Shown: in pieces, positions 1 through 64,000 of the stretch
Layout: each line of letters begins with the position of its first letter
Position numbering within the stretch: position 1 is the first letter of the stretch
NCBI RefSeq assembly: GCF_004382795.1
Contig: NZ_SMSG01000003.1
Location: forward strand, 186,001-250,000
Source: Cumulibacter soli
GTDB taxonomy: Bacteria; Actinomycetota; Actinomycetes; Mycobacteriales; Antricoccaceae
DNA: 64,000 bases
Direction: 5' to 3'
Made by a program: the position numbers and the translations under genes
Notes under the pieces: model-generated
Told to the model about the DNA's origin: nothing
The model's database searches: none
What the model saw: the letters and a program-made list of their open reading frames with translations, nothing else

Positions 1-254
1 TGATTGCCGACGGCGTCGCCGAGGGCCTCATTCAGCGCGCCTCGGCGGGCAAGAGTGACGACAAGCCGAACCGCGACGACGTTGCCGCTGACGAGCCTCT
101 CGCCGAGTGGGAGCGCGAAATTCTCGAAGGTGGAAAGACCGACGCTGCTGCGGCCCCGGCCGCCGAAGCGCCCGCACCGGCCGCCGATGCGCCGGCTACG
201 AGCGATGCTGCGGCTACGGAAGCTGCGACGGCGCAGACCCCCGAAGCCAAGTAA
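1..254 (+). CDS. rpsB: 30S ribosomal protein S2, C-terminal part (5' end outside window)
   Basis: The open frame from base 3 to the TAA at 252-254 encodes the end of ribosomal protein S2, a component of the 30S head. The visible 83 residues begin with an [12 protein letters not shown]-type segment and continue into an Ala/Pro/Glu-rich, probably disordered tail ending in TPEAK. Long acidic/alanine tails on S2 are common in actinobacteria. The assignment also rests on tsf following 67 nt downstream, since rpsB-tsf is one of the most conserved bacterial gene pairs. The N-terminal part lies outside the window, so the start and total length cannot be given. Confidence 0.88.
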
Positions 255-321
255 CGCGTCCACCGACTACACCAGCATCTGATCTACATCCGCCAGAAGC
301 GGATAGATGGGACAACCACTC

Positions 322-1140
322 ATGGCTAACTTCTCAGCCGCTGACGTCAAGAAGCTGCGCGAAACCACCGGCTCCGGCATGCTCGACTGCAAGAAGGCGC
401 TCGCTGAGGCTGATGGCGACTTCGACAAGGCCGTCGAACTGCTCCGTATCAAGGGCGCCAAGGACGTCGGCAAGCGTGCCGCGCGTACCTCGGCCAATGG
501 TCTGGCCACCGTCAAGGACGGCGTCGTGATCGAGTTGCTCTGCGAAACCGACTTCGTCGCCAAGAACGCCGACTTCATCGCGCTCGGCGACAAGGTCGTC
601 GGCGCCCTTGCCGCGGCAAAGGTCGACTCGCTGGAGGCCGCTCTGGCCACGGACCTCGACGGAATCACCGTCGAAGCCGCGATCCAGGAACTGTCGGCGA
701 AGATCGGCGAGCGCCTTGAGTTGCGCCGCGTCGTACGCTTCGACGGTCAGACCACCGCGTACCTGCACCGTCGTTCGGCGGACCTGCCCCCGCAGGTCGC
801 GGTCCTCGTCGAGTACACCGGCGACGACGCCGAAGCCGCTCGCAGCGCTGGTATGCAGATCGCTGCTATGCGTCCGCGGTACGTCACCCGTGATGAGGTC
901 CCGGCCGACATCGTGGAGAACGAGCGCCGTTTGGCCGAGGAAACCGCGCGTGGCGAGGGTAAGCCCGAGCAGGCGATCGTGAAGATCACCGAGGGCAAGG
1001 TCAACGCTTACTTCAAGGACTTCACCCTGAACGAGCAGCCCTCGGTGCAGGACCCGAAGAAGAACGTGAAGGCCGTGCTCGACGCGGCCGGCGTTGCGGT
1101 CACCCGCTTCGCCCGTATCGAGGTCGGCGAGGAGCTCTAA
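322..1140 (+). CDS. tsf: Translation elongation factor Ts
   Basis: EF-Ts is the guanine-nucleotide exchange factor that regenerates EF-Tu-GTP from EF-Tu-GDP. The N-terminal signature is clear ([20 protein letters not shown], then the TDFVAKN segment near residue 80), and the 272-residue length fits actinobacterial EF-Ts. An in-frame ATG lies 15 bases upstream at 307, but the start at 322 ([13 protein letters not shown]) matches the family N-terminus and is preferred. The gene follows rpsB and is followed by a strong intrinsic terminator, so rpsB-tsf appears to end as a transcription unit here. Confidence 0.96.
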
Positions 1141-1161
1141 GAGCCAGTTCGACACCGAGAG

Positions 1162-1202
1162 GGGGCCGTCACTGCCGTGATCCGGCGTGGCGGCCCCTTT
1201 TT
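1162..1202 (+). terminator. Intrinsic terminator after tsf
   Basis: GGGGCCG at 1162-1168 pairs with CGGCCCC at 1191-1197, with additional partial pairing inside the stem, followed by TTTTT at 1198-1202. This is the only hairpin in the window with a classical T-tract. It separates the rpsB-tsf unit from pyrH. Confidence 0.85.
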
Positions 1203-1280
1203 CTGGATCGGATCACCGCCCTGCCGCGGTACGGTCCTGCCCGTAGCCCGACATGCGATCGCTCAGGAGCGTCAATTCTG

Positions 1281-2006
1281 ATGAGTGCCAACAAACGAAT
1301 CCTTCTCAAGCTTTCCGGTGAGACCTTCGGCGGCGGAACTGTCGGCGTCGACACCGAGGTAGTCAAGAGCATCGCCGGGCAAATCCGTGAGGTGGTCGCA
1401 TCCGGGACGCAGGTGGCAGTGGTCACCGGTGGCGGCAACTTCTTCCGCGGTGCGCAGTTGTCGCAAGCCGGCATGGATCGCGCTCGCGCCGACTACATGG
1501 GAATGTTGGGCACCGTGCTCAACTGCCTTGCGCTGCAGGACTTCCTGGAGAAGGAAGGCGTAGCGACCCGAGTGCAGACCGCGATCACCATGGGGCAGGT
1601 GGCCGAGTCCTACATCCCGCTGCGCGCGATCCGTCACCTGGAGAAGGGTCGCGTGGTGATCTTCGGCGCCGGTGCCGGGATGCCGTACTTCTCTACCGAT
1701 ACGGTCGCGGCACAACGCGCCTTGGAAATCGGGTGCGATGTATTGCTGATGGCCAAGAACGGCGTGGACGGTGTCTATAACGCTGACCCGCGCACCGACC
1801 CGAGCGCGACCAAGTACGACCGTCTCACGTACGACGAGGTCCTCACCAATCACTTGGCTGTGGCAGACAGCACTGCGATTAGCCTGTGCATGGACAATGA
1901 CATGCCGATCGTCGTCTTCAACATGCTCGAGGACGGCAACATCGGTCGCGCTGCCGCCGGCGAACACATCGGCACCATCATCAGCAACGCGACCGTGAAC
2001 CGTTAG
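1281..2006 (+). CDS. pyrH: UMP kinase
   Basis: UMP kinase phosphorylates UMP to UDP in pyrimidine nucleotide synthesis and belongs to the hexameric amino-acid-kinase family, unrelated to eukaryotic UMP/CMP kinase. The 241-residue product starts with the phosphate-binding segment [13 protein letters not shown], has the GGGNFFRG loop (about residue 52) and the [12 protein letters not shown] segment (about 160-171). AGGAG lies about 11 nt before the ATG. It is followed after 9 nt by frr, the usual pyrH-frr arrangement. Confidence 0.96.
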
Positions 2007-2015
2007 GAGAACAGA

Positions 2016-2573
2016 ATGATTGACGAGACGCTCCTCGAGGCCGAGGAAAAAATGGAAAAGGCGGTCAACGTCGCCAAGCAGGACATGACCACGATCCGCA
2101 CTGGACGGGCCACCCCGGCGATGTTCGAAGGCCTGACGATCGACTATTACGGTGCGCCCACGCCGCTGAACCAGATGGCCAGCATCACCATCCCGGAAGC
2201 GCGGATGGCCACCATTAAGCCATACGACGTCTCGCAGCTCGGCGCTATCGAGAAGGCGATCCGCGACTCTGATCTCGGCGTCAACCCGGGCAACGACGGC
2301 CAATTGATCCGAGTCGTGCTGCCGCAGCTCACTGAGGAGCGCCGCAAGGAGATGGGCAAGGTCGCGCGCGGCAAGGGCGAAGACGCCAAGGTGTCGATCC
2401 GCAACGTGCGCCGGGCCGCCAAGGATGTCCTGGAGAAGATCAAAAAAGACGGCGATGCCGGCGAGGACGAGGTCGATCGCGCCGAGAAGGAACTGGACTC
2501 GTTGACCGGTAAGTATGTTGAGCAGGTCGATGAGGTCGTCGCCCGCAAGGAAGCGGAGTTGCTCGAGGTCTAG
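2016..2573 (+). CDS. frr: Ribosome recycling factor
   Basis: RRF acts with EF-G to split post-termination ribosomes. The 185-residue length is exactly that of the family. The sequence shows the conserved [18 protein letters not shown] segment (about residues 27-44) and the C-terminal helical hairpin ([14 protein letters not shown], then [19 protein letters not shown]). It is 9 nt downstream of pyrH and 14 nt upstream of cdsA, so all three are probably cotranscribed. Confidence 0.97.
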
Positions 2574-2587
2574 GCCACGAGTATCCG

Positions 2588-3454
2588 ATGAGCAAGCAGC
2601 CAGCGACCGGGAGCCCAAGCCCCGACAGCGATCGCGCGGCGCCGCCGGCCGGTAAGGCCGGCCGCGACCTGCCAGCGGCGATCGGTGTCGGTGTGGGCAT
2701 CGGCGCCGTTGTGCTGCTCACCCTGTTCGTGTACCGGCCGGCCTTCGGCGCCTTGGTACTTCTCGTGGTCGGCATTGCCTGCTACGAGATCAGTACGGCG
2801 CTGCGCTCGCGGGGATTCTTGGTTGCCTGGTGGCCGCTGGTAGTCGGTGGCGCCGCGATGGGCGCTTCTGCCTGGTTCTACGGACTTGACGGTCTCGCGG
2901 TCGCGACGCTGCTGACGTTCCTGGTCGCGACCGGGTGGCGGATGACCGGTGATGTCGAGGGGTTCGTGTCCTCGACCGCGGCGTCCGCCCTAGTCATCTT
3001 GTACGTACCGTTCCTGGCCGGGTTCGCCGTGATGATGGCGAATCGCGAGAGCGGGGCAGTGTGGGTGATCACCTGGGCACTGGCTGTCGTCTGCAATGAC
3101 ACCGGTGGCTATACCGCAGGCGTGCTGATCGGTAAGCATCCGATGGCGCCGACGATCTCACCTAAGAAATCTTGGGAAGGATTCGGTGGATCGCTCCTCG
3201 CGGCGGCGATCGCCAGCGTCCTGATGTTCACGCTCGCCCTTGACGGGCAGTGGTGGCACGGCGCCTTGTTCGGACTGGCTATCGCGATGATTGCGACTGT
3301 GGGCGATCTTGCCGAGTCGATGATTAAGCGCGACCTGGGTATCAAGGACATGAGTAACCTGCTGCCCGGGCACGGCGGGGTGATGGATCGACTCGACAGC
3401 CTGCTGTTCAGCGCCCCGCTGGCGTGGATGCTGCTGACGCTTTTCGTCGGTTAG
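2588..3454 (+). CDS. cdsA: Phosphatidate cytidylyltransferase (CDP-diacylglycerol synthase)
   Basis: CdsA converts phosphatidic acid and CTP to CDP-diacylglycerol, the precursor of phosphatidylglycerol, cardiolipin and phosphatidylinositol. The 288-residue protein has a polar 30-residue N-terminus followed by about eight hydrophobic segments. It carries the SPKKSWEGFGG motif and, near the C-terminus, the family signature SMIKRDLGIKD...LPGHGGVMDRLD with its metal-binding aspartates. Its stop codon overlaps the stop of the convergent methyltransferase gene by 4 nt. PgsA at 58.3 kb would use its product. Confidence 0.95.
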   Translation: MSKQPATGSPSPDSDRAAPPAGKAGRDLPAAIGVGVGIGAVVLLTLFVYRPAFGALVLLVVGIACYEISTALRSRGFLVAWWPLVVGGAAMGASAWFYGLDGLAVATLLTFLVATGWRMTGDVEGFVSSTAASALVILYVPFLAGFAVMMANRESGAVWVITWALAVVCNDTGGYTAGVLIGKHPMAPTISPKKSWEGFGGSLLAAAIASVLMFTLALDGQWWHGALFGLAIAMIATVGDLAESMIKRDLGIKDMSNLLPGHGGVMDRLDSLLFSAPLAWMLLTLFVG

Positions 3455-4104
3455 TTCCCGCCGGGCGATGCGTACTGCCGAATCCATGCGTGCATAGCGA
3501 TTCCGGCCGCGACTCCGGCGTTGATCGAGCGGGTCGAACCGAATTGGCTGATCGAGTGAACTGAGCGGCAGCGTTCGGCCATCGTGTCACTGAGCCCTAC
3601 GCTCTCCTGACCGAACACGAGCACGCAGTCACGCGGGAGCGCCGCGGTCTCGATCGGTGATGAGCCAGGAAGGTTGTCGATTCCGATGAGTGCTAGCTGA
3701 CGACTGTCGGCATAGTCGGCCAGTTCTACTGGATCGGCGTGATACCGCACGTGCTGGTATCGATCGGTCACCATCGCGCCGCGGCGATTCCATCGTCGGC
3801 GTCCGACAATGTGCACCTCGGCGGCGAGGAATGCGTTTGCGGTCCGGACGATCGTGCCGATGTTCATATCGTGATGCAGGTTCTCGATCGCCACGTGAAA
3901 GTTATGTCGCCGGGTATCCAGGTCGGCGATGATCGCCGCCATGGACCAGTACCGATATCTATCGATGACGTTGCGCCGGTCGCCATCGGCGAGCAACTGC
4001 TGATCCAGGCGATCGTCCTCGGGCCATGGCAGCGGGTGTGGACCGACCCCCACCGGCGGAGCGTACGACGGTGACGCGCCCTCGTCGTACTGTTGCTCGT
4101 CCAC
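3451..4104 (-). CDS. SpoU/TrmH-family RNA 2'-O-methyltransferase
   Basis: The 217-residue protein has the SPOUT knot motifs: NIGTIVRTANAF (motif 1), CVLVFGQESVGLS (motif 2) and SISQFGSTRSINAGVAAGIAMH (motif 3, here given in part). These define SAM-dependent 2'-O-ribose methyltransferases acting on tRNA or rRNA. The first ~60 residues are acidic and polar and probably not part of the knot. TrmH/TrmL-type homologues are often found beside cdsA or frr in actinobacteria. The exact target nucleotide cannot be told from the sequence. It overlaps cdsA tail-to-tail by 4 nt. Confidence 0.87.
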   Translation of the reverse strand: MDEQQYDEGASPSYAPPVGVGPHPLPWPEDDRLDQQLLADGDRRNVIDRYRYWSMAAIIADLDTRRHNFHVAIENLHHDMNIGTIVRTANAFLAAEVHIVGRRRWNRRGAMVTDRYQHVRYHADPVELADYADSRQLALIGIDNLPGSSPIETAALPRDCVLVFGQESVGLSDTMAERCRSVHSISQFGSTRSINAGVAAGIAMHAWIRQYASPGGN

Positions 4105-4181
4105 GCACAGACAGTATCGCTGCGACGTCCGCTGACTGAGAGGGGGATGACGGCAACCATGCGCTCTGTCATAGTCCAGGA

Positions 4182-5207
4182 ATGGACTTCCCGATCACCG
4201 AACGCAGTTACTCATCCGAGCGACACACCACCGCGTATTTGCAGGCGGGACCGCAGGACGGCCCGTTGCTGGTGTTCTGCCACGGCTGGCCAGAGTTGTC
4301 CTACTCGTGGCGGCATGTGTTGCCGGTATTCGCCGGCTTGGGGTTCCATGTGGTCGCGCCAGATATGCGTGGTTATGGCAATTCGAGCGTGCCCCCGAAC
4401 ACCGATGACTACACGCAGCGAGAGATCGTCGCTGACATGATCGAACTGCTCGACCACTTGGGTGCGCAGCGCGCCGTCTGGATCGGTCACGACTGGGGCT
4501 CGCCGGTGGTGTGGAACATCGCCACGCACCATCCCGAGCGCACCCGTGCGGTCGCTTCGTTGTCCGTACCTTTCCAGCCCGGGGGCTTCGCGAAAGTCAA
4601 CCTGTATGGCTTGATTGATCGAGACATATACCCCGAGGACGAGTATCCGGTGGGGCAGTGGGACTACTTCCTCTTCTACCAAGAGTCGTTCGACCAGGCG
4701 CAACGCGACTTCGAACGAGACGTCACAGCCACCGTGAAATGCATCTTCCGCCATGGCAAGCCTGAACACATCAGCCGCCCGGCCGGCACCGCGAGTACCC
4801 GCCGCGACGGCGGATTCTTCCGCGGACCGACCGCGCCGGATATCCCGCGTGACGACGCCGTGCTATCCGAAGACGATCTGCAGCGATATGTCGGCGCGCT
4901 TGAGCGCAACGGCTTCCGTGGACCCAACTCGTGGTACGTCAACGACGAGGTCAACCAGGAGTACTCGCAAGAGGGGTCCGCGAGCTTGGACATGCCGGTG
5001 CTGTTTCTGCACGGCCACTACGACCAGACCTGCCAGACCGTGCACAGTCAACTGGCCGACCCGATGCGTGGAGCTTGTACCGACCTGACCGAGCACATCA
5101 TCGACAGCGGCCACTGGATCGCACAGGAGAACCCAGCGGCCGTCAATGCGGCCCTCGCATCGTGGCTGGTGAGCAAGGTCGGCGATTGGTGGCCCGGCAC
5201 ACGGTAG
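4182..5207 (+). CDS. Epoxide-hydrolase-like alpha/beta hydrolase
   Basis: A 341-residue alpha/beta hydrolase with epoxide hydrolase features. CHGWPE (about residues 33-38) is the HGxP oxyanion motif, GYGNSS follows the first strand pair, and GHDWGS (about 103-108) contains the nucleophilic aspartate. A cap region carries tyrosines, and the late DSGHW supplies the histidine. These suggest hydrolysis of an epoxide via an ester intermediate, but haloalkane dehalogenases share much of this fold, so the substrate is unknown. It stands alone between the convergent methyltransferase region and rlmN. AGGA lies directly before the ATG. Confidence 0.82.
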   Translation: MDFPITERSYSSERHTTAYLQAGPQDGPLLVFCHGWPELSYSWRHVLPVFAGLGFHVVAPDMRGYGNSSVPPNTDDYTQREIVADMIELLDHLGAQRAVWIGHDWGSPVVWNIATHHPERTRAVASLSVPFQPGGFAKVNLYGLIDRDIYPEDEYPVGQWDYFLFYQESFDQAQRDFERDVTATVKCIFRHGKPEHISRPAGTASTRRDGGFFRGPTAPDIPRDDAVLSEDDLQRYVGALERNGFRGPNSWYVNDEVNQEYSQEGSASLDMPVLFLHGHYDQTCQTVHSQLADPMRGACTDLTEHIIDSGHWIAQENPAAVNAALASWLVSKVGDWWPGTR

Positions 5208-5267
5208 GCCCTCTCACACTCCTTGGGCCGGTGGCGGCGCGCCGAATCGTGGGATGATCGAGAGCCT

Positions 5268-6386
5268 ATGACTGCTCTACCGCTCGTCTTCAGCCCGCCG
5301 CGGGGCGTGAAGAAGCCACCTCGGCATCTCGCGGACCTGGACCTGTCCGGCCGCCGCGCCGCGATGGCTGACCTCGGCGTGCCCGCATTTCGGGCCAACC
5401 AGCTCTCGAATCATTACTTCGGTCGGTTCGTTAACGACCCGGCGCAGATGAGTGATCTGAGCGCGGCCGATCGCGCCGCGCTCGCTGACGAGTTGTTCCC
5501 CACGCTGCTGAACCATGTGCGCGAGCAGACCTGCGATGACGGTATGACGCTCAAGACGCTGTGGCGGCTGTTCGATGGGGCGCTGGTGGAATCAGTGCTG
5601 ATGCGTTACCCCGAGCGCACCACGCTGTGTATCTCCAGTCAGGCCGGATGCGGGATGGCCTGCCCATTCTGCGCGACCGGGCAGCAGGGTCTCACCCGTA
5701 ACTTGTCGACCGCCGAGATTGTCGATCAGGTCGTGGTCGCCGCGCGCACAATGCGCGACGGGGCAATGGCCGGCGGCCCGGGACGCCTGTCGAACATCGT
5801 GTTCATGGGGATGGGCGAGCCGCTAGCGAACTACAATCGGGTGATCGCCGCGGTACGTCGGATCACCGACCCGGCACCTAGCGGCCTGGGCATCAGCCAG
5901 CGAGGCGTCACCGTTTCCACCGTCGGTTTGGTCCCGGGCATCGAGCGTCTTACCGCCGAGAACATGCACGTGCGCCTGGCCGTGTCCTTGCACACCCCCG
6001 ACGATGAACTGCGCGACACCCTGGTGCCGATCAACAACCGGTTCAAGGTCGATGAGGTACTGGACGCCGCGTGGGCTTACGCAAAGCAGACACGTCGGCG
6101 AGTATCCATCGAGTACGCGTTGATCAGGGATGTGAACGACCAGCCATGGCGTGCTGACCTGCTGGCCAAGCGGTTGCGGCAGCGAGGCGACTTCCCGTGG
6201 GTGCACGTGAACCTGATTCCGCTCAACCCGACCCCTGGTTCGGAATGGGATGCCAGTCCGAAGCCGGTGGAGCGAGAGTTCGTACGCCGCCTGATCGCAG
6301 GTGGCGTCACGACGACCGTCCGCGACACCCGCGGGCAGGAAATCGACGGCGCCTGCGGACAGTTGGCAGCCTTGGAGGAGAACTGA
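5268..6386 (+). CDS. rlmN: Dual-specificity rRNA/tRNA adenine C2-methyltransferase RlmN
   Basis: RlmN is a radical SAM enzyme that makes 2-methyladenosine at 23S rRNA A2503 and in some tRNAs. The 372-residue product has the radical SAM cluster CGMACPFC (C128, C132, C135), the [12 protein letters not shown] segment, and a C-terminal region with the conserved [15 protein letters not shown], which holds the methyl-carrying cysteine. The frame extends upstream to a TTG at 5223, but ATG 5268 with GAGAG before it gives the usual N-terminus. The next gene starts 1 nt after its stop. Confidence 0.95.
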
Positions 6387-6387
6387 T

Positions 6388-6930
6388 TTGGTAGTACCAA
6401 CCCCGGAATTCGGCGCGGCAAAGCGCGGGCGTAAGGGATATGAGCGCGCCGCGGTCGACGCCTTTGTCGAGCGGGTACTGGAGCGGGTCAACACGGACCG
6501 TTCGCCCGACGGGATGTCTTCACACGAACTGGCGATGCCGCTCTTCGATGAGGCACGAGGTGCTGCGGCGTACGACGAGCCGAGCGTGGACGAGTGGCTT
6601 AAGGACATGCGCAAGCGCATCCAGGAGCTGGAATCAACTGTGCGCGAGGAAGACATCGCCAATCCTGGCCGTGAGGGCTCCGTGCAGGAAATGGCCGCTC
6701 CGCAACATTTCGATGACCGCTTCCCGCGAGTCAGCCGTTCGGTGCTGGGATTCGCCGCGGATGAGGTCAACGACGCGATGGACAACCTGCGCGCATCGTT
6801 GAATACGTCGCAGGCGCCAAGCCCGGAGCAGATTCTGGGGCTGAGCTTCACCGAGGAGCACGGCGGTTATCGGCAGGTCGCTGTCGCCGAGGCGCTCGAG
6901 CTAATCGCGCTGGCGCGCCGGGCGCGGTAG
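6388..6930 (+). CDS. DivIVA-domain protein with two DivIVA-like repeats
   Basis: A 180-residue soluble protein with two copies of the short DivIVA motif: FGAAKRGRKGYERAAVDAFV near residues 9-28 and FDDRFPRVSRSVLGFAADEV near 110-129, each followed by a helical stretch. This architecture is seen in small actinobacterial DivIVA-domain proteins of unknown function, not in the full-length polar scaffold Wag31. The start is a TTG at 6388, 7 nt after GGAGGAG (6374-6380); the frame also runs further upstream inside rlmN. Coupling to rlmN is likely from the 1-nt spacing. A role in cell-pole or envelope organisation is inference. Confidence 0.72.
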   Translation: MVVPTPEFGAAKRGRKGYERAAVDAFVERVLERVNTDRSPDGMSSHELAMPLFDEARGAAAYDEPSVDEWLKDMRKRIQELESTVREEDIANPGREGSVQEMAAPQHFDDRFPRVSRSVLGFAADEVNDAMDNLRASLNTSQAPSPEQILGLSFTEEHGGYRQVAVAEALELIALARRAR

Positions 6931-6973
6931 CGCCGCATCAGCCTACGCGGCGCACCAATACCCGCGTCCCACA

Positions 6974-7017
6974 CAACACAGAGTCCGCTTCGCCATCGCG
7001 AAGCGGACTCTGTGTTG
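6974..7017. terminator. Bidirectional hairpin between convergent genes
   Basis: A perfect 20-bp inverted repeat: 6974-6993 pairs with 6998-7017 around a 4-nt loop (CATC). It lies between the DivIVA-like gene on plus and the DUF2631 gene on minus. No T-tract follows on either strand, so it would be a T-less terminator or an RNA-stabilising structure for both transcripts. Confidence 0.75.
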
Positions 7018-7061
7018 AATGAGAACCCAGTCGTTGTATTAGGACCCAGGCGTAGCTGGGG

Positions 7062-7364
7062 CTATTTGCGCCAGGTCGACTTTCGCTGGTTGGCGGCGCT
7101 GATCAGCACGATCGCTAGCATGACCGCCGCGATTATCCACAGCCAGAGGTCTTCGACCTTGCCCTCGTGGTTGCCGATGGCCATCAACGCCACGACGATG
7201 GCGGCGATGAAGCCGCCTATCCGCAGGCCGCGGCCATTACCGGAGTGGTGCCATCCCCAGATGCGCGGGTCATCGTCCGCGAGCTCGACCTCTGTCGACG
7301 CCGATGCAGGATGAGCCGAACCATGCGTAATCGAATCGTGGTCCGCTTTGCGGATGCTTGCCAC
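7062..7364 (-). CDS. DUF2631 family small membrane protein
   Basis: A 100-residue protein with a polar N-terminal half containing DDPRIWGWHHSGNG, then two hydrophobic segments (about residues 48-63 and 72-89). This matches the actinobacterial DUF2631 family, which is regularly found beside dxr, as here where dxr is the divergent neighbour. Its function is unknown. It starts at GTG with GGGAGG about 5 nt upstream on the minus strand. The shared 115-nt region before dxr must hold both promoters. Confidence 0.8.
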   Translation of the reverse strand: MASIRKADHDSITHGSAHPASASTEVELADDDPRIWGWHHSGNGRGLRIGGFIAAIVVALMAIGNHEGKVEDLWLWIIAAVMLAIVLISAANQRKSTWRK

Positions 7365-7479
7365 GGTGCCTCCCAGGAATGCGCAGTACCTTAAACGTCA
7401 TCATTTCATTAGCTCCTGGCTTCGCGTGCAGCAGGTGTGTGCCGGAGCGGTCGAGCCAACGATCAAGGACAATTGAGCG

Positions 7480-8700
7480 GTGAACTCCCAGCGTAGCCTC
7501 GTCATCCTCGGTTCAACCGGTTCGATCGGTACCCAAGCAGTCGACGTCGTACGCCGTAACCGGAGCAGGTTCGCGGTGCGGGCGATCAGCGCAGCCGGCA
7601 ACCACGCGGCGTTGCTGGCGCAACAGGCCTTCGAGCTCGGCGTCGACACCGTGGGCGTCGCCCGAGCCACCGCAGCCGAGGACGTCATCTTGCATCTACG
7701 CGCTGAGGCAGCCCGTCGCGGAATACGGGAGATTCCGAAGGTGCTCGCTGGGCCGACCGCCACCACCGAACTGGCCGCGCTGCCGGTGGACGTCGTGCTG
7801 AATGGCGTCGACGGATCTATCGGACTTGCGGCCACCGTGGCGTGCTTGCGGGCCGGCACGAGGCTGGCCCTGGCGAACAAGGAGTCGCTGATCGCCGGGG
7901 GCACGTGGGTGGCGCACATGGCTGCGCCGGGTCAGCTCGTCCCGGTCGATTCGGAGCATTCGGCGATGGCTCAATGTCTGCGGGCCGGACGGCGCGAGGA
8001 AGTGTCACGATTCATCCTCACTGCCAGCGGTGGTCCGTTCCGCGGGCGGAACCGTGCGGACCTGCGCGACGTCACCCTCGCGGACGCACTGGCGCATCCC
8101 ACGTGGTCCATGGGGACGTCGGTCACCCTCAATAGCGCGAACCTGATCAATAAGGGGCTGGAACTCATCGAGGCGCACTTGTTGTTCGATGTCCCGCCCG
8201 ACGACATCGTCGTCGTGGTGCACCCGAGTTCGGAGGTCCACTCGATGGTCGAGTACGCCGACGGATCGACCATCGCGCAGGCGTCCCCACCCGATATGCG
8301 GATGCCGATCGCGCTCGCCCTCGGCTGGCCAGACCGGGTGAGCGGCGCCCAGCCGTCGTTCGACTGGTCGAGTGCCCGCAGCTGGGTGTTCGAGCCGCTG
8401 GACGACGATGCCTTCCCCGCAGTGCGCTTGGCGCGGGAGGTCGCGGGCGCCGGCGGGGTGGCGCCGGCGGCGTACAACGCCGCGAACGAGCAGGCGCAGG
8501 CTGCGTTCATCGATGGCCGGATCGGGTTCCTGGACGTCGTGGATATCGTCGAGGCGAGCGTGCGTCGCTTAGGGGCGAATCACGACTTGGAGCGTCCCGG
8601 CACCAGCCTGGAGCAGATTTTGGAGTTTGAGCGCGTGGCCAGGAGCACCGCCGACGACCTCATCGCGGACTGGCCGAACAGCGGAGCCGCTCAGTCATGA
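7480..8700 (+). CDS. dxr: 1-deoxy-D-xylulose-5-phosphate reductoisomerase
   Basis: Dxr (IspC) catalyses the NADPH-dependent rearrangement of DXP to MEP, the first committed step of the methylerythritol phosphate isoprenoid pathway and the fosmidomycin target. The 406-residue protein begins with the nucleotide-binding LGSTGSIGTQA motif, then ANKESLIAGG (about 128-137) and PVDSEHSA (about 152-159) with metal and substrate ligands, and MGTSVTLNSANLINKG (about 211-226). The start is GTG 7480 with AAGGA upstream. Its stop overlaps the next gene in ATGATGA. IspG, a later enzyme of the same pathway, is two genes downstream. Confidence 0.97.
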   Translation: MNSQRSLVILGSTGSIGTQAVDVVRRNRSRFAVRAISAAGNHAALLAQQAFELGVDTVGVARATAAEDVILHLRAEAARRGIREIPKVLAGPTATTELAALPVDVVLNGVDGSIGLAATVACLRAGTRLALANKESLIAGGTWVAHMAAPGQLVPVDSEHSAMAQCLRAGRREEVSRFILTASGGPFRGRNRADLRDVTLADALAHPTWSMGTSVTLNSANLINKGLELIEAHLLFDVPPDDIVVVVHPSSEVHSMVEYADGSTIAQASPPDMRMPIALALGWPDRVSGAQPSFDWSSARSWVFEPLDDDAFPAVRLAREVAGAGGVAPAAYNAANEQAQAAFIDGRIGFLDVVDIVEASVRRLGANHDLERPGTSLEQILEFERVARSTADDLIADWPNSGAAQS

Positions 8701-10022
8701 TGACCGCGTTAGGCATTCTGCTATTCGTCATCGGACTGCTTTTCTCAATCTGGTGGCATGAGCTCGGCCATTTCGCTGCGGCGCGACGTTTTGATATGCG
8801 CGTCAGCCAGTTCATGGTGGGCTTCGGGCCGACAGCGTTCTCGCGGCAGATTGGCGAGACGGAACACGGGATCAAGTGGATTCCGCTCGGCGGCTACATC
8901 CGGATCATCGGCATGATCCCGCCGAAGCCGGCGCGCAAACCCCGTAAGGGGCCGTTCTCAGGATTGATCGCCGAGGTACGTGAGCAATCAGCCGCCGACC
9001 TGAAGCCTGGTGACGAAACCCGCGCGTTCTACACCAAACCGTGGTGGCAGCGGGCCATCACTATGTTCGCTGGGCCGCTACAGAACCTCATCTTTGCGCT
9101 GGTGCTGTTCACCATCATCCTCACCACGCTCGGCGTGCACACGCCATCACTGACCGTGCAGACGGTCAACGAATGCGTGCTCCCGTCCACGACCAACGCC
9201 GACGACTGCACGAAGCCGGTCGACGCTGACGGGATCGTGTGCGAGAGCGGGGACACAGCATGCGCACTGCCTGCCGCCAGCCCGGCCGCGGAAGCGGGAT
9301 TCGAGGTCGGCGACACGATCGTGGCGATGAACGGTGAGCCAGTCGAGGACTGGGAGACCGTTCGCGAGGAGATCCGCGTGTCGCCTGGTGAGCAGATGAC
9401 ATTTACGGTCGACCGTGGCGGTGAACACCTGCAGTTGTCACTCGTCCCGATGCGCAACGAGATGCCCTCGGACGAGGACCCGAACGAGACCGTCGAGGTC
9501 GGGTATGTCGGGCTAGCGCCAAGCCAACCAATGACGACCCTGTCCATCACGGAGGTCCCCGGGCACGTATGGGATTTCGCCGGCCTTGCCGTCGAGCGCA
9601 TCATCGAATTACCGCAGCGGGTGCCGGCGCTGATCGACGCTACGTTTGCCGGCGGCGAGCGCGATCCGGAAGGACCGGTGGGACTCGTCGGAGTCGGCCG
9701 CATCTCCGGCGAGATTCTGTCGATGCCGTCGCCGGCAACCGAGCGAATCGCCTACTTCCTGTCGCTGCTGGCGAGCCTGAACATGATGTTGTTCCTGTTC
9801 AACTTGATCCCGCTGTATCCGCTGGACGGTGGCCATATCGCCGGAGCGCTGTACGAGGGTCTGCGCAACGCGGTCTACCGGATTCGAGGCAAGACGCCGC
9901 CTGGACCGATCGACATTGCGGCGGCGATGCCAGTCGCCTACGTGGTCGCAGGTGTATTCGTCCTGTTTTCGCTGTTGCTGGTGGTGGCGGACGTGATTAA
10001 CCCGATCACGCTGATGCAATAG
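8697..10022 (+). CDS. M50 site-2 intramembrane zinc metalloprotease (RseP/Rip1 type)
   Basis: A 441-residue S2P-family protease that cuts membrane-bound anti-sigma factors or other substrates within the bilayer. HELGH at residues 21-25 gives two zinc ligands and the catalytic Glu inside TM1. A PDZ-like region lies around residues 195-260 ([20 protein letters not shown]). [12 protein letters not shown] near 368-379 gives the third zinc ligand. In mycobacteria Rip1 occupies the same dxr-rip1-ispG position. The first ATG overlaps the dxr stop by 4 nt, so translation is probably coupled. Confidence 0.93.
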
Positions 10023-10049
10023 GCGCGCCACGGCACCGGGGTTCACGGA

Positions 10050-10055
10050 TAGCAT
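10050..10055 (+). promoter_or_regulatory. -10-like element of a probable leaderless ispG transcript
   Basis: TAGCAT lies 7 nt before the ispG ATG, in the 40-nt gap after the M50 protease gene. No Shine-Dalgarno is visible, so transcription would begin at or very near the ATG. No clear -35 is seen. Confidence 0.5.
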
Positions 10056-10062
10056 TGTCTGC

Positions 10063-11211
10063 ATGAGCGTCTCCCTCGGTATGCCGCAGCTTCCACCGCC
10101 GGTACTAGCCCCCCGCCGGGCGACCCGCCAGTTGAACGTCGGCGGCGTGCTGGTCGGTGGCGACGCACCGGTATCCGTGCAGTCGATGACCACGACACTG
10201 ACCGCGGACGTAAATGCGACGCTGCAGCAGATTGCCGAGTTGACCGCGTCAGGGTGCCAGATCGTGCGAGTGGCAGTGCCGAGTCAGGACGATGCGGACG
10301 CCCTGCCGGCGATCGCGAAGAAGTCGCAGATCCCCGTCATCGCCGACATCCATTTCCAGCCGAAGTATGTGTTCGCCGCGATCGATGCCGGCTGCGCCGC
10401 CGTTCGGGTGAATCCGGGCAACATCAAGGCTTTCGACGACAAGGTCGCCGAGATCGCTCGCGCCGCCAGTGCGGCCGGCACACCGATCCGCATCGGAGTG
10501 AACGCCGGCTCGTTGGACAAACGGCTTCTGGCCAAGTACGGCAAGGCGACTCCCGAGGCGCTGGTGGAGTCTGCGCTGTGGGAATGCTCGTTGTTCGAGG
10601 AGCACGACTTCCGCGACATCAAGATCTCGGTGAAGCATCATGACCCCGTCGTGATGGTGCGTGCATACGAGTTGCTGGCCGAGCAGTGCGACTATCCGCT
10701 GCACCTCGGGGTCACCGAGGCCGGACCGGCATTCCAGGGCACAATCAAATCCGCTGTGGCGTTCGGCGCGCTGCTGAGCAAGGGGATCGGGGACACGATC
10801 CGGGTGTCGCTGTCTGCGCCGCCGGTTGAAGAGGTCAAAGTCGGGCTACAAATCCTGGAATCGCTGAACCTCCGCCAGCGTGGTCTGGAGATCGTCTCGT
10901 GCCCGTCCTGCGGCCGCGCTCAGGTTGACGTCTACACGCTCGCTGAGCAGGTCACCGCCGGCCTGGAGGGGCTCAAAGTTCCATTGCGTGTGGCCGTCAT
11001 GGGATGCGTCGTGAACGGCCCGGGTGAGGCGCGCGAGGCCGACCTCGGCGTTGCCTCTGGCAATGGCAAGGGGCAGATCTTCGTTAAGGGCGAGGTAATC
11101 AAGACGGTTCCCGAGTCGCAGATCGTGGAGACCTTGATCGACGAAGCGATGCGGCTTGCCGACGAGATGGGCGTCGATGCAGCGGGCGAGCCATCCGTCA
11201 GCGTTTCTTAG
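10063..11211 (+). CDS. ispG: 4-hydroxy-3-methylbut-2-enyl-diphosphate synthase (flavodoxin)
   Basis: IspG (GcpE) is the [4Fe-4S] enzyme that turns MEcPP into HMBPP, the penultimate MEP-pathway step. The 382-residue protein has [19 protein letters not shown] near the N-terminus, the TIM-barrel segments [11 protein letters not shown] and VRVNPGNIK, and the C-terminal cluster ligands [11 protein letters not shown] and [11 protein letters not shown]. Together with dxr two genes upstream it gives a small isoprenoid cluster interrupted by the M50 protease, as in mycobacteria. A likely promoter directly before the gene would allow independent expression. Confidence 0.96.
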
Positions 11212-11225
11212 CGAGGACCCGCGCT

Positions 11226-12053
11226 GTGAGCCTGGTGAGCCGCGCTCGAGCGGCGGGGGTGGCCGACCGCGAGCAGGTACTCGCGTTACTGGCGATGGAC
11301 CCGGTCGAATCGGTGCCGGTTTCGTCGTGGTTGAGTCGCTCCGGCGTCGAGCGCGGGTTGCGTTCGGGCAACGTGTGGCTGCACGGTGACTCGCTGTGCT
11401 TTTCCGGTGCGAACCTTTTGCCGGTCAATATGGACGCTGACGCCGCCCGCGCGTTCGCCGATCTGGCGTTACGCCAGGGGCGGCGGTGTTCGTCGATTGT
11501 GGGTCGACTGCCGGCCACCGCTGATCTGTGGCGTATGCTGGAACCGCGTTGGGGTCCGGCCCGCGCCGTACGGCAGCGGCAGTTTGTGATGGTGACGCGC
11601 CAGGATGCGCCGATCGCGCCGGACCCGATGGTGCGTCATGCCCAGGCTGAGGACCTGGAGGAGTTTTTCACGGCCTCGGTCGAGATGTATACCGAGGAGA
11701 TCGGGGCATCGCCGATCGCGCATGACGGCGGATCGTCATACCGCTACCGGATCGCGCAGTTGATTCGCGACGGCTTCGCGTTCGTGCGGGTCGAAGACGG
11801 GCGAGTGATCTTCAAGGCCGAGTTGGGTGCGGTCAGTGGCGGATGCGCGCAATTGCAGGGCGTATGGGTACACCCGGATCGACGTGGTGAGGGAATTGGA
11901 TCCGCCGCGACGGCCGCCGTATTGCGCTTGGCGCGCAGCGCGGGAATGACCACGGTCTCGCTGGCCGTCAACGATTTCAATATCGCCGCTGTGCGCTCAT
12001 ACCTGCGGTGTGGCTTCGAGGTGTTAGGCGCACAAATGGTTGTGCTTTTCTAG
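11226..12053 (+). CDS. DUF4081/GNAT family N-acetyltransferase
   Basis: A 275-residue protein with an N-terminal DUF4081-like half (about 1-125) and a C-terminal GNAT domain (about 135-275). The GNAT half shows the acetyl-CoA loop as QGVWVHPDRRGEGIGSAA (R-x-x-G-x-G/A), followed by AVNDFNIAAVRSYLRCGF. The acceptor is unknown; the same two-domain protein follows ispG in many actinobacteria. It starts at GTG 11226, 14 nt after the ispG stop, and converges on the minus-strand unit with only 10 nt between stops. Confidence 0.84.
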   Translation: MSLVSRARAAGVADREQVLALLAMDPVESVPVSSWLSRSGVERGLRSGNVWLHGDSLCFSGANLLPVNMDADAARAFADLALRQGRRCSSIVGRLPATADLWRMLEPRWGPARAVRQRQFVMVTRQDAPIAPDPMVRHAQAEDLEEFFTASVEMYTEEIGASPIAHDGGSSYRYRIAQLIRDGFAFVRVEDGRVIFKAELGAVSGGCAQLQGVWVHPDRRGEGIGSAATAAVLRLARSAGMTTVSLAVNDFNIAAVRSYLRCGFEVLGAQMVVLF

Positions 12054-12063
12054 TGCGCAACCT

Positions 12064-12978
12064 CTAGCGTTCGCGAGCCAACTTGGTGATCGCGTACGCC
12101 GTTGATCGATCCGCAGGTTTACCGCAGGACGGCGGCTTCGCGACGGTCTTGCGCGACTCGACCAGCCCCTGCCACACCGATCCTGCGACGGTCATCCGAA
12201 TCACGTGCCCTTCGTTGATCTGCTGGTAACTGAGCATGCGCACGTCGTCGATGCCAGTCAGGCCGAGCCGCAGGCGCAACTCGGCGTCCACCATTTGCGC
12301 TGCCGCAGGTAGGGAACTGAGGCCGCGTAGATCTTCAGCGATCACTTTCGCGTGCCGCTCGGCGTCGTACGCGCGTTCCGCAGACTCCTCGGTCAGTCGC
12401 CCGTACACGGCGCCACTGGGCAGCGCGAGCGCGGTTGCGGCGAATCGGTGCCCGCCGAGGTGACTGCATTCGTACACGCGCTGCGGGTATCGCGCGGCTA
12501 AGGCGCCGGCAATCGGCACTCCGTAAATCGCGCAGCACTGATCCCGCTTGGCGTGCGCACATACGAACAGCAGCTGCTCGGTGACCGATTCGGCGTCCGG
12601 ATGTACGGCCAGCGGTTGGTGCGCCGCCGCGGCGAGGTCCGAATCGAGCACCTCCGCGAGGTTGCGCACGGTGAACGTGACGACGGCACGATGCTGCCGC
12701 GCGAGCGTCGCAACGAATACCCGGCGCTGCAACGGAGCCCGCTCACGACGTCCAGGTTGACGAAAGACGAGCGTCTTGAGCCCTACATGTGCGGCCGCCG
12801 ACTCAAGTGCGGGCCCTATTCCGCCGAGTGTGCTGGGTCCGAGTGCCTTGTGCGGCCAAGCGCCGGGCTCTTCGACCAGCAGGTACCCCACCTCGGTGCT
12901 GCCGGCGCTACCGGCCATTGGCTCCCCGCTCATCAGCGAGCGCACGCTACAGCGTTGGGCGGCTTCTACTTGGCTCAC
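12064..12978 (-). CDS. Sucrase/ferredoxin-like (thioredoxin-fold) protein
   Basis: A 304-residue protein of the sucrase/ferredoxin-like family. The defining motifs are FVCAHAKRDQCCAIYG with three cysteines and, about 30 residues later, YECSHLGGHRFAAT. In this family the cysteines and histidines resemble a thioredoxin-fold [2Fe-2S] ferredoxin site. The function is not established. The start is taken as GTG at 12978, after AGGAGG; it overlaps the stop of the upstream acVLRF1 gene by 4 nt. It is the last gene of a four-gene minus-strand unit. Confidence 0.8.
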   Translation of the reverse strand: MSQVEAAQRCSVRSLMSGEPMAGSAGSTEVGYLLVEEPGAWPHKALGPSTLGGIGPALESAAAHVGLKTLVFRQPGRRERAPLQRRVFVATLARQHRAVVTFTVRNLAEVLDSDLAAAAHQPLAVHPDAESVTEQLLFVCAHAKRDQCCAIYGVPIAGALAARYPQRVYECSHLGGHRFAATALALPSGAVYGRLTEESAERAYDAERHAKVIAEDLRGLSSLPAAAQMVDAELRLRLGLTGIDDVRMLSYQQINEGHVIRMTVAGSVWQGLVESRKTVAKPPSCGKPADRSTAYAITKLARER

Positions 12979-13619
12979 GGGCCCTCCTGCGCCGGGGCAT
13001 TCGTGACGAGGATACGTACGGACCGCGCTGAGGTCAGCGCGTCGTCGATGGTCCGGCGCCGCGGTTCGCCCACCTCCACGGCGATAGTGCGGGCCGCTGA
13101 CAGGCTCCTCAGAGGCTGCGCGGTGCACACCGCGCGCACCAACTCCAGGTCGCCACCGGTAACTAGCAGGTCCACGGCACCGGGGACGTCGCCGAGGACA
13201 GTGCGGGCAGCGCCGGCTGCGGCCGTGGCTAACGCGGCGGCTTGATTGGCGCGGCGCCGGGCAAAGCGCTGCTGACTCTGCCCGCCGGCAGCGGTCCGAC
13301 CTTGTACATAACGGCTGCCGGTCTTCGATGCTGTCACGCGGTGGTGTGCGCCGTCGTACTCGACGCGCGCGATGCTGTAGCCGCCGCGTCGTACCAACGC
13401 GACTACGCCGGTTCCGGCCGGTAGTAGGGCTGCGATGAGCGCCGGTAGGTCAGTGATGCCCGGGAGCTCAATAGGTAATACAGCCCGAGCGCCGCGCACC
13501 GTGGCCACGACGGTTCCCTCCGGCTCTGCGGTGATCGAACAGATGGCGCCGTTGCGCGCCGCGAACCCGTCGAACCAGCGTTGCAGACGCTGCGGGGGAA
13601 CGTTGACCTGCGTGCTCAC
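12975..13619 (-). CDS. acVLRF1-type peptidyl-tRNA hydrolase (Vms1-like release factor 1 family)
   Basis: A 214-residue protein matching the actinobacterial Vms1-like release-factor-1 family (acVLRF1). Relatives in eukaryotes (Vms1/ANKZF1) release nascent chains from stalled 60S peptidyl-tRNA in ribosome quality control. The diagnostic loop is TAAGGQSQQRFARRR (about residues 108-122), with a catalytic Gln in a GGQ-like setting, preceded by GSRYVQGR. Start GTG 13619 overlaps the upstream DUF4439 stop; a longer frame reaches 13715 but enters that gene. Translational coupling on both sides suggests a shared expression programme. Confidence is in the family; the substrate in this organism is inferred. 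Confidence 0.83.
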   Translation of the reverse strand: MSTQVNVPPQRLQRWFDGFAARNGAICSITAEPEGTVVATVRGARAVLPIELPGITDLPALIAALLPAGTGVVALVRRGGYSIARVEYDGAHHRVTASKTGSRYVQGRTAAGGQSQQRFARRRANQAAALATAAAGAARTVLGDVPGAVDLLVTGGDLELVRAVCTAQPLRSLSAARTIAVEVGEPRRRTIDDALTSARSVRILVTNAPAQEGP

Positions 13620-14056
13620 GCCATACCTGGGAGCGAAGGCGGCAATGCTTCCGGGTCGAGTTCTCGACGCCAGCGCCCGGCCGCAGACGCGGTATCGAGC
13701 ATGCCGTCGAGGCACAGTTGCCGGAACGTCGCGTCGGGCTCACCATCGGTGCCGATGCAGAACCGCCACTGCTGAGTCAGTGATTCCTCCACGTCCGCCG
13801 CGAACGCCAAGGCCGATTCGTCGTCGCTGAGCAGTCCCGGCACACGGTAGCCGGCCTGAGCCGGGACGGGTTCACCATTCAGAGCGCGCAATAGATCCTC
13901 GATCTTGGTGCGCATCGCGCGTTGTGCGTTGTCGCGGCTGGTGATTGGCTTCAGGTACTCCTGGGAAACGGTAGCGCCGATCTCGCCGTACGCCCAGATC
14001 GCGGCGTGCTGATTCGCCAACACTTGTTGTAGGGCCTGGACTTGTTGCTCAGTCAT
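13616..14056 (-). CDS. DUF4439 ferritin-like protein
   Basis: A 146-residue, mostly helical protein beginning MTEQQVQALQQVLANQHAA. It fits the DUF4439 ferritin-like family: four-helix-bundle patterns with Glu and His (QHAAIWAYGEIGA near 16-28; DVEESLTQQWRFCIG near 93-107). No signal peptide is seen, so it should be cytoplasmic. The longer open frame lies inside the lipoprotein gene and is rejected. The start overlaps that gene's stop by 8 nt, and its own stop overlaps the acVLRF1 start. Whether it binds iron cannot be said. Confidence 0.75.
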   Translation of the reverse strand: MTEQQVQALQQVLANQHAAIWAYGEIGATVSQEYLKPITSRDNAQRAMRTKIEDLLRALNGEPVPAQAGYRVPGLLSDDESALAFAADVEESLTQQWRFCIGTDGEPDATFRQLCLDGMLDTASAAGRWRRELDPEALPPSLPGMA

Positions 14057-14519
14057 CGAGAACCTCCACCGCCTCTTGGTGACTTGCAGATAGCGCGGCA
14101 AGTAGTGGGGCTCGCTGTGCGGGCTGCGTGAGTGCGAGCTCACCGCATTTTGTGACGAGTGTTTGCTCGAGGTCGATGACGGTGCCGAGCGCCGCAGCCG
14201 GATCGGCGGTGTCGGAGGGCGGGGTGGGGCTCGGCACGTCGCCAGCGCGCAGGGCAAGTGCGCCGGCTAGCGCTGAGATCTGTTCCTGCACGTTCTGGGC
14301 TAAGCCGGTGAGGGCGTCGGAGGGCGCCGACGCGATGGCGGCTTCGTACCCGGCAGCTAACTCGAGATGATCATCTATTAACTCTGCCAGGGGATCGGGA
14401 GGCGCCGGCTCCGGTTCCTGCGGCGCCCGCGTGGTGCAGCCAGCCAGAGCCAATGCGAGCCCACCCGACGCAAGGAGTACCTGGCGTCGGCTCAACGGGG
14501 ACTGCGCGGAGATAGGCAC
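14049..14519 (-). CDS. Putative Tat-type lipoprotein, ferritin-like helical pattern
   Basis: The 156-residue product starts at GTG 14519 with SRRQVLLASGG followed by the lipobox LALAGC (Cys28), so it is probably exported (possibly by Tat, given the twin Arg) and lipid-anchored. The mature part has a short Pro-rich linker and then helices such as LIDDHLELAAGYEAAI and VIDLEQTLVTK. Their spacing of acidic and His residues resembles the downstream DUF4439 protein, so the two may be an outside/inside paralogous pair. It is the first gene of the four-gene minus unit, divergent from rimP. CAGACT lies 7 nt before the start, a weak -10 candidate. Confidence 0.65.
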   Translation of the reverse strand: MPISAQSPLSRRQVLLASGGLALALAGCTTRAPQEPEPAPPDPLAELIDDHLELAAGYEAAIASAPSDALTGLAQNVQEQISALAGALALRAGDVPSPTPPSDTADPAAALGTVIDLEQTLVTKCGELALTQPAQRAPLLAALSASHQEAVEVLDD

Positions 14520-14569
14520 CCTGTCCAGTCTGCCACCCGACTGCGTGGCGCCGGACGGTGGCTCTCCCG

Positions 14570-14575
14570 TAGGCT
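14570..14575 (+). promoter_or_regulatory. -10-like element upstream of rimP
   Basis: TAGGCT in the 115-nt divergent gap between the lipoprotein gene and rimP. Unlike the leaderless cases it would give a leader of about 50 nt, consistent with the good Shine-Dalgarno (AAGGAG) before rimP. No convincing -35 is visible. Confidence 0.35.
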
Positions 14576-14634
14576 CATACCCACAATTGCCCGACCTGCA
14601 GGTGCATCCACAGCACGGTGAAGGAGTACGTCCG

Positions 14635-15147
14635 ATGACCAGACGACCCCCTGGTGCCGCCGCTGGCGGACACGAGCGGCGCCAGCGCGAACTGGAGACC
14701 ACGCTGCGCCCCGTTGTCCAGGACGCCGGGTTTGATCTCGAAGCGCTCACGCTGTCACAGGCTGGGCGCCGCAGCGTTTTGCGGGTCATCGTGGACAGCG
14801 ATGCGGGCGTGAATCTCGACGATATAGCAGCAATCAGCCGGCGGGTCTCCGAACAGTTGGATGCCGGCGATGACGGGTTCGGTGCATCCCCGTACACTCT
14901 CGAGGTCACCTCCCCGGGGGTCGATCGGCCACTGACCGAAGTTCGGCACTGGCGTCGCGCGATCGGGCGATTGGTGCAGTGGCAACACAACGGGCGATCG
15001 ACGACCGGACGAGTTGCCGCAGTCGACGGCGATTCGGTGACGATCCGCCTCGATGGCAGGGATGAGCAGTTCAGCCGCGAGACTATCTCGCCGGCGCGTG
15101 TGCAGGTCGAGTTCAACAAGTCCGAAAGCGGCAAGGAGCATCCCTGA
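14635..15147 (+). CDS. rimP: Ribosome maturation factor RimP
   Basis: RimP assists 30S subunit maturation. The 170-residue product shows the family pattern: [33 protein letters not shown], the [10 protein letters not shown] segment, and [16 protein letters not shown], followed by the SH3-like C-terminal half. ATG 14635 is chosen because AAGGAG is 8-9 nt upstream; the frame extends farther 5' into the divergent gene. The stop overlaps the nusA start (TGATG). It heads the conserved rimP-nusA-ylxR-infB-rbfA cluster. Confidence 0.94.
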
Positions 15148-16187
15148 TGAACGTAGATATCGCGGCGTTGCGCACGATCGAACGCGAAAAAGATATCTCG
15201 CTGGATACGGTCATCGACGCAATCCAGACCGCGCTGCTGTCGGCGTATCGGCACACCGAAGGCCACGCGCCACGTGCACGGGTCGAGATCGACCGCAAGA
15301 GCGGCCTGGTCCAGGTCCTGGCGCAGGAGGTCGACGCCGAAGGCACGGTAACGCGTGAGTGGGACGACACCCCAGAAGACTTCGGACGGATTGCCGCGAT
15401 GACCGCAAAGCAGGTCATCCTGCAGCGGCTACGCGAGGCCGAGCACGACAACACCTACGGAGAATTTGAAGGCCGCGAGGGCGATCTCGTCGGCGGTGTC
15501 ATCGAAGCCGACGCGATGCGCAACGAACGTGGTGTCGTTGCCGTGCGGCTCACGTCGAAACTCGAGGCTGCGATGCCAGCCAGCGAGCAGGTTCCCGGTG
15601 AGCGCTACACGCACGCCAGTCGGATCAAGGTGCTGATTGTCTCCGTCGTGCGTGGGCAGCGTGGGCCGCAGGTGACGGTGAGCCGCAGCCACCCGAATTT
15701 GGTCCGTAAACTCTTCGCGCTTGAGGTTCCTGAGATCTCTGACGGCACGGTGGACATCGTTTCGGTGGCTCGCGAGGCCGGCCACCGTAGCAAGATCGCC
15801 GTCCGGTCGAATTCGCCAGACGTCAGCGCGAAGGGTGCCTGCATCGGAGAGATGGGTGCTCGAGTACGTAACGTGATGAGCGAGCTACAAGGCGAAAAGA
15901 TCGACATCGTCGACTACTCGGACGTGCCCGAAGAGTTCGTCGCTTCGGCGTTGTCGCCTGCGCAGGTAATCAGTGTGACGGTGACCGACCGGTTCGCTCG
16001 CGCCGCGCGCGTCGTCGTACCCGACTTCCAGCTGTCGCTGGCGATTGGCCGCGAGGGGCAGAACGCGCGCCTCGCAGCTCGCTTGACCGGGTGGCGCATC
16101 GATATCCGATCGGACGCCGAGACAGATTCGGCGCACCTCGACGCCGTGCCACCCGCAGGCGATCAGCAAGGTCGTGCACACCCGTAA
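15147..16187 (+). CDS. nusA: Transcription termination/antitermination factor NusA
   Basis: NusA binds RNA polymerase and nascent RNA and modulates pausing, termination and antitermination. The 346-residue protein has the N-terminal RNAP-binding domain ([18 protein letters not shown]), an S1 domain (about 115-185), and two KH domains with [18 protein letters not shown] and [18 protein letters not shown]. It lacks the C-terminal acidic repeats of E. coli NusA, as is normal in Gram-positives. The start overlaps rimP's stop. Confidence 0.96.
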
Positions 16188-16322
16188 CCACCACGCCCAC
16201 CGATGCGGGCACGGTAGCGCGCATCCGGCATGTCACGATGCGTCCCGTATCCCGTCGCGGTATGCTGGTCGACGGCGTCGTGTCCGCACGACCCGCGCAC
16301 GGTGGGTGAGGAGTGGCTGTCC

Positions 16323-16601
16323 ATGAATCTCCGCATGTGCGTCGGGTGCCGCGGGCGAGCCGACGCCACTGAGTTGATCCGCTGCGTGGTTGACGCTGAT
16401 CATCCCGGAACACTCCGGATTGATCGACGGCGCCGCATCGCTGGACGTGGGGCGCACCTGCATCCGAGCGAGGCCTGCCTCGAGGCGGCGAAGCGCCGGC
16501 GCGCGTTCACTCGAGCCCTGCGGGTTTCCGGACCCCTGGATATCGCAGAACTTGAGCAGTACGTCACCGATGCGGGCCAACTCAATGTCCACAACCCGTG
16601 A
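16323..16601 (+). CDS. ylxR: YlxR family RNA-binding/nucleoid protein (DUF448)
   Basis: A 92-residue basic protein with the YlxR motif MCVGCRGRADATELIR at its start and GRGAHLHPSEACLEAAKRRR in the middle. YlxR lies between nusA and infB in most bacteria, as here; in Bacillus and Clostridium it has been described as a nucleoid-associated or RNase P-related regulator. ATG 16323 follows GAGGAG by about 10 nt; the frame continues upstream but without a matching N-terminus. Confidence 0.88.
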   Translation: MNLRMCVGCRGRADATELIRCVVDADHPGTLRIDRRRRIAGRGAHLHPSEACLEAAKRRRAFTRALRVSGPLDIAELEQYVTDAGQLNVHNP

Positions 16602-16672
16602 CCCGATTGGTATGGATCCCGATGAACAAGGCATCCCGATGAATCAGGCAGCCCGATGAAGATGCAGCGATG
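16602..16672 (+). repeat. Imperfect 16-17-nt tandem repeat before infB
   Basis: CCCGAT occurs at 16602, 16618, 16635 and 16652, i.e. every 16-17 nt; the last three are extended to CCCGATGAA with similar following bases. A weaker CGATGA follows near 16668. It fills much of the gap between ylxR and infB and lies in the infB mRNA leader. Confidence 0.6.
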
Positions 16673-16742
16673 ACTGTTCTTCACTGGAAAAACACGAGGT
16701 CGTAGCGGAACGTCTGCTGCGGCTTCAAAGACTAGGAGACCC

Positions 16743-19505
16743 GTGGCAGGCAAGGCCCGAGTACACGAGCTGGCTAAAGAGCTCGGTGTAACGAGCAAGC
16801 AAGTTCTCGCGAAACTCAGCGAGATGGGGGAGTTCGTCAAGAGTGCGAGCTCCACCGTGGAAGCGCCCGTAGCGCGCAAACTCAAAGAACAGATGGCCGG
16901 TGGCGATAAGCCGAGCGGTTCGCGTCCGGCCCCGAAGTCGGCACCCAAGGTTGAGGTGTCCGGTCCGGTGCCGACGTCGATCGTGCCCAAGCCTGGACCG
17001 AAGCCCGGTCCGGCGCCGAGCCCGGCTCCCGCCGCCGCTGCGCAGGCCCCGCCCGCGGAACAGGCGCCGCCGGTAGAGGAGAAGCCGGCTTCGGCACCCG
17101 CACCGCGTCCGCGTCCGGCCGGAGGGAACAACCCGTTCGGGGTCGGCCAGGCCGCGTCGCGACCGCCGACACCGCGCCCGCCAGCACCGCGACCGAGCCC
17201 GGGAAGCGTGCCGAACGCGCCGCGGCCTGGCGCTCCGCGACCCGGTGGTCCGCGTCCAGGCCCGGGCGGCCCACGCCCGGGTGCCGGCGGTCCCCGCCCC
17301 GGTCCTGGTGGTCCACGACCTGGTGGTCCGCGTCCAGGCCCGGGCGGCCCACGCCCAGGCGCTGGTGGTCCGCGTCCTAGCCCCGGTTCGATGCCGTCGC
17401 GCCCTGCGCCCGGCCTGAGCCGGCCCGGCGGCGGTGGCGGCGCTCGGCCCGGTGGTGGCGGCGGCGGTCGTCCCGGCGGCGGTGGCGGTGGATTCCGTCC
17501 CGGTGGCGGTGGTGGCGGCGGCGGATTCCGTCCCGGTGGCGGCGGAGGTCGCCCCGGCGGCGGTCGCGGTCGCGGCGGTACCGCGGGCGCGTTCGGTAAG
17601 CCGGGTGCGCGCGGCCCGGTCCGTGGGCGTAAGAGCAAGAAGCAGCGGCGGCAAGAGTTTGATCAGATGGATGCGCCGTCCATCGGTGGCGTGCAGGTTC
17701 CTCGCGGTGACGGCTCCACAGTGCGGCTGTCGCGTGGCGCATCGCTGACGGACCTGGCCGAGAAGATCAACGCCTCCCCAGCATCGTTGGTGACCGCGTT
17801 GTTCCACCTCGGTGAAATGGTCACGGCGACTCAGTCAGTTAACGACGACACCCTCGAACTGCTCGGAGCCGAGCTGAACTTCAAGATCGAGGTCGTGTCG
17901 CCGGAAGACGAAGACCGCGAGCTGCTCGACGATTTCGACATCACCTTTGGCGCCGACGCCGATGCGGAGAACCTGGTGGCGCGTCCGCCGGTCGTCACCG
18001 TTATGGGTCACGTCGACCACGGCAAGACCAAGCTGCTGGACGCCTTGCGTCAGGCAGATGTCGCGGGCGGCGAGTCGGGCGGCATCACGCAGCACATTGG
18101 TGCCTACCAGATCACGACCGAACATGAGGGCGCCGAGCGTGCCTTGACGTTCATCGACACCCCCGGTCACGAGGCATTCACCGCGATGCGTGCCCGTGGC
18201 GCCAAGACGACGGACATCGTCATCTTGGTGGTGGCTGCTGACGACGGTGTAATGCCGCAGACGGTTGAGGCGATCAACCACGCCCAGGCGGCGTCGGTCC
18301 CGATCGTTGTCGCGATCAACAAGGTCGACAAGGAGGGCGCGAACCCGGAACGCATCCGCTCGCAGCTCACTGAGTACGGCCTGGTCGCCGAGGAGTACGG
18401 CGGCGACACGATGTTCGTAGAGATCTCGGCGTTGCGCCGGCAGGGCCTTGATTCCCTGCTGGAGGCAGTGTTGCTGACAGCGGACGCGTCTCTGCAACTC
18501 GAAGCCGACGCGGCGATGTCGGCCCAGGGCGTGGCGATCGAGGCGCACCTGGACCGCGGTCGCGGTTCGGTGGCCACGGTTATTGTGCAGCGCGGTACGT
18601 TGCGGGTCGGCGATTCGATCGTCGCCGGTGACGCGCACGGACGCGTACGTGCGATGGTCGGCGATTCGGGGGAGAACCTCACCGAGGCGGGCCCCTCTAC
18701 GCCCGTGCAGGTGTTCGGCTTCACCTCCGTACCTGGCGCCGGTGACACGTTCCTGGTCGTCGATGAGGATCGGGTTGCTCGCCAGATCGCCGAACGTCGT
18801 CAGGCGCGCGAACGCAACGCGCAGTTGGCGAAGTCGCGTCGTCGCATCTCGCTGGAAGACCTCAACAAGGCCCTCGAAGAGGGCAAGGTCGAGAATCTCA
18901 ACCTGATCATCAAGGGTGACAACTCCGGCACCGTGGAGGCGCTGGAAGACGCCCTGTTGAAGATCGAGGTCGGCGATGAGGTCTCGTTGCGGATTATCCA
19001 CCGGGGCGTGGGAGCAGTCACCGAGTCGGACATCGACCTGGCGACGGCGTCCGACGCGGTCGTGCTTGGCTTCAACGTGCGCACCCAGGGCAAGGCCACC
19101 GAGCGAGCGAACCGCGAGGGCGTCGACGTTCGCTTCTACTCGATCATCTACCAGGCGATCGAGGACGTCGAGAACGCGCTCAAGGGCATGCTCAAGCCGG
19201 AGTACGAAGAGATCGCGCTCGGTACCGCCGAGATCCGTGCGGTGTTCCGCTCGAGCAAGTGGGGCAACATCGCCGGCTGCATGGTGCAGTCGGGCCTGAT
19301 CCGTCGCAACGCCAAGGCGCGGCTCGTGCGCGATGGCGCTGTCGCGGCGGACAACCTGACGATCGCGTCGTTGCGCCGGGAGAAGGACGACGCCACCGAG
19401 GTGCGGGAGGGTTTCGAGTGCGGTATCAGCCTCGGTTCCTACAACGACATCAAGGAAGGCGATCTCATCGAGACGTTCGAGATGCGCGAGAAGCCGCGCG
19501 CTTAG
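16743..19505 (+). CDS. infB: Translation initiation factor IF-2
   Basis: IF-2 is the GTPase that places fMet-tRNA on the 30S subunit. The 920-residue protein starts at GTG after AGGAGA with the IF2-N helical domain ([20 protein letters not shown]). A long Pro/Gly/Arg-rich linker covers about residues 55-300. A second IF2-N-type region is at about 318-375. The G domain has GHVDHGKT at 422-429, DTPGHEAF, and NKVD. Domains II-IV end at KPRA. The linker is typical in kind for actinobacteria and contains a 26-codon duplication (see repeat). A hairpin follows the stop. Confidence 0.97.
17244..17356 (+). repeat. In-frame 26-codon direct duplication in the IF-2 linker
   Basis: A 35-nt stretch at 17244-17278 recurs identically at 17322-17356, an offset of 78 nt (26 codons). 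It encodes Gly/Pro/Arg units such as GGPRPGPGG. The whole stretch 17218-17600 is built of these units, so copy number may vary between strains. Confidence 0.75.
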
Positions 19506-19522
19506 CGCGTAGCGACTAGCCG

Positions 19523-19560
19523 ACGGTGGCCGGCCGGATGGGTTCCGGTTCGGCCACCGT
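19523..19560 (+). terminator. Hairpin after infB
   Basis: ACGGTGGCCG at 19523-19532 pairs with CGGCCACCGT at 19551-19560 (10 bp, perfect). Only a weak TGTGCGTTT follows. It lies between infB and rbfA, so it may attenuate rather than fully stop transcription. Confidence 0.55.
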
Positions 19561-19623
19561 TGTGCGTTTCGAACAATGTCAGTGCGAGAGAATTGACCCA
19601 GATCGACCTCACGAGGAGGAGAC

Positions 19624-20070
19624 ATGGCTGATGAGGCTCGCGCCCGCCGACTGGCGGTGCGCATTCGAGAGATCGTCGCCGACACGCTTGAGCGGCAGGT
19701 GAAGGATCCCCGACTCGGGATGGTGACGATCACCAGCAGCAAGTTGACGTCCGACCTGCGTGAGGCGACGGTGTTCTACACCGTGTACGGCACCGCCGAG
19801 GAGAAAGCAGCCTCGGCCGCGGCCTTGGAATCTGCCAAGGGCGTGCTACGCAGCACGGTCGGTAAACGAACGGGAGTGCGATACACGCCATCGCTCACGT
19901 TCGTCGCTGATGAGATCCCGGAGCACGCGGCGACGATCGACGACTTGTTGGCGAAGGCACGCGCGGCAGATTCCGAACTTGCTCGCTCACGCGAGGGTAA
20001 ATCGTTCGCGGGCGAGTCGGATCCGTACCGGCGTGCCGAGGACGATGAGGATGGCGACGGCGTTTCGTGA
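19624..20070 (+). CDS. rbfA: 30S ribosome-binding factor RbfA
   Basis: RbfA is a KH-fold assembly factor needed for late 16S 5'-end maturation. The 148-residue protein has the family core: RIREIVADTLERQVKDPRLG near the N-terminus, MVTITSSKLTSDLREATVFY, and RYTPSLTFVADEIPEHAATI, with an acidic C-terminal tail. GAGGAG lies 5-9 nt before the ATG. The stop overlaps the GTG start of the next gene. The nanoRNase (DHH) gene often found after rbfA in actinobacteria is missing here. Confidence 0.95.
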   Translation: MADEARARRLAVRIREIVADTLERQVKDPRLGMVTITSSKLTSDLREATVFYTVYGTAEEKAASAAALESAKGVLRSTVGKRTGVRYTPSLTFVADEIPEHAATIDDLLAKARAADSELARSREGKSFAGESDPYRRAEDDEDGDGVS

Positions 20071-21092
20071 GCCGTTACGCGCTGCTGGTTGCGCCGTCCG
20101 CGAACCGGGTTTATCAACTAGATGCACCGCGGCTGCTGGCAGCCGAGTTGGAGATCATCTGCGCTGCGCGCGGCGTGGCAATCGGCGGCGTCGCCGTCGA
20201 GCAGATCAGCGGTGTCGATTACATCGGCTTCGACGCCGATCATCAGGAGGGCGCCGTCGCGAGCTTGGTCGCGGTGTCCTCCGCGCCGTACGCCCTGTTC
20301 GCCCGTGAGGGTGAGTTGCTGCGCCCCGTCGCGTTGCCGGCGTGGGCGCACTTTCATGACGATCTGATCAGCATTCCCAAGTACACCGGTAAGACGAATG
20401 AACAGTTCACCACTCTGCTGCTGAACATCACGTTGGCCGCAGGCAGTCGCCAGCAGTTGCTGACGGCTGGTCGTGGCCGGGTGCTCGACCCGGTCTGTGG
20501 GCGCGGCACGACGCTGAGCATCGCGACATTGCGCGGGCTGGACGCCATCGGCGTGGATGTCGACCGCAAGGACGTCGAGGCCTACTCGACGTTTCTGAAA
20601 ACCTGGGCGCGCACCCACCGGCTGCCGCACAAGCACACGTTCGCGCCCGTGCGTCGCAACAAGCGCACCGTCGCTGAGCGGTTGGACGTCGAGTTGTACG
20701 CCGACCGGGCGGCCCAGAAGCAAGGGGCAGGGCAGCACCTGGCGGTTATCGTGGCCGATACCACCGCCGCCTCTCAGTACGTACGGGAGGCATCGGTGGA
20801 CGCGATCGTCGGCGACCTGCCGTACGGCGTGACGCACGGGTCGCATCGAGGGCACGATCTCGACCGACGCGCTGATGACCTCCTCGCTTCGGCGCTGCCG
20901 ACGTGGGCGGCGTTGTTACGGCCCGGTGCGGCGATCGGGCTGTCATTCAACACGCACACGTTGAAACGGGCCGTCGTAGAGGATGTGTACCGCAGCGCCG
21001 GATTGCAGGTGGCCGACTATGGCGAGGCGTTCGCACACCGAGTCGATGCCTCGATCCATAGGGACCTCGTCGTCGCGGTCCGCCCGCGCTAA
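20067..21092 (+). CDS. TRM11-like SAM-dependent RNA methyltransferase
   Basis: A 341-residue protein with an N-terminal domain of about 120 residues and a C-terminal Rossmann methyltransferase. The SAM motif is VLDPVCGRGTTLSIATLRG (about 140-158), and the catalytic motif is VGDLPYGVTHGS, a DLPY variant of the (N/D)PPY motif of N2-guanine and amino methyltransferases such as Trm11. Guanine N2-methylation of tRNA is likely but not certain. Start GTG overlaps the rbfA stop by 4 nt, so it is probably made with the ribosome-assembly cluster. Confidence 0.78.
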   Translation: MSRYALLVAPSANRVYQLDAPRLLAAELEIICAARGVAIGGVAVEQISGVDYIGFDADHQEGAVASLVAVSSAPYALFAREGELLRPVALPAWAHFHDDLISIPKYTGKTNEQFTTLLLNITLAAGSRQQLLTAGRGRVLDPVCGRGTTLSIATLRGLDAIGVDVDRKDVEAYSTFLKTWARTHRLPHKHTFAPVRRNKRTVAERLDVELYADRAAQKQGAGQHLAVIVADTTAASQYVREASVDAIVGDLPYGVTHGSHRGHDLDRRADDLLASALPTWAALLRPGAAIGLSFNTHTLKRAVVEDVYRSAGLQVADYGEAFAHRVDASIHRDLVVAVRPR

Positions 21093-21113
21093 GTCGCGAT
21101 GGTGGAGCCTGCC

Positions 21114-22835
21114 TCACCAGCCCCCACGCGTGGGGTCGATCGGCAGCGGGAACCAATCCAGTACGGGGTAGCGGTAGACCACCACCGCGATTGCTGCGGT
21201 CGCGACGAGCAGTACGGCAGTGAGCGCGAACACTGATTGCTGCGTCGTGACGATAGCCCGTAAGCAGCGGTGTACCGACGATTTCGTTGCTCGGCTGCCG
21301 GGCCCGTACCACAACATGATGAGCGCCGCGATCGCGCCGAGGCCGGTTGAGATATTGCCGACGTGACTGCCCACGGCAAATACATCCGGAATCAGTAGCC
21401 CACTCACGTACGCGACACCGGTGCCGATCGCAGTCGGCAAGATCAGCGAACCCAGACTGACGACCAGCGCTTTCATCGCGCCCCATGGCGTACTGAATGC
21501 CTGTAACACGCTGGCTCGTCGATGGCTGCTGCCCATCTCCTCGCGCCAGCGCACCCGCTCGACAAACTCGTCCACCGTTCGCGCAGCGGTTAACAACAAC
21601 ACCAGCAGAATGCCTGTCGCGACGGGCATGGACATCGCGGCGGCCGTCAACAGCGCGCCGAAGCAGAACGTGGCCAGACCCGGACTACGTCGGGTCCGGA
21701 CAGCGGCGGCGTCACGCGCCTGGGCGCGCGAAGTCCGTCGTCGCGGATCCCTGCGCTTCTGGGCGTCATCCGGCGTCGTCGTTGGATTTGGATCGTGCGG
21801 TTCGTCGGAGCGACGGATCGCCGGCGGTGGTTCTGGAGCCGACGCACGGCTCTGCCGGGCTGCCGGATCGTTCAACACCGCGGTGGAGGGTTGGGAGCCG
21901 TCAGGTGCCGAAGAGCGCGGCGCGCTGATCCCGGGGCCGGCGTCGATTGGTGCGGGCGTCGCGACTGGGGAGGAACGCACCCGCGCGGGACCGGTTGACC
22001 CGCCGCTGGCATACGTTTCGAAACGGGCCCGAATTTCGGCACTCCCCGGGCGCTCGGACGGACTGATCGCCAGACAATCCGACAGCAGCGGCCGCAGATC
22101 GGCGTCGACAGTGTCCAGGCGCAATTCGCCTCGGCGGATCCGATCGAGGACCACTTCGACCGGGCCCTTTCCGGCGGGTGAAGAGCCGGTCGCGGCATAT
22201 GCGAGCACTGCCGCCCATGACCACCAGTCCGTCGCCGGTGTTGCCGGATCTCCGGATATCGTCTCCGGCGACACGTAGCCCGGGGTGCCGACGAACAAGC
22301 CGGTCATCGTCAACCGGGTCTCGTCAGCGAGTTGGGCGATGCCGAAGTCGATCACCACTGGACGGTGACCTTCCAGCAGCACATTACCCGGTTTGAGGTC
22401 GCGGTGGACGACGCCGACGTCGTGGATCGCATCCAGCGCGTTCAGTAGTCCACGACCGAGGGTGATGAGGCCGTCGCGACCGAGCGGTCCGACCTCGGCG
22501 ACGTAGTCATCAAGTTGCGGGCCGTCGACGAACTCACTGACGATGTACGGTCGTTCGGCCTCAAGATCGGCGTCCACGACGTCGGCGATGTAGCGATCTC
22601 GCACCCGGCGCATCGTCATCAGTTCGCGGCGTAGCCGCGCCCGGGCGTCCGCATCGTCGGCCACATGATCGCGCAGCACCTTGACGGCAACCGGACGTTC
22701 GTCTTTGTCCACCGCGAGGTACACCACGCCCATGCCCCCGGACCCGGCTTTACGGATCAACCGATACGGACCGACGTACTCGTCACTGGTGACTGCGGTA
22801 GGCAGCCACAGATCGGTACGGTCGGTCGCGGACAT
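21114..22835 (-). CDS. Membrane-anchored serine/threonine protein kinase with multi-span C-terminus
   Basis: The 573-residue protein has an N-terminal Hanks kinase: glycine loop GSGGMG (31-36), catalytic Lys52 in VAVKVL, HRDLKPGN (144-151), DFG at 163-165, and TPGYVSPE in the activation region. A Pro/Ser/Arg-rich linker (about 285-395) leads to about five hydrophobic segments, with no PASTA or other sensor domain. This is not the usual one-TM PknB design. ATG 22835 has GGAGG only 1 nt upstream, too close for normal initiation, but TAATCT 7 nt before it fits leaderless start. Substrates are unknown; it is divergent from a MATE transporter. Confidence 0.88.
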   Translation of the reverse strand: MSATDRTDLWLPTAVTSDEYVGPYRLIRKAGSGGMGVVYLAVDKDERPVAVKVLRDHVADDADARARLRRELMTMRRVRDRYIADVVDADLEAERPYIVSEFVDGPQLDDYVAEVGPLGRDGLITLGRGLLNALDAIHDVGVVHRDLKPGNVLLEGHRPVVIDFGIAQLADETRLTMTGLFVGTPGYVSPETISGDPATPATDWWSWAAVLAYAATGSSPAGKGPVEVVLDRIRRGELRLDTVDADLRPLLSDCLAISPSERPGSAEIRARFETYASGGSTGPARVRSSPVATPAPIDAGPGISAPRSSAPDGSQPSTAVLNDPAARQSRASAPEPPPAIRRSDEPHDPNPTTTPDDAQKRRDPRRRTSRAQARDAAAVRTRRSPGLATFCFGALLTAAAMSMPVATGILLVLLLTAARTVDEFVERVRWREEMGSSHRRASVLQAFSTPWGAMKALVVSLGSLILPTAIGTGVAYVSGLLIPDVFAVGSHVGNISTGLGAIAALIMLWYGPGSRATKSSVHRCLRAIVTTQQSVFALTAVLLVATAAIAVVVYRYPVLDWFPLPIDPTRGGW

Positions 22836-22842
22836 ACCTCCC

Positions 22843-22848
22843 AGATTA
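22843..22848 (-). promoter_or_regulatory. -10-like element of a probable leaderless kinase transcript
   Basis: On the minus strand TAATCT lies 7 nt before the kinase ATG at 22835. It is the best match to TATAAT among the candidates in this window and explains the oddly placed Shine-Dalgarno-like bases. Confidence 0.5.
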
Positions 22849-22922
22849 CTGTGCCGCAGCGCCGGGCAGCCGAAACGCACTGTGGCGCGCGTGTGCGTGA
22901 TGGCCCGTGCCAGACTGTGCGC

Positions 22923-24233
22923 ATGCTCGACGAGCCGGCGCCGCCTAGTGTCCGCAAAGTGTTGGGGTTGGCGTTACCGGCGCTCGTAGTGCTGGCCGCC
23001 GAGCCGCTGTACGTATTGCTCGATACCGCGATGATCGGCCACCTCGGCACGCTGCCGCTGGCTGGTTTGGCCATCGGCGGGACCGTTCTGTCGCAGGTGT
23101 CCGGCCAGTTGAATTTCCTCGCGTATGGCACGACCGCGCGAGCCGCGCGCCGATACGGCGAAGGCGACCATGCCGGCGCCGTCCGGGAAGGCGTGAACGC
23201 CAGCATCCTCGCTCTGATCATCGGCGCCGTGATCGTGATCGCGGTCGAATTGCTGGCGTACCCGATCGCGCGGGTGATCGGAGGCTCGGATTCCCCAGCC
23301 TTGGACGACGCCGTCGGGTGGCTGCGGATCGCGATTCTTGGCGCCCCGGGCATCCTGCTGGCATTGGCCGGCAACGGCTGGATGCGCGGCCTACAACGCA
23401 CGCGCGAGCCCACCATCTACGTCACCGTCGGCTTCGGGCTGTGCCTGATTCTGCTGCCGATCATGGTCACCGGGCTCGGTTGGGGTCTGATGGGCTCGGC
23501 GGTCGCCAACGTGGTCGCGCAGTGGATCACCGGCGGCCTGTTTCTGCGCGCCTTGTTGCGCGAGCGGGTCAGTCTGCGTCCGCAACGAAGCGTGATGATC
23601 GGCCAGTTGCGTACCGGGCGGGATCTATTCGTGCGAACGCTCGCGCTGCAGGGATCATTCGTGCTCGCGGCCGCGCTGTGTTCGCGGATGGGCCCAGAGG
23701 TGCTGGGCGCGCATCAGATCGGACTACAACTGTTCATGCTGACCGCGCTTGCCCTTGACGCTGTCGCGATCGCGGCCCAGTCGCTGGTCGGCGAGGCGCT
23801 GGGCCGCCGGGACAGGGTGCGGGCGCGGGCGACGGCTGCGCTGTGCGCCCGGGTAGGTCTCGTCGCTGGCATGGTCTTCGCGGCGGTACTGGTGCTCGTG
23901 CGCCCGTTCGCGCCATCCCTGTTCGCGTCCGCACCGGACGTCCTCGCCGAGGCCGCCGTGATGTGGTGGTGGCTAGCGGGTATGCAACTGGTCGCCGGAG
24001 TGCTGTTTGCGCTGGACGGCGTACTGATGGGCGCGAACGACGTCGCGATCCTGCGCACGATCACGATAGTCGCGCACGCTGGCGTGTATGCGCCCCTAGC
24101 CTGGTTGGCCTATCAAGCCGGATGGGGGATCGGTGGTATCTGGTTCGGGCTGACAATCTCACTGGTAGTACGGCTCGTACTAGGCGGTTGGCGGGTGCGC
24201 AGCGATCGATGGATGAGCGCAAGCGCGGCGTGA
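22923..24233 (+). CDS. MATE family efflux transporter (DinF-like)
   Basis: A 436-residue protein with about twelve hydrophobic segments in two halves. The start VRKVLGLALPALVVLAAEPL, the TAMIGHLGTLPLAGLAIGG segment near residues 36-54 and the later HQIGLQLFMLTALALDAVAIAAQ are typical of the DinF branch of MATE exporters. They use a proton or sodium gradient to expel drugs or metabolites. The substrate is unknown. A dinF-like gene between rbfA and truB is common in actinobacteria. ATG 22923 is preceded by CAGACT at 6 nt, a weak -10; the longer frame runs inside the divergent kinase gene. Confidence 0.9.
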   Translation: MLDEPAPPSVRKVLGLALPALVVLAAEPLYVLLDTAMIGHLGTLPLAGLAIGGTVLSQVSGQLNFLAYGTTARAARRYGEGDHAGAVREGVNASILALIIGAVIVIAVELLAYPIARVIGGSDSPALDDAVGWLRIAILGAPGILLALAGNGWMRGLQRTREPTIYVTVGFGLCLILLPIMVTGLGWGLMGSAVANVVAQWITGGLFLRALLRERVSLRPQRSVMIGQLRTGRDLFVRTLALQGSFVLAAALCSRMGPEVLGAHQIGLQLFMLTALALDAVAIAAQSLVGEALGRRDRVRARATAALCARVGLVAGMVFAAVLVLVRPFAPSLFASAPDVLAEAAVMWWWLAGMQLVAGVLFALDGVLMGANDVAILRTITIVAHAGVYAPLAWLAYQAGWGIGGIWFGLTISLVVRLVLGGWRVRSDRWMSASAA

Positions 24234-24296
24234 GGTGGCAACTCCGGTCCGCGTTGCCTATTCTTCGCAGACAGGCACACACTTCCGGAGGTAGAC

Positions 24297-24659
24297 ATGC
24301 CACATCTGCGGATCACCCACTCATCGAACCTGCCGGGGTTCGACGCCGGGTTGGCCATCGATCTCCTCATCGATGCGCTGGTCGGCACCGGCGAGTTCGC
24401 CGAGGAGACAATCAAAGCGCGTGCGTATCGCGCGGACGTGTTCGAGGTCGGCCAGGTACGCCAAGGTCGTGGTTTCGTCGACGTGCAGATCCGAGTACTG
24501 CCCGGCCGCACGATCGAGTTCAAATCCTCGTTGGCGGCGTTGGTCTGCGATGCGCTGAAGAACGGCGGACATTACCCACGCGATGTTCAGGTGCAGATCA
24601 CCGCAGATGTGGTTGATCTCAGCGAGAGCTACACCAAGGTCGTCGTCGATCGTGCCTGA
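24297..24659 (+). CDS. 5-carboxymethyl-2-hydroxymuconate isomerase-like tautomerase
   Basis: A 120-residue protein beginning MPHLRITHSSNLP, matching CHMI, a tautomerase-superfamily enzyme of homoprotocatechuate degradation that uses the amino-terminal Pro2 as base. Pro2 is present, as are the later IRVLPGRT and Tyr/Lys-containing C-terminus. GGAGG is well placed before the ATG. No other gene of that catabolic pathway is nearby, so the physiological role may differ. Its stop overlaps the start of the ankyrin gene. Confidence 0.8.
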   Translation: MPHLRITHSSNLPGFDAGLAIDLLIDALVGTGEFAEETIKARAYRADVFEVGQVRQGRGFVDVQIRVLPGRTIEFKSSLAALVCDALKNGGHYPRDVQVQITADVVDLSESYTKVVVDRA

Positions 24660-25038
24660 CCATCCCGGGTTGACGCCGGAACAGACGAAGCGGGTTATCC
24701 AGATCGCAATGGACCTCGCCCGAGAAGGGCGAGGTGACGAGCTCGCCGAGTTCCTCGATCACGGGTTGCCCGTCGACGTCACGGATTCCGATGCGAACAC
24801 CTTGTTGATGCTGGCGTCGTATCACGGTCGAGCCGATACGGTCGCGATGCTGATCGCTCGGGGCGCGGACGTCGATCTGCGCAATAACCGCGATCAGTGC
24901 CCGCTCGCTGGAGCGTTGTTCAAAGGCGAGGATGACGTCGCGCGACACTTGGTGGCCGCCGGCGCCGACTTGGATGCGGGATCGCCGACGGCGCGTCAGG
25001 CAGCAGAACTGTTTGGGCGCTCGCATCTGCTCGAATAG
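24652..25038 (+). CDS. Ankyrin-repeat protein
   Basis: A 128-residue soluble protein. After an N-terminal helical stretch it shows ankyrin units: TDSDANTLLMLASYHGRADT with MLIARGADVDLRNN, and then QCPLAGALFKGEDDVARHLV with AAGADLDAG. There are about three repeats. GTG 24652 overlaps the CHMI-like stop by 8 nt. It converges on the catalase gene across a bidirectional terminator. In Pseudomonas aeruginosa an ankyrin protein (AnkB) supports catalase KatB; a similar link here is inference from position only. Confidence 0.82.
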   Translation: MPDHPGLTPEQTKRVIQIAMDLAREGRGDELAEFLDHGLPVDVTDSDANTLLMLASYHGRADTVAMLIARGADVDLRNNRDQCPLAGALFKGEDDVARHLVAAGADLDAGSPTARQAAELFGRSHLLE

Positions 25039-25055
25039 TCGGTCACTGAAACGTG

Positions 25056-25091
25056 AGGGGGCTTTTCGCGACAGTACGCGAAAAGCCCCCT
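25056..25091. terminator. Bidirectional terminator between ankyrin gene and catalase
   Basis: A 15-bp perfect stem: 25056-25070 (AGGGGGCTTTTCGCG) pairs with 25077-25091 around a 6-nt loop. ACGT on each side extends it after a one-base bulge. It serves both convergent genes. Confidence 0.8.
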
Positions 25092-25105
25092 ACGTCGTGA
25101 CGGTG

Positions 25106-26596
25106 TTAGCTTGCGGCCTCTAACGCCTCGATTGCCTTACGGACACCCTCGCCGTACGCCGGGTCAGCCTTGGTGCAGTTTGCGATGTGGCGCTCGATCG
25201 TCTCGCGCGATGCGCCGCTGATCGCGCGAGCGGTGTTCTCAAAGAGCGCCTGCTTCTGCTCGGCAGACATCTTGTCGCGGAACAGCACGCCGGGCTGGCT
25301 GAAGTAGTCCTGATCGTCGGCGCGGTGGTCGAACCGGTCGGCCCACGGCTCGATCTGCCACTTCGGCTCGCGGTACTGGGTCTGGTCGACCCAGCGGCCG
25401 TACGAGTTCGGCGTGATGCTCGGCGTCGCGCCCTGGTTACCGTCGACCCGCATCGCGCCATCACGGTGCATGCTGTTGACTGCGGTGGCGCCACGTGCGG
25501 CGTTCACCGGGATCTGATGGTGGTTGACACCGAGCCGGTAACGCTGCGTGTCGCCGTAGGAGAACAGGCGCCCCTGCAACATCCGGTCGGGGGAGTAACT
25601 GATTCCAGGTACGACCTGCGCGGGGTTGAACGCGGCCTGCTCGACGTCAGCGAAGTAGTTCTCCGGGTTGCGGTTGAGTTCCCATTCGCCGACCTCGATC
25701 AGCGGGTAGTCGCCCTTGGGCCACACCTTGGTGAGGTCGAACGGGTGATACGGAACCTTGAGCGCGTCCGCTTCCGGCATGATCTGCACGCACAATTTCC
25801 ACTTCGGGAAGTCGCCGCGTTCGATCGCATCGAACAGGTCGCGCTGGTGGCTCTCGCGATCCGCGCCGACGATTTCGGCAGCTTCGGCATCAGTGAGGTT
25901 CTTGATGCCCTGCTGGGTGCGGTGGTGGAACTTGACCCAGAACCGTTCGCCGCTGTCGTTGGTGAAGGAGTACGTGTGCGAACCGAAACCGTGCATGTTC
26001 CGATAGCTCGCTGGGATGCCGCGGTCGGACATCACGATCGTGACCTGGTGTAGCGCCTCTGGCAGGTTCGTCCAGAAATCCCAGTTGTTTTCAGCGCTGC
26101 GCAGGTTGGTCTTCGGGTCGCGCTTCACGGCGTGGTTGAGATCCGGGAAGATCAGCGGATCGCGGAAGAAGAACACCGGCGTGTTGTTACCCACCAGGTC
26201 CCAGTTGCCCTCTTCGGTGTAGAACTTCACCGCGAAGCCGCGGATATCACGCTCGGCGTCTGCGGCGCCGCGCTCACCGGCGACGGTGGAAAATCGCGCG
26301 AACATCTCGGTCTGCTTGCCGACTTCGGAGAAGATCTTCGCGGAGGAGTACTTGGTGATGTCGTTGGTCACCGTGAACGTACCGAACGCGCCGGAGCCCT
26401 TCGCATGCATGCGGCGCTCCGGAATGACCTCGCGATCGAAGTGCGCCATCTTTTCCAAGAACCATGCGTCCTGCAGCAGCATCGGCCCCCGCGGTCCTGC
26501 TGTCAGGCTGTTCTGACCGTCCCATACCGGTGCACCGCCCGCTGCGGTCAGTGGATTGGTGTTTCCGGCGTCCTGACGGGGTCCTTCAACGCTCAT
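25106..26596 (-). CDS. katA: Monofunctional haem catalase (small-subunit)
   Basis: Catalase dismutates hydrogen peroxide. The 496-residue product has the active-site His in [19 protein letters not shown] (about residues 54-72), Asn in [12 protein letters not shown], and the proximal haem Tyr in [14 protein letters not shown]. The length fits clade 3 small-subunit catalases, which also bind NADPH. ATG 26596 with GGAGC upstream is chosen; the frame continues 126 nt upstream but without family similarity. The neighbouring ankyrin gene converges on it. Confidence 0.95.
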
Positions 26597-26778
26597 CTGA
26601 AGCTCCGATCTCGATGCAGTCTGTCGGGCCGGGACCGCGCACGTGTTGCTGTGGCGGTCACCACTACCCGTTATGTGGCCAAATATATGAGCAACTCTTT
26701 CAATGCGGGCAGACAAGTTCAAGTAAGTCGAGGTGCACGGGAGCTGAATCGTGCGGATTACGCCGAGAAGTCAATCCC

Positions 26779-27273
26779 TCACGCCGCGCGGCGATAGGTC
26801 AAGAACCGGTATTCGAGGCCGCTGGAGGACCGGTGCCAACCGGCATCCGGCGACTGCGCGCTCAGCACCCAGTCCGAGGTGATCACCGGTGCGCGGGTGT
26901 CTCCGGAGATGTCGAGATCAAGTTCGGTGACCTCCAGGATGTCGGCCACCCTGAGCGCGTCTTGGTACACCTCGGCACCGCCGATGACCCAGACGTCACC
27001 GTCTGCCTCGGCGAGCGCGTGATCGAGCGAGTGCACGACGCGCGCGCCAGCGCCCCGCCAGGTGGGCTGTCGCGTGATGACGACATTGTCGCGCCCAGGC
27101 AACGGTCGGAAGCGCTCCGGCAGCGAGTCCCAGGTGCGCCGGCCCATCACGACGCGCGCTGCGGCCGTGATGTCTTTGAAGTGACGCAGGTCTTCGGGAA
27201 CGTGCCACGGGATCGAACCTGCACGCCCGATGACGCGATCGTGTGCTTGCGCCCAGATCAGTCCGATGCTCAT
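26779..27273 (-). CDS. folA: Dihydrofolate reductase
   Basis: DHFR reduces dihydrofolate to tetrahydrofolate with NADPH. The 164-residue protein shows [20 protein letters not shown] at the start, then [10 protein letters not shown] with the active-site acid, [12 protein letters not shown], and [14 protein letters not shown] for NADPH binding. Its ATG overlaps the thyA stop by 4 nt, so it is coupled to the enzyme whose by-product it recycles. Confidence 0.97.
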
Positions 27274-28076
27274 ACCGCGATCGGCGCCGAGATCGCCGGG
27301 TGCGGGTCGTACCCGACGACCTGGATGTCCTCGTACTGGTATTCAAAGATCGACGGCGCATTGCCGAGGATGAGCGTGGGGTAGGGGCGCGGGGCTCGGG
27401 TGAGTTGCTCGCGGACCTGGTCGACGTGGTTGTCGTAGATGTGGCAATCGCCGCCGGTCCAGACGAACTCTCCGACGTCGAGGCCCGTTTGGGCTGCGAG
27501 CATATGCGTCAACAGCGCGTAAGAGGCGATGTTGAACGGCACGCCCAGGAAGAGGTCCGCTGAGCGTTGATACAACTGGCAGGAGAGTCGGCCCTCGGCG
27601 ACGTACAACTGGAACAGCGCGTGGCATGGCGGCAGCGCCATCTGATCGACTTCGGCAGGATTCCATGCCGTGACGATGTGCCGTCGTGAGTCCGGGTTGG
27701 CGGTGAGTTGACTGACGACCTTCTCGATCTGATCGATGTGCCCGCCGTTCGGTGTAGGCCAGGAGCGCCACTGCACGCCGTACACCGGTCCGAGATCGCC
27801 GTTCTCGTCGGCCCATTCGTCCCAGATACTCACGCCGCGATCCTGTAACCACCGCACGTTCGAATCACCGCGCAGGAACCACAGCAACTCGAGCGCGACG
27901 GATTTGAAGTGGACTCGTTTGGTGGTCAGCAGCGGAAACCCGTCACGCAGGTCGTAACGCAGTTGGTGGCCGAAGACTGATCGAGTGCCGGTGCCGGTGC
28001 GATCTGTTTTGGGCGTACCGGTCTCGAGGACGAGCCGGAGCAGGTCTTCGTACGGCGTGGGTATCTGCGTCTGCAT
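27270..28076 (-). CDS. thyA: Thymidylate synthase ThyA
   Basis: ThyA methylates dUMP to dTMP and converts methylene-tetrahydrofolate to dihydrofolate. The 268-residue protein is close to E. coli length, with the catalytic Cys151 in [10 protein letters not shown], the phosphate-binding [10 protein letters not shown] and the [20 protein letters not shown] folate/dUMP region. It is cotranscribed with folA. A second, unrelated thymidylate synthase (thyX) is 20 kb away. TAGGCT 7 nt before the ATG suggests a leaderless mRNA. Confidence 0.97.
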
Positions 28077-28083
28077 GGGTAAC

Positions 28084-28089
28084 AGCCTA
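28084..28089 (-). promoter_or_regulatory. -10-like element of a probable leaderless thyA-folA transcript
   Basis: Minus-strand TAGGCT, 7 nt before the thyA ATG, without a Shine-Dalgarno. It lies in the 133-nt gap shared with the divergent clpP pair. Confidence 0.5.
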
Positions 28090-28114
28090 AGCCCACACGG
28101 TGTGCGGTTCAGGA

Positions 28115-28137
28115 GTGGCGCAGTCGCGTTGCGTCAC
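28115..28137 (+). promoter_or_regulatory. Candidate operator upstream of the clpP pair
   Basis: GTGGCGCA (28115-28122) and TGCGTCAC (28130-28137) form an inverted repeat with 7 of 8 matches across a 7-nt spacer. A separate 10-bp palindrome GCAGCGCTGC lies at 28148-28157. Both sit 50-95 nt before the clpP start, where an activator of the PopR/ClgR type would be expected. No experimental consensus was compared. Confidence 0.3.
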
Positions 28138-28209
28138 TCTGCTGATAGCAGCGCTGCGCACAGCAGCACGAGCAGCGATCAGCACCTCAGGGCGTAGAGG
28201 CTGGGCGGT

Positions 28210-28824
28210 ATGAGTGAACAACAACGCCCCGCGTCGGGGCTCGACGACGCGATGTATCAGGCGCTGTTCGACGTGCGCACCCTCGTGCTCGGTGAACCGC
28301 TGGAAGACTGGAACAGCAACCGAATCGTGCACGGGCTGATACTGCTATCGGCGGACGATCCGTCCGCCGATATCAGGCTGCTGATCAACTCACCCGGCGG
28401 ATCGGTCCCCGGCATGTTGGCGATTCGCGACACGATGCACGCGATCAGCAACGACGTGGCCACCATCAACCTCGGTATGGCCTACAGCGCCGGGCAGTTC
28501 CTGCTCAGCGCCGGCGCCCGCGGGAAGCGCTACATGATGCCGCACGCCAAGGTGCTGCTCCATCAGGGGTCGGCCGGTATCGGCGGTACGGCGATGGACA
28601 TCGCGATTCAGGCCGAGGATCTGCGTGACACCCGGGACACAGTGCTGTCGTTAATTGCCGAGGACACCGGCCGGGAGGTCGAGGTAATCGAGCGCGATTC
28701 GCGACGTGATCGTTGGTTCGGCGCCACGGAGGCGTTGCGATACGGGTTCGTCGATCACATCATCGACCATCTGGGCGAGGTGCTGCCGTCACGACGTCGC
28801 AGCGGAATGGTGGCGCCGACATGA
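28210..28824 (+). CDS. clpP3: ClpP-family serine protease subunit, triad intact
   Basis: A 204-residue ClpP paralogue. Ser93 in GMAYSAGQFLLSAG, His118 in VLLHQG and Asp167 in DSRRDRWFG keep the E. coli spacings (Ser-His 25, His-Asp 49), so this subunit should be catalytic. The N-terminus is short, without an obvious propeptide. It overlaps the next clpP by ATGA. The pairing with a second clpP and a PopR-like regulator resembles the clpP3-clpP4-popR locus of Streptomyces rather than the essential clpP1-clpP2 operon beside tig/clpX. The symbol is by analogy. GAGG is about 10 nt before the ATG. Confidence 0.85.
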   Translation: MSEQQRPASGLDDAMYQALFDVRTLVLGEPLEDWNSNRIVHGLILLSADDPSADIRLLINSPGGSVPGMLAIRDTMHAISNDVATINLGMAYSAGQFLLSAGARGKRYMMPHAKVLLHQGSAGIGGTAMDIAIQAEDLRDTRDTVLSLIAEDTGREVEVIERDSRRDRWFGATEALRYGFVDHIIDHLGEVLPSRRRSGMVAPT

Positions 28825-29417
28825 GCAGTTACACAATCCCGTACGTCACCACTGCCAGCGCCGCCGGCGAACGGACGACGGACATCTACAGTCGGCTGCT
28901 GGCCGACCGAATCATCTACCTCGGAACGGCTATCGACGATGGCGTCGCCAACGCGGTCATCGCGCAATTGATCCATCTAGAGTCAGAAAGCCCCGACCAG
29001 CACGTGGATCTCTACATCAACTCACCCGGCGGGTCGATTCCCGCGATGCTGGCGATCTACGACGCGATGCAGTTCATTCGACCACAGGTGCACACCACTT
29101 GTGTCGGGCAAGCTGCTGCGACGGCTGCCGTGCTACTGGCCGGCGGTGCGCCTGGTCGGCGGGCGAGCCTGCCGCACGCCCGGGTAGTCATTCACGCTCC
29201 GGCGGCCGAGGGGCGCGGAAGCATCCCGGACCTAATTCTGGAGGCCGAGGAGGTCGAGCGGGTGCGCTCGCTGCTGGAAGGACTCCTCGCACAGCACACC
29301 GGTCGCACGCCGCAGCAGGTGCGCAGCGACACCGAACGCGAACTGGTGTTGTCGGCGCCCGACGCGGTGAATTACGGCGTTGTCGACGACATCATGTTCG
29401 CCCGTCCCGAGCCGTAG
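28821..29417 (+). CDS. clpP4: ClpP paralogue lacking catalytic Ser and Asp (ClpR-like)
   Basis: A 198-residue ClpP homologue with the normal fold markers (YINSPGGSIPAMLAIYDAMQ, handle helix, YGVVDDIM). The nucleophile position in GQAAS is Ala100 (GQAAATAAVLL), and the position 49 residues after His125 is Glu174 instead of Asp. Only His125 of the triad remains, so it is predicted to be catalytically inactive and to act as a structural or gating partner in a mixed barrel with the upstream subunit. The Ala codon is GCG, one base from Ser TCG, but the independent Asp->Glu change argues against a sequencing error. The symbol is by analogy. Confidence 0.85.
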   Translation: MSSYTIPYVTTASAAGERTTDIYSRLLADRIIYLGTAIDDGVANAVIAQLIHLESESPDQHVDLYINSPGGSIPAMLAIYDAMQFIRPQVHTTCVGQAAATAAVLLAGGAPGRRASLPHARVVIHAPAAEGRGSIPDLILEAEEVERVRSLLEGLLAQHTGRTPQQVRSDTERELVLSAPDAVNYGVVDDIMFARPEP

Positions 29418-29425
29418 GGCGCTCG

Positions 29426-29725
29426 TTACGCGGCGAGGCAGGTCGGTGCCGAACCGAGACGCTGCGCGGCGCGCGCAGTGAGGTCGGCCAGGCGCACCTC
29501 AAGAGCTCCGGCCACCGCCGCGAGGACCTCCGAGGACGGATCCTTGCGGCCCCGTTCGACCTCGGACAAATACTGCGGCGCTATACCTGCTCGGCGCGCG
29601 ACATCGGTGATCCGTTCGCCTCGTCCGTGGCGCTGTGCACGTAGTTCGGCGCCGACCGACTCGCGCCACAGCGGTTCGGGATCGGCACCGTCACGACGTT
29701 CAGGGAAATACAGGACGTTCGACAT
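29426..29725 (-). CDS. popR: PopR-like XRE-family regulator with C-terminal LAA
   Basis: A 99-residue DNA-binding protein with an XRE helix-turn-helix (about residues 25-82; ITDVARRAGIAPQYLSEVER carries the turn and recognition helix). It is closely similar to ClgR encoded at 59.5 kb (YLSE[VI]ERGRK in both). It ends ...TCLAA. Streptomyces PopR activates clpP3-clpP4 and is itself degraded by ClpP through two terminal alanines. Location tail-to-tail with the clpP pair and the LAA end support that assignment, but it is made from motif and context only. TACGCT lies 6 nt before the ATG. Confidence 0.8.
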   Translation of the reverse strand: MSNVLYFPERRDGADPEPLWRESVGAELRAQRHGRGERITDVARRAGIAPQYLSEVERGRKDPSSEVLAAVAGALEVRLADLTARAAQRLGSAPTCLAA

Positions 29726-29731
29726 CTGCTC

Positions 29732-29737
29732 AGCGTA
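29732..29737 (-). promoter_or_regulatory. -10-like element of a probable leaderless popR transcript
   Basis: Minus-strand TACGCT, 6 nt before the ATG at 29725. No Shine-Dalgarno is present. Confidence 0.45.
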
Positions 29738-29825
29738 GGCGTGTTGGCGGCGAGTGGGGTACAACTCACCTGCGCCCCAGACCGCGCGCCCGCTGAAACG
29801 AGCGCTGGTGCGAAACAATCGGAGT

Positions 29826-30794
29826 ATGGCTGCTGAACCGTTGAACCTACCCAGAGACCTCGATGTTCTTCGGGTGTTACTCGAGCGCCGCGACAAAGGC
29901 GGCAGCGCCGGTGCGCACGGCGATGGGCACAAGGTGGCGATCGTGGTCGGCGGCGGCGGAATGCGCGGCGGGTCGACCGGGGGAATGGTGCTCGCGCTCG
30001 AGGAGGCCGGGCTGACTGGTTGTTTCGACGTCGCGTACGGGTCGTCGTCGGGGGCTTTCATCGCGGCGGCGATGATTCATGGTCGTGGGCACGCCGCCAG
30101 CCGAGTCTTCACCGAAGACATGTCTGCAGCGGAATTCATCAATATTCGACGGCTCTGGCGACGCTCTCCAGTGGTCTCCCTCGACCATCTCATTGGTGAC
30201 ATCCTCGAGCACCGCAAGCCCATTGACTGGGATGAGGTTCTGGCACATCGCACCCCGATGCAGATCATTGTCACGGACGCCGACACGATGCAGCCCGTGG
30301 CATTGCGCAAACTGTCTACTCGTGAGCGCTGGGAGCAGGCGTTCAAAGCGACCTCCGCCGTTCCCGGCTTCGCCGGCGGACCAGTAGAAATTGACGGACA
30401 TCGATACGTTGATGGCTCGGTGAGTGAACCGTTGCCCGCAATGCGGGCCATCCGTGACGGCGCTACGCACGTGCTGGCGTTGGTGAGCTGGAGCGAGGAA
30501 GCGCTGTTGCGTCACGAAGACGGCCGGTATGCCGCGATGGAACGACGCGCACTCAACGGCATCGTCAGCGGACTCGGTGGAATGGCGCAAGGGCGCCTGC
30601 ACTACGCGCGAGAAATCACCGCCATGACCGGCAGCGACGCGCGGTGCTACGCGCTGGCAAACCCGGTCTCGACCGGTGTGCGCAGTTTGACCCGCGACGT
30701 GCCCAAACTGGAACGCGACGCCGCGCTCGGCTACGTGACCGCCCAGGCGGCGCTCTATCGTGCGCTGACGGCGCCGACCGAAACGGAGAATTAA
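29826..30794 (+). CDS. Patatin-like phospholipase/acyl hydrolase
   Basis: A 322-residue patatin-family protein. The oxyanion motif is GGGGMRG at 42-48, the nucleophile is Ser74 in GSSSG (72-76), and the catalytic dyad Asp196 is in VDGSV. The family hydrolyses acyl esters of phospholipids or other lipids; the substrate is unknown. No signal peptide is seen. ATG 29826 is preceded by GGAG at 1 nt. The stop overlaps the truB start (TAATG), so it is cotranscribed with a tRNA-modification gene, an unusual pairing. Confidence 0.85.
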   Translation: MAAEPLNLPRDLDVLRVLLERRDKGGSAGAHGDGHKVAIVVGGGGMRGGSTGGMVLALEEAGLTGCFDVAYGSSSGAFIAAAMIHGRGHAASRVFTEDMSAAEFINIRRLWRRSPVVSLDHLIGDILEHRKPIDWDEVLAHRTPMQIIVTDADTMQPVALRKLSTRERWEQAFKATSAVPGFAGGPVEIDGHRYVDGSVSEPLPAMRAIRDGATHVLALVSWSEEALLRHEDGRYAAMERRALNGIVSGLGGMAQGRLHYAREITAMTGSDARCYALANPVSTGVRSLTRDVPKLERDAALGYVTAQAALYRALTAPTETEN

Positions 30795-31687
30795 TGGTTG
30801 CCGATATCGCGACCGGTGGGCTGGTCGTCATCGACAAGTCAGCCGGCATGACGTCGCACGACGTTGTCGCTCGAGTACGACGTATCGCCGGCACCCGAAA
30901 AGTCGGACATGCCGGGACCCTGGACCCGATGGCCACCGGAGTGCTCGTGCTGGGAATCGGACGAGCTACCAAACTGCTCGGATACGTGATGGGACACGAC
31001 AAGACGTACTGCGCCACGGTCCGTCTGGGCGAGCGCACCACCACTGATGACCGAGACGGTGAACTTACCGACGCGATCGACGCATCTGCGATTACCGAAA
31101 ATCAGATCCGTGATGCGTTCGAAGCCCAGGTCGGGCTCATCTCACAGGTGCCCTCGGCAGTGTCGGCGATCAAAGTCCAGGGCCGACGCGCCTACGACCT
31201 GGTACGCGCCGGTGAGCAGGTTGAGCTGGCTGCGCGCGAGGTGCGGATAGCTTCTATCGACATCACCGGGATTGCCCGCGGCCGGCGTGCCGACATCGAC
31301 ATCGTCGTACGGTGCAGCGCCGGAACATATATTCGCGCCATTGCTCGGGACGTGGGTAGCGCACTCGGCGTCGGCGGGCACCTCACAGCGCTGCGCCGCA
31401 CCGCCATCGGCGCGATCGACGAGGCGGTCGCGCTCACCGTGGACGAACTCGCCCACCGCGTGGAGTCGGGGGCAGGTGCCGTCGCCGTACCGCTGGATGA
31501 CGCCGTACGCCGTACCTTCCGGATTCGCGAGCTTAGCGGTGACGAGGCTCGTGAACTCAGCTTCGGGCGCCGGATCGACGCCGTCGGTGATCCCGAAGAA
31601 ATCGTCGGCGCGATCGATCCGCAGGGGCGGGCTATCGCGTTGGTTGACGGCCATGGACGAGCGAAAGTCGTGTTCGCTCCGGCCTGA
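30794..31687 (+). CDS. truB: tRNA pseudouridine(55) synthase TruB
   Basis: TruB makes pseudouridine 55 in the T-loop of tRNAs. The 297-residue protein has LVVIDKSAGMTSHDVVARVR, the catalytic-region HAGTLDPMATGVLVLGIGRA with the conserved Asp, and the later VRCSAGTYIRAIARDVG. The ATG overlaps the patatin stop. TruB is normally followed by ribF; here ribF is 3.3 kb away behind a fatty-acid/branched-chain gene group. Confidence 0.96.
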   Translation: MVADIATGGLVVIDKSAGMTSHDVVARVRRIAGTRKVGHAGTLDPMATGVLVLGIGRATKLLGYVMGHDKTYCATVRLGERTTTDDRDGELTDAIDASAITENQIRDAFEAQVGLISQVPSAVSAIKVQGRRAYDLVRAGEQVELAAREVRIASIDITGIARGRRADIDIVVRCSAGTYIRAIARDVGSALGVGGHLTALRRTAIGAIDEAVALTVDELAHRVESGAGAVAVPLDDAVRRTFRIRELSGDEARELSFGRRIDAVGDPEEIVGAIDPQGRAIALVDGHGRAKVVFAPA

Positions 31688-31688
31688 A

Positions 31689-32807
31689 TCACCCGTTGAC
31701 GCGTTCGAGGACGATGGCCGTGCCTTGCCCGCCGCCAGCGGCGACCGCGGCCAGGCCGTAGCGGCCGGAATCGGAGCGCACCAGCTGGCTGAACAGTCGC
31801 ACCATGAGGACTGCGCCACTGGCACCCCAGGGATGTCCCAGCGCCAGGGCGCCACCCTCGGCGCAAGCGAATTCCTCGGGCACCTCGAGCGCGTCGTAGC
31901 ACGCCAACACTTGACCTGCGAATGCTTCGTTCACCTCGAGTACGTCGATATCCGCCATGGCCAGGCGGGCGCGTCGCAGCGCGAGCTCGACGGCGGGCAC
32001 CAGACCGATACCGGGACGGCGAGGGTCAACACCGACCGACGCGGCGCCGAGCACACGCATTCCAGGCAAGCCTGACGCTTCCGGAGCAAGTGCGACCACT
32101 GCGGCGCCATCGTTGATGCCGCACGAATTACCTGCCGTAACGGTGCCGTTTTCTCGAAAGGCAGCCGGTAGCCGCGACAGCCGAGCGGCGGTCATTGACG
32201 GCCGCGGACGCTGATCGACGCACAGGTCGCCGACGGCAATGATCTCCTCGGCGAAGACACCGTCGCGCTGCGAGCGCCAGGCTCGCTGGTGTGAGCGCGC
32301 GGCCAGTTCGTCCTGCCGCTGGCGACTCACTCCGTGTTGCTCTGCCAACAGATCCGCGGCCACACCCATGTCGGGGTCGAGGTCCGCTCGCGGAGCGAAA
32401 GGGGCTCGTTGGTACCGCACCGGTGCGTTCTCGCCCACGGGCGGCCAATAACGCCACGGTGCGGTCGACGCACTCTCCACCCCACCGGCGAGCACCGGCC
32501 AATGCCCATCGGTGACGAGCCGCGCGCCGACCTCGATCGCAGCCAATCCGCTGGCGCATTGACGATCAACACTGAGCGCCGGCACCGCGTCGTCCAGCCC
32601 GGCAGCCAGGGTCGCGACGCGCGCGACATTGCCGCCGGGACCCATGCAGTTACCCAGCACCACTTCAGCAACCTCCCGGTCGATGCCGGCCGCAAGGTGG
32701 CGCAGCAGTGGGGCGGCGAGCGATGGCGCATCGACGGTGGCCAGTGCGCGCCCAGCGGTCCCGATCGGCGTGCGGTACGCGCCCACGATTACCGGTTGAT
32801 CAGTCAT
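31689..32807 (-). CDS. Thiolase-family protein lacking the second catalytic cysteine
   Basis: A 372-residue thiolase homologue. Present: the nucleophilic Cys in VDRQCASGLAAIE, Asn in EVNEAFAG, and His in LALGHPWGASGAV. Missing: the second Cys of the CxGGGQG motif, which here reads AVAAGGGQGTA, with Ala in its place. In characterised thiolases that Cys is the acid/base for Claisen chemistry, so condensation or thiolysis may be altered or lost. ATG 32807 overlaps the stop of the upstream acyl-CoA ligase, suggesting a two-gene acyl-CoA unit. Substrate unknown. Confidence 0.83.
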   Translation of the reverse strand: MTDQPVIVGAYRTPIGTAGRALATVDAPSLAAPLLRHLAAGIDREVAEVVLGNCMGPGGNVARVATLAAGLDDAVPALSVDRQCASGLAAIEVGARLVTDGHWPVLAGGVESASTAPWRYWPPVGENAPVRYQRAPFAPRADLDPDMGVAADLLAEQHGVSRQRQDELAARSHQRAWRSQRDGVFAEEIIAVGDLCVDQRPRPSMTAARLSRLPAAFRENGTVTAGNSCGINDGAAVVALAPEASGLPGMRVLGAASVGVDPRRPGIGLVPAVELALRRARLAMADIDVLEVNEAFAGQVLACYDALEVPEEFACAEGGALALGHPWGASGAVLMVRLFSQLVRSDSGRYGLAAVAAGGGQGTAIVLERVNG

Positions 32808-33793
32808 GCGCCTACCTGCTGGGCGCATTCGCGGCGCAAGGCCAGACGATCAACTTTGCCTGCCTCAGTCATCGGTAGCGATTCGCGCACCAGCCAGCGA
32901 CGAGGACGATGGCTTGCGCGCAGCACTGCACGTGCGTGCCGCGCCAGAGGTTCACGGTCTGCCGATGACGTGAGCACTGCCATCAGCACGGACCCGAGGC
33001 GCGGATGTGGCACGCCGATCAGGGCCAGCGGTGCGCTCGCCACCGCGCTCAATACAGCTTCGACCTCCGCGAGGACCACGGTGGCTCCCGCCGTCACGAT
33101 CACATCGGCGCGCCCCTGCACCCGTAGTCGGTTACCGTCCCATGACCCACGATCGCCAACCGTGAAGAAGCCGTCCTGATCAGCGCGCAGGCTTCCGGCC
33201 CCGTGCTGGTATCCCTCGGCGACGTAGGGCGAACGCACCCAGATTTCGCCGTCGCGGCATTCGACCTGCGCCCCCGGGAACGGGCGTAGGTCCGTGGCGT
33301 CCGCCCCGGCAGCCACGAACGACAGTTCAGCGGCTCCGTAATAGTGCGCGACGGCGATGCCGCGCTCCTCGGCGTACTGCCGCAACCTCGACGTCAGAGC
33401 ATCGCCGGCTATCGTGATGCGAATGCCGCGCAACCTATCGGTGAACTGGTGCAGTTGCGCGGGCGTCAGACAGGCGTGCGTGGCTTGCGCCACGGAGTCG
33501 ACCAGCTGCGCGCCCACGGCCCGTGCATGCACGGAGGCAAAGAGGTTCATCGTGCTGTGCAACGGACCCGGCACCCACACCCGCGCGCTGTGCTCGACGC
33601 CGGAAAGTTCGCTGTACGCCTCGAACGAGCAGAACCACGACTCGGTGGTGCGTACCACCACCCGTGCTGTGCCTGTGGTCCCCGAGGTCGCCAGCGCTAA
33701 TCGGTGGCCGCTGCGATGAGCACGCAGCACGGCGCTGACGGGATCGCCGGTGCGCTCGGGGTGGACCAGATCTGGGTCCGGAGGGGAGGTCAC
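32804..33793 (-). CDS. Short AMP-binding acyl-/aryl-CoA ligase (MenE-like size)
   Basis: A 329-residue adenylate-forming enzyme. The ATP loop LATSGTTGTAR is already at about residue 34, HYYGAAELSF follows near 150, GDRGSWDGNRL near 217-227, and the C-terminal catalytic Lys is in TEAGKVDRLA. The family is usually about 500 residues, so the N-terminal ~150 are absent, as in short actinobacterial MenE-type ligases. It activates a carboxylic acid to its CoA ester; whether o-succinylbenzoate or a fatty/branched acid cannot be told. It is coupled to the thiolase and divergent from ilvE. Confidence 0.78.
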   Translation of the reverse strand: MTSPPDPDLVHPERTGDPVSAVLRAHRSGHRLALATSGTTGTARVVVRTTESWFCSFEAYSELSGVEHSARVWVPGPLHSTMNLFASVHARAVGAQLVDSVAQATHACLTPAQLHQFTDRLRGIRITIAGDALTSRLRQYAEERGIAVAHYYGAAELSFVAAGADATDLRPFPGAQVECRDGEIWVRSPYVAEGYQHGAGSLRADQDGFFTVGDRGSWDGNRLRVQGRADVIVTAGATVVLAEVEAVLSAVASAPLALIGVPHPRLGSVLMAVLTSSADREPLARHARAVLRASHRPRRWLVRESLPMTEAGKVDRLALRRECAQQVGA

Positions 33794-33896
33794 AGTGCGA
33801 CCTTACTGCGGTTATCAGACGCCCATCATGCCTAGATGCTCTGGTGCCCTAGGATCGGGGAGTCGCGTCACATCACACTTGGGAGAAAGGCCGCCC

Positions 33897-35030
33897 ATGT
33901 CTCAACTACCTGTCGATTTGCCAAGCCACCTCTGCGCGGGGCTGGAACTGCAGGTAGTGCCTAATGCGCAGCCGGCCACACCCGAGCAGCGGGCGGCGAT
34001 TCTCGCCGATCCTGCATTCGGTCAGAAGTTCACCGACCACATGGTCGTCGTGCACTGGAGCGAGGATGCCGGCTGGCACGATGCCCGTCTACAGGCCTAC
34101 CAGCCGTTCAGCCTTGATCCGGCCGCGGCCGTGTTGCACTACGCGCAAGAGATCTTCGAGGGGCTGAAGGCATACCAGCGTCCCGATGGATCGATCGTGT
34201 CGTTCCGCCCGGATGCCAACGCCGAGCGATTCAACACTTCAGCGCGTCGCTTGGCGATGCCGGAGTTGCCGCCCGAGGCGTTCGTCGCGGCCTGCGACGC
34301 ACTGGTCAAGGTTGATCGGGACTGGGTGCCGAACGGTTCGGAGATGAGCCTCTATCTGCGTCCGTTCATGTTCGCCAGCGAGCCATTCCTCGGTGTCCGA
34401 CCGAGCAAGGAATACGTCTTCTGTGTGATCGCTTCGCCGGCTGCCGGCTACTTCGGTGGGGGAGTCAGCGGCGTGAGTGTGTACGCCAGTGAGGACTACG
34501 TCCGGGCGGTGCCCGGTGGTACCGGCGAAGCCAAATGTGGTGGTAACTACGCCGCGTCGCTGCTGGCTCAGGCGCAGGCCGCGGACGAGGGCTGCGATCA
34601 GGTCGTGTGGTTGGACGGCGTGGAACGCAAGTACGTCGAAGAGATGGGTGGGATGAACCTCTTCTTCGTGTACGGCGCCGACCCCGACAACGTCGAGATC
34701 GTCACGCCGGACTTGAGCGGCTCGTTGCTGCCAGGGATCACCCGGCGCTCGCTGCTGCAGGCCGCGGCTGATCTCGGCATCACCGCGACCGAACGAAAGT
34801 TGTCACTCGAGCAGTGGCGCGCTGACGTCGCCAGTGGTTCGATGACCGAGACGTTCGCGTGCGGTACGGCGGCCGTCATTACGCCGGTTTATACCTGCAA
34901 GGCGCGCACCGGGGATTTCGTTATCGGCACCGAGCCCGGTGCGGTGACGATGCGACTGCGCGACCACCTGCTCGGCGTACAGCACGGCTCTACCGAGGAC
35001 AGGCACGGCTGGATCCACACGATTGGGTGA
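33897..35030 (+). CDS. ilvE: Branched-chain amino acid aminotransferase
   Basis: IlvE interconverts Leu/Ile/Val with their 2-oxo acids using PLP. The 377-residue class IV aminotransferase has HYAQEIFEGLKAYQRPDGSI, YLRPFMFASE, AKCGGNYAASLLAQ with the PLP Lys, and VEEMGGMNLFFVY. ATG 33897 follows GGGAGAAAGG. Its stop overlaps the ribF start (TGATG). Its place between truB and ribF is not the standard order. Confidence 0.95.
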   Translation: MSQLPVDLPSHLCAGLELQVVPNAQPATPEQRAAILADPAFGQKFTDHMVVVHWSEDAGWHDARLQAYQPFSLDPAAAVLHYAQEIFEGLKAYQRPDGSIVSFRPDANAERFNTSARRLAMPELPPEAFVAACDALVKVDRDWVPNGSEMSLYLRPFMFASEPFLGVRPSKEYVFCVIASPAAGYFGGGVSGVSVYASEDYVRAVPGGTGEAKCGGNYAASLLAQAQAADEGCDQVVWLDGVERKYVEEMGGMNLFFVYGADPDNVEIVTPDLSGSLLPGITRRSLLQAAADLGITATERKLSLEQWRADVASGSMTETFACGTAAVITPVYTCKARTGDFVIGTEPGAVTMRLRDHLLGVQHGSTEDRHGWIHTIG

Positions 35031-35971
35031 TGTCGAAGATGTTGCGCTGGCGCGGAGTCGACAATGCACCGGCCGACTGGGGCCGGTGCGTGATGTCGAT
35101 CGGACAGTACGACGGGGTGCACCTGGGACACCAGACGCTGATCGGTGAAACGGTTCGCCAATCAGTCGAGCGGGGCCTACCCGCGCTCGTGCTCACCTTT
35201 GACCCGCATCCCCGTGAGGTTCTCAAACCCGGATCGCACCCGCCCATCCTGACGCCGTTGCGCCGCAAGGCCGAACTGATCGAACAATGCGGTGTCGATG
35301 CACTGTGCGTCGTGCCCTTCACCCGAGACTTCGCCCGGCTCAGCCCGCAAGAGTTCGTGCACGAAGCGCTGATCGCTCGACTGCATCCGGCGAAGGTGAT
35401 CGTGGGGGAGAACTTCACCTTCGGAAACAAGGCTGCCGGCACTGTCGAGACGCTGGCCGAGTTCGGTAGCACCTTCGGTTTCGAGACCGAAGTGTTGCCA
35501 CTGGTCAACGAGGGGCCGCACACCATCTCCTCGACATTTATCCGCTCGTGTGTGGACGCCGGCGATATGCGCCGAGCGAGCGCCGCGTTAGGCCGCCCGC
35601 ATCGAATCGAAGGCTTGGTCGTACGCGGTGATATGAGAGGACGGGGTCTCGGGTTCCCGACGGCCAACCTTCGCCCGCCGATGTATTCGGCGATCCCGGC
35701 CGACGGTGTATACGCGGGCTGGATGACGGTGCGCGGTGAGCCGCGCGCAGCGTCGATCTCGGTCGGCACCAACCCGACCTACTCCGGGACCGAGCGACGC
35801 GTCGAGTCTTACCTGCTGGACTTCGAGGGCGACCTGTACGGCGAACAGGTGCAGGTCGACTTCATCGAACGCATTCGCCCGATGGTGAAGTTCTCCTCCA
35901 GTGAGGAACTGATCACCGAGATCGAAAGGGATGTCGTCGCGACCCGCACCATCCTGGATCGGCCCGCATGA
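35030..35971 (+). CDS. ribF: Bifunctional riboflavin kinase/FAD synthetase
   Basis: RibF phosphorylates riboflavin to FMN and adenylylates FMN to FAD. The 313-residue protein has the N-terminal nucleotidyltransferase motif IGQYDGVHLGHQTLI and SSTFIRS, then the kinase domain with GRGLGFPTANL and GTNPTYSG. ATG 35030 overlaps the ilvE stop; a GTG at 35027 is an equally placed alternative. The next gene overlaps its stop in ATGA. Confidence 0.95.
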   Translation: MSKMLRWRGVDNAPADWGRCVMSIGQYDGVHLGHQTLIGETVRQSVERGLPALVLTFDPHPREVLKPGSHPPILTPLRRKAELIEQCGVDALCVVPFTRDFARLSPQEFVHEALIARLHPAKVIVGENFTFGNKAAGTVETLAEFGSTFGFETEVLPLVNEGPHTISSTFIRSCVDAGDMRRASAALGRPHRIEGLVVRGDMRGRGLGFPTANLRPPMYSAIPADGVYAGWMTVRGEPRAASISVGTNPTYSGTERRVESYLLDFEGDLYGEQVQVDFIERIRPMVKFSSSEELITEIERDVVATRTILDRPA

Positions 35972-36711
35972 CTGTCGCGCTCGACCCCGCAGCCGACCTA
36001 CCCGAACTCGAGGACGCCGTACCGTTCGAGGCGGTCGCGCACGAAGCCGTGCTCGGCGGGTTCGCATGGTGGCAGCCGCACCGCGCTCCGGCGATCGTAT
36101 TTGCGCACGGTCATGGTCAAGATGCGCGCTTTCACGCCGACCGTGCCCGAGACTTCCATGCTCGCGGTTGGCACGCGGTGTCCGTGGCCAGTCGCGGCTG
36201 GCCCGGATCCACCGGCGACCCGAACGACTACGGGCTATGTGGGGAGATCGACCTCGCTGCCGTGCTCGCGGTTCTCGAGGCGCGGGGATGCTCGGAGGTA
36301 TGGCTGTTCGGTTACTCGGCCGGCGGACTATGGATGGCCCGTGGGCTGTCCGTCGCCCCGCAGGTTACTGGCGCGATAACCGTGAACTCGCCGATGAACA
36401 TCGCCACGCTGTACCGTGACACGCTCGCCCGCCGAATGCGGACCTACTACGACGACATCCTCACTCCCGACGGCTGGCAGGTGCGTTCCCCGGTACACGT
36501 GGCGCACCGCATCCGAACCCCGATATTGGCCTTCGGCGGAACTGAGGACGGTATGGTCCCGTCGAGCCAGGCAGAAGAGATCAGCGGTGCCGTCTCGAAC
36601 GGCACATACGTCGAGGTCTCCGGGATGCGTCATGTGCCTAGCGACGAGCAATGGGGACACATCATGGAGCGCACCGAGGCGTGGATGATGAGCGTGCGGG
36701 AGCAGCAGTGA
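35968..36711 (+). CDS. Alpha/beta hydrolase, unknown substrate
   Basis: A 247-residue alpha/beta hydrolase: FAHGHGQD for the oxyanion region (about 47-54), nucleophile Ser in FGYSAGGLW (about 113-121), Asp in GGTEDGMVP and His in SGMRHVPS. No signal peptide. It could be an esterase, lipase or peptidase; the motif set does not discriminate. It overlaps ribF upstream (ATGA) and the unknown gene downstream (GTGA), so ilvE-ribF-this-next are translationally linked. Confidence 0.8.
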   Translation: MTVALDPAADLPELEDAVPFEAVAHEAVLGGFAWWQPHRAPAIVFAHGHGQDARFHADRARDFHARGWHAVSVASRGWPGSTGDPNDYGLCGEIDLAAVLAVLEARGCSEVWLFGYSAGGLWMARGLSVAPQVTGAITVNSPMNIATLYRDTLARRMRTYYDDILTPDGWQVRSPVHVAHRIRTPILAFGGTEDGMVPSSQAEEISGAVSNGTYVEVSGMRHVPSDEQWGHIMERTEAWMMSVREQQ

Positions 36712-37847
36712 ACCAACCGGGTTACCCCAACGGATTCCCCCCGATGAACCCATCTGGGGCGTACGGGCCGACACCGAACGCGGGCGGCGGATTCCCACCG
36801 CCCGTGCCCATGTCGCCGGCGGCGCCGCCGCCTCGCAGTTACGCGCCGATCGAGACCGTCGTTCCTGATCCTGTCGCGAATGCTCGCTATGCCGAGGCGT
36901 TCGCGGCGTTTCCGCATATTGCTGCGTTATCGCCAACCCCGACGCTGGTCTCGGCGTACGAGACGGCGTACGCGCAGCTGTCTCCTGAGCGGTTCTATCA
37001 GTTCAAGATGTGGCTGCAGTCGCCCGAGGGCGAGAACTACAAGCAGTGGGAGGACCGCGCTCGACAACTGTTGGAAGTCATCGAGCCGATCAACGCCCGC
37101 TGGGCACAAGGCTGGATCAACGCCGAATTAAGCCTGCTTCGGCCGCTGCACGATTACCTCGACATCTACGACCAGTTCACTCGTCAATTGTTGACGCACG
37201 CCGACCTGAATCCCGCCGCGCGGCACGCGCAACTATACGGCGCCAGTGACCCCGCAAATCCACTGCCGTACGACATCCTCCTGCAGCGCGTTCCCGAGCG
37301 TGGGCGACTACAGGAGTTGCTCGCGTCGTACGACGAGTTCTGGCGCTCGAATATGGGTGTCGAGTTCGCGGCCGGTTGGCGTTCCTCCTGGGGACCAGCC
37401 GAGCACGATCCATTCGTCATAGCCGAAGGCCTACGAACCATCACTGGCTCGGTGACATCGCGGCTTTGGTCGGCCGCTGAACTTCCCGAGGTTCCCTCGC
37501 TACCGCCGTACGCGCCGGCGGCAACCGGACTGCCGGAGTCGATGTCGGCGCTGCAACAGGAGATCTGTGCCCTCACCGGTGGCGGTGCGCTGCCGACGCA
37601 CGTACCGCCGGCGGAGTTTCATCCCGACTCGTATCCCACGCCGATGGCGCCGGCCAATCCACGCTGGTCACGGGGCGACTTTTACACCGGTCGCGCAGTC
37701 GTCTACCGGAACAAGGCGCCGTGGGCAGAGGCCGTTGCCTTGGAGGTAGCGATGGGTAATGCGGGGATGGCGCCGTCGGTGTGCGTACAACGCTACGACG
37801 GCTCCGTCGGATGGTTCCCCGTGGGCGATATTCTCGGCATCCGCTGA
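36708..37847 (+). CDS. Unrecognised 379-residue protein with Pro/Gly-rich N-terminus
   Basis: I do not recognise this family. GTG 36708 overlaps the hydrolase stop. The first ~50 residues are Pro/Gly/Asn-rich (NQPGYPNGFPPMNPSGAYGP) and look disordered. Then a folded, Trp/Tyr-rich part follows with helical segments (FYQFKMWLQSPEGENYKQWE; LLRPLHDYLDIYDQFTRQLL). The C-terminal ~70 residues look beta-rich (RAVVYRNKAPWAEAVALE, CVQRYDGSVGWFPVGDIL). No signal peptide or TM segment. The Pro-rich start resembles actinobacterial proteins involved in secretion or cell-envelope interactions, but that is weak. Confidence 0.7.
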   Translation: MNQPGYPNGFPPMNPSGAYGPTPNAGGGFPPPVPMSPAAPPPRSYAPIETVVPDPVANARYAEAFAAFPHIAALSPTPTLVSAYETAYAQLSPERFYQFKMWLQSPEGENYKQWEDRARQLLEVIEPINARWAQGWINAELSLLRPLHDYLDIYDQFTRQLLTHADLNPAARHAQLYGASDPANPLPYDILLQRVPERGRLQELLASYDEFWRSNMGVEFAAGWRSSWGPAEHDPFVIAEGLRTITGSVTSRLWSAAELPEVPSLPPYAPAATGLPESMSALQQEICALTGGGALPTHVPPAEFHPDSYPTPMAPANPRWSRGDFYTGRAVVYRNKAPWAEAVALEVAMGNAGMAPSVCVQRYDGSVGWFPVGDILGIR

Positions 37848-37891
37848 GCAGGCAGTCCATTGAGGAGGCAGTCCGCACCGGCGTAGCGGTG

Positions 37892-38512
37892 CTACCGCCG
37901 ACGCGGCTGGCGAGCGCCGAACACCGCGCGCCACGGCGGACGGAATGGATTACGCACGGCAGCGAGTACGGCGAGTGCGGTGCCGAACGTCATCAAGAAC
38001 CCGACGTTGCTGGCGGCTATCGGCCGCGCAGCGATCAGCCAGAAGATCAATAAGCCGATAACCCCGTAGAACTGCAGACCCCACGACCAAGTTCGATGTT
38101 CGCTTGCGGCGCCGGCAAGGACGGCGACGGCGGCCGCCGACGCGAAGATCGACCAGGCGAGGAAGGCGTCCCAGCCGATGCCGACTGGCCCATCCAATGT
38201 GATGCCGAGCACCAGGCAGACTAAAGCCAGGCCCGCTATCAGTACCCGGGAGACCTGAGGGTTGATCAGCACGGTACGGCGTCGGGGTGGATAGGGAAGC
38301 GGGCCTCGACCTGGCGGTGGCGCCCACGGGGGCGGTCCTGACGGTCGTGGCGGTGCGGCAGGCGCGACCACGGTGTACATCAGAGATGTGTCCGTTGGTG
38401 CGGGCGGGGCTTGATCTTGCGGCCCGTCCTCTCCGCGCTCCGCTGGGATGAACGGCGGTGCGGGCTTCGGCTGGGGGGAACTCATACCGATATCGACCGC
38501 GTACATGGCCAC
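37892..38512 (-). CDS. Pro-rich membrane protein of unknown function
   Basis: Not recognised. It is up to 206 residues with a long Pro-rich cytoplasmic-type N-terminus (about 1-80, PPPWAPPPGRGPLPYPPRRR) and about four hydrophobic segments (about 88-107, 113-133, 144-161, 168-187), ending in a basic tail. AGGA five nt before GTG 38512 supports that start; ATG 38506 and ATG 38485 (MSSPQPKP) are alternatives and the last looks more like homologous N-termini. It converges on the unknown gene at 36.7 kb and is divergent from rpsO. Confidence 0.62.
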   Translation of the reverse strand: MAMYAVDIGMSSPQPKPAPPFIPAERGEDGPQDQAPPAPTDTSLMYTVVAPAAPPRPSGPPPWAPPPGRGPLPYPPRRRTVLINPQVSRVLIAGLALVCLVLGITLDGPVGIGWDAFLAWSIFASAAAVAVLAGAASEHRTWSWGLQFYGVIGLLIFWLIAARPIAASNVGFLMTFGTALAVLAAVRNPFRPPWRAVFGARQPRRR

Positions 38513-38696
38513 CTGGTTCCTGGCTGGCGCTGACTATTTCGCGCAGCGGCTGCGCCCTCAACGTGAGGCAGCCCTCGCTGCGGGCGGCGATCAGGCTGAT
38601 ACGATGAACGACGGTCCAAACGCGACCACGCGTGGCAACGACATTTCCCCGTGACGAAGACCGGGGAACGCGCGATCAGATTATGAGGAGATCCGG

Positions 38697-38966
38697 ATGG
38701 CACTGTCCAAGGAGAAGAAGTCCGAAATCATCGGCGAGCACAAGACCAGTGAGTCGGACACCGGATCGCCGCAGGTTCAGATCGCGATGTTGTCGGACCG
38801 CATCAAGACGCTCACCGAGCACCTGAAGCAGCACAAGCATGATCACCACAGCCGCCGTGGCCTGTTGCTGCTGGTCGGCCGTCGCCGTCGCCTGCTGGCT
38901 TACCTGCAGAAGAGCGATCTCGACGGTTACCGCGAGTTGGTTGCGAAGCTTGGTCTGCGTCGCTAG
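38697..38966 (+). CDS. rpsO: 30S ribosomal protein S15
   Basis: S15 binds the central domain of 16S rRNA early in assembly. The 89-residue length is exact for the family, with [40 protein letters not shown] and the RRLLAYLQK segment. GAGGAG is about 7 nt before the ATG. It precedes pnp as usual and is separated from it by a strong hairpin. Confidence 0.98.
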
Positions 38967-38975
38967 TTTTTCCCA

Positions 38976-39014
38976 TCGATGAGGGAGTGGCCATTGTGGC
39001 CACTCCCTCATCGA
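38976..39014 (+). terminator. 18-bp hairpin after rpsO
   Basis: Perfect 18-bp stem: 38976-38993 pairs with 38997-39014 around a 3-nt loop. A T-run lies before it (38967-38971), but only GGTTTC follows on the plus strand. It may be a terminator or the processing site typical of rpsO-pnp transcripts. Confidence 0.7.
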
Positions 39015-39074
39015 GGTTTCGCCGCCTATGAGCGGCGTGACCTCCACGACCGCGTGCTGTGAGATACGCTCACG

Positions 39075-39245
39075 GCATATCCTGCGTGCGCGTCGGCCCA
39101 CAGGCCTGCCCGCGCTGATGCTGGCCCTCGGTGGTGGTCACCGGAGCTGCGGATCTCCCGCAGACGCCGATGACTTCGATCGATGACCGGCTCGGCCTCT
39201 TCACAGCAGCCGTTATGGCGCTGGCGTGCGCGCGCCAATGAAAAG
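39075..39245 (+). ncRNA. Candidate structured pnp leader (Actino-pnp-type)
   Basis: The 289-nt gap between rpsO and pnp holds no gene. Its second half contains several small helices, e.g. CTGCGG..CCGCAG near 39150-39168 and a preceding GGTGGTCACC. Actinobacteria carry a conserved RNA structure, the Actino-pnp motif, immediately upstream of pnp. Location and hairpins fit, but I did not fold or align it; the boundaries are approximate. Confidence 0.4.
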
Positions 39246-39255
39246 AGGACACACA

Positions 39256-41490
39256 TTGTCTGAACCCATCAATGACGAACTGGACGCCCAGGAGTCGGTC
39301 GCTGTCATCGACAACGGCAGCTTCGGAAAGCGCGAGATTCGTTTCGAAACCGGCCGCTTGGCCCGTCAATCCGGCGGTTCGGCCGTCGTATACCTCGATG
39401 ATGACACCATGTTGCTCTCGGCGACCAACGCGCAGAAGAAGCCGCGTGACTTCATCGATTTCTTTCCGCTCACAGTGGATGTCGAGGAGCGGATGTATGC
39501 CGCGGGGCGCATCCCCGGCTCGTTCTTCCGTCGCGAAGGTCGCCCGTCCGAGGGCGCGATTCTGACCTGCCGTCTGATTGACCGCCCGCTGCGTCCGACC
39601 TTCGTCAAGGGTCTGCGCAACGAGGTCCAGGTCGTCGTCACGGTCATGGCGCTGGATCCCGACGAGTTTTACGACGTTGTTGCGATCAACGCCGCATCGA
39701 TGTCCACCCAGCTGGCCGGGCTGCCTTTCTCGGGCCCGATCGGCGGCGTACGCGTCGCGCTGATCGACAATCAGTGGGTCGCGTTCCCGACGGTTGAGCA
39801 GTCCGAACGTGCCGTGTTCGACATGGTCGTCGCTGGGCGCGTGGTCGAGGCCGACGGTAAGCAGGACGTCGCGATCATGATGGTCGAGGCCGAGGCCACC
39901 GAGGCCACCATCGAACTCGTCGCCGGTGGCGCGACTGCGCCGACCGAAGAGGTTGTCGCGCAGGGCCTGGAGGCCGCTAAGCCGCACATCGCCGAACTGT
40001 GCCGCGCACAGTCCGAGTTGGCGGACGTCGCTGGTAAGGAGACTGCCGAGTTCCCGGTCTTCGTCGACTTCGAGGACGACGTGTACGACGCCGTCGAGGC
40101 CAAGGTCTCTGCTGACCTCAAGGACGCGCTGACGATCGCCGGAAAGCAGGAGCGCGAGGCGCGCCTGGACGAGATCAAGGACGCTGCGAAGGCAGATCTC
40201 GCCGAGCAGTTCGACGGTCGAGGTGCCGAGATCTCCGCTGCCGTTCGCGCGTTGACGAAGAAGTTCGTACGTGCCCGCGTGCTTACCGACGGTGCGCGCA
40301 TTGACGGTCGCGGTCTGACCGACATCCGGTCGCTGGCCGCCGAGGTCGCCGTCGTTCCACGCGTGCACGGTTCGGCGCTGTTTGAGCGCGGCGAGACTCA
40401 GATCCTGGGTATCACCACGCTGGACATGCTGGCGATGGAGCAAAAGCTCGACACGCTGTCGCCGGAAACCAGTAAGCGCTACATGCACAACTACAACTTC
40501 CCGCCGTACTCCACTGGTGAGACGGGCCGCGTCGGCTCGCCGAAGCGTCGCGAGATCGGCCACGGCGCGCTCGCTGAGCGTGCCTTGCTGCCGGTACTGC
40601 CGAACCGCGAGGAGTTCCCGTACGCGATTCGTCAGGTATCCGAGGCGCTGGGCTCCAACGGCTCAACGTCGATGGGTTCGGTCTGCGCGTCGACGATGGC
40701 GCTGCTGAACGCGGGCGTGCCATTGAAGGCGCCGGTCGCCGGTATCGCGATGGGGTTGATCTCGGACGTCGTTGACGGGAAGCCGTCGTACGCCGCGTTG
40801 ACGGACATCTTGGGCGCGGAGGACGCGTTCGGTGATATGGACTTCAAGGTCGCCGGCACCCGTGAGTTCGTCACCGCGATCCAGTTGGACACCAAGTTGG
40901 ATGGAATCCCGTCCGAGGTTCTCGCTGCCGCGCTGTCGCAGGCACGCGACGCACGCCTGCACATCCTCGACGTCATGGGTGAAGCCATCGACGCTCCGGA
41001 TGAGATGAGCAAGTACGCACCGCGGGTGACGTCGGTGAAGATCCCGGTAGACAAGATCGGCGCGGTCATCGGACCCAAGGGTCAGATGATCAACACCATC
41101 CAGGACGAGACCGGCGCGAAGATCACTATCGAAGACGACGGGACGATCTACGTCGGCGCCGATAACGGTGAATCCGCGCAGGAAGCGATCGATCGGATCA
41201 ACGCGATTGCCAACCCGCAGCTGCCGAAGATCGGCGAGCGGTTCCTCGGCACGGTAGTGAAGGCGGCGCCGTTCGGCGCCTTCGTATCACTGCTGCCGGG
41301 CAAGGACGGCCTCGTGCACATTTCGAAGTTGGGTAACGGCAAGCGCATCGGCAAGGTCGAGGACGTCGTTAACGTCGGCGACAAGATTCAGGTCGAGATC
41401 GTCGACATCGACCAGCGCGGCAAGATCAGCCTGATCCCGGTCGTGGCCGAGGAGAAGGCCGAGGCCGCCGCCGAGGCAACCGAGGGCTAA
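39256..41490 (+). CDS. pnp: Polyribonucleotide nucleotidyltransferase
   Basis: PNPase degrades RNA phosphorolytically from the 3' end. The 744-residue protein contains two RNase PH domains ([40 protein letters not shown]; later [36 protein letters not shown]), a KH domain ([18 protein letters not shown]) and an S1 domain ([20 protein letters not shown]). The start is taken as TTG 39256 (SEPINDELD), 5 nt after GAGGA; an in-frame ATG at 39238 is possible but lies before that site. It is followed after 9 nt by the M16 peptidase. Confidence 0.97.
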
Positions 41491-41499
41491 TCCCGCCTC

Positions 41500-43588
<2,089 letters not shown>

Positions 43589-43621
43589 GTCGATGGCGAG
43601 GGCGCCGCGTACGGATCGCCG

Positions 43622-44317
43622 CTAGTCCTGGGAGGTGGACTTCGGGCCGGGGGAGAACTGATCGACGTACTCCTGACCGGACAGCGACTCAATCGCGCGC
43701 ATGATGTCGACGGTCATATCGCGACTGCGGATGGCCATGGGTCCGCTGCGATACCCGGTGGGCTGCACGAGCGGGCCGAACCGCACCAGCACCTTCGCCG
43801 GACGGATCCGGCGGCTACCGGGCGGCAATAACTTGTGTGAGCCGATGATCCCGCACGGCAGCACAGGTGCACCGGTCACCAGTGACAGCCGAGCCACGCC
43901 GGTTTTGCCGCGGTAGAGGCGGCCGTCAGGCGAGCGCGTGCCCTCGGGATGCATCGCAAACGCCCGCCCGTCTTCGAGCGCCTGCTGCGCGGCATCCAAG
44001 GACATCAGCGCCGCGCGTCCTTTCGCGCGATCGACCGGGATCGTGCCCACGCGCTCCATGAACTCCGCGGTGAGACGGCCCTTGATGCCCGAGCCGGAAA
44101 AATACTCCGCCTTCGCCAGAAACGTCGTGGGACGCCCCATCGCCAACGGCACGATCACCGCGTCCATCGAGGACAGGTGATTGGCCGCCACGATCACCGC
44201 ACCCTCCGGCGGTATGTGTTCCTTGCCGTCAATCTTCAGGCGTGACAGTCCGCGGAACGCCGGACCAATCGCGATATTCCGCAGAAACCAGTCAGTGCGT
44301 ACGTGCTTATCAGCCAT
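43622..44317 (-). CDS. plsC: 1-acyl-glycerol-3-phosphate acyltransferase (PlsC family)
   Basis: A 231-residue acyltransferase with the H(x)4D motif as NHLSSMD (H47, D52), the FLAKAEYFSGSGIKGRL and FAMHPEGTRSPDGRLYRG blocks of the family. It transfers acyl groups to the sn-2 position of lysophosphatidic acid, giving the phosphatidate used by CdsA; other lyso-acceptors are possible. It overlaps the upstream GNAT gene by 8 nt. It converges with dapB. Confidence 0.87.
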   Translation of the reverse strand: MADKHVRTDWFLRNIAIGPAFRGLSRLKIDGKEHIPPEGAVIVAANHLSSMDAVIVPLAMGRPTTFLAKAEYFSGSGIKGRLTAEFMERVGTIPVDRAKGRAALMSLDAAQQALEDGRAFAMHPEGTRSPDGRLYRGKTGVARLSLVTGAPVLPCGIIGSHKLLPPGSRRIRPAKVLVRFGPLVQPTGYRSGPMAIRSRDMTVDIMRAIESLSGQEYVDQFSPGPKSTSQD

Positions 44318-44876
44318 GCTGGCCTGCCGAGATGTGACTGATGTCGGTATGTAGGCGGTGCTGCGCGATTTCCCGCTCGCCGGCGTCGAACGTGCGTCGC
44401 CAGCCGTCGCGCTCCCAGCCCGCCGAGCGTAAGAACGCTTCGGTGGCCTTATCGCCGGCGAGTACCCAGCAGATCATCTGTTCGGCGCCACCTGCCCGCG
44501 CGGTGTCGACCGCGGACGCCAAGAGCCGGGCGCCGTGACCGCGGCGTCCCCAGCGAGGTTCGACCAATATCGTCACGATCTCGACCGTCGGTGCCGCGAT
44601 ATCTTCTTCGTCGCTGTCGGTGGGAGCGATAGCGACGAATCCGACGCGCGTTGTCACCGTCGGGCCCGCCTCGAGCGCGACCATGAGTCGGTGTCCGGCA
44701 TCCGGTGGCGCGCTGATCGCTGAACGCCACGACTCGGCTGCTGCCTGCGGAGTCATCGCGTCCAGCGCCGAGGCCGGTAGCTGACGCTCGTACGCCTGGT
44801 GCCAGGTCGCCGATTGAATGCGCCCGATCTCGTCGGCGTCGGTCGGCTGCGCGTCTCTGACATGTCCTTCGGCCAC
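44310..44876 (-). CDS. GNAT family N-acetyltransferase
   Basis: A 188-residue GNAT protein. The acetyl-CoA loop is in VEPRWGRRGHGARLLASAVD (R-R-G-H-G-A), followed by GGAEQMICWVLAGDKATEAF and LRSAGWERDG. The acceptor is unknown. GTG 44876 has TAAGGT 6 nt upstream on the minus strand, and the gene is divergent from the YcaQ-like gene, whose start shows the same arrangement. It is cotranscribed with plsC. Confidence 0.85.
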   Translation of the reverse strand: MAEGHVRDAQPTDADEIGRIQSATWHQAYERQLPASALDAMTPQAAAESWRSAISAPPDAGHRLMVALEAGPTVTTRVGFVAIAPTDSDEEDIAAPTVEIVTILVEPRWGRRGHGARLLASAVDTARAGGAEQMICWVLAGDKATEAFLRSAGWERDGWRRTFDAGEREIAQHRLHTDISHISAGQHG

Positions 44877-44882
44877 GTGACC

Positions 44883-44888
44883 ACCTTA
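44883..44888 (-). promoter_or_regulatory. -10-like element of a probable leaderless GNAT-plsC transcript
   Basis: Minus-strand TAAGGT, 6 nt before the GTG at 44876. It is one half of a divergent pair with the element at 44932-44937. Confidence 0.45.
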
Positions 44889-44931
44889 GTGCGCTTTGCC
44901 GGGCGAGTACGGTGCGACGCACGCCGTCGCC

Positions 44932-44937
44932 TAGGTT
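44932..44937 (+). promoter_or_regulatory. -10-like element of a probable leaderless ycaQ-like transcript
   Basis: TAGGTT, 7 nt before GTG 44945. It supports that start over an upstream in-frame codon at 44912. Confidence 0.5.
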
Positions 44938-44944
44938 GACTCTC

Positions 44945-46141
44945 GTGAGACAGATCAGTGTCCCGGCCGCGCGGCGTATAGCGTTAGCTGCCCAGGGTTT
45001 CGCCGACAGGTCAACCGCGCCTTCGCCAGGCCCGCGCCAGTTCGCCCGGCTGTACGAGCGAACCGCGATCGTGCAGGTCGACTCGGTCAACGTGCTCACT
45101 CGCGCCCACTATCTGCCGGCCTTCTCGCGGCTGGGGCCCTACGATCGGGCCGCCTTTGACGCGATGGAGCATCCACGGCGGCGAGTGTTCGAGTATTGGG
45201 GGCATATGGCGTCGTACTCGCCGGTGCAGCACCATCCGCTGCTGCGCTGGCGGATGGCCGAGCACCGCACCAAGACGTGGGGATTCATTGACCGACTGGT
45301 GCGCGAGAATCCCGCGTACGTCGACGACGTACGGCAGCTCATCGCCGAGCGTGGCCCGCTCACCAGTTCGCAGGTCGATCCGCAGCGGACGGGGAAAGTA
45401 CGCGGTGAGATGTGGTCATGGCACGATGCGAAGGCCGCTATCGAATGGCTCTTCCGCACCGGTGAGTTGGCCTCTGTACGCCGCAACACACAGTTCGAAC
45501 GCGTCTATGACCTGACAGAGCGGGTAATTCCGCGTGAGATTCTTGATCTACCGACACCCACCTGCGACGACGCGCAGCGCGAGTTGCTGGAGGTTGCCGC
45601 CCGCGCGCACGGTGTCGCGACTGCGCAGCACCTGCGTGACTATTTCCGGATCACCGGCCGCCATACCGAGCGCTTGTTGGATGAACTGGTCGAGTCCGGA
45701 GCGCTTCAGCGGGTTCGCCTGCACGGTGTCGAAGGCCAGTGGTTCCTGCATCGAGACGCCCGGATTCCGCGGCACGTGCCGCGATCAGCGCTATTGGCGC
45801 CGTTCGATCCACTGGTGTGGGAGCGCGATCGCACCCAACGACTCTGGGACACCCACTACCGCATCGAAATCTACGTGCCCAAACCCAAACGGGTGCGTGG
45901 CTATTACGTGCTGCCATACCTGCTCGACGAACAATTGGCGGCGCTGGTCGACCTCAAAGCCGACCGAGCGCAGCGGTCGTTGCTCGTGCAAGCGGCGCAC
46001 CACATCGGCACGCTCGATATTCGCTACGTCGCGCAGCGACTTAGCGAGGACCTGGTGAAGATGGCGCACTGGCTCGACCTCGTAGACGTGCGCATCGCCG
46101 ACGTCGGAGACTTATCGGCGCAGTTGCGGTGCGTCGGCTGA
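44945..46141 (+). CDS. AlkX/YcaQ-like DNA glycosylase (HTH_42, winged-helix family)
   Basis: A 398-residue protein of the family formerly annotated as winged-helix DNA-binding. Markers: ARRIALAAQGF near the N-terminus, IVQVDSVNVLTRAHYLPAFS with the catalytic QxD (Q44-V-D46), FEYWGHMASYSP, and a late LLAPFDPLVWERDRTQRLW. Members are DNA glycosylases; those with QxD, like E. coli YcaQ (AlkX), unhook interstrand crosslinks, whereas QxQ marks antibiotic self-resistance AlkZ. A general DNA repair role is therefore more likely. GTG 44945 is chosen for its position after the -10-like TAGGTT. Confidence 0.85.
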   Translation: MRQISVPAARRIALAAQGFADRSTAPSPGPRQFARLYERTAIVQVDSVNVLTRAHYLPAFSRLGPYDRAAFDAMEHPRRRVFEYWGHMASYSPVQHHPLLRWRMAEHRTKTWGFIDRLVRENPAYVDDVRQLIAERGPLTSSQVDPQRTGKVRGEMWSWHDAKAAIEWLFRTGELASVRRNTQFERVYDLTERVIPREILDLPTPTCDDAQRELLEVAARAHGVATAQHLRDYFRITGRHTERLLDELVESGALQRVRLHGVEGQWFLHRDARIPRHVPRSALLAPFDPLVWERDRTQRLWDTHYRIEIYVPKPKRVRGYYVLPYLLDEQLAALVDLKADRAQRSLLVQAAHHIGTLDIRYVAQRLSEDLVKMAHWLDLVDVRIADVGDLSAQLRCVG

Positions 46142-46161
46142 GCGGCACGCCGCAACACTTC

Positions 46162-47862
46162 CTAGAGACCTGGGCGCTTCTGGATCGTCAGCGCGATGGG
46201 CTTGGTCACCGACGCGAAGAAGTCATTGCCCTTGTCGTCGACCACGATGAACGCGGGAAAGTCCTCGACCTCGATTTTCCAGATCGCTTCCATCCCGAGT
46301 TCGGGGTATTCGAGCACCTCAACAGATTTGATGCAGTCCTGTGCCAGGCGCGCGGCAGGCCCACCAATCGAGCCGAGGTAGAAGCCGCCGTGCGTACCGC
46401 ACGCGTCGGTGACCTGCTGTGAGCGATTGCCCTTGGCGAGCATGACCATGGAGCCGCCGGCACCCTGGAACTGCTCGACATAGGAGTCCATCCTCCCGGC
46501 GGTCGTCGGTCCGAACGAACCTGAGGCCATTCCCTCGGGCGTCTTCGCCGGGCCCGCGTAGTAGACGGGGTGATCCTTCAGGTACTGCGGCATGTCCTCG
46601 CCGGCGTCCAGGCGTTCCTTGATTTTGGCGTGCGCGATGTCGCGAGCGACCACGAGTGTCCCGGTCAGCGACAGTCGCGTCTTGACCGGGTGCTTGGTCA
46701 ACTCGGCGCGGATCTCGTCCATCGGCCGCGACAGGTCGATCTTCACCACGACGTTCTGACCAGTCGACTGAAGACCGGTGGCCTCCTCGTCGAGATCAGC
46801 GGTCACGGTCTCGGGTAGGAAGCGGGCCGGTTCAGTCTCCAACTGCTCGATAAACACACCATCGGCGGTGATCTTGCCAAGGCACTGGCGATCGGCCGAG
46901 CACGAGACCGCGATCGCGACCGGAAGGGACGCGCCGTGCCGTGGGAGGCGCACCACACGCACGTCGTGGCAGAAGTACTTACCGCCGAACTGTGCGCCGA
47001 TCCCGCTACGGCGGGTCAACTCCAGGACCTGTTCCTCCAACTCGACGTCGCGGAATCCGTGCGCCGTCGCCGAACCGGAGGTCGGAAGTGAATCAAGGTA
47101 CTTCGCCGAGGCGTACTTCGCGGTCTTCAAAGCAAACTCCGCAGAGGTACCGCCGATGACGATCGCGAGGTGGTACGGCGGGCAGGCCGCGGTGCCCAGC
47201 GAGCGGATCTTCTCGTCCAAGAACGTCATCATCGCGTCGGGGTTAAGGATCGCCTTGGTCTCCTGGAACAGGTACGACTTGTTCGCGGACCCGCCGCCTT
47301 TGGCCATGAAAAGAAACTTGTACGACATCTCATGACCGGGAAGCGTGTCGGCGTACAACTCGACCTGTGCCGGCAGATTGGAGCCGGTATTTTTCTCGTC
47401 CCACATCGTCAGCGGCGCCATTTGCGAGTAACGCAGGTTCAGCTTCGTATACGCGTCGTACACGCCCTTGCTCAGCGCCTTCTCGTCGATGCCTTCGGTG
47501 AGCACCCGCTGTCCGCGTTTGCCCATCACGATCGCGGTGCCGGTGTCTTGGCACATCGGCAGCACCCCGCCGGATGCGATGTTCGCATTCTTCAGCAGGT
47601 CGAGGGCCACGAACTTGTCGTTGTTACTAGCCTCCTCATCATCGAGGATGTTGCGCAGTTGCTGCAGATGAGCCGGACGCAAGTAGTGCGCGATGTCGTG
47701 CATCGCGGTCGCAGACAGTAGCTCTAGAGCCGCCGGATCAACCTGCAGGAACTGCTTGCCGTCCGGTCCCTCCAGGGTGCGCACTCCTTCGGTCGTCAGC
47801 AGTCGGTAGGGGGTGGAATCTTCCCCCAGCGGAAGCATGTCCTCGTATGCGAAGTCGGTCAT
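46162..47862 (-). CDS. fum: Class I (iron-sulfur) fumarate hydratase
   Basis: Fumarase hydrates fumarate to malate in the TCA cycle. The 566-residue length and motifs are those of the one-chain class I enzymes with an oxygen-sensitive [4Fe-4S] cluster: [17 protein letters not shown] at the start, [20 protein letters not shown], and the C-terminal half beginning near [17 protein letters not shown] with [14 protein letters not shown] 47862 follows AGGAG; the frame continues slightly upstream. Most actinobacteria have the class II enzyme, often in addition; that cannot be checked here. Confidence 0.94.
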
Positions 47863-47963
47863 TGCAGCTCCTGTCATGGTGTTCGCGCCGTGCTGGCCAG
47901 CTCGAGCGGCGCCCGAGGCATTGTGTCACCGCGCGCCGAGGCCGACGCGTCACACCCAGGCGG

Positions 47964-47969
47964 TAGGTT
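47964..47969 (+). promoter_or_regulatory. -10-like element of a probable leaderless thyX transcript
   Basis: TAGGTT, 8 nt before ATG 47978 in the gap divergent from fumarase. No Shine-Dalgarno. Confidence 0.5.
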
Positions 47970-47977
47970 GGGTGACC

Positions 47978-48724
47978 ATGGGTGAGCAGACAACACCGCA
48001 GGTCGATGTGATCGCGACAAGCAGTTTTATCCCGCCGGCAGATGTGCCGTTCGAGACCGATGCTGGCGGGGGACAGGCGTTAGCTGAGTTCGCCGGGCGC
48101 GCCTGTTACCGCTCCTGGGATAAGCCGAACCGACGTACTGCCACCAATGCGGGATACCTGCGTCACGTCATTGAGGTCGGTCACCTCGCGGTCTTGGAGC
48201 ACGCCACGGCGACGTTATACATCCGCGGCGTGTCGCGATCGGTGACGCATGAGTTGGTGCGCCACCGGCATCTGTCCTACAGCCAACTGTCGCAGCGGCA
48301 CGTCATCGCTGATCCGTCGTTTGTCGTGCCTGATCCCGTCGCCTCCGACGAGGACCTCGCCGACCTGTTCTCCGCGGCCGCGGGCAAGACCCGGCAGGCG
48401 TACGACGAACTGATGACCGGAATCGAGCAGCGGCTATCTGGCACCGAGGGCGCGGCCCGAAGCAAACGCGCACGGCAAGCGGCGCAGACCCTATTGCCAG
48501 GGGCAAGGGGCACCGAGATTGTCGTGACTGGAAATCTGCGCGCATGGCGGCAGGTCATCGCCGCGCACGGGAGCGATGCCTCCGACGATGAACTGCGTGA
48601 GTTGGTGATCACCTGTCTGGAACGGCTGCGGGGCAGTGAACCGAACGCGTTCGCGGACTTCGTGGTGACGGATCTACCCGATGGCCGTCGGATGGCTTCC
48701 AGCGCGCTCGTGACGGAGGCGTAA
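47978..48724 (+). CDS. thyX: FAD-dependent thymidylate synthase ThyX
   Basis: ThyX makes dTMP with FAD and NADPH and yields tetrahydrofolate directly, without needing DHFR. The 248-residue protein has the signature RHRHLSYSQLSQR (95-107) and ThyX blocks AEFAGRACYRSW and VTGNLRAWRQVI. ATG 47978 is chosen over GTG 47972 from the -10-like site. It belongs to the actinobacterial dapB-thyX-dapA-rnj neighbourhood. Its coexistence with ThyA/DHFR at 27 kb matches M. tuberculosis. Confidence 0.97.
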   Translation: MGEQTTPQVDVIATSSFIPPADVPFETDAGGGQALAEFAGRACYRSWDKPNRRTATNAGYLRHVIEVGHLAVLEHATATLYIRGVSRSVTHELVRHRHLSYSQLSQRHVIADPSFVVPDPVASDEDLADLFSAAAGKTRQAYDELMTGIEQRLSGTEGAARSKRARQAAQTLLPGARGTEIVVTGNLRAWRQVIAAHGSDASDDELRELVITCLERLRGSEPNAFADFVVTDLPDGRRMASSALVTEA

Positions 48725-48727
48725 GCG

Positions 48728-49369
48728 ATGACGATGTCGGTAGCCCGCAGCGAGCGCGAAGCGTTGTGCGACCTGCTAGAGGCGCTCGGTCCGGACGCCC
48801 CCACGCTGTGCGAGGGGTGGGCGACCCGCGAACTGGCTGCGCATCTGGCGCTGCGCGAGCGTCGTCCCGACGCCGCAGTCGGGATTCTGCTGGCGCCATT
48901 GCGACGGCACACCGCACGCGTACAAGCCCGTATCGGCGCACACGAGTGGGAGGACCTGGTCGCGATGCTGCGCACCGGGCCGCCACGCTTCTCGCCATTT
49001 GCGCTGCCCGGAGTCGATGCGCGCGCCAACCTCACCGAGATGTACGTGCATCACGAGGACGTCCGCCGCGCGCAGCCCGATTGGCAGCCGCGCGAGGGCG
49101 ACGGTGAGCGTTACCGTGCGCTCGAGGGCTCCCTCATGAAGGTGGGCAGGCTGCTGCTGCGCTCCAGTCCCGTTACCGTGCGCCTCGACCCTGGCACGGG
49201 CCAGCCATTCGTTGCACGCTCACGCGAATCAGTTGGTGGCGTGACCGTGGTAGGTAGTCCCGACGAACTCACGTTGTGGTGCTTCGGCCGCGAAAAGCAC
49301 GCTCGCGTAGAGCTGATCGGCAGCGAATCGGACGTCGCCGCGGTGCGTGCGGCTCACCGCGGCTTCTGA
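48728..49369 (+). CDS. TIGR03085 family DinB/MDMPI-like metal-binding protein
   Basis: A 213-residue protein of the TIGR03085 family, related to mycothiol-dependent maleylpyruvate isomerase/DinB four-helix proteins. The His-containing LAAHLALRERRPDAAVGI and YVHHEDVRRAQ are candidate metal ligands, and a C-terminal alpha/beta part follows. Members are common in mycothiol-producing actinobacteria, but no reaction is known. It starts 3 nt after thyX. Confidence 0.83.
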   Translation: MTMSVARSEREALCDLLEALGPDAPTLCEGWATRELAAHLALRERRPDAAVGILLAPLRRHTARVQARIGAHEWEDLVAMLRTGPPRFSPFALPGVDARANLTEMYVHHEDVRRAQPDWQPREGDGERYRALEGSLMKVGRLLLRSSPVTVRLDPGTGQPFVARSRESVGGVTVVGSPDELTLWCFGREKHARVELIGSESDVAAVRAAHRGF

Positions 49370-49405
49370 GTGGCACGGCAACGCGACTCGTCAACGAGAG
49401 AACGG

Positions 49406-49411
49406 TAGATT
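49406..49411 (+). promoter_or_regulatory. -10-like element before dapA
   Basis: TAGATT, 6 nt before ATG 49418. GAGGA directly adjoins the ATG and is too close to serve as a normal Shine-Dalgarno, so a leaderless transcript is plausible. Confidence 0.4.
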
Positions 49412-49417
49412 TGAGGA

Positions 49418-50332
49418 ATGACTTCACCCAACGGCGCGGCCGCGCCCATCGGTCGAATGCTGACCGCGATGGCCACCCCGATGACCGCGGACGGTCAGAT
49501 CGATCACGACGATCTCGCCGCGCTCGCGGTACGACTGGTGGATGACGGACACGACGGGCTTGTCGTATCGGGTACGACGGGTGAAGCACCTACGACCACG
49601 GATGCGGAGAAGACGCAGATCCTGCGTACGGTGATTGATGCGGTCGGCGATCGAGCATGCATCGTTGCCGGGGTTGGCACCAACATCACCGACCACACCG
49701 TGCACCTGGCCAAGGCTGCCGAACAGGCCGGTGCGGACGCGTTACTGGTTGTCACGCCGTACTACAACAAGCCGCCGCAAGAGGGCCTCGTCGCACACTT
49801 CACTGCAGTGGCGGACGCGACCGAGCTGCCGAACGTGCTGTACGACATTCCCGGACGAGCAGGGGTCCCGATCCACCCGGCGACGCTGCAGCGGCTGGGT
49901 GAGCATGACCGGATCGTCGGCGTCAAAGACGCCAAGGGCGACTTTTTCTCTGCAGCTGAGGTTATGGCGACGACGAACCTCGTCTACTACTCCGGTGAGG
50001 ATGCGCTGAACCTGGCCTGGTTGGCTAGCGGTGCGGTGGGTCTGATTTCCGTTGTCGGCCACGCCTTTGGACCGGAGTACGTCCGGATGATCGCGGCGGT
50101 CGACCGCGGTGACCTGGGCGAGGCACGCGCGATCAACGCGTCCCTTATCCCGGCCGTGAAGCTCATTATGAGTGCGATGTCCCAAGGGGCGATCCAGTCG
50201 AAGGCCGCGATGCAATTGATGGGCGTGATTCGTTCGCGTCACCTTCGGTTGCCGCTGTTGGAGGCCTCCGAAGGCGAGCTGGGATTCCTGCGCGAGACGC
50301 TTATCGCGGCGGGTAAGAAGGTCACTGTATGA
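49418..50332 (+). CDS. dapA: 4-hydroxy-tetrahydrodipicolinate synthase
   Basis: DapA condenses pyruvate and aspartate semialdehyde, the first committed step of DAP/lysine synthesis. The 304-residue TIM-barrel protein has VSGTTGEAPTTTDAEK, the Tyr in NVLYDIPGRAGV, the Schiff-base Lys in IVGVKDAKGD, and GAVGLISVVGHA. It pairs functionally with DapB at 42.8 kb and overlaps rnj by 4 nt. Confidence 0.97.
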   Translation: MTSPNGAAAPIGRMLTAMATPMTADGQIDHDDLAALAVRLVDDGHDGLVVSGTTGEAPTTTDAEKTQILRTVIDAVGDRACIVAGVGTNITDHTVHLAKAAEQAGADALLVVTPYYNKPPQEGLVAHFTAVADATELPNVLYDIPGRAGVPIHPATLQRLGEHDRIVGVKDAKGDFFSAAEVMATTNLVYYSGEDALNLAWLASGAVGLISVVGHAFGPEYVRMIAAVDRGDLGEARAINASLIPAVKLIMSAMSQGAIQSKAAMQLMGVIRSRHLRLPLLEASEGELGFLRETLIAAGKKVTV

Positions 50333-52020
50333 GCCGCCGCAAGAACGCCGGAACGCTCACCGACCTACCGTCGCTGCCGGCGCACGGTATGCGAATAGTT
50401 CCGCTCGGCGGGCTCGGTGAGATCGGTCGAAATATGGCGGTCTTCGAGCATGAGGGCCGGCTGCTCGTGGTCGATTGCGGCGTTCTTTTCCCCGAGAACG
50501 ATCAACCCGGCGTCGACGTCATCTTGCCGGACTGGTCCCAGTACCAGGATCGGCTGGACGACATAGAGGCGATTGTCCTCACGCACGGTCACGAGGATCA
50601 CATCGGCGCAGTGCCCTACCTGCTCCGGGAGCGTTCCGATATTCCGGTGTACGGCTCGAGGTTAACGAATGCCTTCGTCGGCGCCAAATTACGCGAGCAC
50701 CGGATCAAGGCAACGTTGCAGGACGTCGCCGAGGGTGAGCGCGTCACGCTTGGCCCCTTCGAGTTGGAGTTCTTTGCGGTGAACCACTCCATCCCGGACG
50801 CGATGGCTGTAGCAATCCGTACCCAGGCCGGGCTCGTGCTGCACACGGGTGACTTCAAGATGGATCAGGTGCCGCTCGATGGCCGGATCACTGATCTGGC
50901 TGGATTTGCGCGGCTTGGGTTTGAAGGCATCGACCTGCTGATGGCCGACTCGACCAACGCTGAAGTGCCGGGTTTCGTCACTTCCGAGGAAAAGCTCGGG
51001 CCGGTGATCGAGTCGGTGATCCGCGAGGCAGAGCAGCGCATTATCGTCGCGTCGTTCGCATCCCACGTGCACCGGATTCAGCAGGTTATCGATGCTGCAC
51101 ACAAGAACAACCGCAAGATCGCATTTGTCGGGCGGTCGATGGTACGGAACATGGGTGTTGCTGGGGACCTCGGCTACCTGAATATTCCGCCCGGCCTGAC
51201 CGTGTCCATTGATCAGGCCGCGCGAATGCACCCGTCGCAGGTCGTGATCATTTCCACCGGATCGCAGGGGGAGCCGCTCTCCGCCCTGTCGCGGATGGCG
51301 ACAGGGAACCACCGGCACATCACGATTGAGGAGGGCGACACCGTATTGCTCGCCTCGTCGCTCGTCCCGGGTAACGAGACCGCGGTGAACAAAGTCATCA
51401 ACGCGTTGGCCCAGTTGGGTGCGCAGGTCATCAGTAAGGACAACGCGCTGGTCCATGTGTCTGGACACGCCGCGGCAGGTGAGTTGCTGTATCTGTTGAA
51501 CACCGCGAAGCCGAGCAATCTGATGCCGGTACACGGCGAGTGGCGGCACCTGCGCGCACATGCGGCGCTGGCACGCAAGACCGGCCTCAGCGATGAGCAG
51601 ATCGTGATGACCAGCGACGGTGACGTCGTCGACCTGATCGATGGTCAGGTCCAGGTCGTCGGGCATATTGACTGCGGCATGGTCTATGTGGACGGTAACC
51701 GGGCCGGGGTCGACGAGAGCACGTTGAAGGACCGGCTGATCCTCGGTGAGGAGGGATTCCTGGCCTGCACGATCGTGGTCTCGACCTCCTCGCGGATGAT
51801 CGTGCGCGCAGCGCACGCACACGCTCGCGGGTTCGCCGACAACCCCGAGATTATCGCTGCCGTTGAGCCGTTGGTGGACAAGGAAATTCAGCGCCAGCTT
51901 GAGGAGGGCGTCACTGACTCGCACAAGCTCGCTCAAGCGATGCGCCGCGTCATGGGTCGCTGGGTCAGTGATACTCACCGCCGTCGTCCGATGATCCTGC
52001 CGAGCGTCATTGACCTCTGA
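50329..52020 (+). CDS. rnj: Ribonuclease J
   Basis: RNase J is a metallo-beta-lactamase/beta-CASP nuclease with endo- and 5' exonuclease activity in RNA processing and decay. The 563-residue protein has THGHEDHIGAVP (HxHxDH at 86-91), FFAVNHSIPDAMAV, LHTGDFKMDQ, and the beta-CASP motifs (SFASHVHRIQQVID, ISTGSQGEPLSAL, HVSGHAAAGEL). Start overlaps the dapA stop in ATGA, typical of actinobacteria. With PNPase it gives two of the main RNA-decay enzymes in this window. Confidence 0.97.
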   Translation: MSRRKNAGTLTDLPSLPAHGMRIVPLGGLGEIGRNMAVFEHEGRLLVVDCGVLFPENDQPGVDVILPDWSQYQDRLDDIEAIVLTHGHEDHIGAVPYLLRERSDIPVYGSRLTNAFVGAKLREHRIKATLQDVAEGERVTLGPFELEFFAVNHSIPDAMAVAIRTQAGLVLHTGDFKMDQVPLDGRITDLAGFARLGFEGIDLLMADSTNAEVPGFVTSEEKLGPVIESVIREAEQRIIVASFASHVHRIQQVIDAAHKNNRKIAFVGRSMVRNMGVAGDLGYLNIPPGLTVSIDQAARMHPSQVVIISTGSQGEPLSALSRMATGNHRHITIEEGDTVLLASSLVPGNETAVNKVINALAQLGAQVISKDNALVHVSGHAAAGELLYLLNTAKPSNLMPVHGEWRHLRAHAALARKTGLSDEQIVMTSDGDVVDLIDGQVQVVGHIDCGMVYVDGNRAGVDESTLKDRLILGEEGFLACTIVVSTSSRMIVRAAHAHARGFADNPEIIAAVEPLVDKEIQRQLEEGVTDSHKLAQAMRRVMGRWVSDTHRRRPMILPSVIDL

Positions 52021-52090
52021 GCGGTGCCTCTCCAGGGGTGCCTGGCAAGCGATTGGCAGTCGCGGGAAAAAAGATGTCGCGTCCGGCTAC

Positions 52091-52096
52091 TACCCT
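52091..52096 (+). promoter_or_regulatory. -10-like element of a probable leaderless ABC exporter transcript
   Basis: TACCCT, 8 nt before ATG 52105; no Shine-Dalgarno. Confidence 0.45.
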
Positions 52097-52104
52097 CGGT
52101 AGGT

Positions 52105-53097
52105 ATGAATCAGCCTGCCATTGAAGCAGTCGGCCTAATCAAGAAATTCGGCGACTTCACCGCCGTCAATGATGTCAGTTTCGCCGTGCCGAAAGGGTCC
52201 GTCCTCGGTCTGCTCGGTCCTAACGGCGCCGGGAAGACAACGATCGTCCGGATGATGACGACCTTGTCTGAGCCCACCGAAGGAGTCGCTCGGGTCGCTG
52301 GGTACGACGTCCGCACGCAGCCCGATAAGGTGCGCGGTGCGATGGGTCTGACCGGTCAGGCCGCGTCAGTCGATGAACTGCTGACCGGTCGAGAGAATTT
52401 GCGCCTCATCGGCGAACTTTATGGTCTCGCGCCGAAGCAGGTGCGCGCGTTGTCCGATCAGTTACTCGAACAGTTCTCCCTCACGGACGCGGCGGACAAG
52501 GTGGTCAAGGACTACTCGGGCGGTATGCGCCGTCGTATCGACCTCGCGGTGAGCCTGATCGCGGCGCCGCCGGTGCTGTTCCTCGACGAACCGACAACGG
52601 GGCTGGATCCACGCAGCCGCAACGAACTATGGGACGTGCTTCGTGGGCTCGTCCGGGGCGGCACGACGCTGCTGCTGACCACTCAGTACCTCGAAGAGGC
52701 TGACCAACTCGCCGACAACATCATCGTGATCGATAAGGGCGCAATCATCGCGCAGGGCACTGCGTTGCAACTGAAGGATCAGTCCGGCGCGGCGCGACTG
52801 GTTGTGACGGTGTCGCATGCCGATCGTCTTCAGGAAGCGGCAGAAATCGTTCGCCAGGTGGTCCAGGACGTGCAGGTGGACGCGGATGCTCGTCAGATCA
52901 CAGCCCCGGCGGAGGGGTTGGGGGCGATGACTCAACTCGTTTCGCTGTTCGAGCGCAGCGGGATGCCGCTCGACGACATTGGTCTGCAGCGGCCGAGCCT
53001 GGACGACGTCTTCCTCAAACTGACCGGACACCGCGCCGAGACCGAACCGAGCGCCGACGAACCGGCCGCCGCTATTTCCGAAGGGGCGCGAGGATGA
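52105..53097 (+). CDS. DrrA-type ABC exporter ATP-binding protein
   Basis: The 330-residue ATPase has Walker A GPNGAGKT (38-45), the signature YSGGMRRR (about 137-144), Walker B VLFLDEPTTGLD (157-168), and a DUF4162-like C-terminal region ending the protein after residue 240. The spacing and sequence resemble daunorubicin resistance DrrA, which drives export of lipophilic drugs or lipids. Its partner permease overlaps its stop. Substrate unknown. ATG 52105 is preferred over the upstream frame. Confidence 0.92.
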   Translation: MNQPAIEAVGLIKKFGDFTAVNDVSFAVPKGSVLGLLGPNGAGKTTIVRMMTTLSEPTEGVARVAGYDVRTQPDKVRGAMGLTGQAASVDELLTGRENLRLIGELYGLAPKQVRALSDQLLEQFSLTDAADKVVKDYSGGMRRRIDLAVSLIAAPPVLFLDEPTTGLDPRSRNELWDVLRGLVRGGTTLLLTTQYLEEADQLADNIIVIDKGAIIAQGTALQLKDQSGAARLVVTVSHADRLQEAAEIVRQVVQDVQVDADARQITAPAEGLGAMTQLVSLFERSGMPLDDIGLQRPSLDDVFLKLTGHRAETEPSADEPAAAISEGARG

Positions 53098-53951
53098 CCA
53101 CGACGCCAGTAAAGAATCCGCCACAAGAGACGCCCGTACAGAGCCCGCAACGAGCGTCATACCCGCGCCAGATCCAAACTCTGGTACGGCGGAACCTGAT
53201 CCACATCAAGCGCCAGCCCGAGATGCTGTCGGACGTGACCATCCAGCCGATCATGTTCGTGCTGCTGTTCGCATTCGTGTTTGGCGGTTCGATCCAGACC
53301 GGCAGTGCCGCTGGCTATCGCGAATGGTTGCTCCCCGGAATCATGGCGCAGACGATGACGTTCGCGGCGTTCGTCGTGGCGATCGGCCTCACCAACGATT
53401 TGCAGAAGGGCATCATCGACCGGTTTCGTTCATTGCCCATGAGCAGTAGTGCCGTCCTGGTGTCGCGTAGCGTGTCGAGCCTCATCCACTCGAGCATCGG
53501 CGTGGTGGTCATGGCCGTCACCGGGCTGTTGATCGGTTGGCGGATCCGAACCGACGTCGGGCGCGCCGCACTGGCTTTCGCCCTGTTACTGCTGTTCGGT
53601 TTCGCGATGATCTGGATCGGGATCCTCGTCGGGTCGGCGATCCGTACGTTGGAGGGTGTGAACGGCGTCATGTTTACGACGATTTTCCCGATCACCTTCC
53701 TGGCGAACACCTTCGCCCCGACGGAGAACATGCCACGCGTGCTGCAGGTCATCGCTGAGTGGAATCCGATCTCGGCGCTGGTGCAATCACTGCGCGAGTT
53801 GTGGGGCAATCTCGGCGGGACCGCAACACCGAGTACGGCGGCCTGGCCGTTGCAGCATTCAATCTGGGTCAGCATCGGCTGGTCCGTGCTGATCTCGTTG
53901 GTCATCGCTCCGCTGGCTCTGCGCGCCTATCGCCGGCGTACGACGGACTAA
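53094..53951 (+). CDS. DrrB-type ABC-2 permease
   Basis: A 285-residue ABC-2 membrane protein with six hydrophobic segments. It includes MLSDVTIQPIMFVLLFAFVF in the first TM region, the KGIIDRFRSLPMSSSAVLVS coupling loop, and FPITFLANTFAPTENMPRVL near the last third, all typical of DrrB. It overlaps the ATPase gene in ATGA and forms a two-subunit exporter. A 43-nt tail before the ftsK promoter follows. Confidence 0.92.
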   Translation: MTTTPVKNPPQETPVQSPQRASYPRQIQTLVRRNLIHIKRQPEMLSDVTIQPIMFVLLFAFVFGGSIQTGSAAGYREWLLPGIMAQTMTFAAFVVAIGLTNDLQKGIIDRFRSLPMSSSAVLVSRSVSSLIHSSIGVVVMAVTGLLIGWRIRTDVGRAALAFALLLLFGFAMIWIGILVGSAIRTLEGVNGVMFTTIFPITFLANTFAPTENMPRVLQVIAEWNPISALVQSLRELWGNLGGTATPSTAAWPLQHSIWVSIGWSVLISLVIAPLALRAYRRRTTD

Positions 53952-54011
53952 TCACACCTGCGACACCTGGGGCCAATGGGGCAAATGTGACGGGATGGTC
54001 GGGTGGTGCAC

Positions 54012-54017
54012 TAGGGT
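54012..54017 (+). promoter_or_regulatory. -10-like element of a probable leaderless ftsK transcript
   Basis: TAGGGT, 7 nt before ATG 54025. TGTGAC at 53986 is a loose -35 candidate but with a long 20-nt spacer. Confidence 0.45.
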
Positions 54018-54024
54018 GGTGGGC

Positions 54025-56802
54025 ATGGCAGCAGCCCGTCAGGCCCCTGCTAGCAAGCCCACGCGGCGATCGAATGCGCGGGCCGGCTCGGGAACGAGCC
54101 GGCCCCGGACGACCCGTAAGCCTGCTGGTGGCGGCTCTTCCCCTGAATCAGCCCGCGCGACCGAGATCGGTGGCTTTCCGAAGTTGGTGATCGGATTCTT
54201 CCGATCGCTCTTGTTTGTCTGGAACGCCATCGCTCAGGCAGTGGCGGGACTCTTCCGGGTCGGTGCACATCCGGCGATATTGCCGGACTCCTCGCTGGAG
54301 GAAAGCTCTCGTGGCAAGTCTGCGGCTGAGATAGCAGATGACGCGCTCGCGCGCGAACTCTCCAAGGGACGAGCGCAACACCGCGATGCCATCGGCCTAC
54401 TGTTGATCGTCGTCGCGGCGGTATCTGCACTCGGCGTGTGGATGGAAACTGGCGGCGCCTTAGGCCGCGGAGTCGCGAACGCCCAGTTGTGGGCTCTTGG
54501 GGGCGTGGCTGCCTTCCTGCCGATCGTGCTGGTGGCCATTGCGCTGCGGCTGTTCCGATCCGCGGGCGATCCCGAGGCATTCGGGCGCTTGGCGATCGGC
54601 TGGATCTGCGTGTTGATCGGCGTCGTGGGCCTGTTTCATCTCGGGTTCGGTTCACCGACCGCCACCGACGACATTGAACGCGCTGGGGGAGTGCTCGGGT
54701 CGGTTGCAGCTCGACCGTTCGACGGCGGCGGTGCCCTGGTGGCGCTCGGCGTGCTCGTACTGGGCGCTGTGGTGATTTTCGGGCTGCTGGTCGTCACCGG
54801 CACCCCGGTTCGGATGGTGCCGGAGCGGCTTCACGAGCTGCGGGCGTGGCTGCTGGGCCAACCGCTCGAGGCTGACGATGTTCAAGCTGAGCCCGTTCCT
54901 CGCGGCCACGCGGCATCGCCCGATGAGATGGACCCGGACGAGGCGGCGAGCGTGCGATTGCGCCGCCCGGCGCGTCGGCGGCAATCGGCCAAGCGCTCGG
55001 TCACCGATGAGGACCTCGCCGAGCCGACAGCTGAGCCCGAGACCCAACCGGAACCCGAAGTGCGTAAGCGCGCCCCACGGACGTCGGGACGCAAGTTCGG
55101 TCTGACGAAGAACGCGGCACCCGAGGTGGCGACGACCGAACTGCCCGCGGAGTCCGCGCTGGATCCGGAGGGCGATGAGGCGCTGAGCCCGGTATTGCCG
55201 CAACCGAAGAAGGGCGCCGAGGCCGCAACGTCGGCGAATCCGGAATTCGTGCAGGGACCGCCGTCCAAGGCAGCCCTCGATGCGAAGGCCGCGGCGATCG
55301 TGAAACGCACCGTCGGCGACGATGGCGCCGAATACGTGCTGCCCTCGCTGGCGAACCTGAGCGTTGGGGCCGAGCACAAGACGCACACCCAGGCCAACGA
55401 CGATGCGATCGCCGCGATCGGTGACGTTTTCGAGCAGTTCGGGGTGGATGCCGATGTGGTCGGATTCACCCGAGGACCCACCGTCACTCGCTACGAGGTC
55501 GAGCTTGGGCCGTCGGTGAAGGTCAGCAAGGTCAAACAACTGCAGGACAACATCGCGTACGCCGTGGCTAACTCCGCGATCCGTATCCTGGCGCCGATTC
55601 CAGGCCGCTCGGCCGTGGGCATCGAAGTACCTAACTCCGACCGCGAGTACGTGATCCTCGGTGATGTGCTTCGCGATGCGAACACCGTCGAGGACAAGCA
55701 CCCGCTACTGGTTGCGCTCGGCAAGGATGTCGAGGGCAAGTTCGTCACCGAGAACATCGCCAAGACTCCGCACTTGCTCGTCGCCGGTGCGACCGGTGGC
55801 GGTAAGTCCTCAGCGATCAACTCGATGCTCGTGTCGTTGCTCATGCGTGCCACACCGGACGACGTACGACTCATCCTGGTGGACCCGAAGATGGTCGAGA
55901 TGACGCCGTACGAGGGGATCCCACACCTCGTCACGCCGATCATCACCGACCCGAAGAAAGCAGCCACCGCCCTCGTCTGGCTGGTCGAGGAGATGGAGCA
56001 GCGCTACCAGGACATGCAAGCCACCCGCGTGCGGCACATCGATGACTTCAATCGCAAGGTGCGCAGCGGCGAGATCGCCACCCCGCCAGGGAGCGAACGC
56101 GAGTACAAGCCGTATCCCTACATCGTCGCTATCGTTGATGAGTTGGCGGATTTGATGATGGTCGCCCCCCGCGACGTCGAGGACGCGATCGTTCGTATCA
56201 CCGCCAAGGCGCGCGCCGCCGGAATCCATTTGGTGCTCGCCACGCAGCGACCGTCGACGGACGTCGTCACCGGTCTGATCAAGACCAACGTGCCGTCGCG
56301 GCTGGCGTTCACGACGTCCTCAGGCACCGACTCGCGGGTCATTCTGGATCAGAACGGTGCCGAGAAACTCACCGGAAAGGGTGACGGGCTCTACCTCGGT
56401 CCCGGCGCTAGTAGCACCATCCGGCTGCAAGGGGCGTACGTCGACGATGCGGAGATCGAGAAGGTCGTCGCGTTGGTCAAGGAACAGCGCGAACCCGAGT
56501 ATCGCGAAGAGGTACTTACCGCTGCGGCCACGGAGAAGAAGGAAATCGACGGCGATATCGGCGGCGATCTGGACATCGCGTGCGAGGCAGCCGAACTCAT
56601 CATCACCAGCCAGCTGGGTTCGACTTCGATGCTGCAGCGGAAGTTGCGGGTGGGCTTCGCGAAGGCCGGTCGACTGATGGACATCCTCGAGACGCGCGGC
56701 GTCGTAGGCCCCTCTGAAGGTTCGAAACCTCGCGAGGTCTTGGCCAAACCGGACGACCTCCCGGCGGTACTCGCGACGCTGCGCGGTGAGTCCGACGGAT
56801 AG
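54025..56802 (+). CDS. ftsK: DNA translocase FtsK/SpoIIIE
   Basis: FtsK pumps DNA at the septum to clear and unlink chromosomes. The 925-residue protein has a basic Ala/Arg N-terminus, four hydrophobic segments (about residues 125-270), an acidic Pro/Glu linker, and the translocase motor: Walker A GATGGGKS (588-595), LILVDPKMVEM, and VDELADLMMV. The C-terminal gamma domain for KOPS recognition lies after about residue 845 (DIACEAAELIITSQLGSTSM). The upstream in-frame start at 53995 is rejected for lack of support. Confidence 0.96.
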   Translation: MAAARQAPASKPTRRSNARAGSGTSRPRTTRKPAGGGSSPESARATEIGGFPKLVIGFFRSLLFVWNAIAQAVAGLFRVGAHPAILPDSSLEESSRGKSAAEIADDALARELSKGRAQHRDAIGLLLIVVAAVSALGVWMETGGALGRGVANAQLWALGGVAAFLPIVLVAIALRLFRSAGDPEAFGRLAIGWICVLIGVVGLFHLGFGSPTATDDIERAGGVLGSVAARPFDGGGALVALGVLVLGAVVIFGLLVVTGTPVRMVPERLHELRAWLLGQPLEADDVQAEPVPRGHAASPDEMDPDEAASVRLRRPARRRQSAKRSVTDEDLAEPTAEPETQPEPEVRKRAPRTSGRKFGLTKNAAPEVATTELPAESALDPEGDEALSPVLPQPKKGAEAATSANPEFVQGPPSKAALDAKAAAIVKRTVGDDGAEYVLPSLANLSVGAEHKTHTQANDDAIAAIGDVFEQFGVDADVVGFTRGPTVTRYEVELGPSVKVSKVKQLQDNIAYAVANSAIRILAPIPGRSAVGIEVPNSDREYVILGDVLRDANTVEDKHPLLVALGKDVEGKFVTENIAKTPHLLVAGATGGGKSSAINSMLVSLLMRATPDDVRLILVDPKMVEMTPYEGIPHLVTPIITDPKKAATALVWLVEEMEQRYQDMQATRVRHIDDFNRKVRSGEIATPPGSEREYKPYPYIVAIVDELADLMMVAPRDVEDAIVRITAKARAAGIHLVLATQRPSTDVVTGLIKTNVPSRLAFTTSSGTDSRVILDQNGAEKLTGKGDGLYLGPGASSTIRLQGAYVDDAEIEKVVALVKEQREPEYREEVLTAAATEKKEIDGDIGGDLDIACEAAELIITSQLGSTSMLQRKLRVGFAKAGRLMDILETRGVVGPSEGSKPREVLAKPDDLPAVLATLRGESDG

Positions 56803-56818
56803 CGCACACAGCTGCGGT

Positions 56819-56824
56819 TAACCT
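56819..56824 (+). promoter_or_regulatory. -10-like element before rimO
   Basis: TAACCT, 6 nt before GTG 56831 in the 28-nt gap after ftsK. It could give rimO-pgsA-cinA their own transcript. Confidence 0.4.
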
Positions 56825-56830
56825 AGGTCC

Positions 56831-58273
56831 GTGAGCGATACGAGTGGGCAGCGACGAGTCAACGTCGTCACGATGGGCTGTGCCCGCAACGACGTCGATT
56901 CGGAGGAGTTAGCCGGACGTCTCAACGAGCATGGATGGTCGTTGACGTCCGATGATGCGGACGTCGTTGTGGTCAATACCTGTGGATTCATCGACGCCGC
57001 GAAGAAGGACTCGATCGACGCCGTTCTCGCCGCCGCAGACTCCGGTTCCAAGGTCGTGGCTGTCGGCTGTCTGGCACAGCGATACGGCAAGCAACTGGCC
57101 GAGAGCCTTCCCGAAGCAGACGCTGTGCTGTCGTTCGACGACTACGCCGATATTTCCGCCCGGCTCGATGATGTGCTGGCCGGCCGGTCGTTGGTGCCGC
57201 ACACGCCGACCGATCGTCGCACGCTGCTGCCGATCTCGCCGATCGAGCGACCATCGGTCCACGTCGCAACCCCCGGCCATGGTGATCGTGGCACACAGTC
57301 GCCAGTCGAGGACCTGCGGGGACGACCCAAAAGCGGGCCGCGTGTGCTGCGTAGCCGCTTGGTCGGTGGCCCAACCGCGTCGCTCAAACTCGCCTCCGGG
57401 TGTGACCGGCGGTGCACATTCTGTGCGATTCCGTCGTTCCGCGGCTCATTTATTTCCAGAAACCCCGAGGACGTGCTGAACGAAGCCCAGTGGCTCGCTG
57501 ACGATGGGGTGAAGGAGATCGTCCTGGTCAGCGAGAACTCCACGTCGTACGGCAAGGATCTTGGCGATGTGCGGTTGCTGGAATCGTTTCTGCCGCGGCT
57601 AGCGCAGACCGAGGGGCTCGAGCGGGTTCGCGTCGCATACTTGCAGCCCGCTGAGATGCGTCCCGGCCTATTAGACGTGCTGCTGGGCACGCCAGGGCTC
57701 GCGCCGTACCTGGACCTGTCTTTTCAGCACTCGTCGGCTAGTGTGTTGCGACGAATGAAGCGGTTCGGCTCTACCGATGCCTTCCTCGAGCTACTCGAGC
57801 AGGCGAGAAGGCTGGCTCCCGAAGTGGGTGTGCGCACGAACGTCATTGTGGGCTTCCCCGGGGAGACCCAGGAGGACGTCGCCGAACTCGAACGTTTTCT
57901 CACCGAGGCGCGCCTCGATGCCGTCGGGGTGTTCGGATACTCCGACGAAGAGGGAACGGCGGCGGTCACACTCGACGGCCATGTGGATGAGGCGGAAATC
58001 GCGGACCGGGTTGAGCACATCAGCGCATTGGTGGACGAACTCACTGCGCAACGCGCTGAGGACCGTGTCGGCGATCGGATGACGGTGCTGATCGAAGAAA
58101 TCAACGAAGACGGAGCCGAAGGGCGCGCCGACCATCAGGGGCCGGAGGTTGATGGGACGGTGTTGGTACCGGAGCCCGGAGACCGCGCGATCACTGTTGG
58201 TGACCTTGTGCCGGTGAGGGCTATCGCGTCCGAAGGCGTCGACTTGATCGGCGAGTTCGCCCAGGACGTGTGA
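56831..58273 (+). CDS. rimO: Ribosomal protein S12 methylthiotransferase RimO
   Basis: RimO adds a methylthio group to an Asp of ribosomal protein S12. The 480-residue protein contains the MTTase N-domain ([18 protein letters not shown], first cluster Cys17, then [18 protein letters not shown]), the radical SAM motif CDRRCTFC (C191, C195, C198), and a TRAM-like C-terminus. The [11 protein letters not shown] and [15 protein letters not shown] segments favour RimO over MiaB. It overlaps pgsA by 1-4 nt. Confidence 0.94.
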
Positions 58274-58884
58274 TGGAACAACTCTCGCCGGGCGCGCCGG
58301 CGCGCCGCGTCAGCGTGTACAACATCGCGAACCTCCTCACCGTGATCCGGATCCTGCTGGTACCCGTATTCATCACTGCGATGCTGCAGGACGGCGGGAC
58401 CTCAATCGGGTGGCGCTGGATCGCAGCAGGCGTGTTCGCGATCGCGGTCGCCACCGACAAACTCGATGGTGACCTCGCGCGCAAACACGGCCTCGTCACC
58501 GACTTCGGCAAGATGGCCGATCCGATCGCTGACAAGGCGCTCATGGGTGCGGCACTGATCGGACTGTCGATTCTCGACTTGTTGCCCTGGTGGGTCAGCA
58601 TCGTGATCCTCGCGCGCGAACTAGGCATCACCGTGCTGCGGTTCCTCGTGATCAGGTTCGGCGTGATCCCCGCGAGTCGCGGAGGCAAGGCCAAGACCTT
58701 CGCGCAATCGTTGGCGATCTGGCTATATATCCTGCCGATCGACGGAGTCGTGGGAACCGTACGGTGGTGGTTGATGGGCGTGGCGATTCTGCTGACGGTG
58801 GTGACCGCTTTGGACTATGTCCAGCGCGCGATACGGCTGGTCAAAGGGGCGCCGGCAGCCCGCGCAGGTACCGCCCATGAGTGA
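58273..58884 (+). CDS. pgsA: CDP-diacylglycerol-glycerol-3-phosphate 3-phosphatidyltransferase
   Basis: A 203-residue CDP-alcohol phosphotransferase. The full signature D(x)2DG(x)2AR(x)8G(x)3D(x)3D is present from D62 to D87. Several TM segments follow. Length and the next-to-rimO/cinA location indicate PgsA, which makes phosphatidylglycerol phosphate from CdsA's product. GTG 58270 is an equally possible start. It overlaps cinA by 8 nt. Confidence 0.92.
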   Translation: MEQLSPGAPARRVSVYNIANLLTVIRILLVPVFITAMLQDGGTSIGWRWIAAGVFAIAVATDKLDGDLARKHGLVTDFGKMADPIADKALMGAALIGLSILDLLPWWVSIVILARELGITVLRFLVIRFGVIPASRGGKAKTFAQSLAIWLYILPIDGVVGTVRWWLMGVAILLTVVTALDYVQRAIRLVKGAPAARAGTAHE

Positions 58885-59392
58885 GTTACTGACTCCTTCG
58901 ACACAGGCCATTGCAGCCGAAACGATCGCGGCGCTGCGCGATTGCGCCCAGAGCGTGGGTACCGCTGAGTCGCTGACGGCAGGTCTGTGTGCCGCAGCCC
59001 TGACGACGATTCCGGGAGCCAGCGCCGTCGTGCGTGGCGGTCTCATCGTCTATGCCACCGCTTTGAAAGCGTCGCTCGCCGGTGTTCCCGAGGATGTATT
59101 GAGCCAATACGGCCCGGTCAGCGAACCAACGGCGCGCTACCTGGGAGCCGGCGCCATGCAGCGCACCGGCAGCGACTGGGGCGTGGGCTTGACCGGCGTT
59201 GCCGGCCCAGGTTCGCAAGACGGTCACCCTCCGGGCACTGTGTACGTCGCCGTACACGGTGCAGGCAGCACCGTCATCGAACTCCTGCGATGTCATGGCG
59301 ATCGCGGGGAAATCCGCGATCAGGCTGTGGCCGGTGCGCTGCGGTTGTTGCTGCGACGACTCCGGGAACATCACGGTCCGGTGTTGCGTTGA
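58877..59392 (+). CDS. cinA: CinA C-terminal domain protein (nicotinamide-nucleotide amidohydrolase, PncC)
   Basis: A 171-residue protein that is only the CinA C-terminal domain: [58 protein letters not shown]. This domain deamidates NMN to nicotinic acid mononucleotide in NAD recycling. Stand-alone forms are common. ATG 58877 overlaps the pgsA end. It precedes clgR, as in many actinobacteria. Confidence 0.92.
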
Positions 59393-59425
59393 ATCAGTAC
59401 CAACCGGTTGTTGGGTGCGTCAGGG

Positions 59426-59431
59426 TAGGGT
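59426..59431 (+). promoter_or_regulatory. -10-like element upstream of clgR
   Basis: TAGGGT in the 104-nt cinA-clgR gap, about 65 nt before the clgR start; a 10-bp palindrome CAACCGGTTG (59401-59410) lies upstream and could be an operator or an overlapping -35 region. No firm -35. Confidence 0.35.
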
Positions 59432-59496
59432 TCTTAGTGAGCACATCCCGATGCCGCGCGTTAACCGGGAGGTGCCCCGCCCTACAGGAGGTCCAG

Positions 59497-59817
59497 TTGC
59501 TGCTTCTCCGCGAAGTCATCGGAAGCAATCTGCGCGCGCACCGCGAGGATCAGAAGCGCTCGCTGCGCGACGTGTCGGCGTCCGCACGGGTGAGCCTGGG
59601 ATATCTCTCGGAAATCGAACGTGGCCGTAAGGAAGCCTCGTCCGAATTGCTCGCCTGCATCTGCGATGCGCTTGAGTTGGAGCTCGCAGATTTGCTGGAC
59701 GATGCGTCCACCGACCTCCGCCATGCGGCGTTCATCGAATCGGGCAAAGAAACGTCGGCCGCCGCCGAGGTACGCCTGGTATTCGAGCAGGACGATCGCG
59801 AGGTCGTCCCGGTCTAG
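59497..59817 (+). CDS. clgR: ClgR-like XRE transcriptional regulator
   Basis: A 106-residue regulator with an XRE helix-turn-helix ([20 protein letters not shown] followed by [20 protein letters not shown]). In actinobacteria ClgR activates clp protease and, in mycobacteria, psp genes, and it lies between cinA and pspA as here. The start is TTG 59497, with AGGAGGT 4 nt upstream; the frame extends into cinA otherwise. It ends VVPV, so unlike the PopR-like protein it lacks the terminal Ala pair that marks Clp-degraded relatives. The next gene begins 12 nt later. Confidence 0.88.
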
Positions 59818-59829
59818 CCGGTCGCTTCA

Positions 59830-60636
59830 ATGAGCCCACGATCCACGTTTCTTGATCCACTGGCATTGGTCGTCGGTTTCGTTGTCACCGTCGGGGCCTT
59901 CTTCTTAATCCCTGGTGTGACAGCGGCGTTACTGGCTGCGCTCGGGATCGGTGTGTTGGCCTACGCTGCCACCCTCGGAGTGCGCGCCCTACCACGCAGA
60001 GGTGCTCGGTCGGCACGTCCAGCGGTAGGGGCCGGCAGTGATTCGGCTGCCGTCGCGAGGGTGCGTCGTGGCTCGGCTATCGAGGCGTGGCAGCAGCGCG
60101 GGCATCGGACTGTCGCGAGCATGCAACAACTGGTAGCGAACTGTGAGTCGCCGATTATCGCCGGACAGTTGGAGAACGTGCTCTTCGAGGCGAAGTTGTC
60201 GTTGCCGGTGCTGGATGATCTGGCGCAGCAAGCGGCACTGGTACAGGCGAGCCTGCTCCGTGGCACGGGCAGTGATTTGAACGCTGATCACGCTCAGTTG
60301 GAGAAGACGCTCGCCGACGCCGACGCGACACTCGCCATCACCGCGGATCGCCAGGACGCCATCGACGCGGTGGCAGACCAACAGGACACACGGAGCCGCT
60401 TGCAACAGACCGAAGCTGGCCTCATCGCTCGGATGGAAGCCTTGGTGCGTGGCTTAGAAGGCGTATCGGCTCACATGGGCGAAACCGCGGCATCATCGGC
60501 CGCGACCGTGACAGGGTCGCCGATCGGCAGCGACGAGCACCTGCAGAGTCTGAGCGACCAGCTCGCCGGTCTGCAGGCCGGTATCTCCGAATCCCGCCAG
60601 TACTCGGCGCAGATCACGCCGACACAACCGGAATAA
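59830..60636 (+). CDS. Membrane coiled-coil protein of unknown function in clgR-pspA unit
   Basis: Not recognised. The 268-residue protein has a hydrophobic hairpin near the N-terminus (about residues 10-52) and then a long helical, probably coiled-coil region with Gln/Asp/Ala-rich heptads (LDDLAQQAALVQASLLRG; LEKTLADADATLAITADRQD). It lies 12 nt after clgR and 93 nt before pspA. In M. tuberculosis the clgR-pspA genes are adjacent and are followed by pspM and pspN, so this is an added member. A function in membrane stress is inferred from position alone; it could pair with PspA by its coiled coil. Confidence 0.75.
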   Translation: MSPRSTFLDPLALVVGFVVTVGAFFLIPGVTAALLAALGIGVLAYAATLGVRALPRRGARSARPAVGAGSDSAAVARVRRGSAIEAWQQRGHRTVASMQQLVANCESPIIAGQLENVLFEAKLSLPVLDDLAQQAALVQASLLRGTGSDLNADHAQLEKTLADADATLAITADRQDAIDAVADQQDTRSRLQQTEAGLIARMEALVRGLEGVSAHMGETAASSAATVTGSPIGSDEHLQSLSDQLAGLQAGISESRQYSAQITPTQPE

Positions 60637-60663
60637 TTGGTACGGTCCCGCGATAACATCGAG

Positions 60664-60691
60664 TTCAGTCGCACTACGTTCCGCACATAAT
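60664..60691 (+). promoter_or_regulatory. Candidate promoter before pspA
   Basis: TTCAGT (60664-60669) and CATAAT (60686-60691) with a 16-nt spacer in the 93-nt gap before pspA. It would give a leader of about 30 nt, consistent with the GGGAGGA Shine-Dalgarno before the ATG. Confidence 0.35.
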
Positions 60692-60729
60692 CGACCGCAG
60701 ACACACATCGACCGGGAGGATGCGCCGCA

Positions 60730-61554
60730 ATGGCCAACCCATTCGTGAAGTTTTGGAAGTACCTCATGGCCGCGTTCGGCGCCAAGGTCGATGAGATGGC
60801 TGATCCGAAGATCCAGATTCAGCAGGCAATCGAGGATGCGCAGAAACAGCACCAGGAGTTGTCACAGCAGGCCGCGGCCGTCATCGGCAACCAACGGCAG
60901 CTGGAGATGAAGCTTAACCGCCAGATGAACGAGGTCGAGAAGGCGCAGGCGAACGCTCGCCAGGCACTCACTCTCGCGGACAAAGCCCGTGCCGAAGGCA
61001 ACGAGGCCGAAGCGCAGAAGTACGAGGAGACGGCCCAGACGTTCGCGACGAAGCTGGTGGCTGCCGAGCAGCAGATGGAAGACCTCAAGCAGATGCACGA
61101 CCAGTCTCTGGTTGCCGCGCAGAAGGCCAAGGAAGCCGTCGATCAGAACCAGCATCGACTAAAGACCAAGCTTGCCGAGCGGACGAAGCTGTTGAGCCAG
61201 CTGGAGCAGGCGAAGATGCAGGAGCAGGTCTCGGCTTCGCTGAACCGGATGAGCGAGTTGTCCGCACCGGGCAACGTCCCGTCGTTGGACGAGGTTCGCG
61301 ACAAGATCGAGCGTCGGTACGCGAATGCGCTCGGATCGACCGAACTGCACGAGAACTCGGCCGAGGGTCGGGCACTTGAAGTGGAGCGTTCGACGCTGGA
61401 CATGGCAGGACATGCCCGCCTCGACCAGTTGCGCGCGAGCATGGGCGGCAACAAACTCGGCGGCTCCACCAGCGGCTCGGCGGCGCCCACGGCGACACCG
61501 GCCCCCGCGCAGCCGACCACTCCGCAGCGTCAGGCTGACGGTACGGCTCAGTAG
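60730..61554 (+). CDS. pspA: Phage shock protein A (PspA/IM30 family)
   Basis: PspA is a peripheral membrane coiled-coil protein that stabilises the cytoplasmic membrane under envelope stress. The 274-residue protein has the amphipathic N-terminus ([20 protein letters not shown]), [20 protein letters not shown], and an extended coiled coil up to about residue 185, then a disordered Thr/Pro/Ala-rich tail. GGGAGGA precedes the ATG. A strong hairpin separates it from the PspM-like gene. Confidence 0.94.
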
Positions 61555-61572
61555 ATTCCGATCCCGTTCAGT

Positions 61573-61613
61573 AGCGGCGGTCTCGCGGTGGAATCCACCG
61601 CGAGACCGCCGCT
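61573..61613 (+). terminator. Hairpin after pspA
   Basis: An almost uninterrupted inverted repeat: AGCGGCGGTCTCGCGGTG (61573-61590) with CACCGCGAGACCGCCGCT (61596-61613) and a GAATC loop that can pair further. TTCGGG follows, with no T-tract. It probably reduces read-through into the PspM-like gene. Confidence 0.75.
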
Positions 61614-61673
61614 TTCGGGTCTAATAGAAGGGCGCGAGCACGGCGCGACGCGTTACGACGACGAGGAATGGGC

Positions 61674-62879
61674 ATGACCTCCCCACGCAAGAATGACAAC
61701 CTGTGGAGTGACCTTGCGGCCACGGTCGTACAGCAGATCGCCGACCGGGTACGCAAGGTGAACGATTCGTACCCACCGCCGCGGCAATCGCAGGCGTCTC
61801 GGGACGACTCTTCTTCGGGGCCGTCCGATACCAGCCGGAACTTCGCTGAGGACGACGTCACGGGCTCCGGGAGCACCCGAGCTCAGCCTGACCAACCGTC
61901 GCGCACCTCGTCGCAGTCGGTGGCGTCGCTGGCCGGCGAACTCAAGCAGTTGATGGCGACCGGAATCCGGATGTCCACCAGCCAGGCCAGAGATTACAAG
62001 GAAATGCTGCAAGAGCACGCGGCTGAGCGTGAGCGCAAGCGCCTCGAGGCGCCGATGCGTAAGGCGCAAGGTAGCGCGCGCCGGAACAAGGCCGGTGCGG
62101 TAACCCTGGGCGTGTTGTCGCTCGGCGGACTCGCTGGCACCGCGAGTGCCGCGGTCGCGGACAAGCCACCAGCGGCCGTGTCCTCCGGCGTCGTTACGGC
62201 AGGTGTCGGTGCCGGTGCGTTTGCATTGGCGCGGCGAGGTCGCCGCTACCAGAAATTGGCCGATGAGGAGGCGCAGCGTCTCGGTGCCGCATCGGCCCAG
62301 GCGGTGTCGCTGCGCGGCGCTTCGGCGTACTCGATACCACTACCGGACCGTGCCTCGCTCGCGTACGAGCCGACGCGGCGGCTCGTTGCGCAGAAGAAGG
62401 CGCTGGCTGAATTGCTCCCGGACGTCGAAGCTATAGCGCCCGAGTTGGGCGAACTAGCGCGCGAGAGCGAAGAGGCGTTGTCGGCGTACGCCGAACGGGT
62501 GATCAAACTTGAACGAGCCCAGGGCGCCGCGGGCGATCCGCGCTCGCTCGATGCTGCACTGGCGCGCGCGGTGGCACAGTACGAGGACGGAGTGGACGCA
62601 CATCAGAAACTCGTTGAGGCTGCAGCGACTGTCTTGGGTGAGATGAGTGGGGCAGGGTGGAGTGACCCCACCAGTCATTCGATGAGCGATGCGGCGGACC
62701 GCTTGCAGGGGCTCGCCGAGGGGTTGCGCCAAGTCAATTACGACATTCCGATGCAGCGCTCCTGGGACGAACCGCACTCGACTCCGACGAGATCACAACC
62801 GCCATCTTCGCCGCGGTCGCGACCGTCTGCGCCGCGAGCCGGACGTACGCAGAACCGGCAGCGGGGCCTCGCTGACTGA
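61674..62879 (+). CDS. PspM-like phage shock envelope stress protein
   Basis: A 401-residue protein with a polar, disordered N-terminus and a central pair of hydrophobic segments (about residues 140-162 and 168-190), followed by [18 protein letters not shown] and a helical domain, then a basic Ser/Pro tail. It resembles the mycobacterial PspM partner of PspA in position, two-segment membrane topology and the Arg-rich border, though it is longer than Rv2743c (about 270). ATG 61674 is chosen because GAGGA is 6 nt upstream; an ATG at 61668 directly adjoins that site. Confidence 0.6.
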
Positions 62880-62883
62880 GCGA

Positions 62884-62889
62884 TATCCT
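62884..62889 (+). promoter_or_regulatory. -10-like element of a probable leaderless glyA transcript
   Basis: TATCCT, 7 nt before ATG 62897, in the 17-nt gap after the PspM-like gene. No Shine-Dalgarno. Confidence 0.5.
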
Positions 62890-62896
62890 TACCGCC

Positions 62897-64000
62897 ATGA
62901 CCGACGCGCACGTTACGAACGCCCGAGCTTCTGAGATCTACCGCAATGCCCTCGATGTGATCGCCGGAATCGAGCCACGGATCGCCGATGCGACTCGCCA
63001 AGAGCTCGACGACCAGCGGGCCTCACTGAAACTGATTGCCAGCGAGAATTACGCCTCGCTGCCGGTGCTCATGACGATGGGTACGTGGATGAGCGACAAG
63101 TACGCCGAGGGCACCGTAGGGCACCGGTTCTACGCCGGTTGCCAGAACGTCGACACGGTGGAGCAGGTGGCCGCGGAACATGCTCGTGAGTTGTTTGGTG
63201 CGCCGTACGCGTACGTGCAGCCGCACTCCGGCATCGATGCAAACCTCGTTGCGTACTGGGCAATTTTGGCCCAGCGTATCGAGGGGCCAGGCCTGGAGAA
63301 GCTGGGCGCGAAGAACGTCAACGAACTCACCGAGGCTGACTGGGAAACGCTGCGGGCCGAACTCGGTAACCAGCGGCTGCTCGGTATGTCGCTGGACGCC
63401 GGAGGTCACCTGACTCACGGTTTCCGGCCGAACATCTCGGGGAAGATGTTCTACCAACGTCAGTACGGCACCGACCCAGCCAGCGGGCTGCTGGACTACG
63501 ACCAGGTCGCTGCGGCCGCGCGCGAGTTCAAGCCGCTGATCATGGTTGCCGGATACTCGGCGTACCCGCGACGCGTCAACTTCGCCAAGATGCGCGAAAT
63601 CGCCGACGAGGTCGGCGCGACCTTGATGGTCGATATGGCCCACTTCGCCGGCCTGGTCGCTGGCAAGGTCTTCACCGGTGATGAAAACCCCGTCCCGTTC
63701 GCGCACGTCACGACGACGACCACCCATAAGTCGCTGCGTGGTCCGCGCGGCGGTGTAGTGCTCGCGCAGGAGGAGTTCGCCTCATCGGTCGATCGCGGCT
63801 GCCCCATGGTGCTCGGCGGCCCGCTTTCACATGTAATGGCTGCGAAGGCAGTCGCGTTGGCCGAGGCGCGCCAGCCCGCGTTCGGTGCATACGCCCAGCA
63901 GGTCGCCGATAACGCCAAGGCATTTGCTGATGGTCTGATGCGGCGCGGCGCGAAGCTGGTCACCGACGGTACGGACAATCACCTGGTGCTGCTGGACGTG
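62897..64000 (+). CDS. glyA: Serine hydroxymethyltransferase, long form (3' end outside window)
   Basis: The frame is open from ATG 62897 to the window edge (368 codons). SHMT converts serine and THF to glycine and methylene-THF, the one-carbon donor for both ThyA and ThyX in this window. Motifs: [44 protein letters not shown], and the PLP Lys278 in [15 protein letters not shown]. An insertion of about 30-40 residues after residue 130 ([20 protein letters not shown]) matches the longer ~480-residue actinobacterial form. The C-terminus is missing. Confidence 0.95.

Follow-up and report, generated by a model that had tools for sequence, protein, structure and literature searches.

Predicted non-catalytic ClpP4-like subunits in the actinobacterial clpP3-clpP4/popR backup system, viewed from a locus of Cumulibacter soli

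The clpP3-clpP4/popR locus and its surroundings

The window analysed here, a stretch of 64,000 nucleotides from the genome of Cumulibacter soli, carries two coupled ClpP genes on its forward strand. The first is a clpP3-like gene (28210-28824, 204 aa) for the predicted catalytic subunit, with S93, H118 and D167 encoded at 28486-28488, 28561-28563 and 28708-28710. The second, a clpP4-like gene (28821-29417, 198 aa), encodes the predicted non-catalytic docking/gating subunit, in which the corresponding residues are A100 (GCG, 29118-29120), H125 (CAC, 29193-29195) and E174 (GAA, 29340-29342). The two reading frames share a four-base ATGA overlap, the second starting at 28821. Both products belong to the S14 ClpP fold (Pfam PF00574; P4 217 bits and P3 190.6 bits, cut-off 20.2), and this fold was recovered in the AlphaFold models of both (pLDDT 88.6 and 88.9), the best PDB match of the P4 model being M. 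tuberculosis ClpP1P2 (TM 0.91). The genome holds two further ClpPs, encoded on another contig by a canonical clpP1-clpP2 pair whose triads are intact.

In an ungapped alignment A100, H125 and E174 of P4 occupy the Ser, His and Asp columns of E. coli ClpP, and the Ser-His-Asp triad of an active peptidase is thus missing. Translation and alignment, supplemented by the codons for P4, established that the residue numbers given for both proteins in an earlier note on this DNA are exact. A misaligned active site was ruled out by the ungapped alignment, the AlphaFold model and the PDB match. Judged from its sequence, the window P4 is almost certainly non-catalytic. Thr101, which carries the nearest hydroxyl, was considered as a substitute nucleophile and rejected: S-H-D relatives have it too, and in E. 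coli ClpP its place is taken by the Met next after the nucleophile.

Convergent to the pair lies a popR-like regulatory gene (29426-29725, reverse strand), whose 99-aa product ends in ...PTCLAA. It is an XRE-type paralogue of ClgR, assigned to HTH_3/HTH_31 by Pfam and with ClgR as its nearest NCBIfam model, below the cut-off; it is distinct from ClgR itself, since a better ClgR match is found at about 59500-59772 of the window (forward strand). The latter scores highest in the genome against the NCBIfam ClgR model, also below the cut-off. A C-terminal degron is reported for Streptomyces ClgR; the frame at 59500-59772 ends in ...REVVPV, not in Ala-Ala, and the degron may be absent there. A popR-like homologue is encoded downstream and in opposite orientation in 206 of the 218 loci with enough flanking sequence, and 195 end in -AA.

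Upstream of the operon a tandem palindromic box of PopR type is located at 28138-28167 (forward strand), with the two halves TCTGCTGATAGCAGC and GCTGCGCACAGCAGC, the full tandem palindrome being TCTGCTGATAGCAGCGCTGCGCACAGCAGC. It matches exactly the 28-base core CTGC-N5-GCAG-N2-CTGC-N5-GCAG, for which 0.04 matches per window are expected by chance when up to two mismatches are allowed. The layout of this box scored at least 13/16 in 180 of 228 regions upstream of clpP3P4 vs 1 of 684 shuffled controls, and the window box scored 16/16. A second copy, with two mismatches, is present at 18456-18483 (forward strand). The PopR site of S. lividans has the same layout as the window box (PMC9775585). 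In S. lividans the clpP3P4 operon is turned on once PopR is no longer degraded by ClpP1P2, and either clpP1P2 or clpP3P4 is enough for viability, one of them being needed (PMC9765437).

Phylogenetically, the window pair falls into P3-like and P4-like clades that are separate from canonical ClpP1 and ClpP2. Taken together with the convergent PopR-like regulator and the tandem palindromic box, this placement identifies the locus, at the level of sequence, as an actinobacterial clpP3-clpP4/popR backup system. The gene order, the convergent popR ending in Ala-Ala, the tandem box and the separate clpP1P2 are all as in S. lividans, and by analogy the window operon would normally be silent and conditional on the failure of ClpP1P2. 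The pair described in the earlier note is real, but its reading there, right in direction, was too narrow: the pair is not an isolated one and belongs to a backup system in which predicted loss of P4 catalysis is widespread and convergent.

Triad states across the P4-like clade

The loci were gathered by similarity to the window P4 and by ClpP family searches, which yielded 338 loci with 560 distinct ClpPs. The P4-like clade comprises 230 distinct proteins, 163 of which depart from S-H-D and 67 of which keep it, proportions that describe this similarity-based sample with its uneven species coverage and not all actinobacteria. Ser or His is lost in 155, which are hence predicted to be dead, and in eight more both are kept while Asp is changed. 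The most frequent altered states are AHD (69), SGD (27), GHD (12), WHT (9), AHE (8) and FHN (6), followed by EHN (6), EHH (5), SHN (5), ADD (3), GHE (3) and others. The partner subunit shows nothing of the kind, with S-H-D in 248 of 248 distinct P3-like proteins, and the triad is likewise retained by 47 of 49 members of the canonical ClpP2 clade. A P3-like gene lies directly upstream of 228 of 229 P4-like genes, and the four-base overlap seen in the window recurs in 153 of 227 pairs.

The replacements are typical of lineages: the nucleophile is Trp in many Nocardioides, Phe (with Asn as third residue) in Arthrobacter and Paenarthrobacter, Gly in Agromyces and Ala in many families. In each of the 28 Streptomyces ClpP4s found, Gly stands in place of His, beside an intact ClpP3; the Streptomyces ClpP4 is thus likewise predicted to be dead, His being lost there and Ser and Asp in the window P4. 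As far as sequences can tell, triad loss in P4 is widespread and convergent in actinobacteria, Streptomyces included. A quirk specific to the window was ruled out by this survey. Chance or a sequencing slip is excluded, since dozens of relatives carry replacements of this class and Ala together with Glu recurs in several other genera. Conservation of the Ala/Glu combination, a point raised in the earlier note, is nevertheless only partial, as the sister species (L006, 78% identical) and a congener (L007) keep Ser and Asp in P4. The Ala/His/Glu state of the window P4 is therefore recent or labile within the genus.

Three unusual cases were met in the survey. Paenarthrobacter sp. PH39-S1, with six ClpPs in its genome, has two clpP3P4 pairs (L062 and L067) at separate places on a single contig (NZ_JASISR010000015.1), both P4s being Phe/His/Asn. 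In Corynebacterium sputi DSM 45148 a P4-like protein (L074:4001-4588) has all three residues replaced (Ala/Ala/Gln) and adjoins an intact P3. One Streptomyces genome (G365, locus L191) encodes an extra ClpP2-like copy with His changed to Asp (S-D-D), which falls outside the P4 clade.

How often did the losses occur, and in which order? On a tree built with the triad columns left out, the dead or alive state changed at least 8 times and the nucleophile letter at least 12 times, and 16 losses are required if loss is irreversible. The S-H-D P4s of L006 and L007 are nested in a clade of mostly Ala P4s, so that the nucleophile would have been lost repeatedly or have reverted; the forks of the tree near the window are weak, and this bears on whether the Ser of L006 is ancestral or reverted. 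A change at the third triad position is seen in 39 of the 155 P4s without Ser or His vs 8 of the 75 that keep both, and Glu at this position is restricted, in the P4 clade, to proteins that lack Ser or His. For these reasons the Asp to Glu change of the window protein probably followed the loss of Ser, and the two changes, which the earlier note had counted as independent, are better regarded as successive. A different order is suggested by the sequences of family f32 (L224, L236, L128, L210 and relatives), whose P4s form a series of SHN, EHN and EHH states; there the Asp change may have come before that of Ser to Glu. Glu at the nucleophile position, as in the EHN and EHH proteins, is unusual.

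Docking features and a proposed asymmetric core

The features by which a ClpP ring receives its ATPase are distributed between P4 and P3 in the opposite way to the triad. With pocket positions given in E. coli precursor numbering, Tyr76 is kept in 228 of 230 P4s and an aromatic residue (Phe/Tyr) at 96 in 201 of 230; residue 96 is His in 26, in which docking may differ. P4 proteins share a conserved N-terminal motif, MSsYTIPyV..RT..GER, which P3 lacks; the N-terminus of P3 is short and unconserved. The window P4 retains both the N-terminal hairpin and the pocket Y/F, and in its AlphaFold model strands 8-13 and 16-21 form an axial hairpin, whereas the model of the window P3 begins directly with a helix. 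In P3 proteins residue 96 is mostly Leu or Ala, and residue 76 is aromatic (Tyr, Trp or Phe) in about three quarters; the window P3 has Leu there, and its pocket is degraded, with R/L/A at the positions of E. coli Y74/Y76/F96.

A similar division of labour was measured in the actinobacterial ClpP1P2 of Streptomyces and Mycobacterium, which is likewise bicistronic. In Streptomyces, ClpP1 S113A abolishes activity while ClpP2 S131A leaves it full, and the ATPase pocket, indispensable for use of the ATPase, is carried by ClpP2 (PMC9765437); ClpX and ClpC1 of M. tuberculosis dock solely on the ClpP2 face (PMC4416901). Both subunits of ClpP1P2 keep the triad, whereas at the present locus the docking subunit lost it and the catalytic subunit lost the hairpin and pocket features. 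By analogy P4 would work like the ClpP2 half of ClpP1P2 minus its vestigial active site.

Since these complementary features match the measured behaviour of ClpP1P2, it is probable that the locus encodes a conditional backup core, in which P3 forms the cutting ring and P4 a dead docking/gating ring, under the control of PopR. We infer the inactivity of P4, the separation of P3 and P4 into rings of their own and docking on P4. P3 would supply the peptidase sites, and P4 would join it as a catalytically dead ring whose axial N-terminal hairpins and hydrophobic pockets would dock ClpX or ClpC; the motor would then feed the substrate via the P4 face to the active sites of the P3 ring. The genome contains three Clp-type ATPase genes, one beside clpP1P2 that is apparently ClpX and two that are, by length, apparently ClpC and ClpB. 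No dedicated extra Clp ATPase for P3P4 was found in the genome, so the general ClpX and ClpC would serve this core. Following the S. lividans literature, a functional ClpP1P2 would clear PopR via its C-terminal Ala-Ala, and upon failure of ClpP1P2 PopR would build up and switch the operon on. In some hosts P4 may be catalytic or its Ser may have reverted, considering the S-H-D members of the clade, the sister species included. The earlier expectation of a mixed core in which just one kind of subunit is catalytic is thus supported by the predicted properties of the pair.

We also lean, with less assurance, towards the wider view that the backup Clp of actinobacteria has repeatedly become asymmetric, one ring docking and gating and the other cutting, through inactivating mutations that each lineage acquired on its own, the Streptomyces ClpP3P4 included. 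Above all, the analysis points to a predicted non-catalytic subunit, clade-wide and repeatedly evolved, in a backup Clp core, present also in the Streptomyces model system; if the prediction is true, this would be a natural Clp core whose catalytic sites all lie on one side. It is a long-open question why two ClpP subunits are kept in many bacteria and what each of them does, and independent natural inactivations in P4, with none in P3, make it directly testable. If the docking half is a pseudoenzyme, models of activity, inhibitors and activators that assume fourteen sites would be wrong for ClpP3P4. This protease is the reserve that lets Streptomyces survive the loss of ClpP1, and such losses are carried by spontaneous ADEP-resistant Streptomyces mutants (PMC12607617). 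A search of the open-access literature, with subscription papers outside its scope, found no report of a triad-less or defective ClpP4, in Streptomyces or elsewhere, and no priority is claimed.

Alternative readings and selection on P4

The dead subunit could instead be distributed as in ClpR-type complexes, P3 and P4 alternating within each heptamer so that P4 dilutes the active sites. Cyanobacterial and plastid ClpR forms with ClpP3 a similarly obligate-looking partnership of an active and a triad-less subunit, and the Synechococcus ClpP3/R ring is reported to mix 3 catalytic with 4 non-catalytic subunits (PMC4673316); moreover, stoichiometry lies beyond what sequence can tell. The window P4, with two of three triad residues replaced, shares with ClpR the lack of a triad. 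It differs from ClpR in that it groups beside actinobacterial ClpP2, which counts against ClpR descent in a tree that was built without ClpR sequences, and in that the replacements vary by lineage, some members being S-H-D. For both reasons P4 was not filed as ClpR: the earlier description of a likely inactive, ClpR-like subunit holds for the predicted inactivity and is an analogy as regards ClpR. The closest solved relatives, actinobacterial ClpP1P2, are described as having one ring of each kind (PMC4416901), and P3, without the axial hairpin and usually without the pocket, better fits a separate distal ring. Alternating rings are thus unlikely, and a P4 docking/gating ring has the best support.

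Less likely still is a regulatory or decoy role for P4, in which it would enter ClpP1P2 and capture the ATPase or lower the catalytic content. The retained docking features would suit such a role, as would an identity of about 45% to the canonical ClpP2 of the same genome. The almost invariable position of P4 directly downstream of an intact P3 argues against it, and so does the viability of S. lividans on clpP3P4 without clpP1P2, for which an active P3P4 core is needed (PMC9765437).

Residual catalysis by P4, by way of a substitute nucleophile or of a triad that is completed upon assembly, has very little probability. His is kept in the window P4 and in most dead P4s, the eight proteins with only Asp changed could work in this way, and in Listeria, where one of two paired ClpPs likewise departs from the canonical triad, ClpP1 (N172, Asn where Asp is expected) gains activity only within the heterocomplex (PMC9765437). 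Ser and His are retained in Listeria ClpP1, however, whereas the window P4 has no nucleophile; in most dead P4s the position is taken by Ala, Gly, Trp, Phe or Glu, of which Trp and Phe would fill the site, and the Streptomyces ClpP4 keeps Ser but has Gly in place of His.

The dead P4s are under purifying selection, as is indicated by Nei-Gojobori estimates of dN/dS, which in these GC-rich genomes can show only that. Median values for dead P4 vs partner were 0.175 vs 0.209 in Streptomyces, 0.142 vs 0.114 in the Trp group and 0.103 vs 0.107 in the Phe group, and in every dead group with usable pairs P4 stayed well under 1 and near its active partner; between the window P4 and that of the sister species dN was 0.157 and dS 0.90. 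A pseudogene was ruled out by these values, the intact reading frames and the conserved overlap. That P4 is degenerating towards loss is hardly credible, even if the intact triad of the sister species makes the change a recent or labile one in the genus, since full-length reading frames, the overlap, the N-terminal motif and the pocket are conserved, selection is like that on the active partner, and the dead state lasts across all sampled Streptomyces P4s and all sampled Agromyces and Nocardioides subgroups. Mean column entropy was 1.08 bits in dead P4s vs 1.01 in those with Ser and His intact; around the lost Ser it was 0.86 vs 0.50, and this looser neighbourhood is as expected of an abandoned site.
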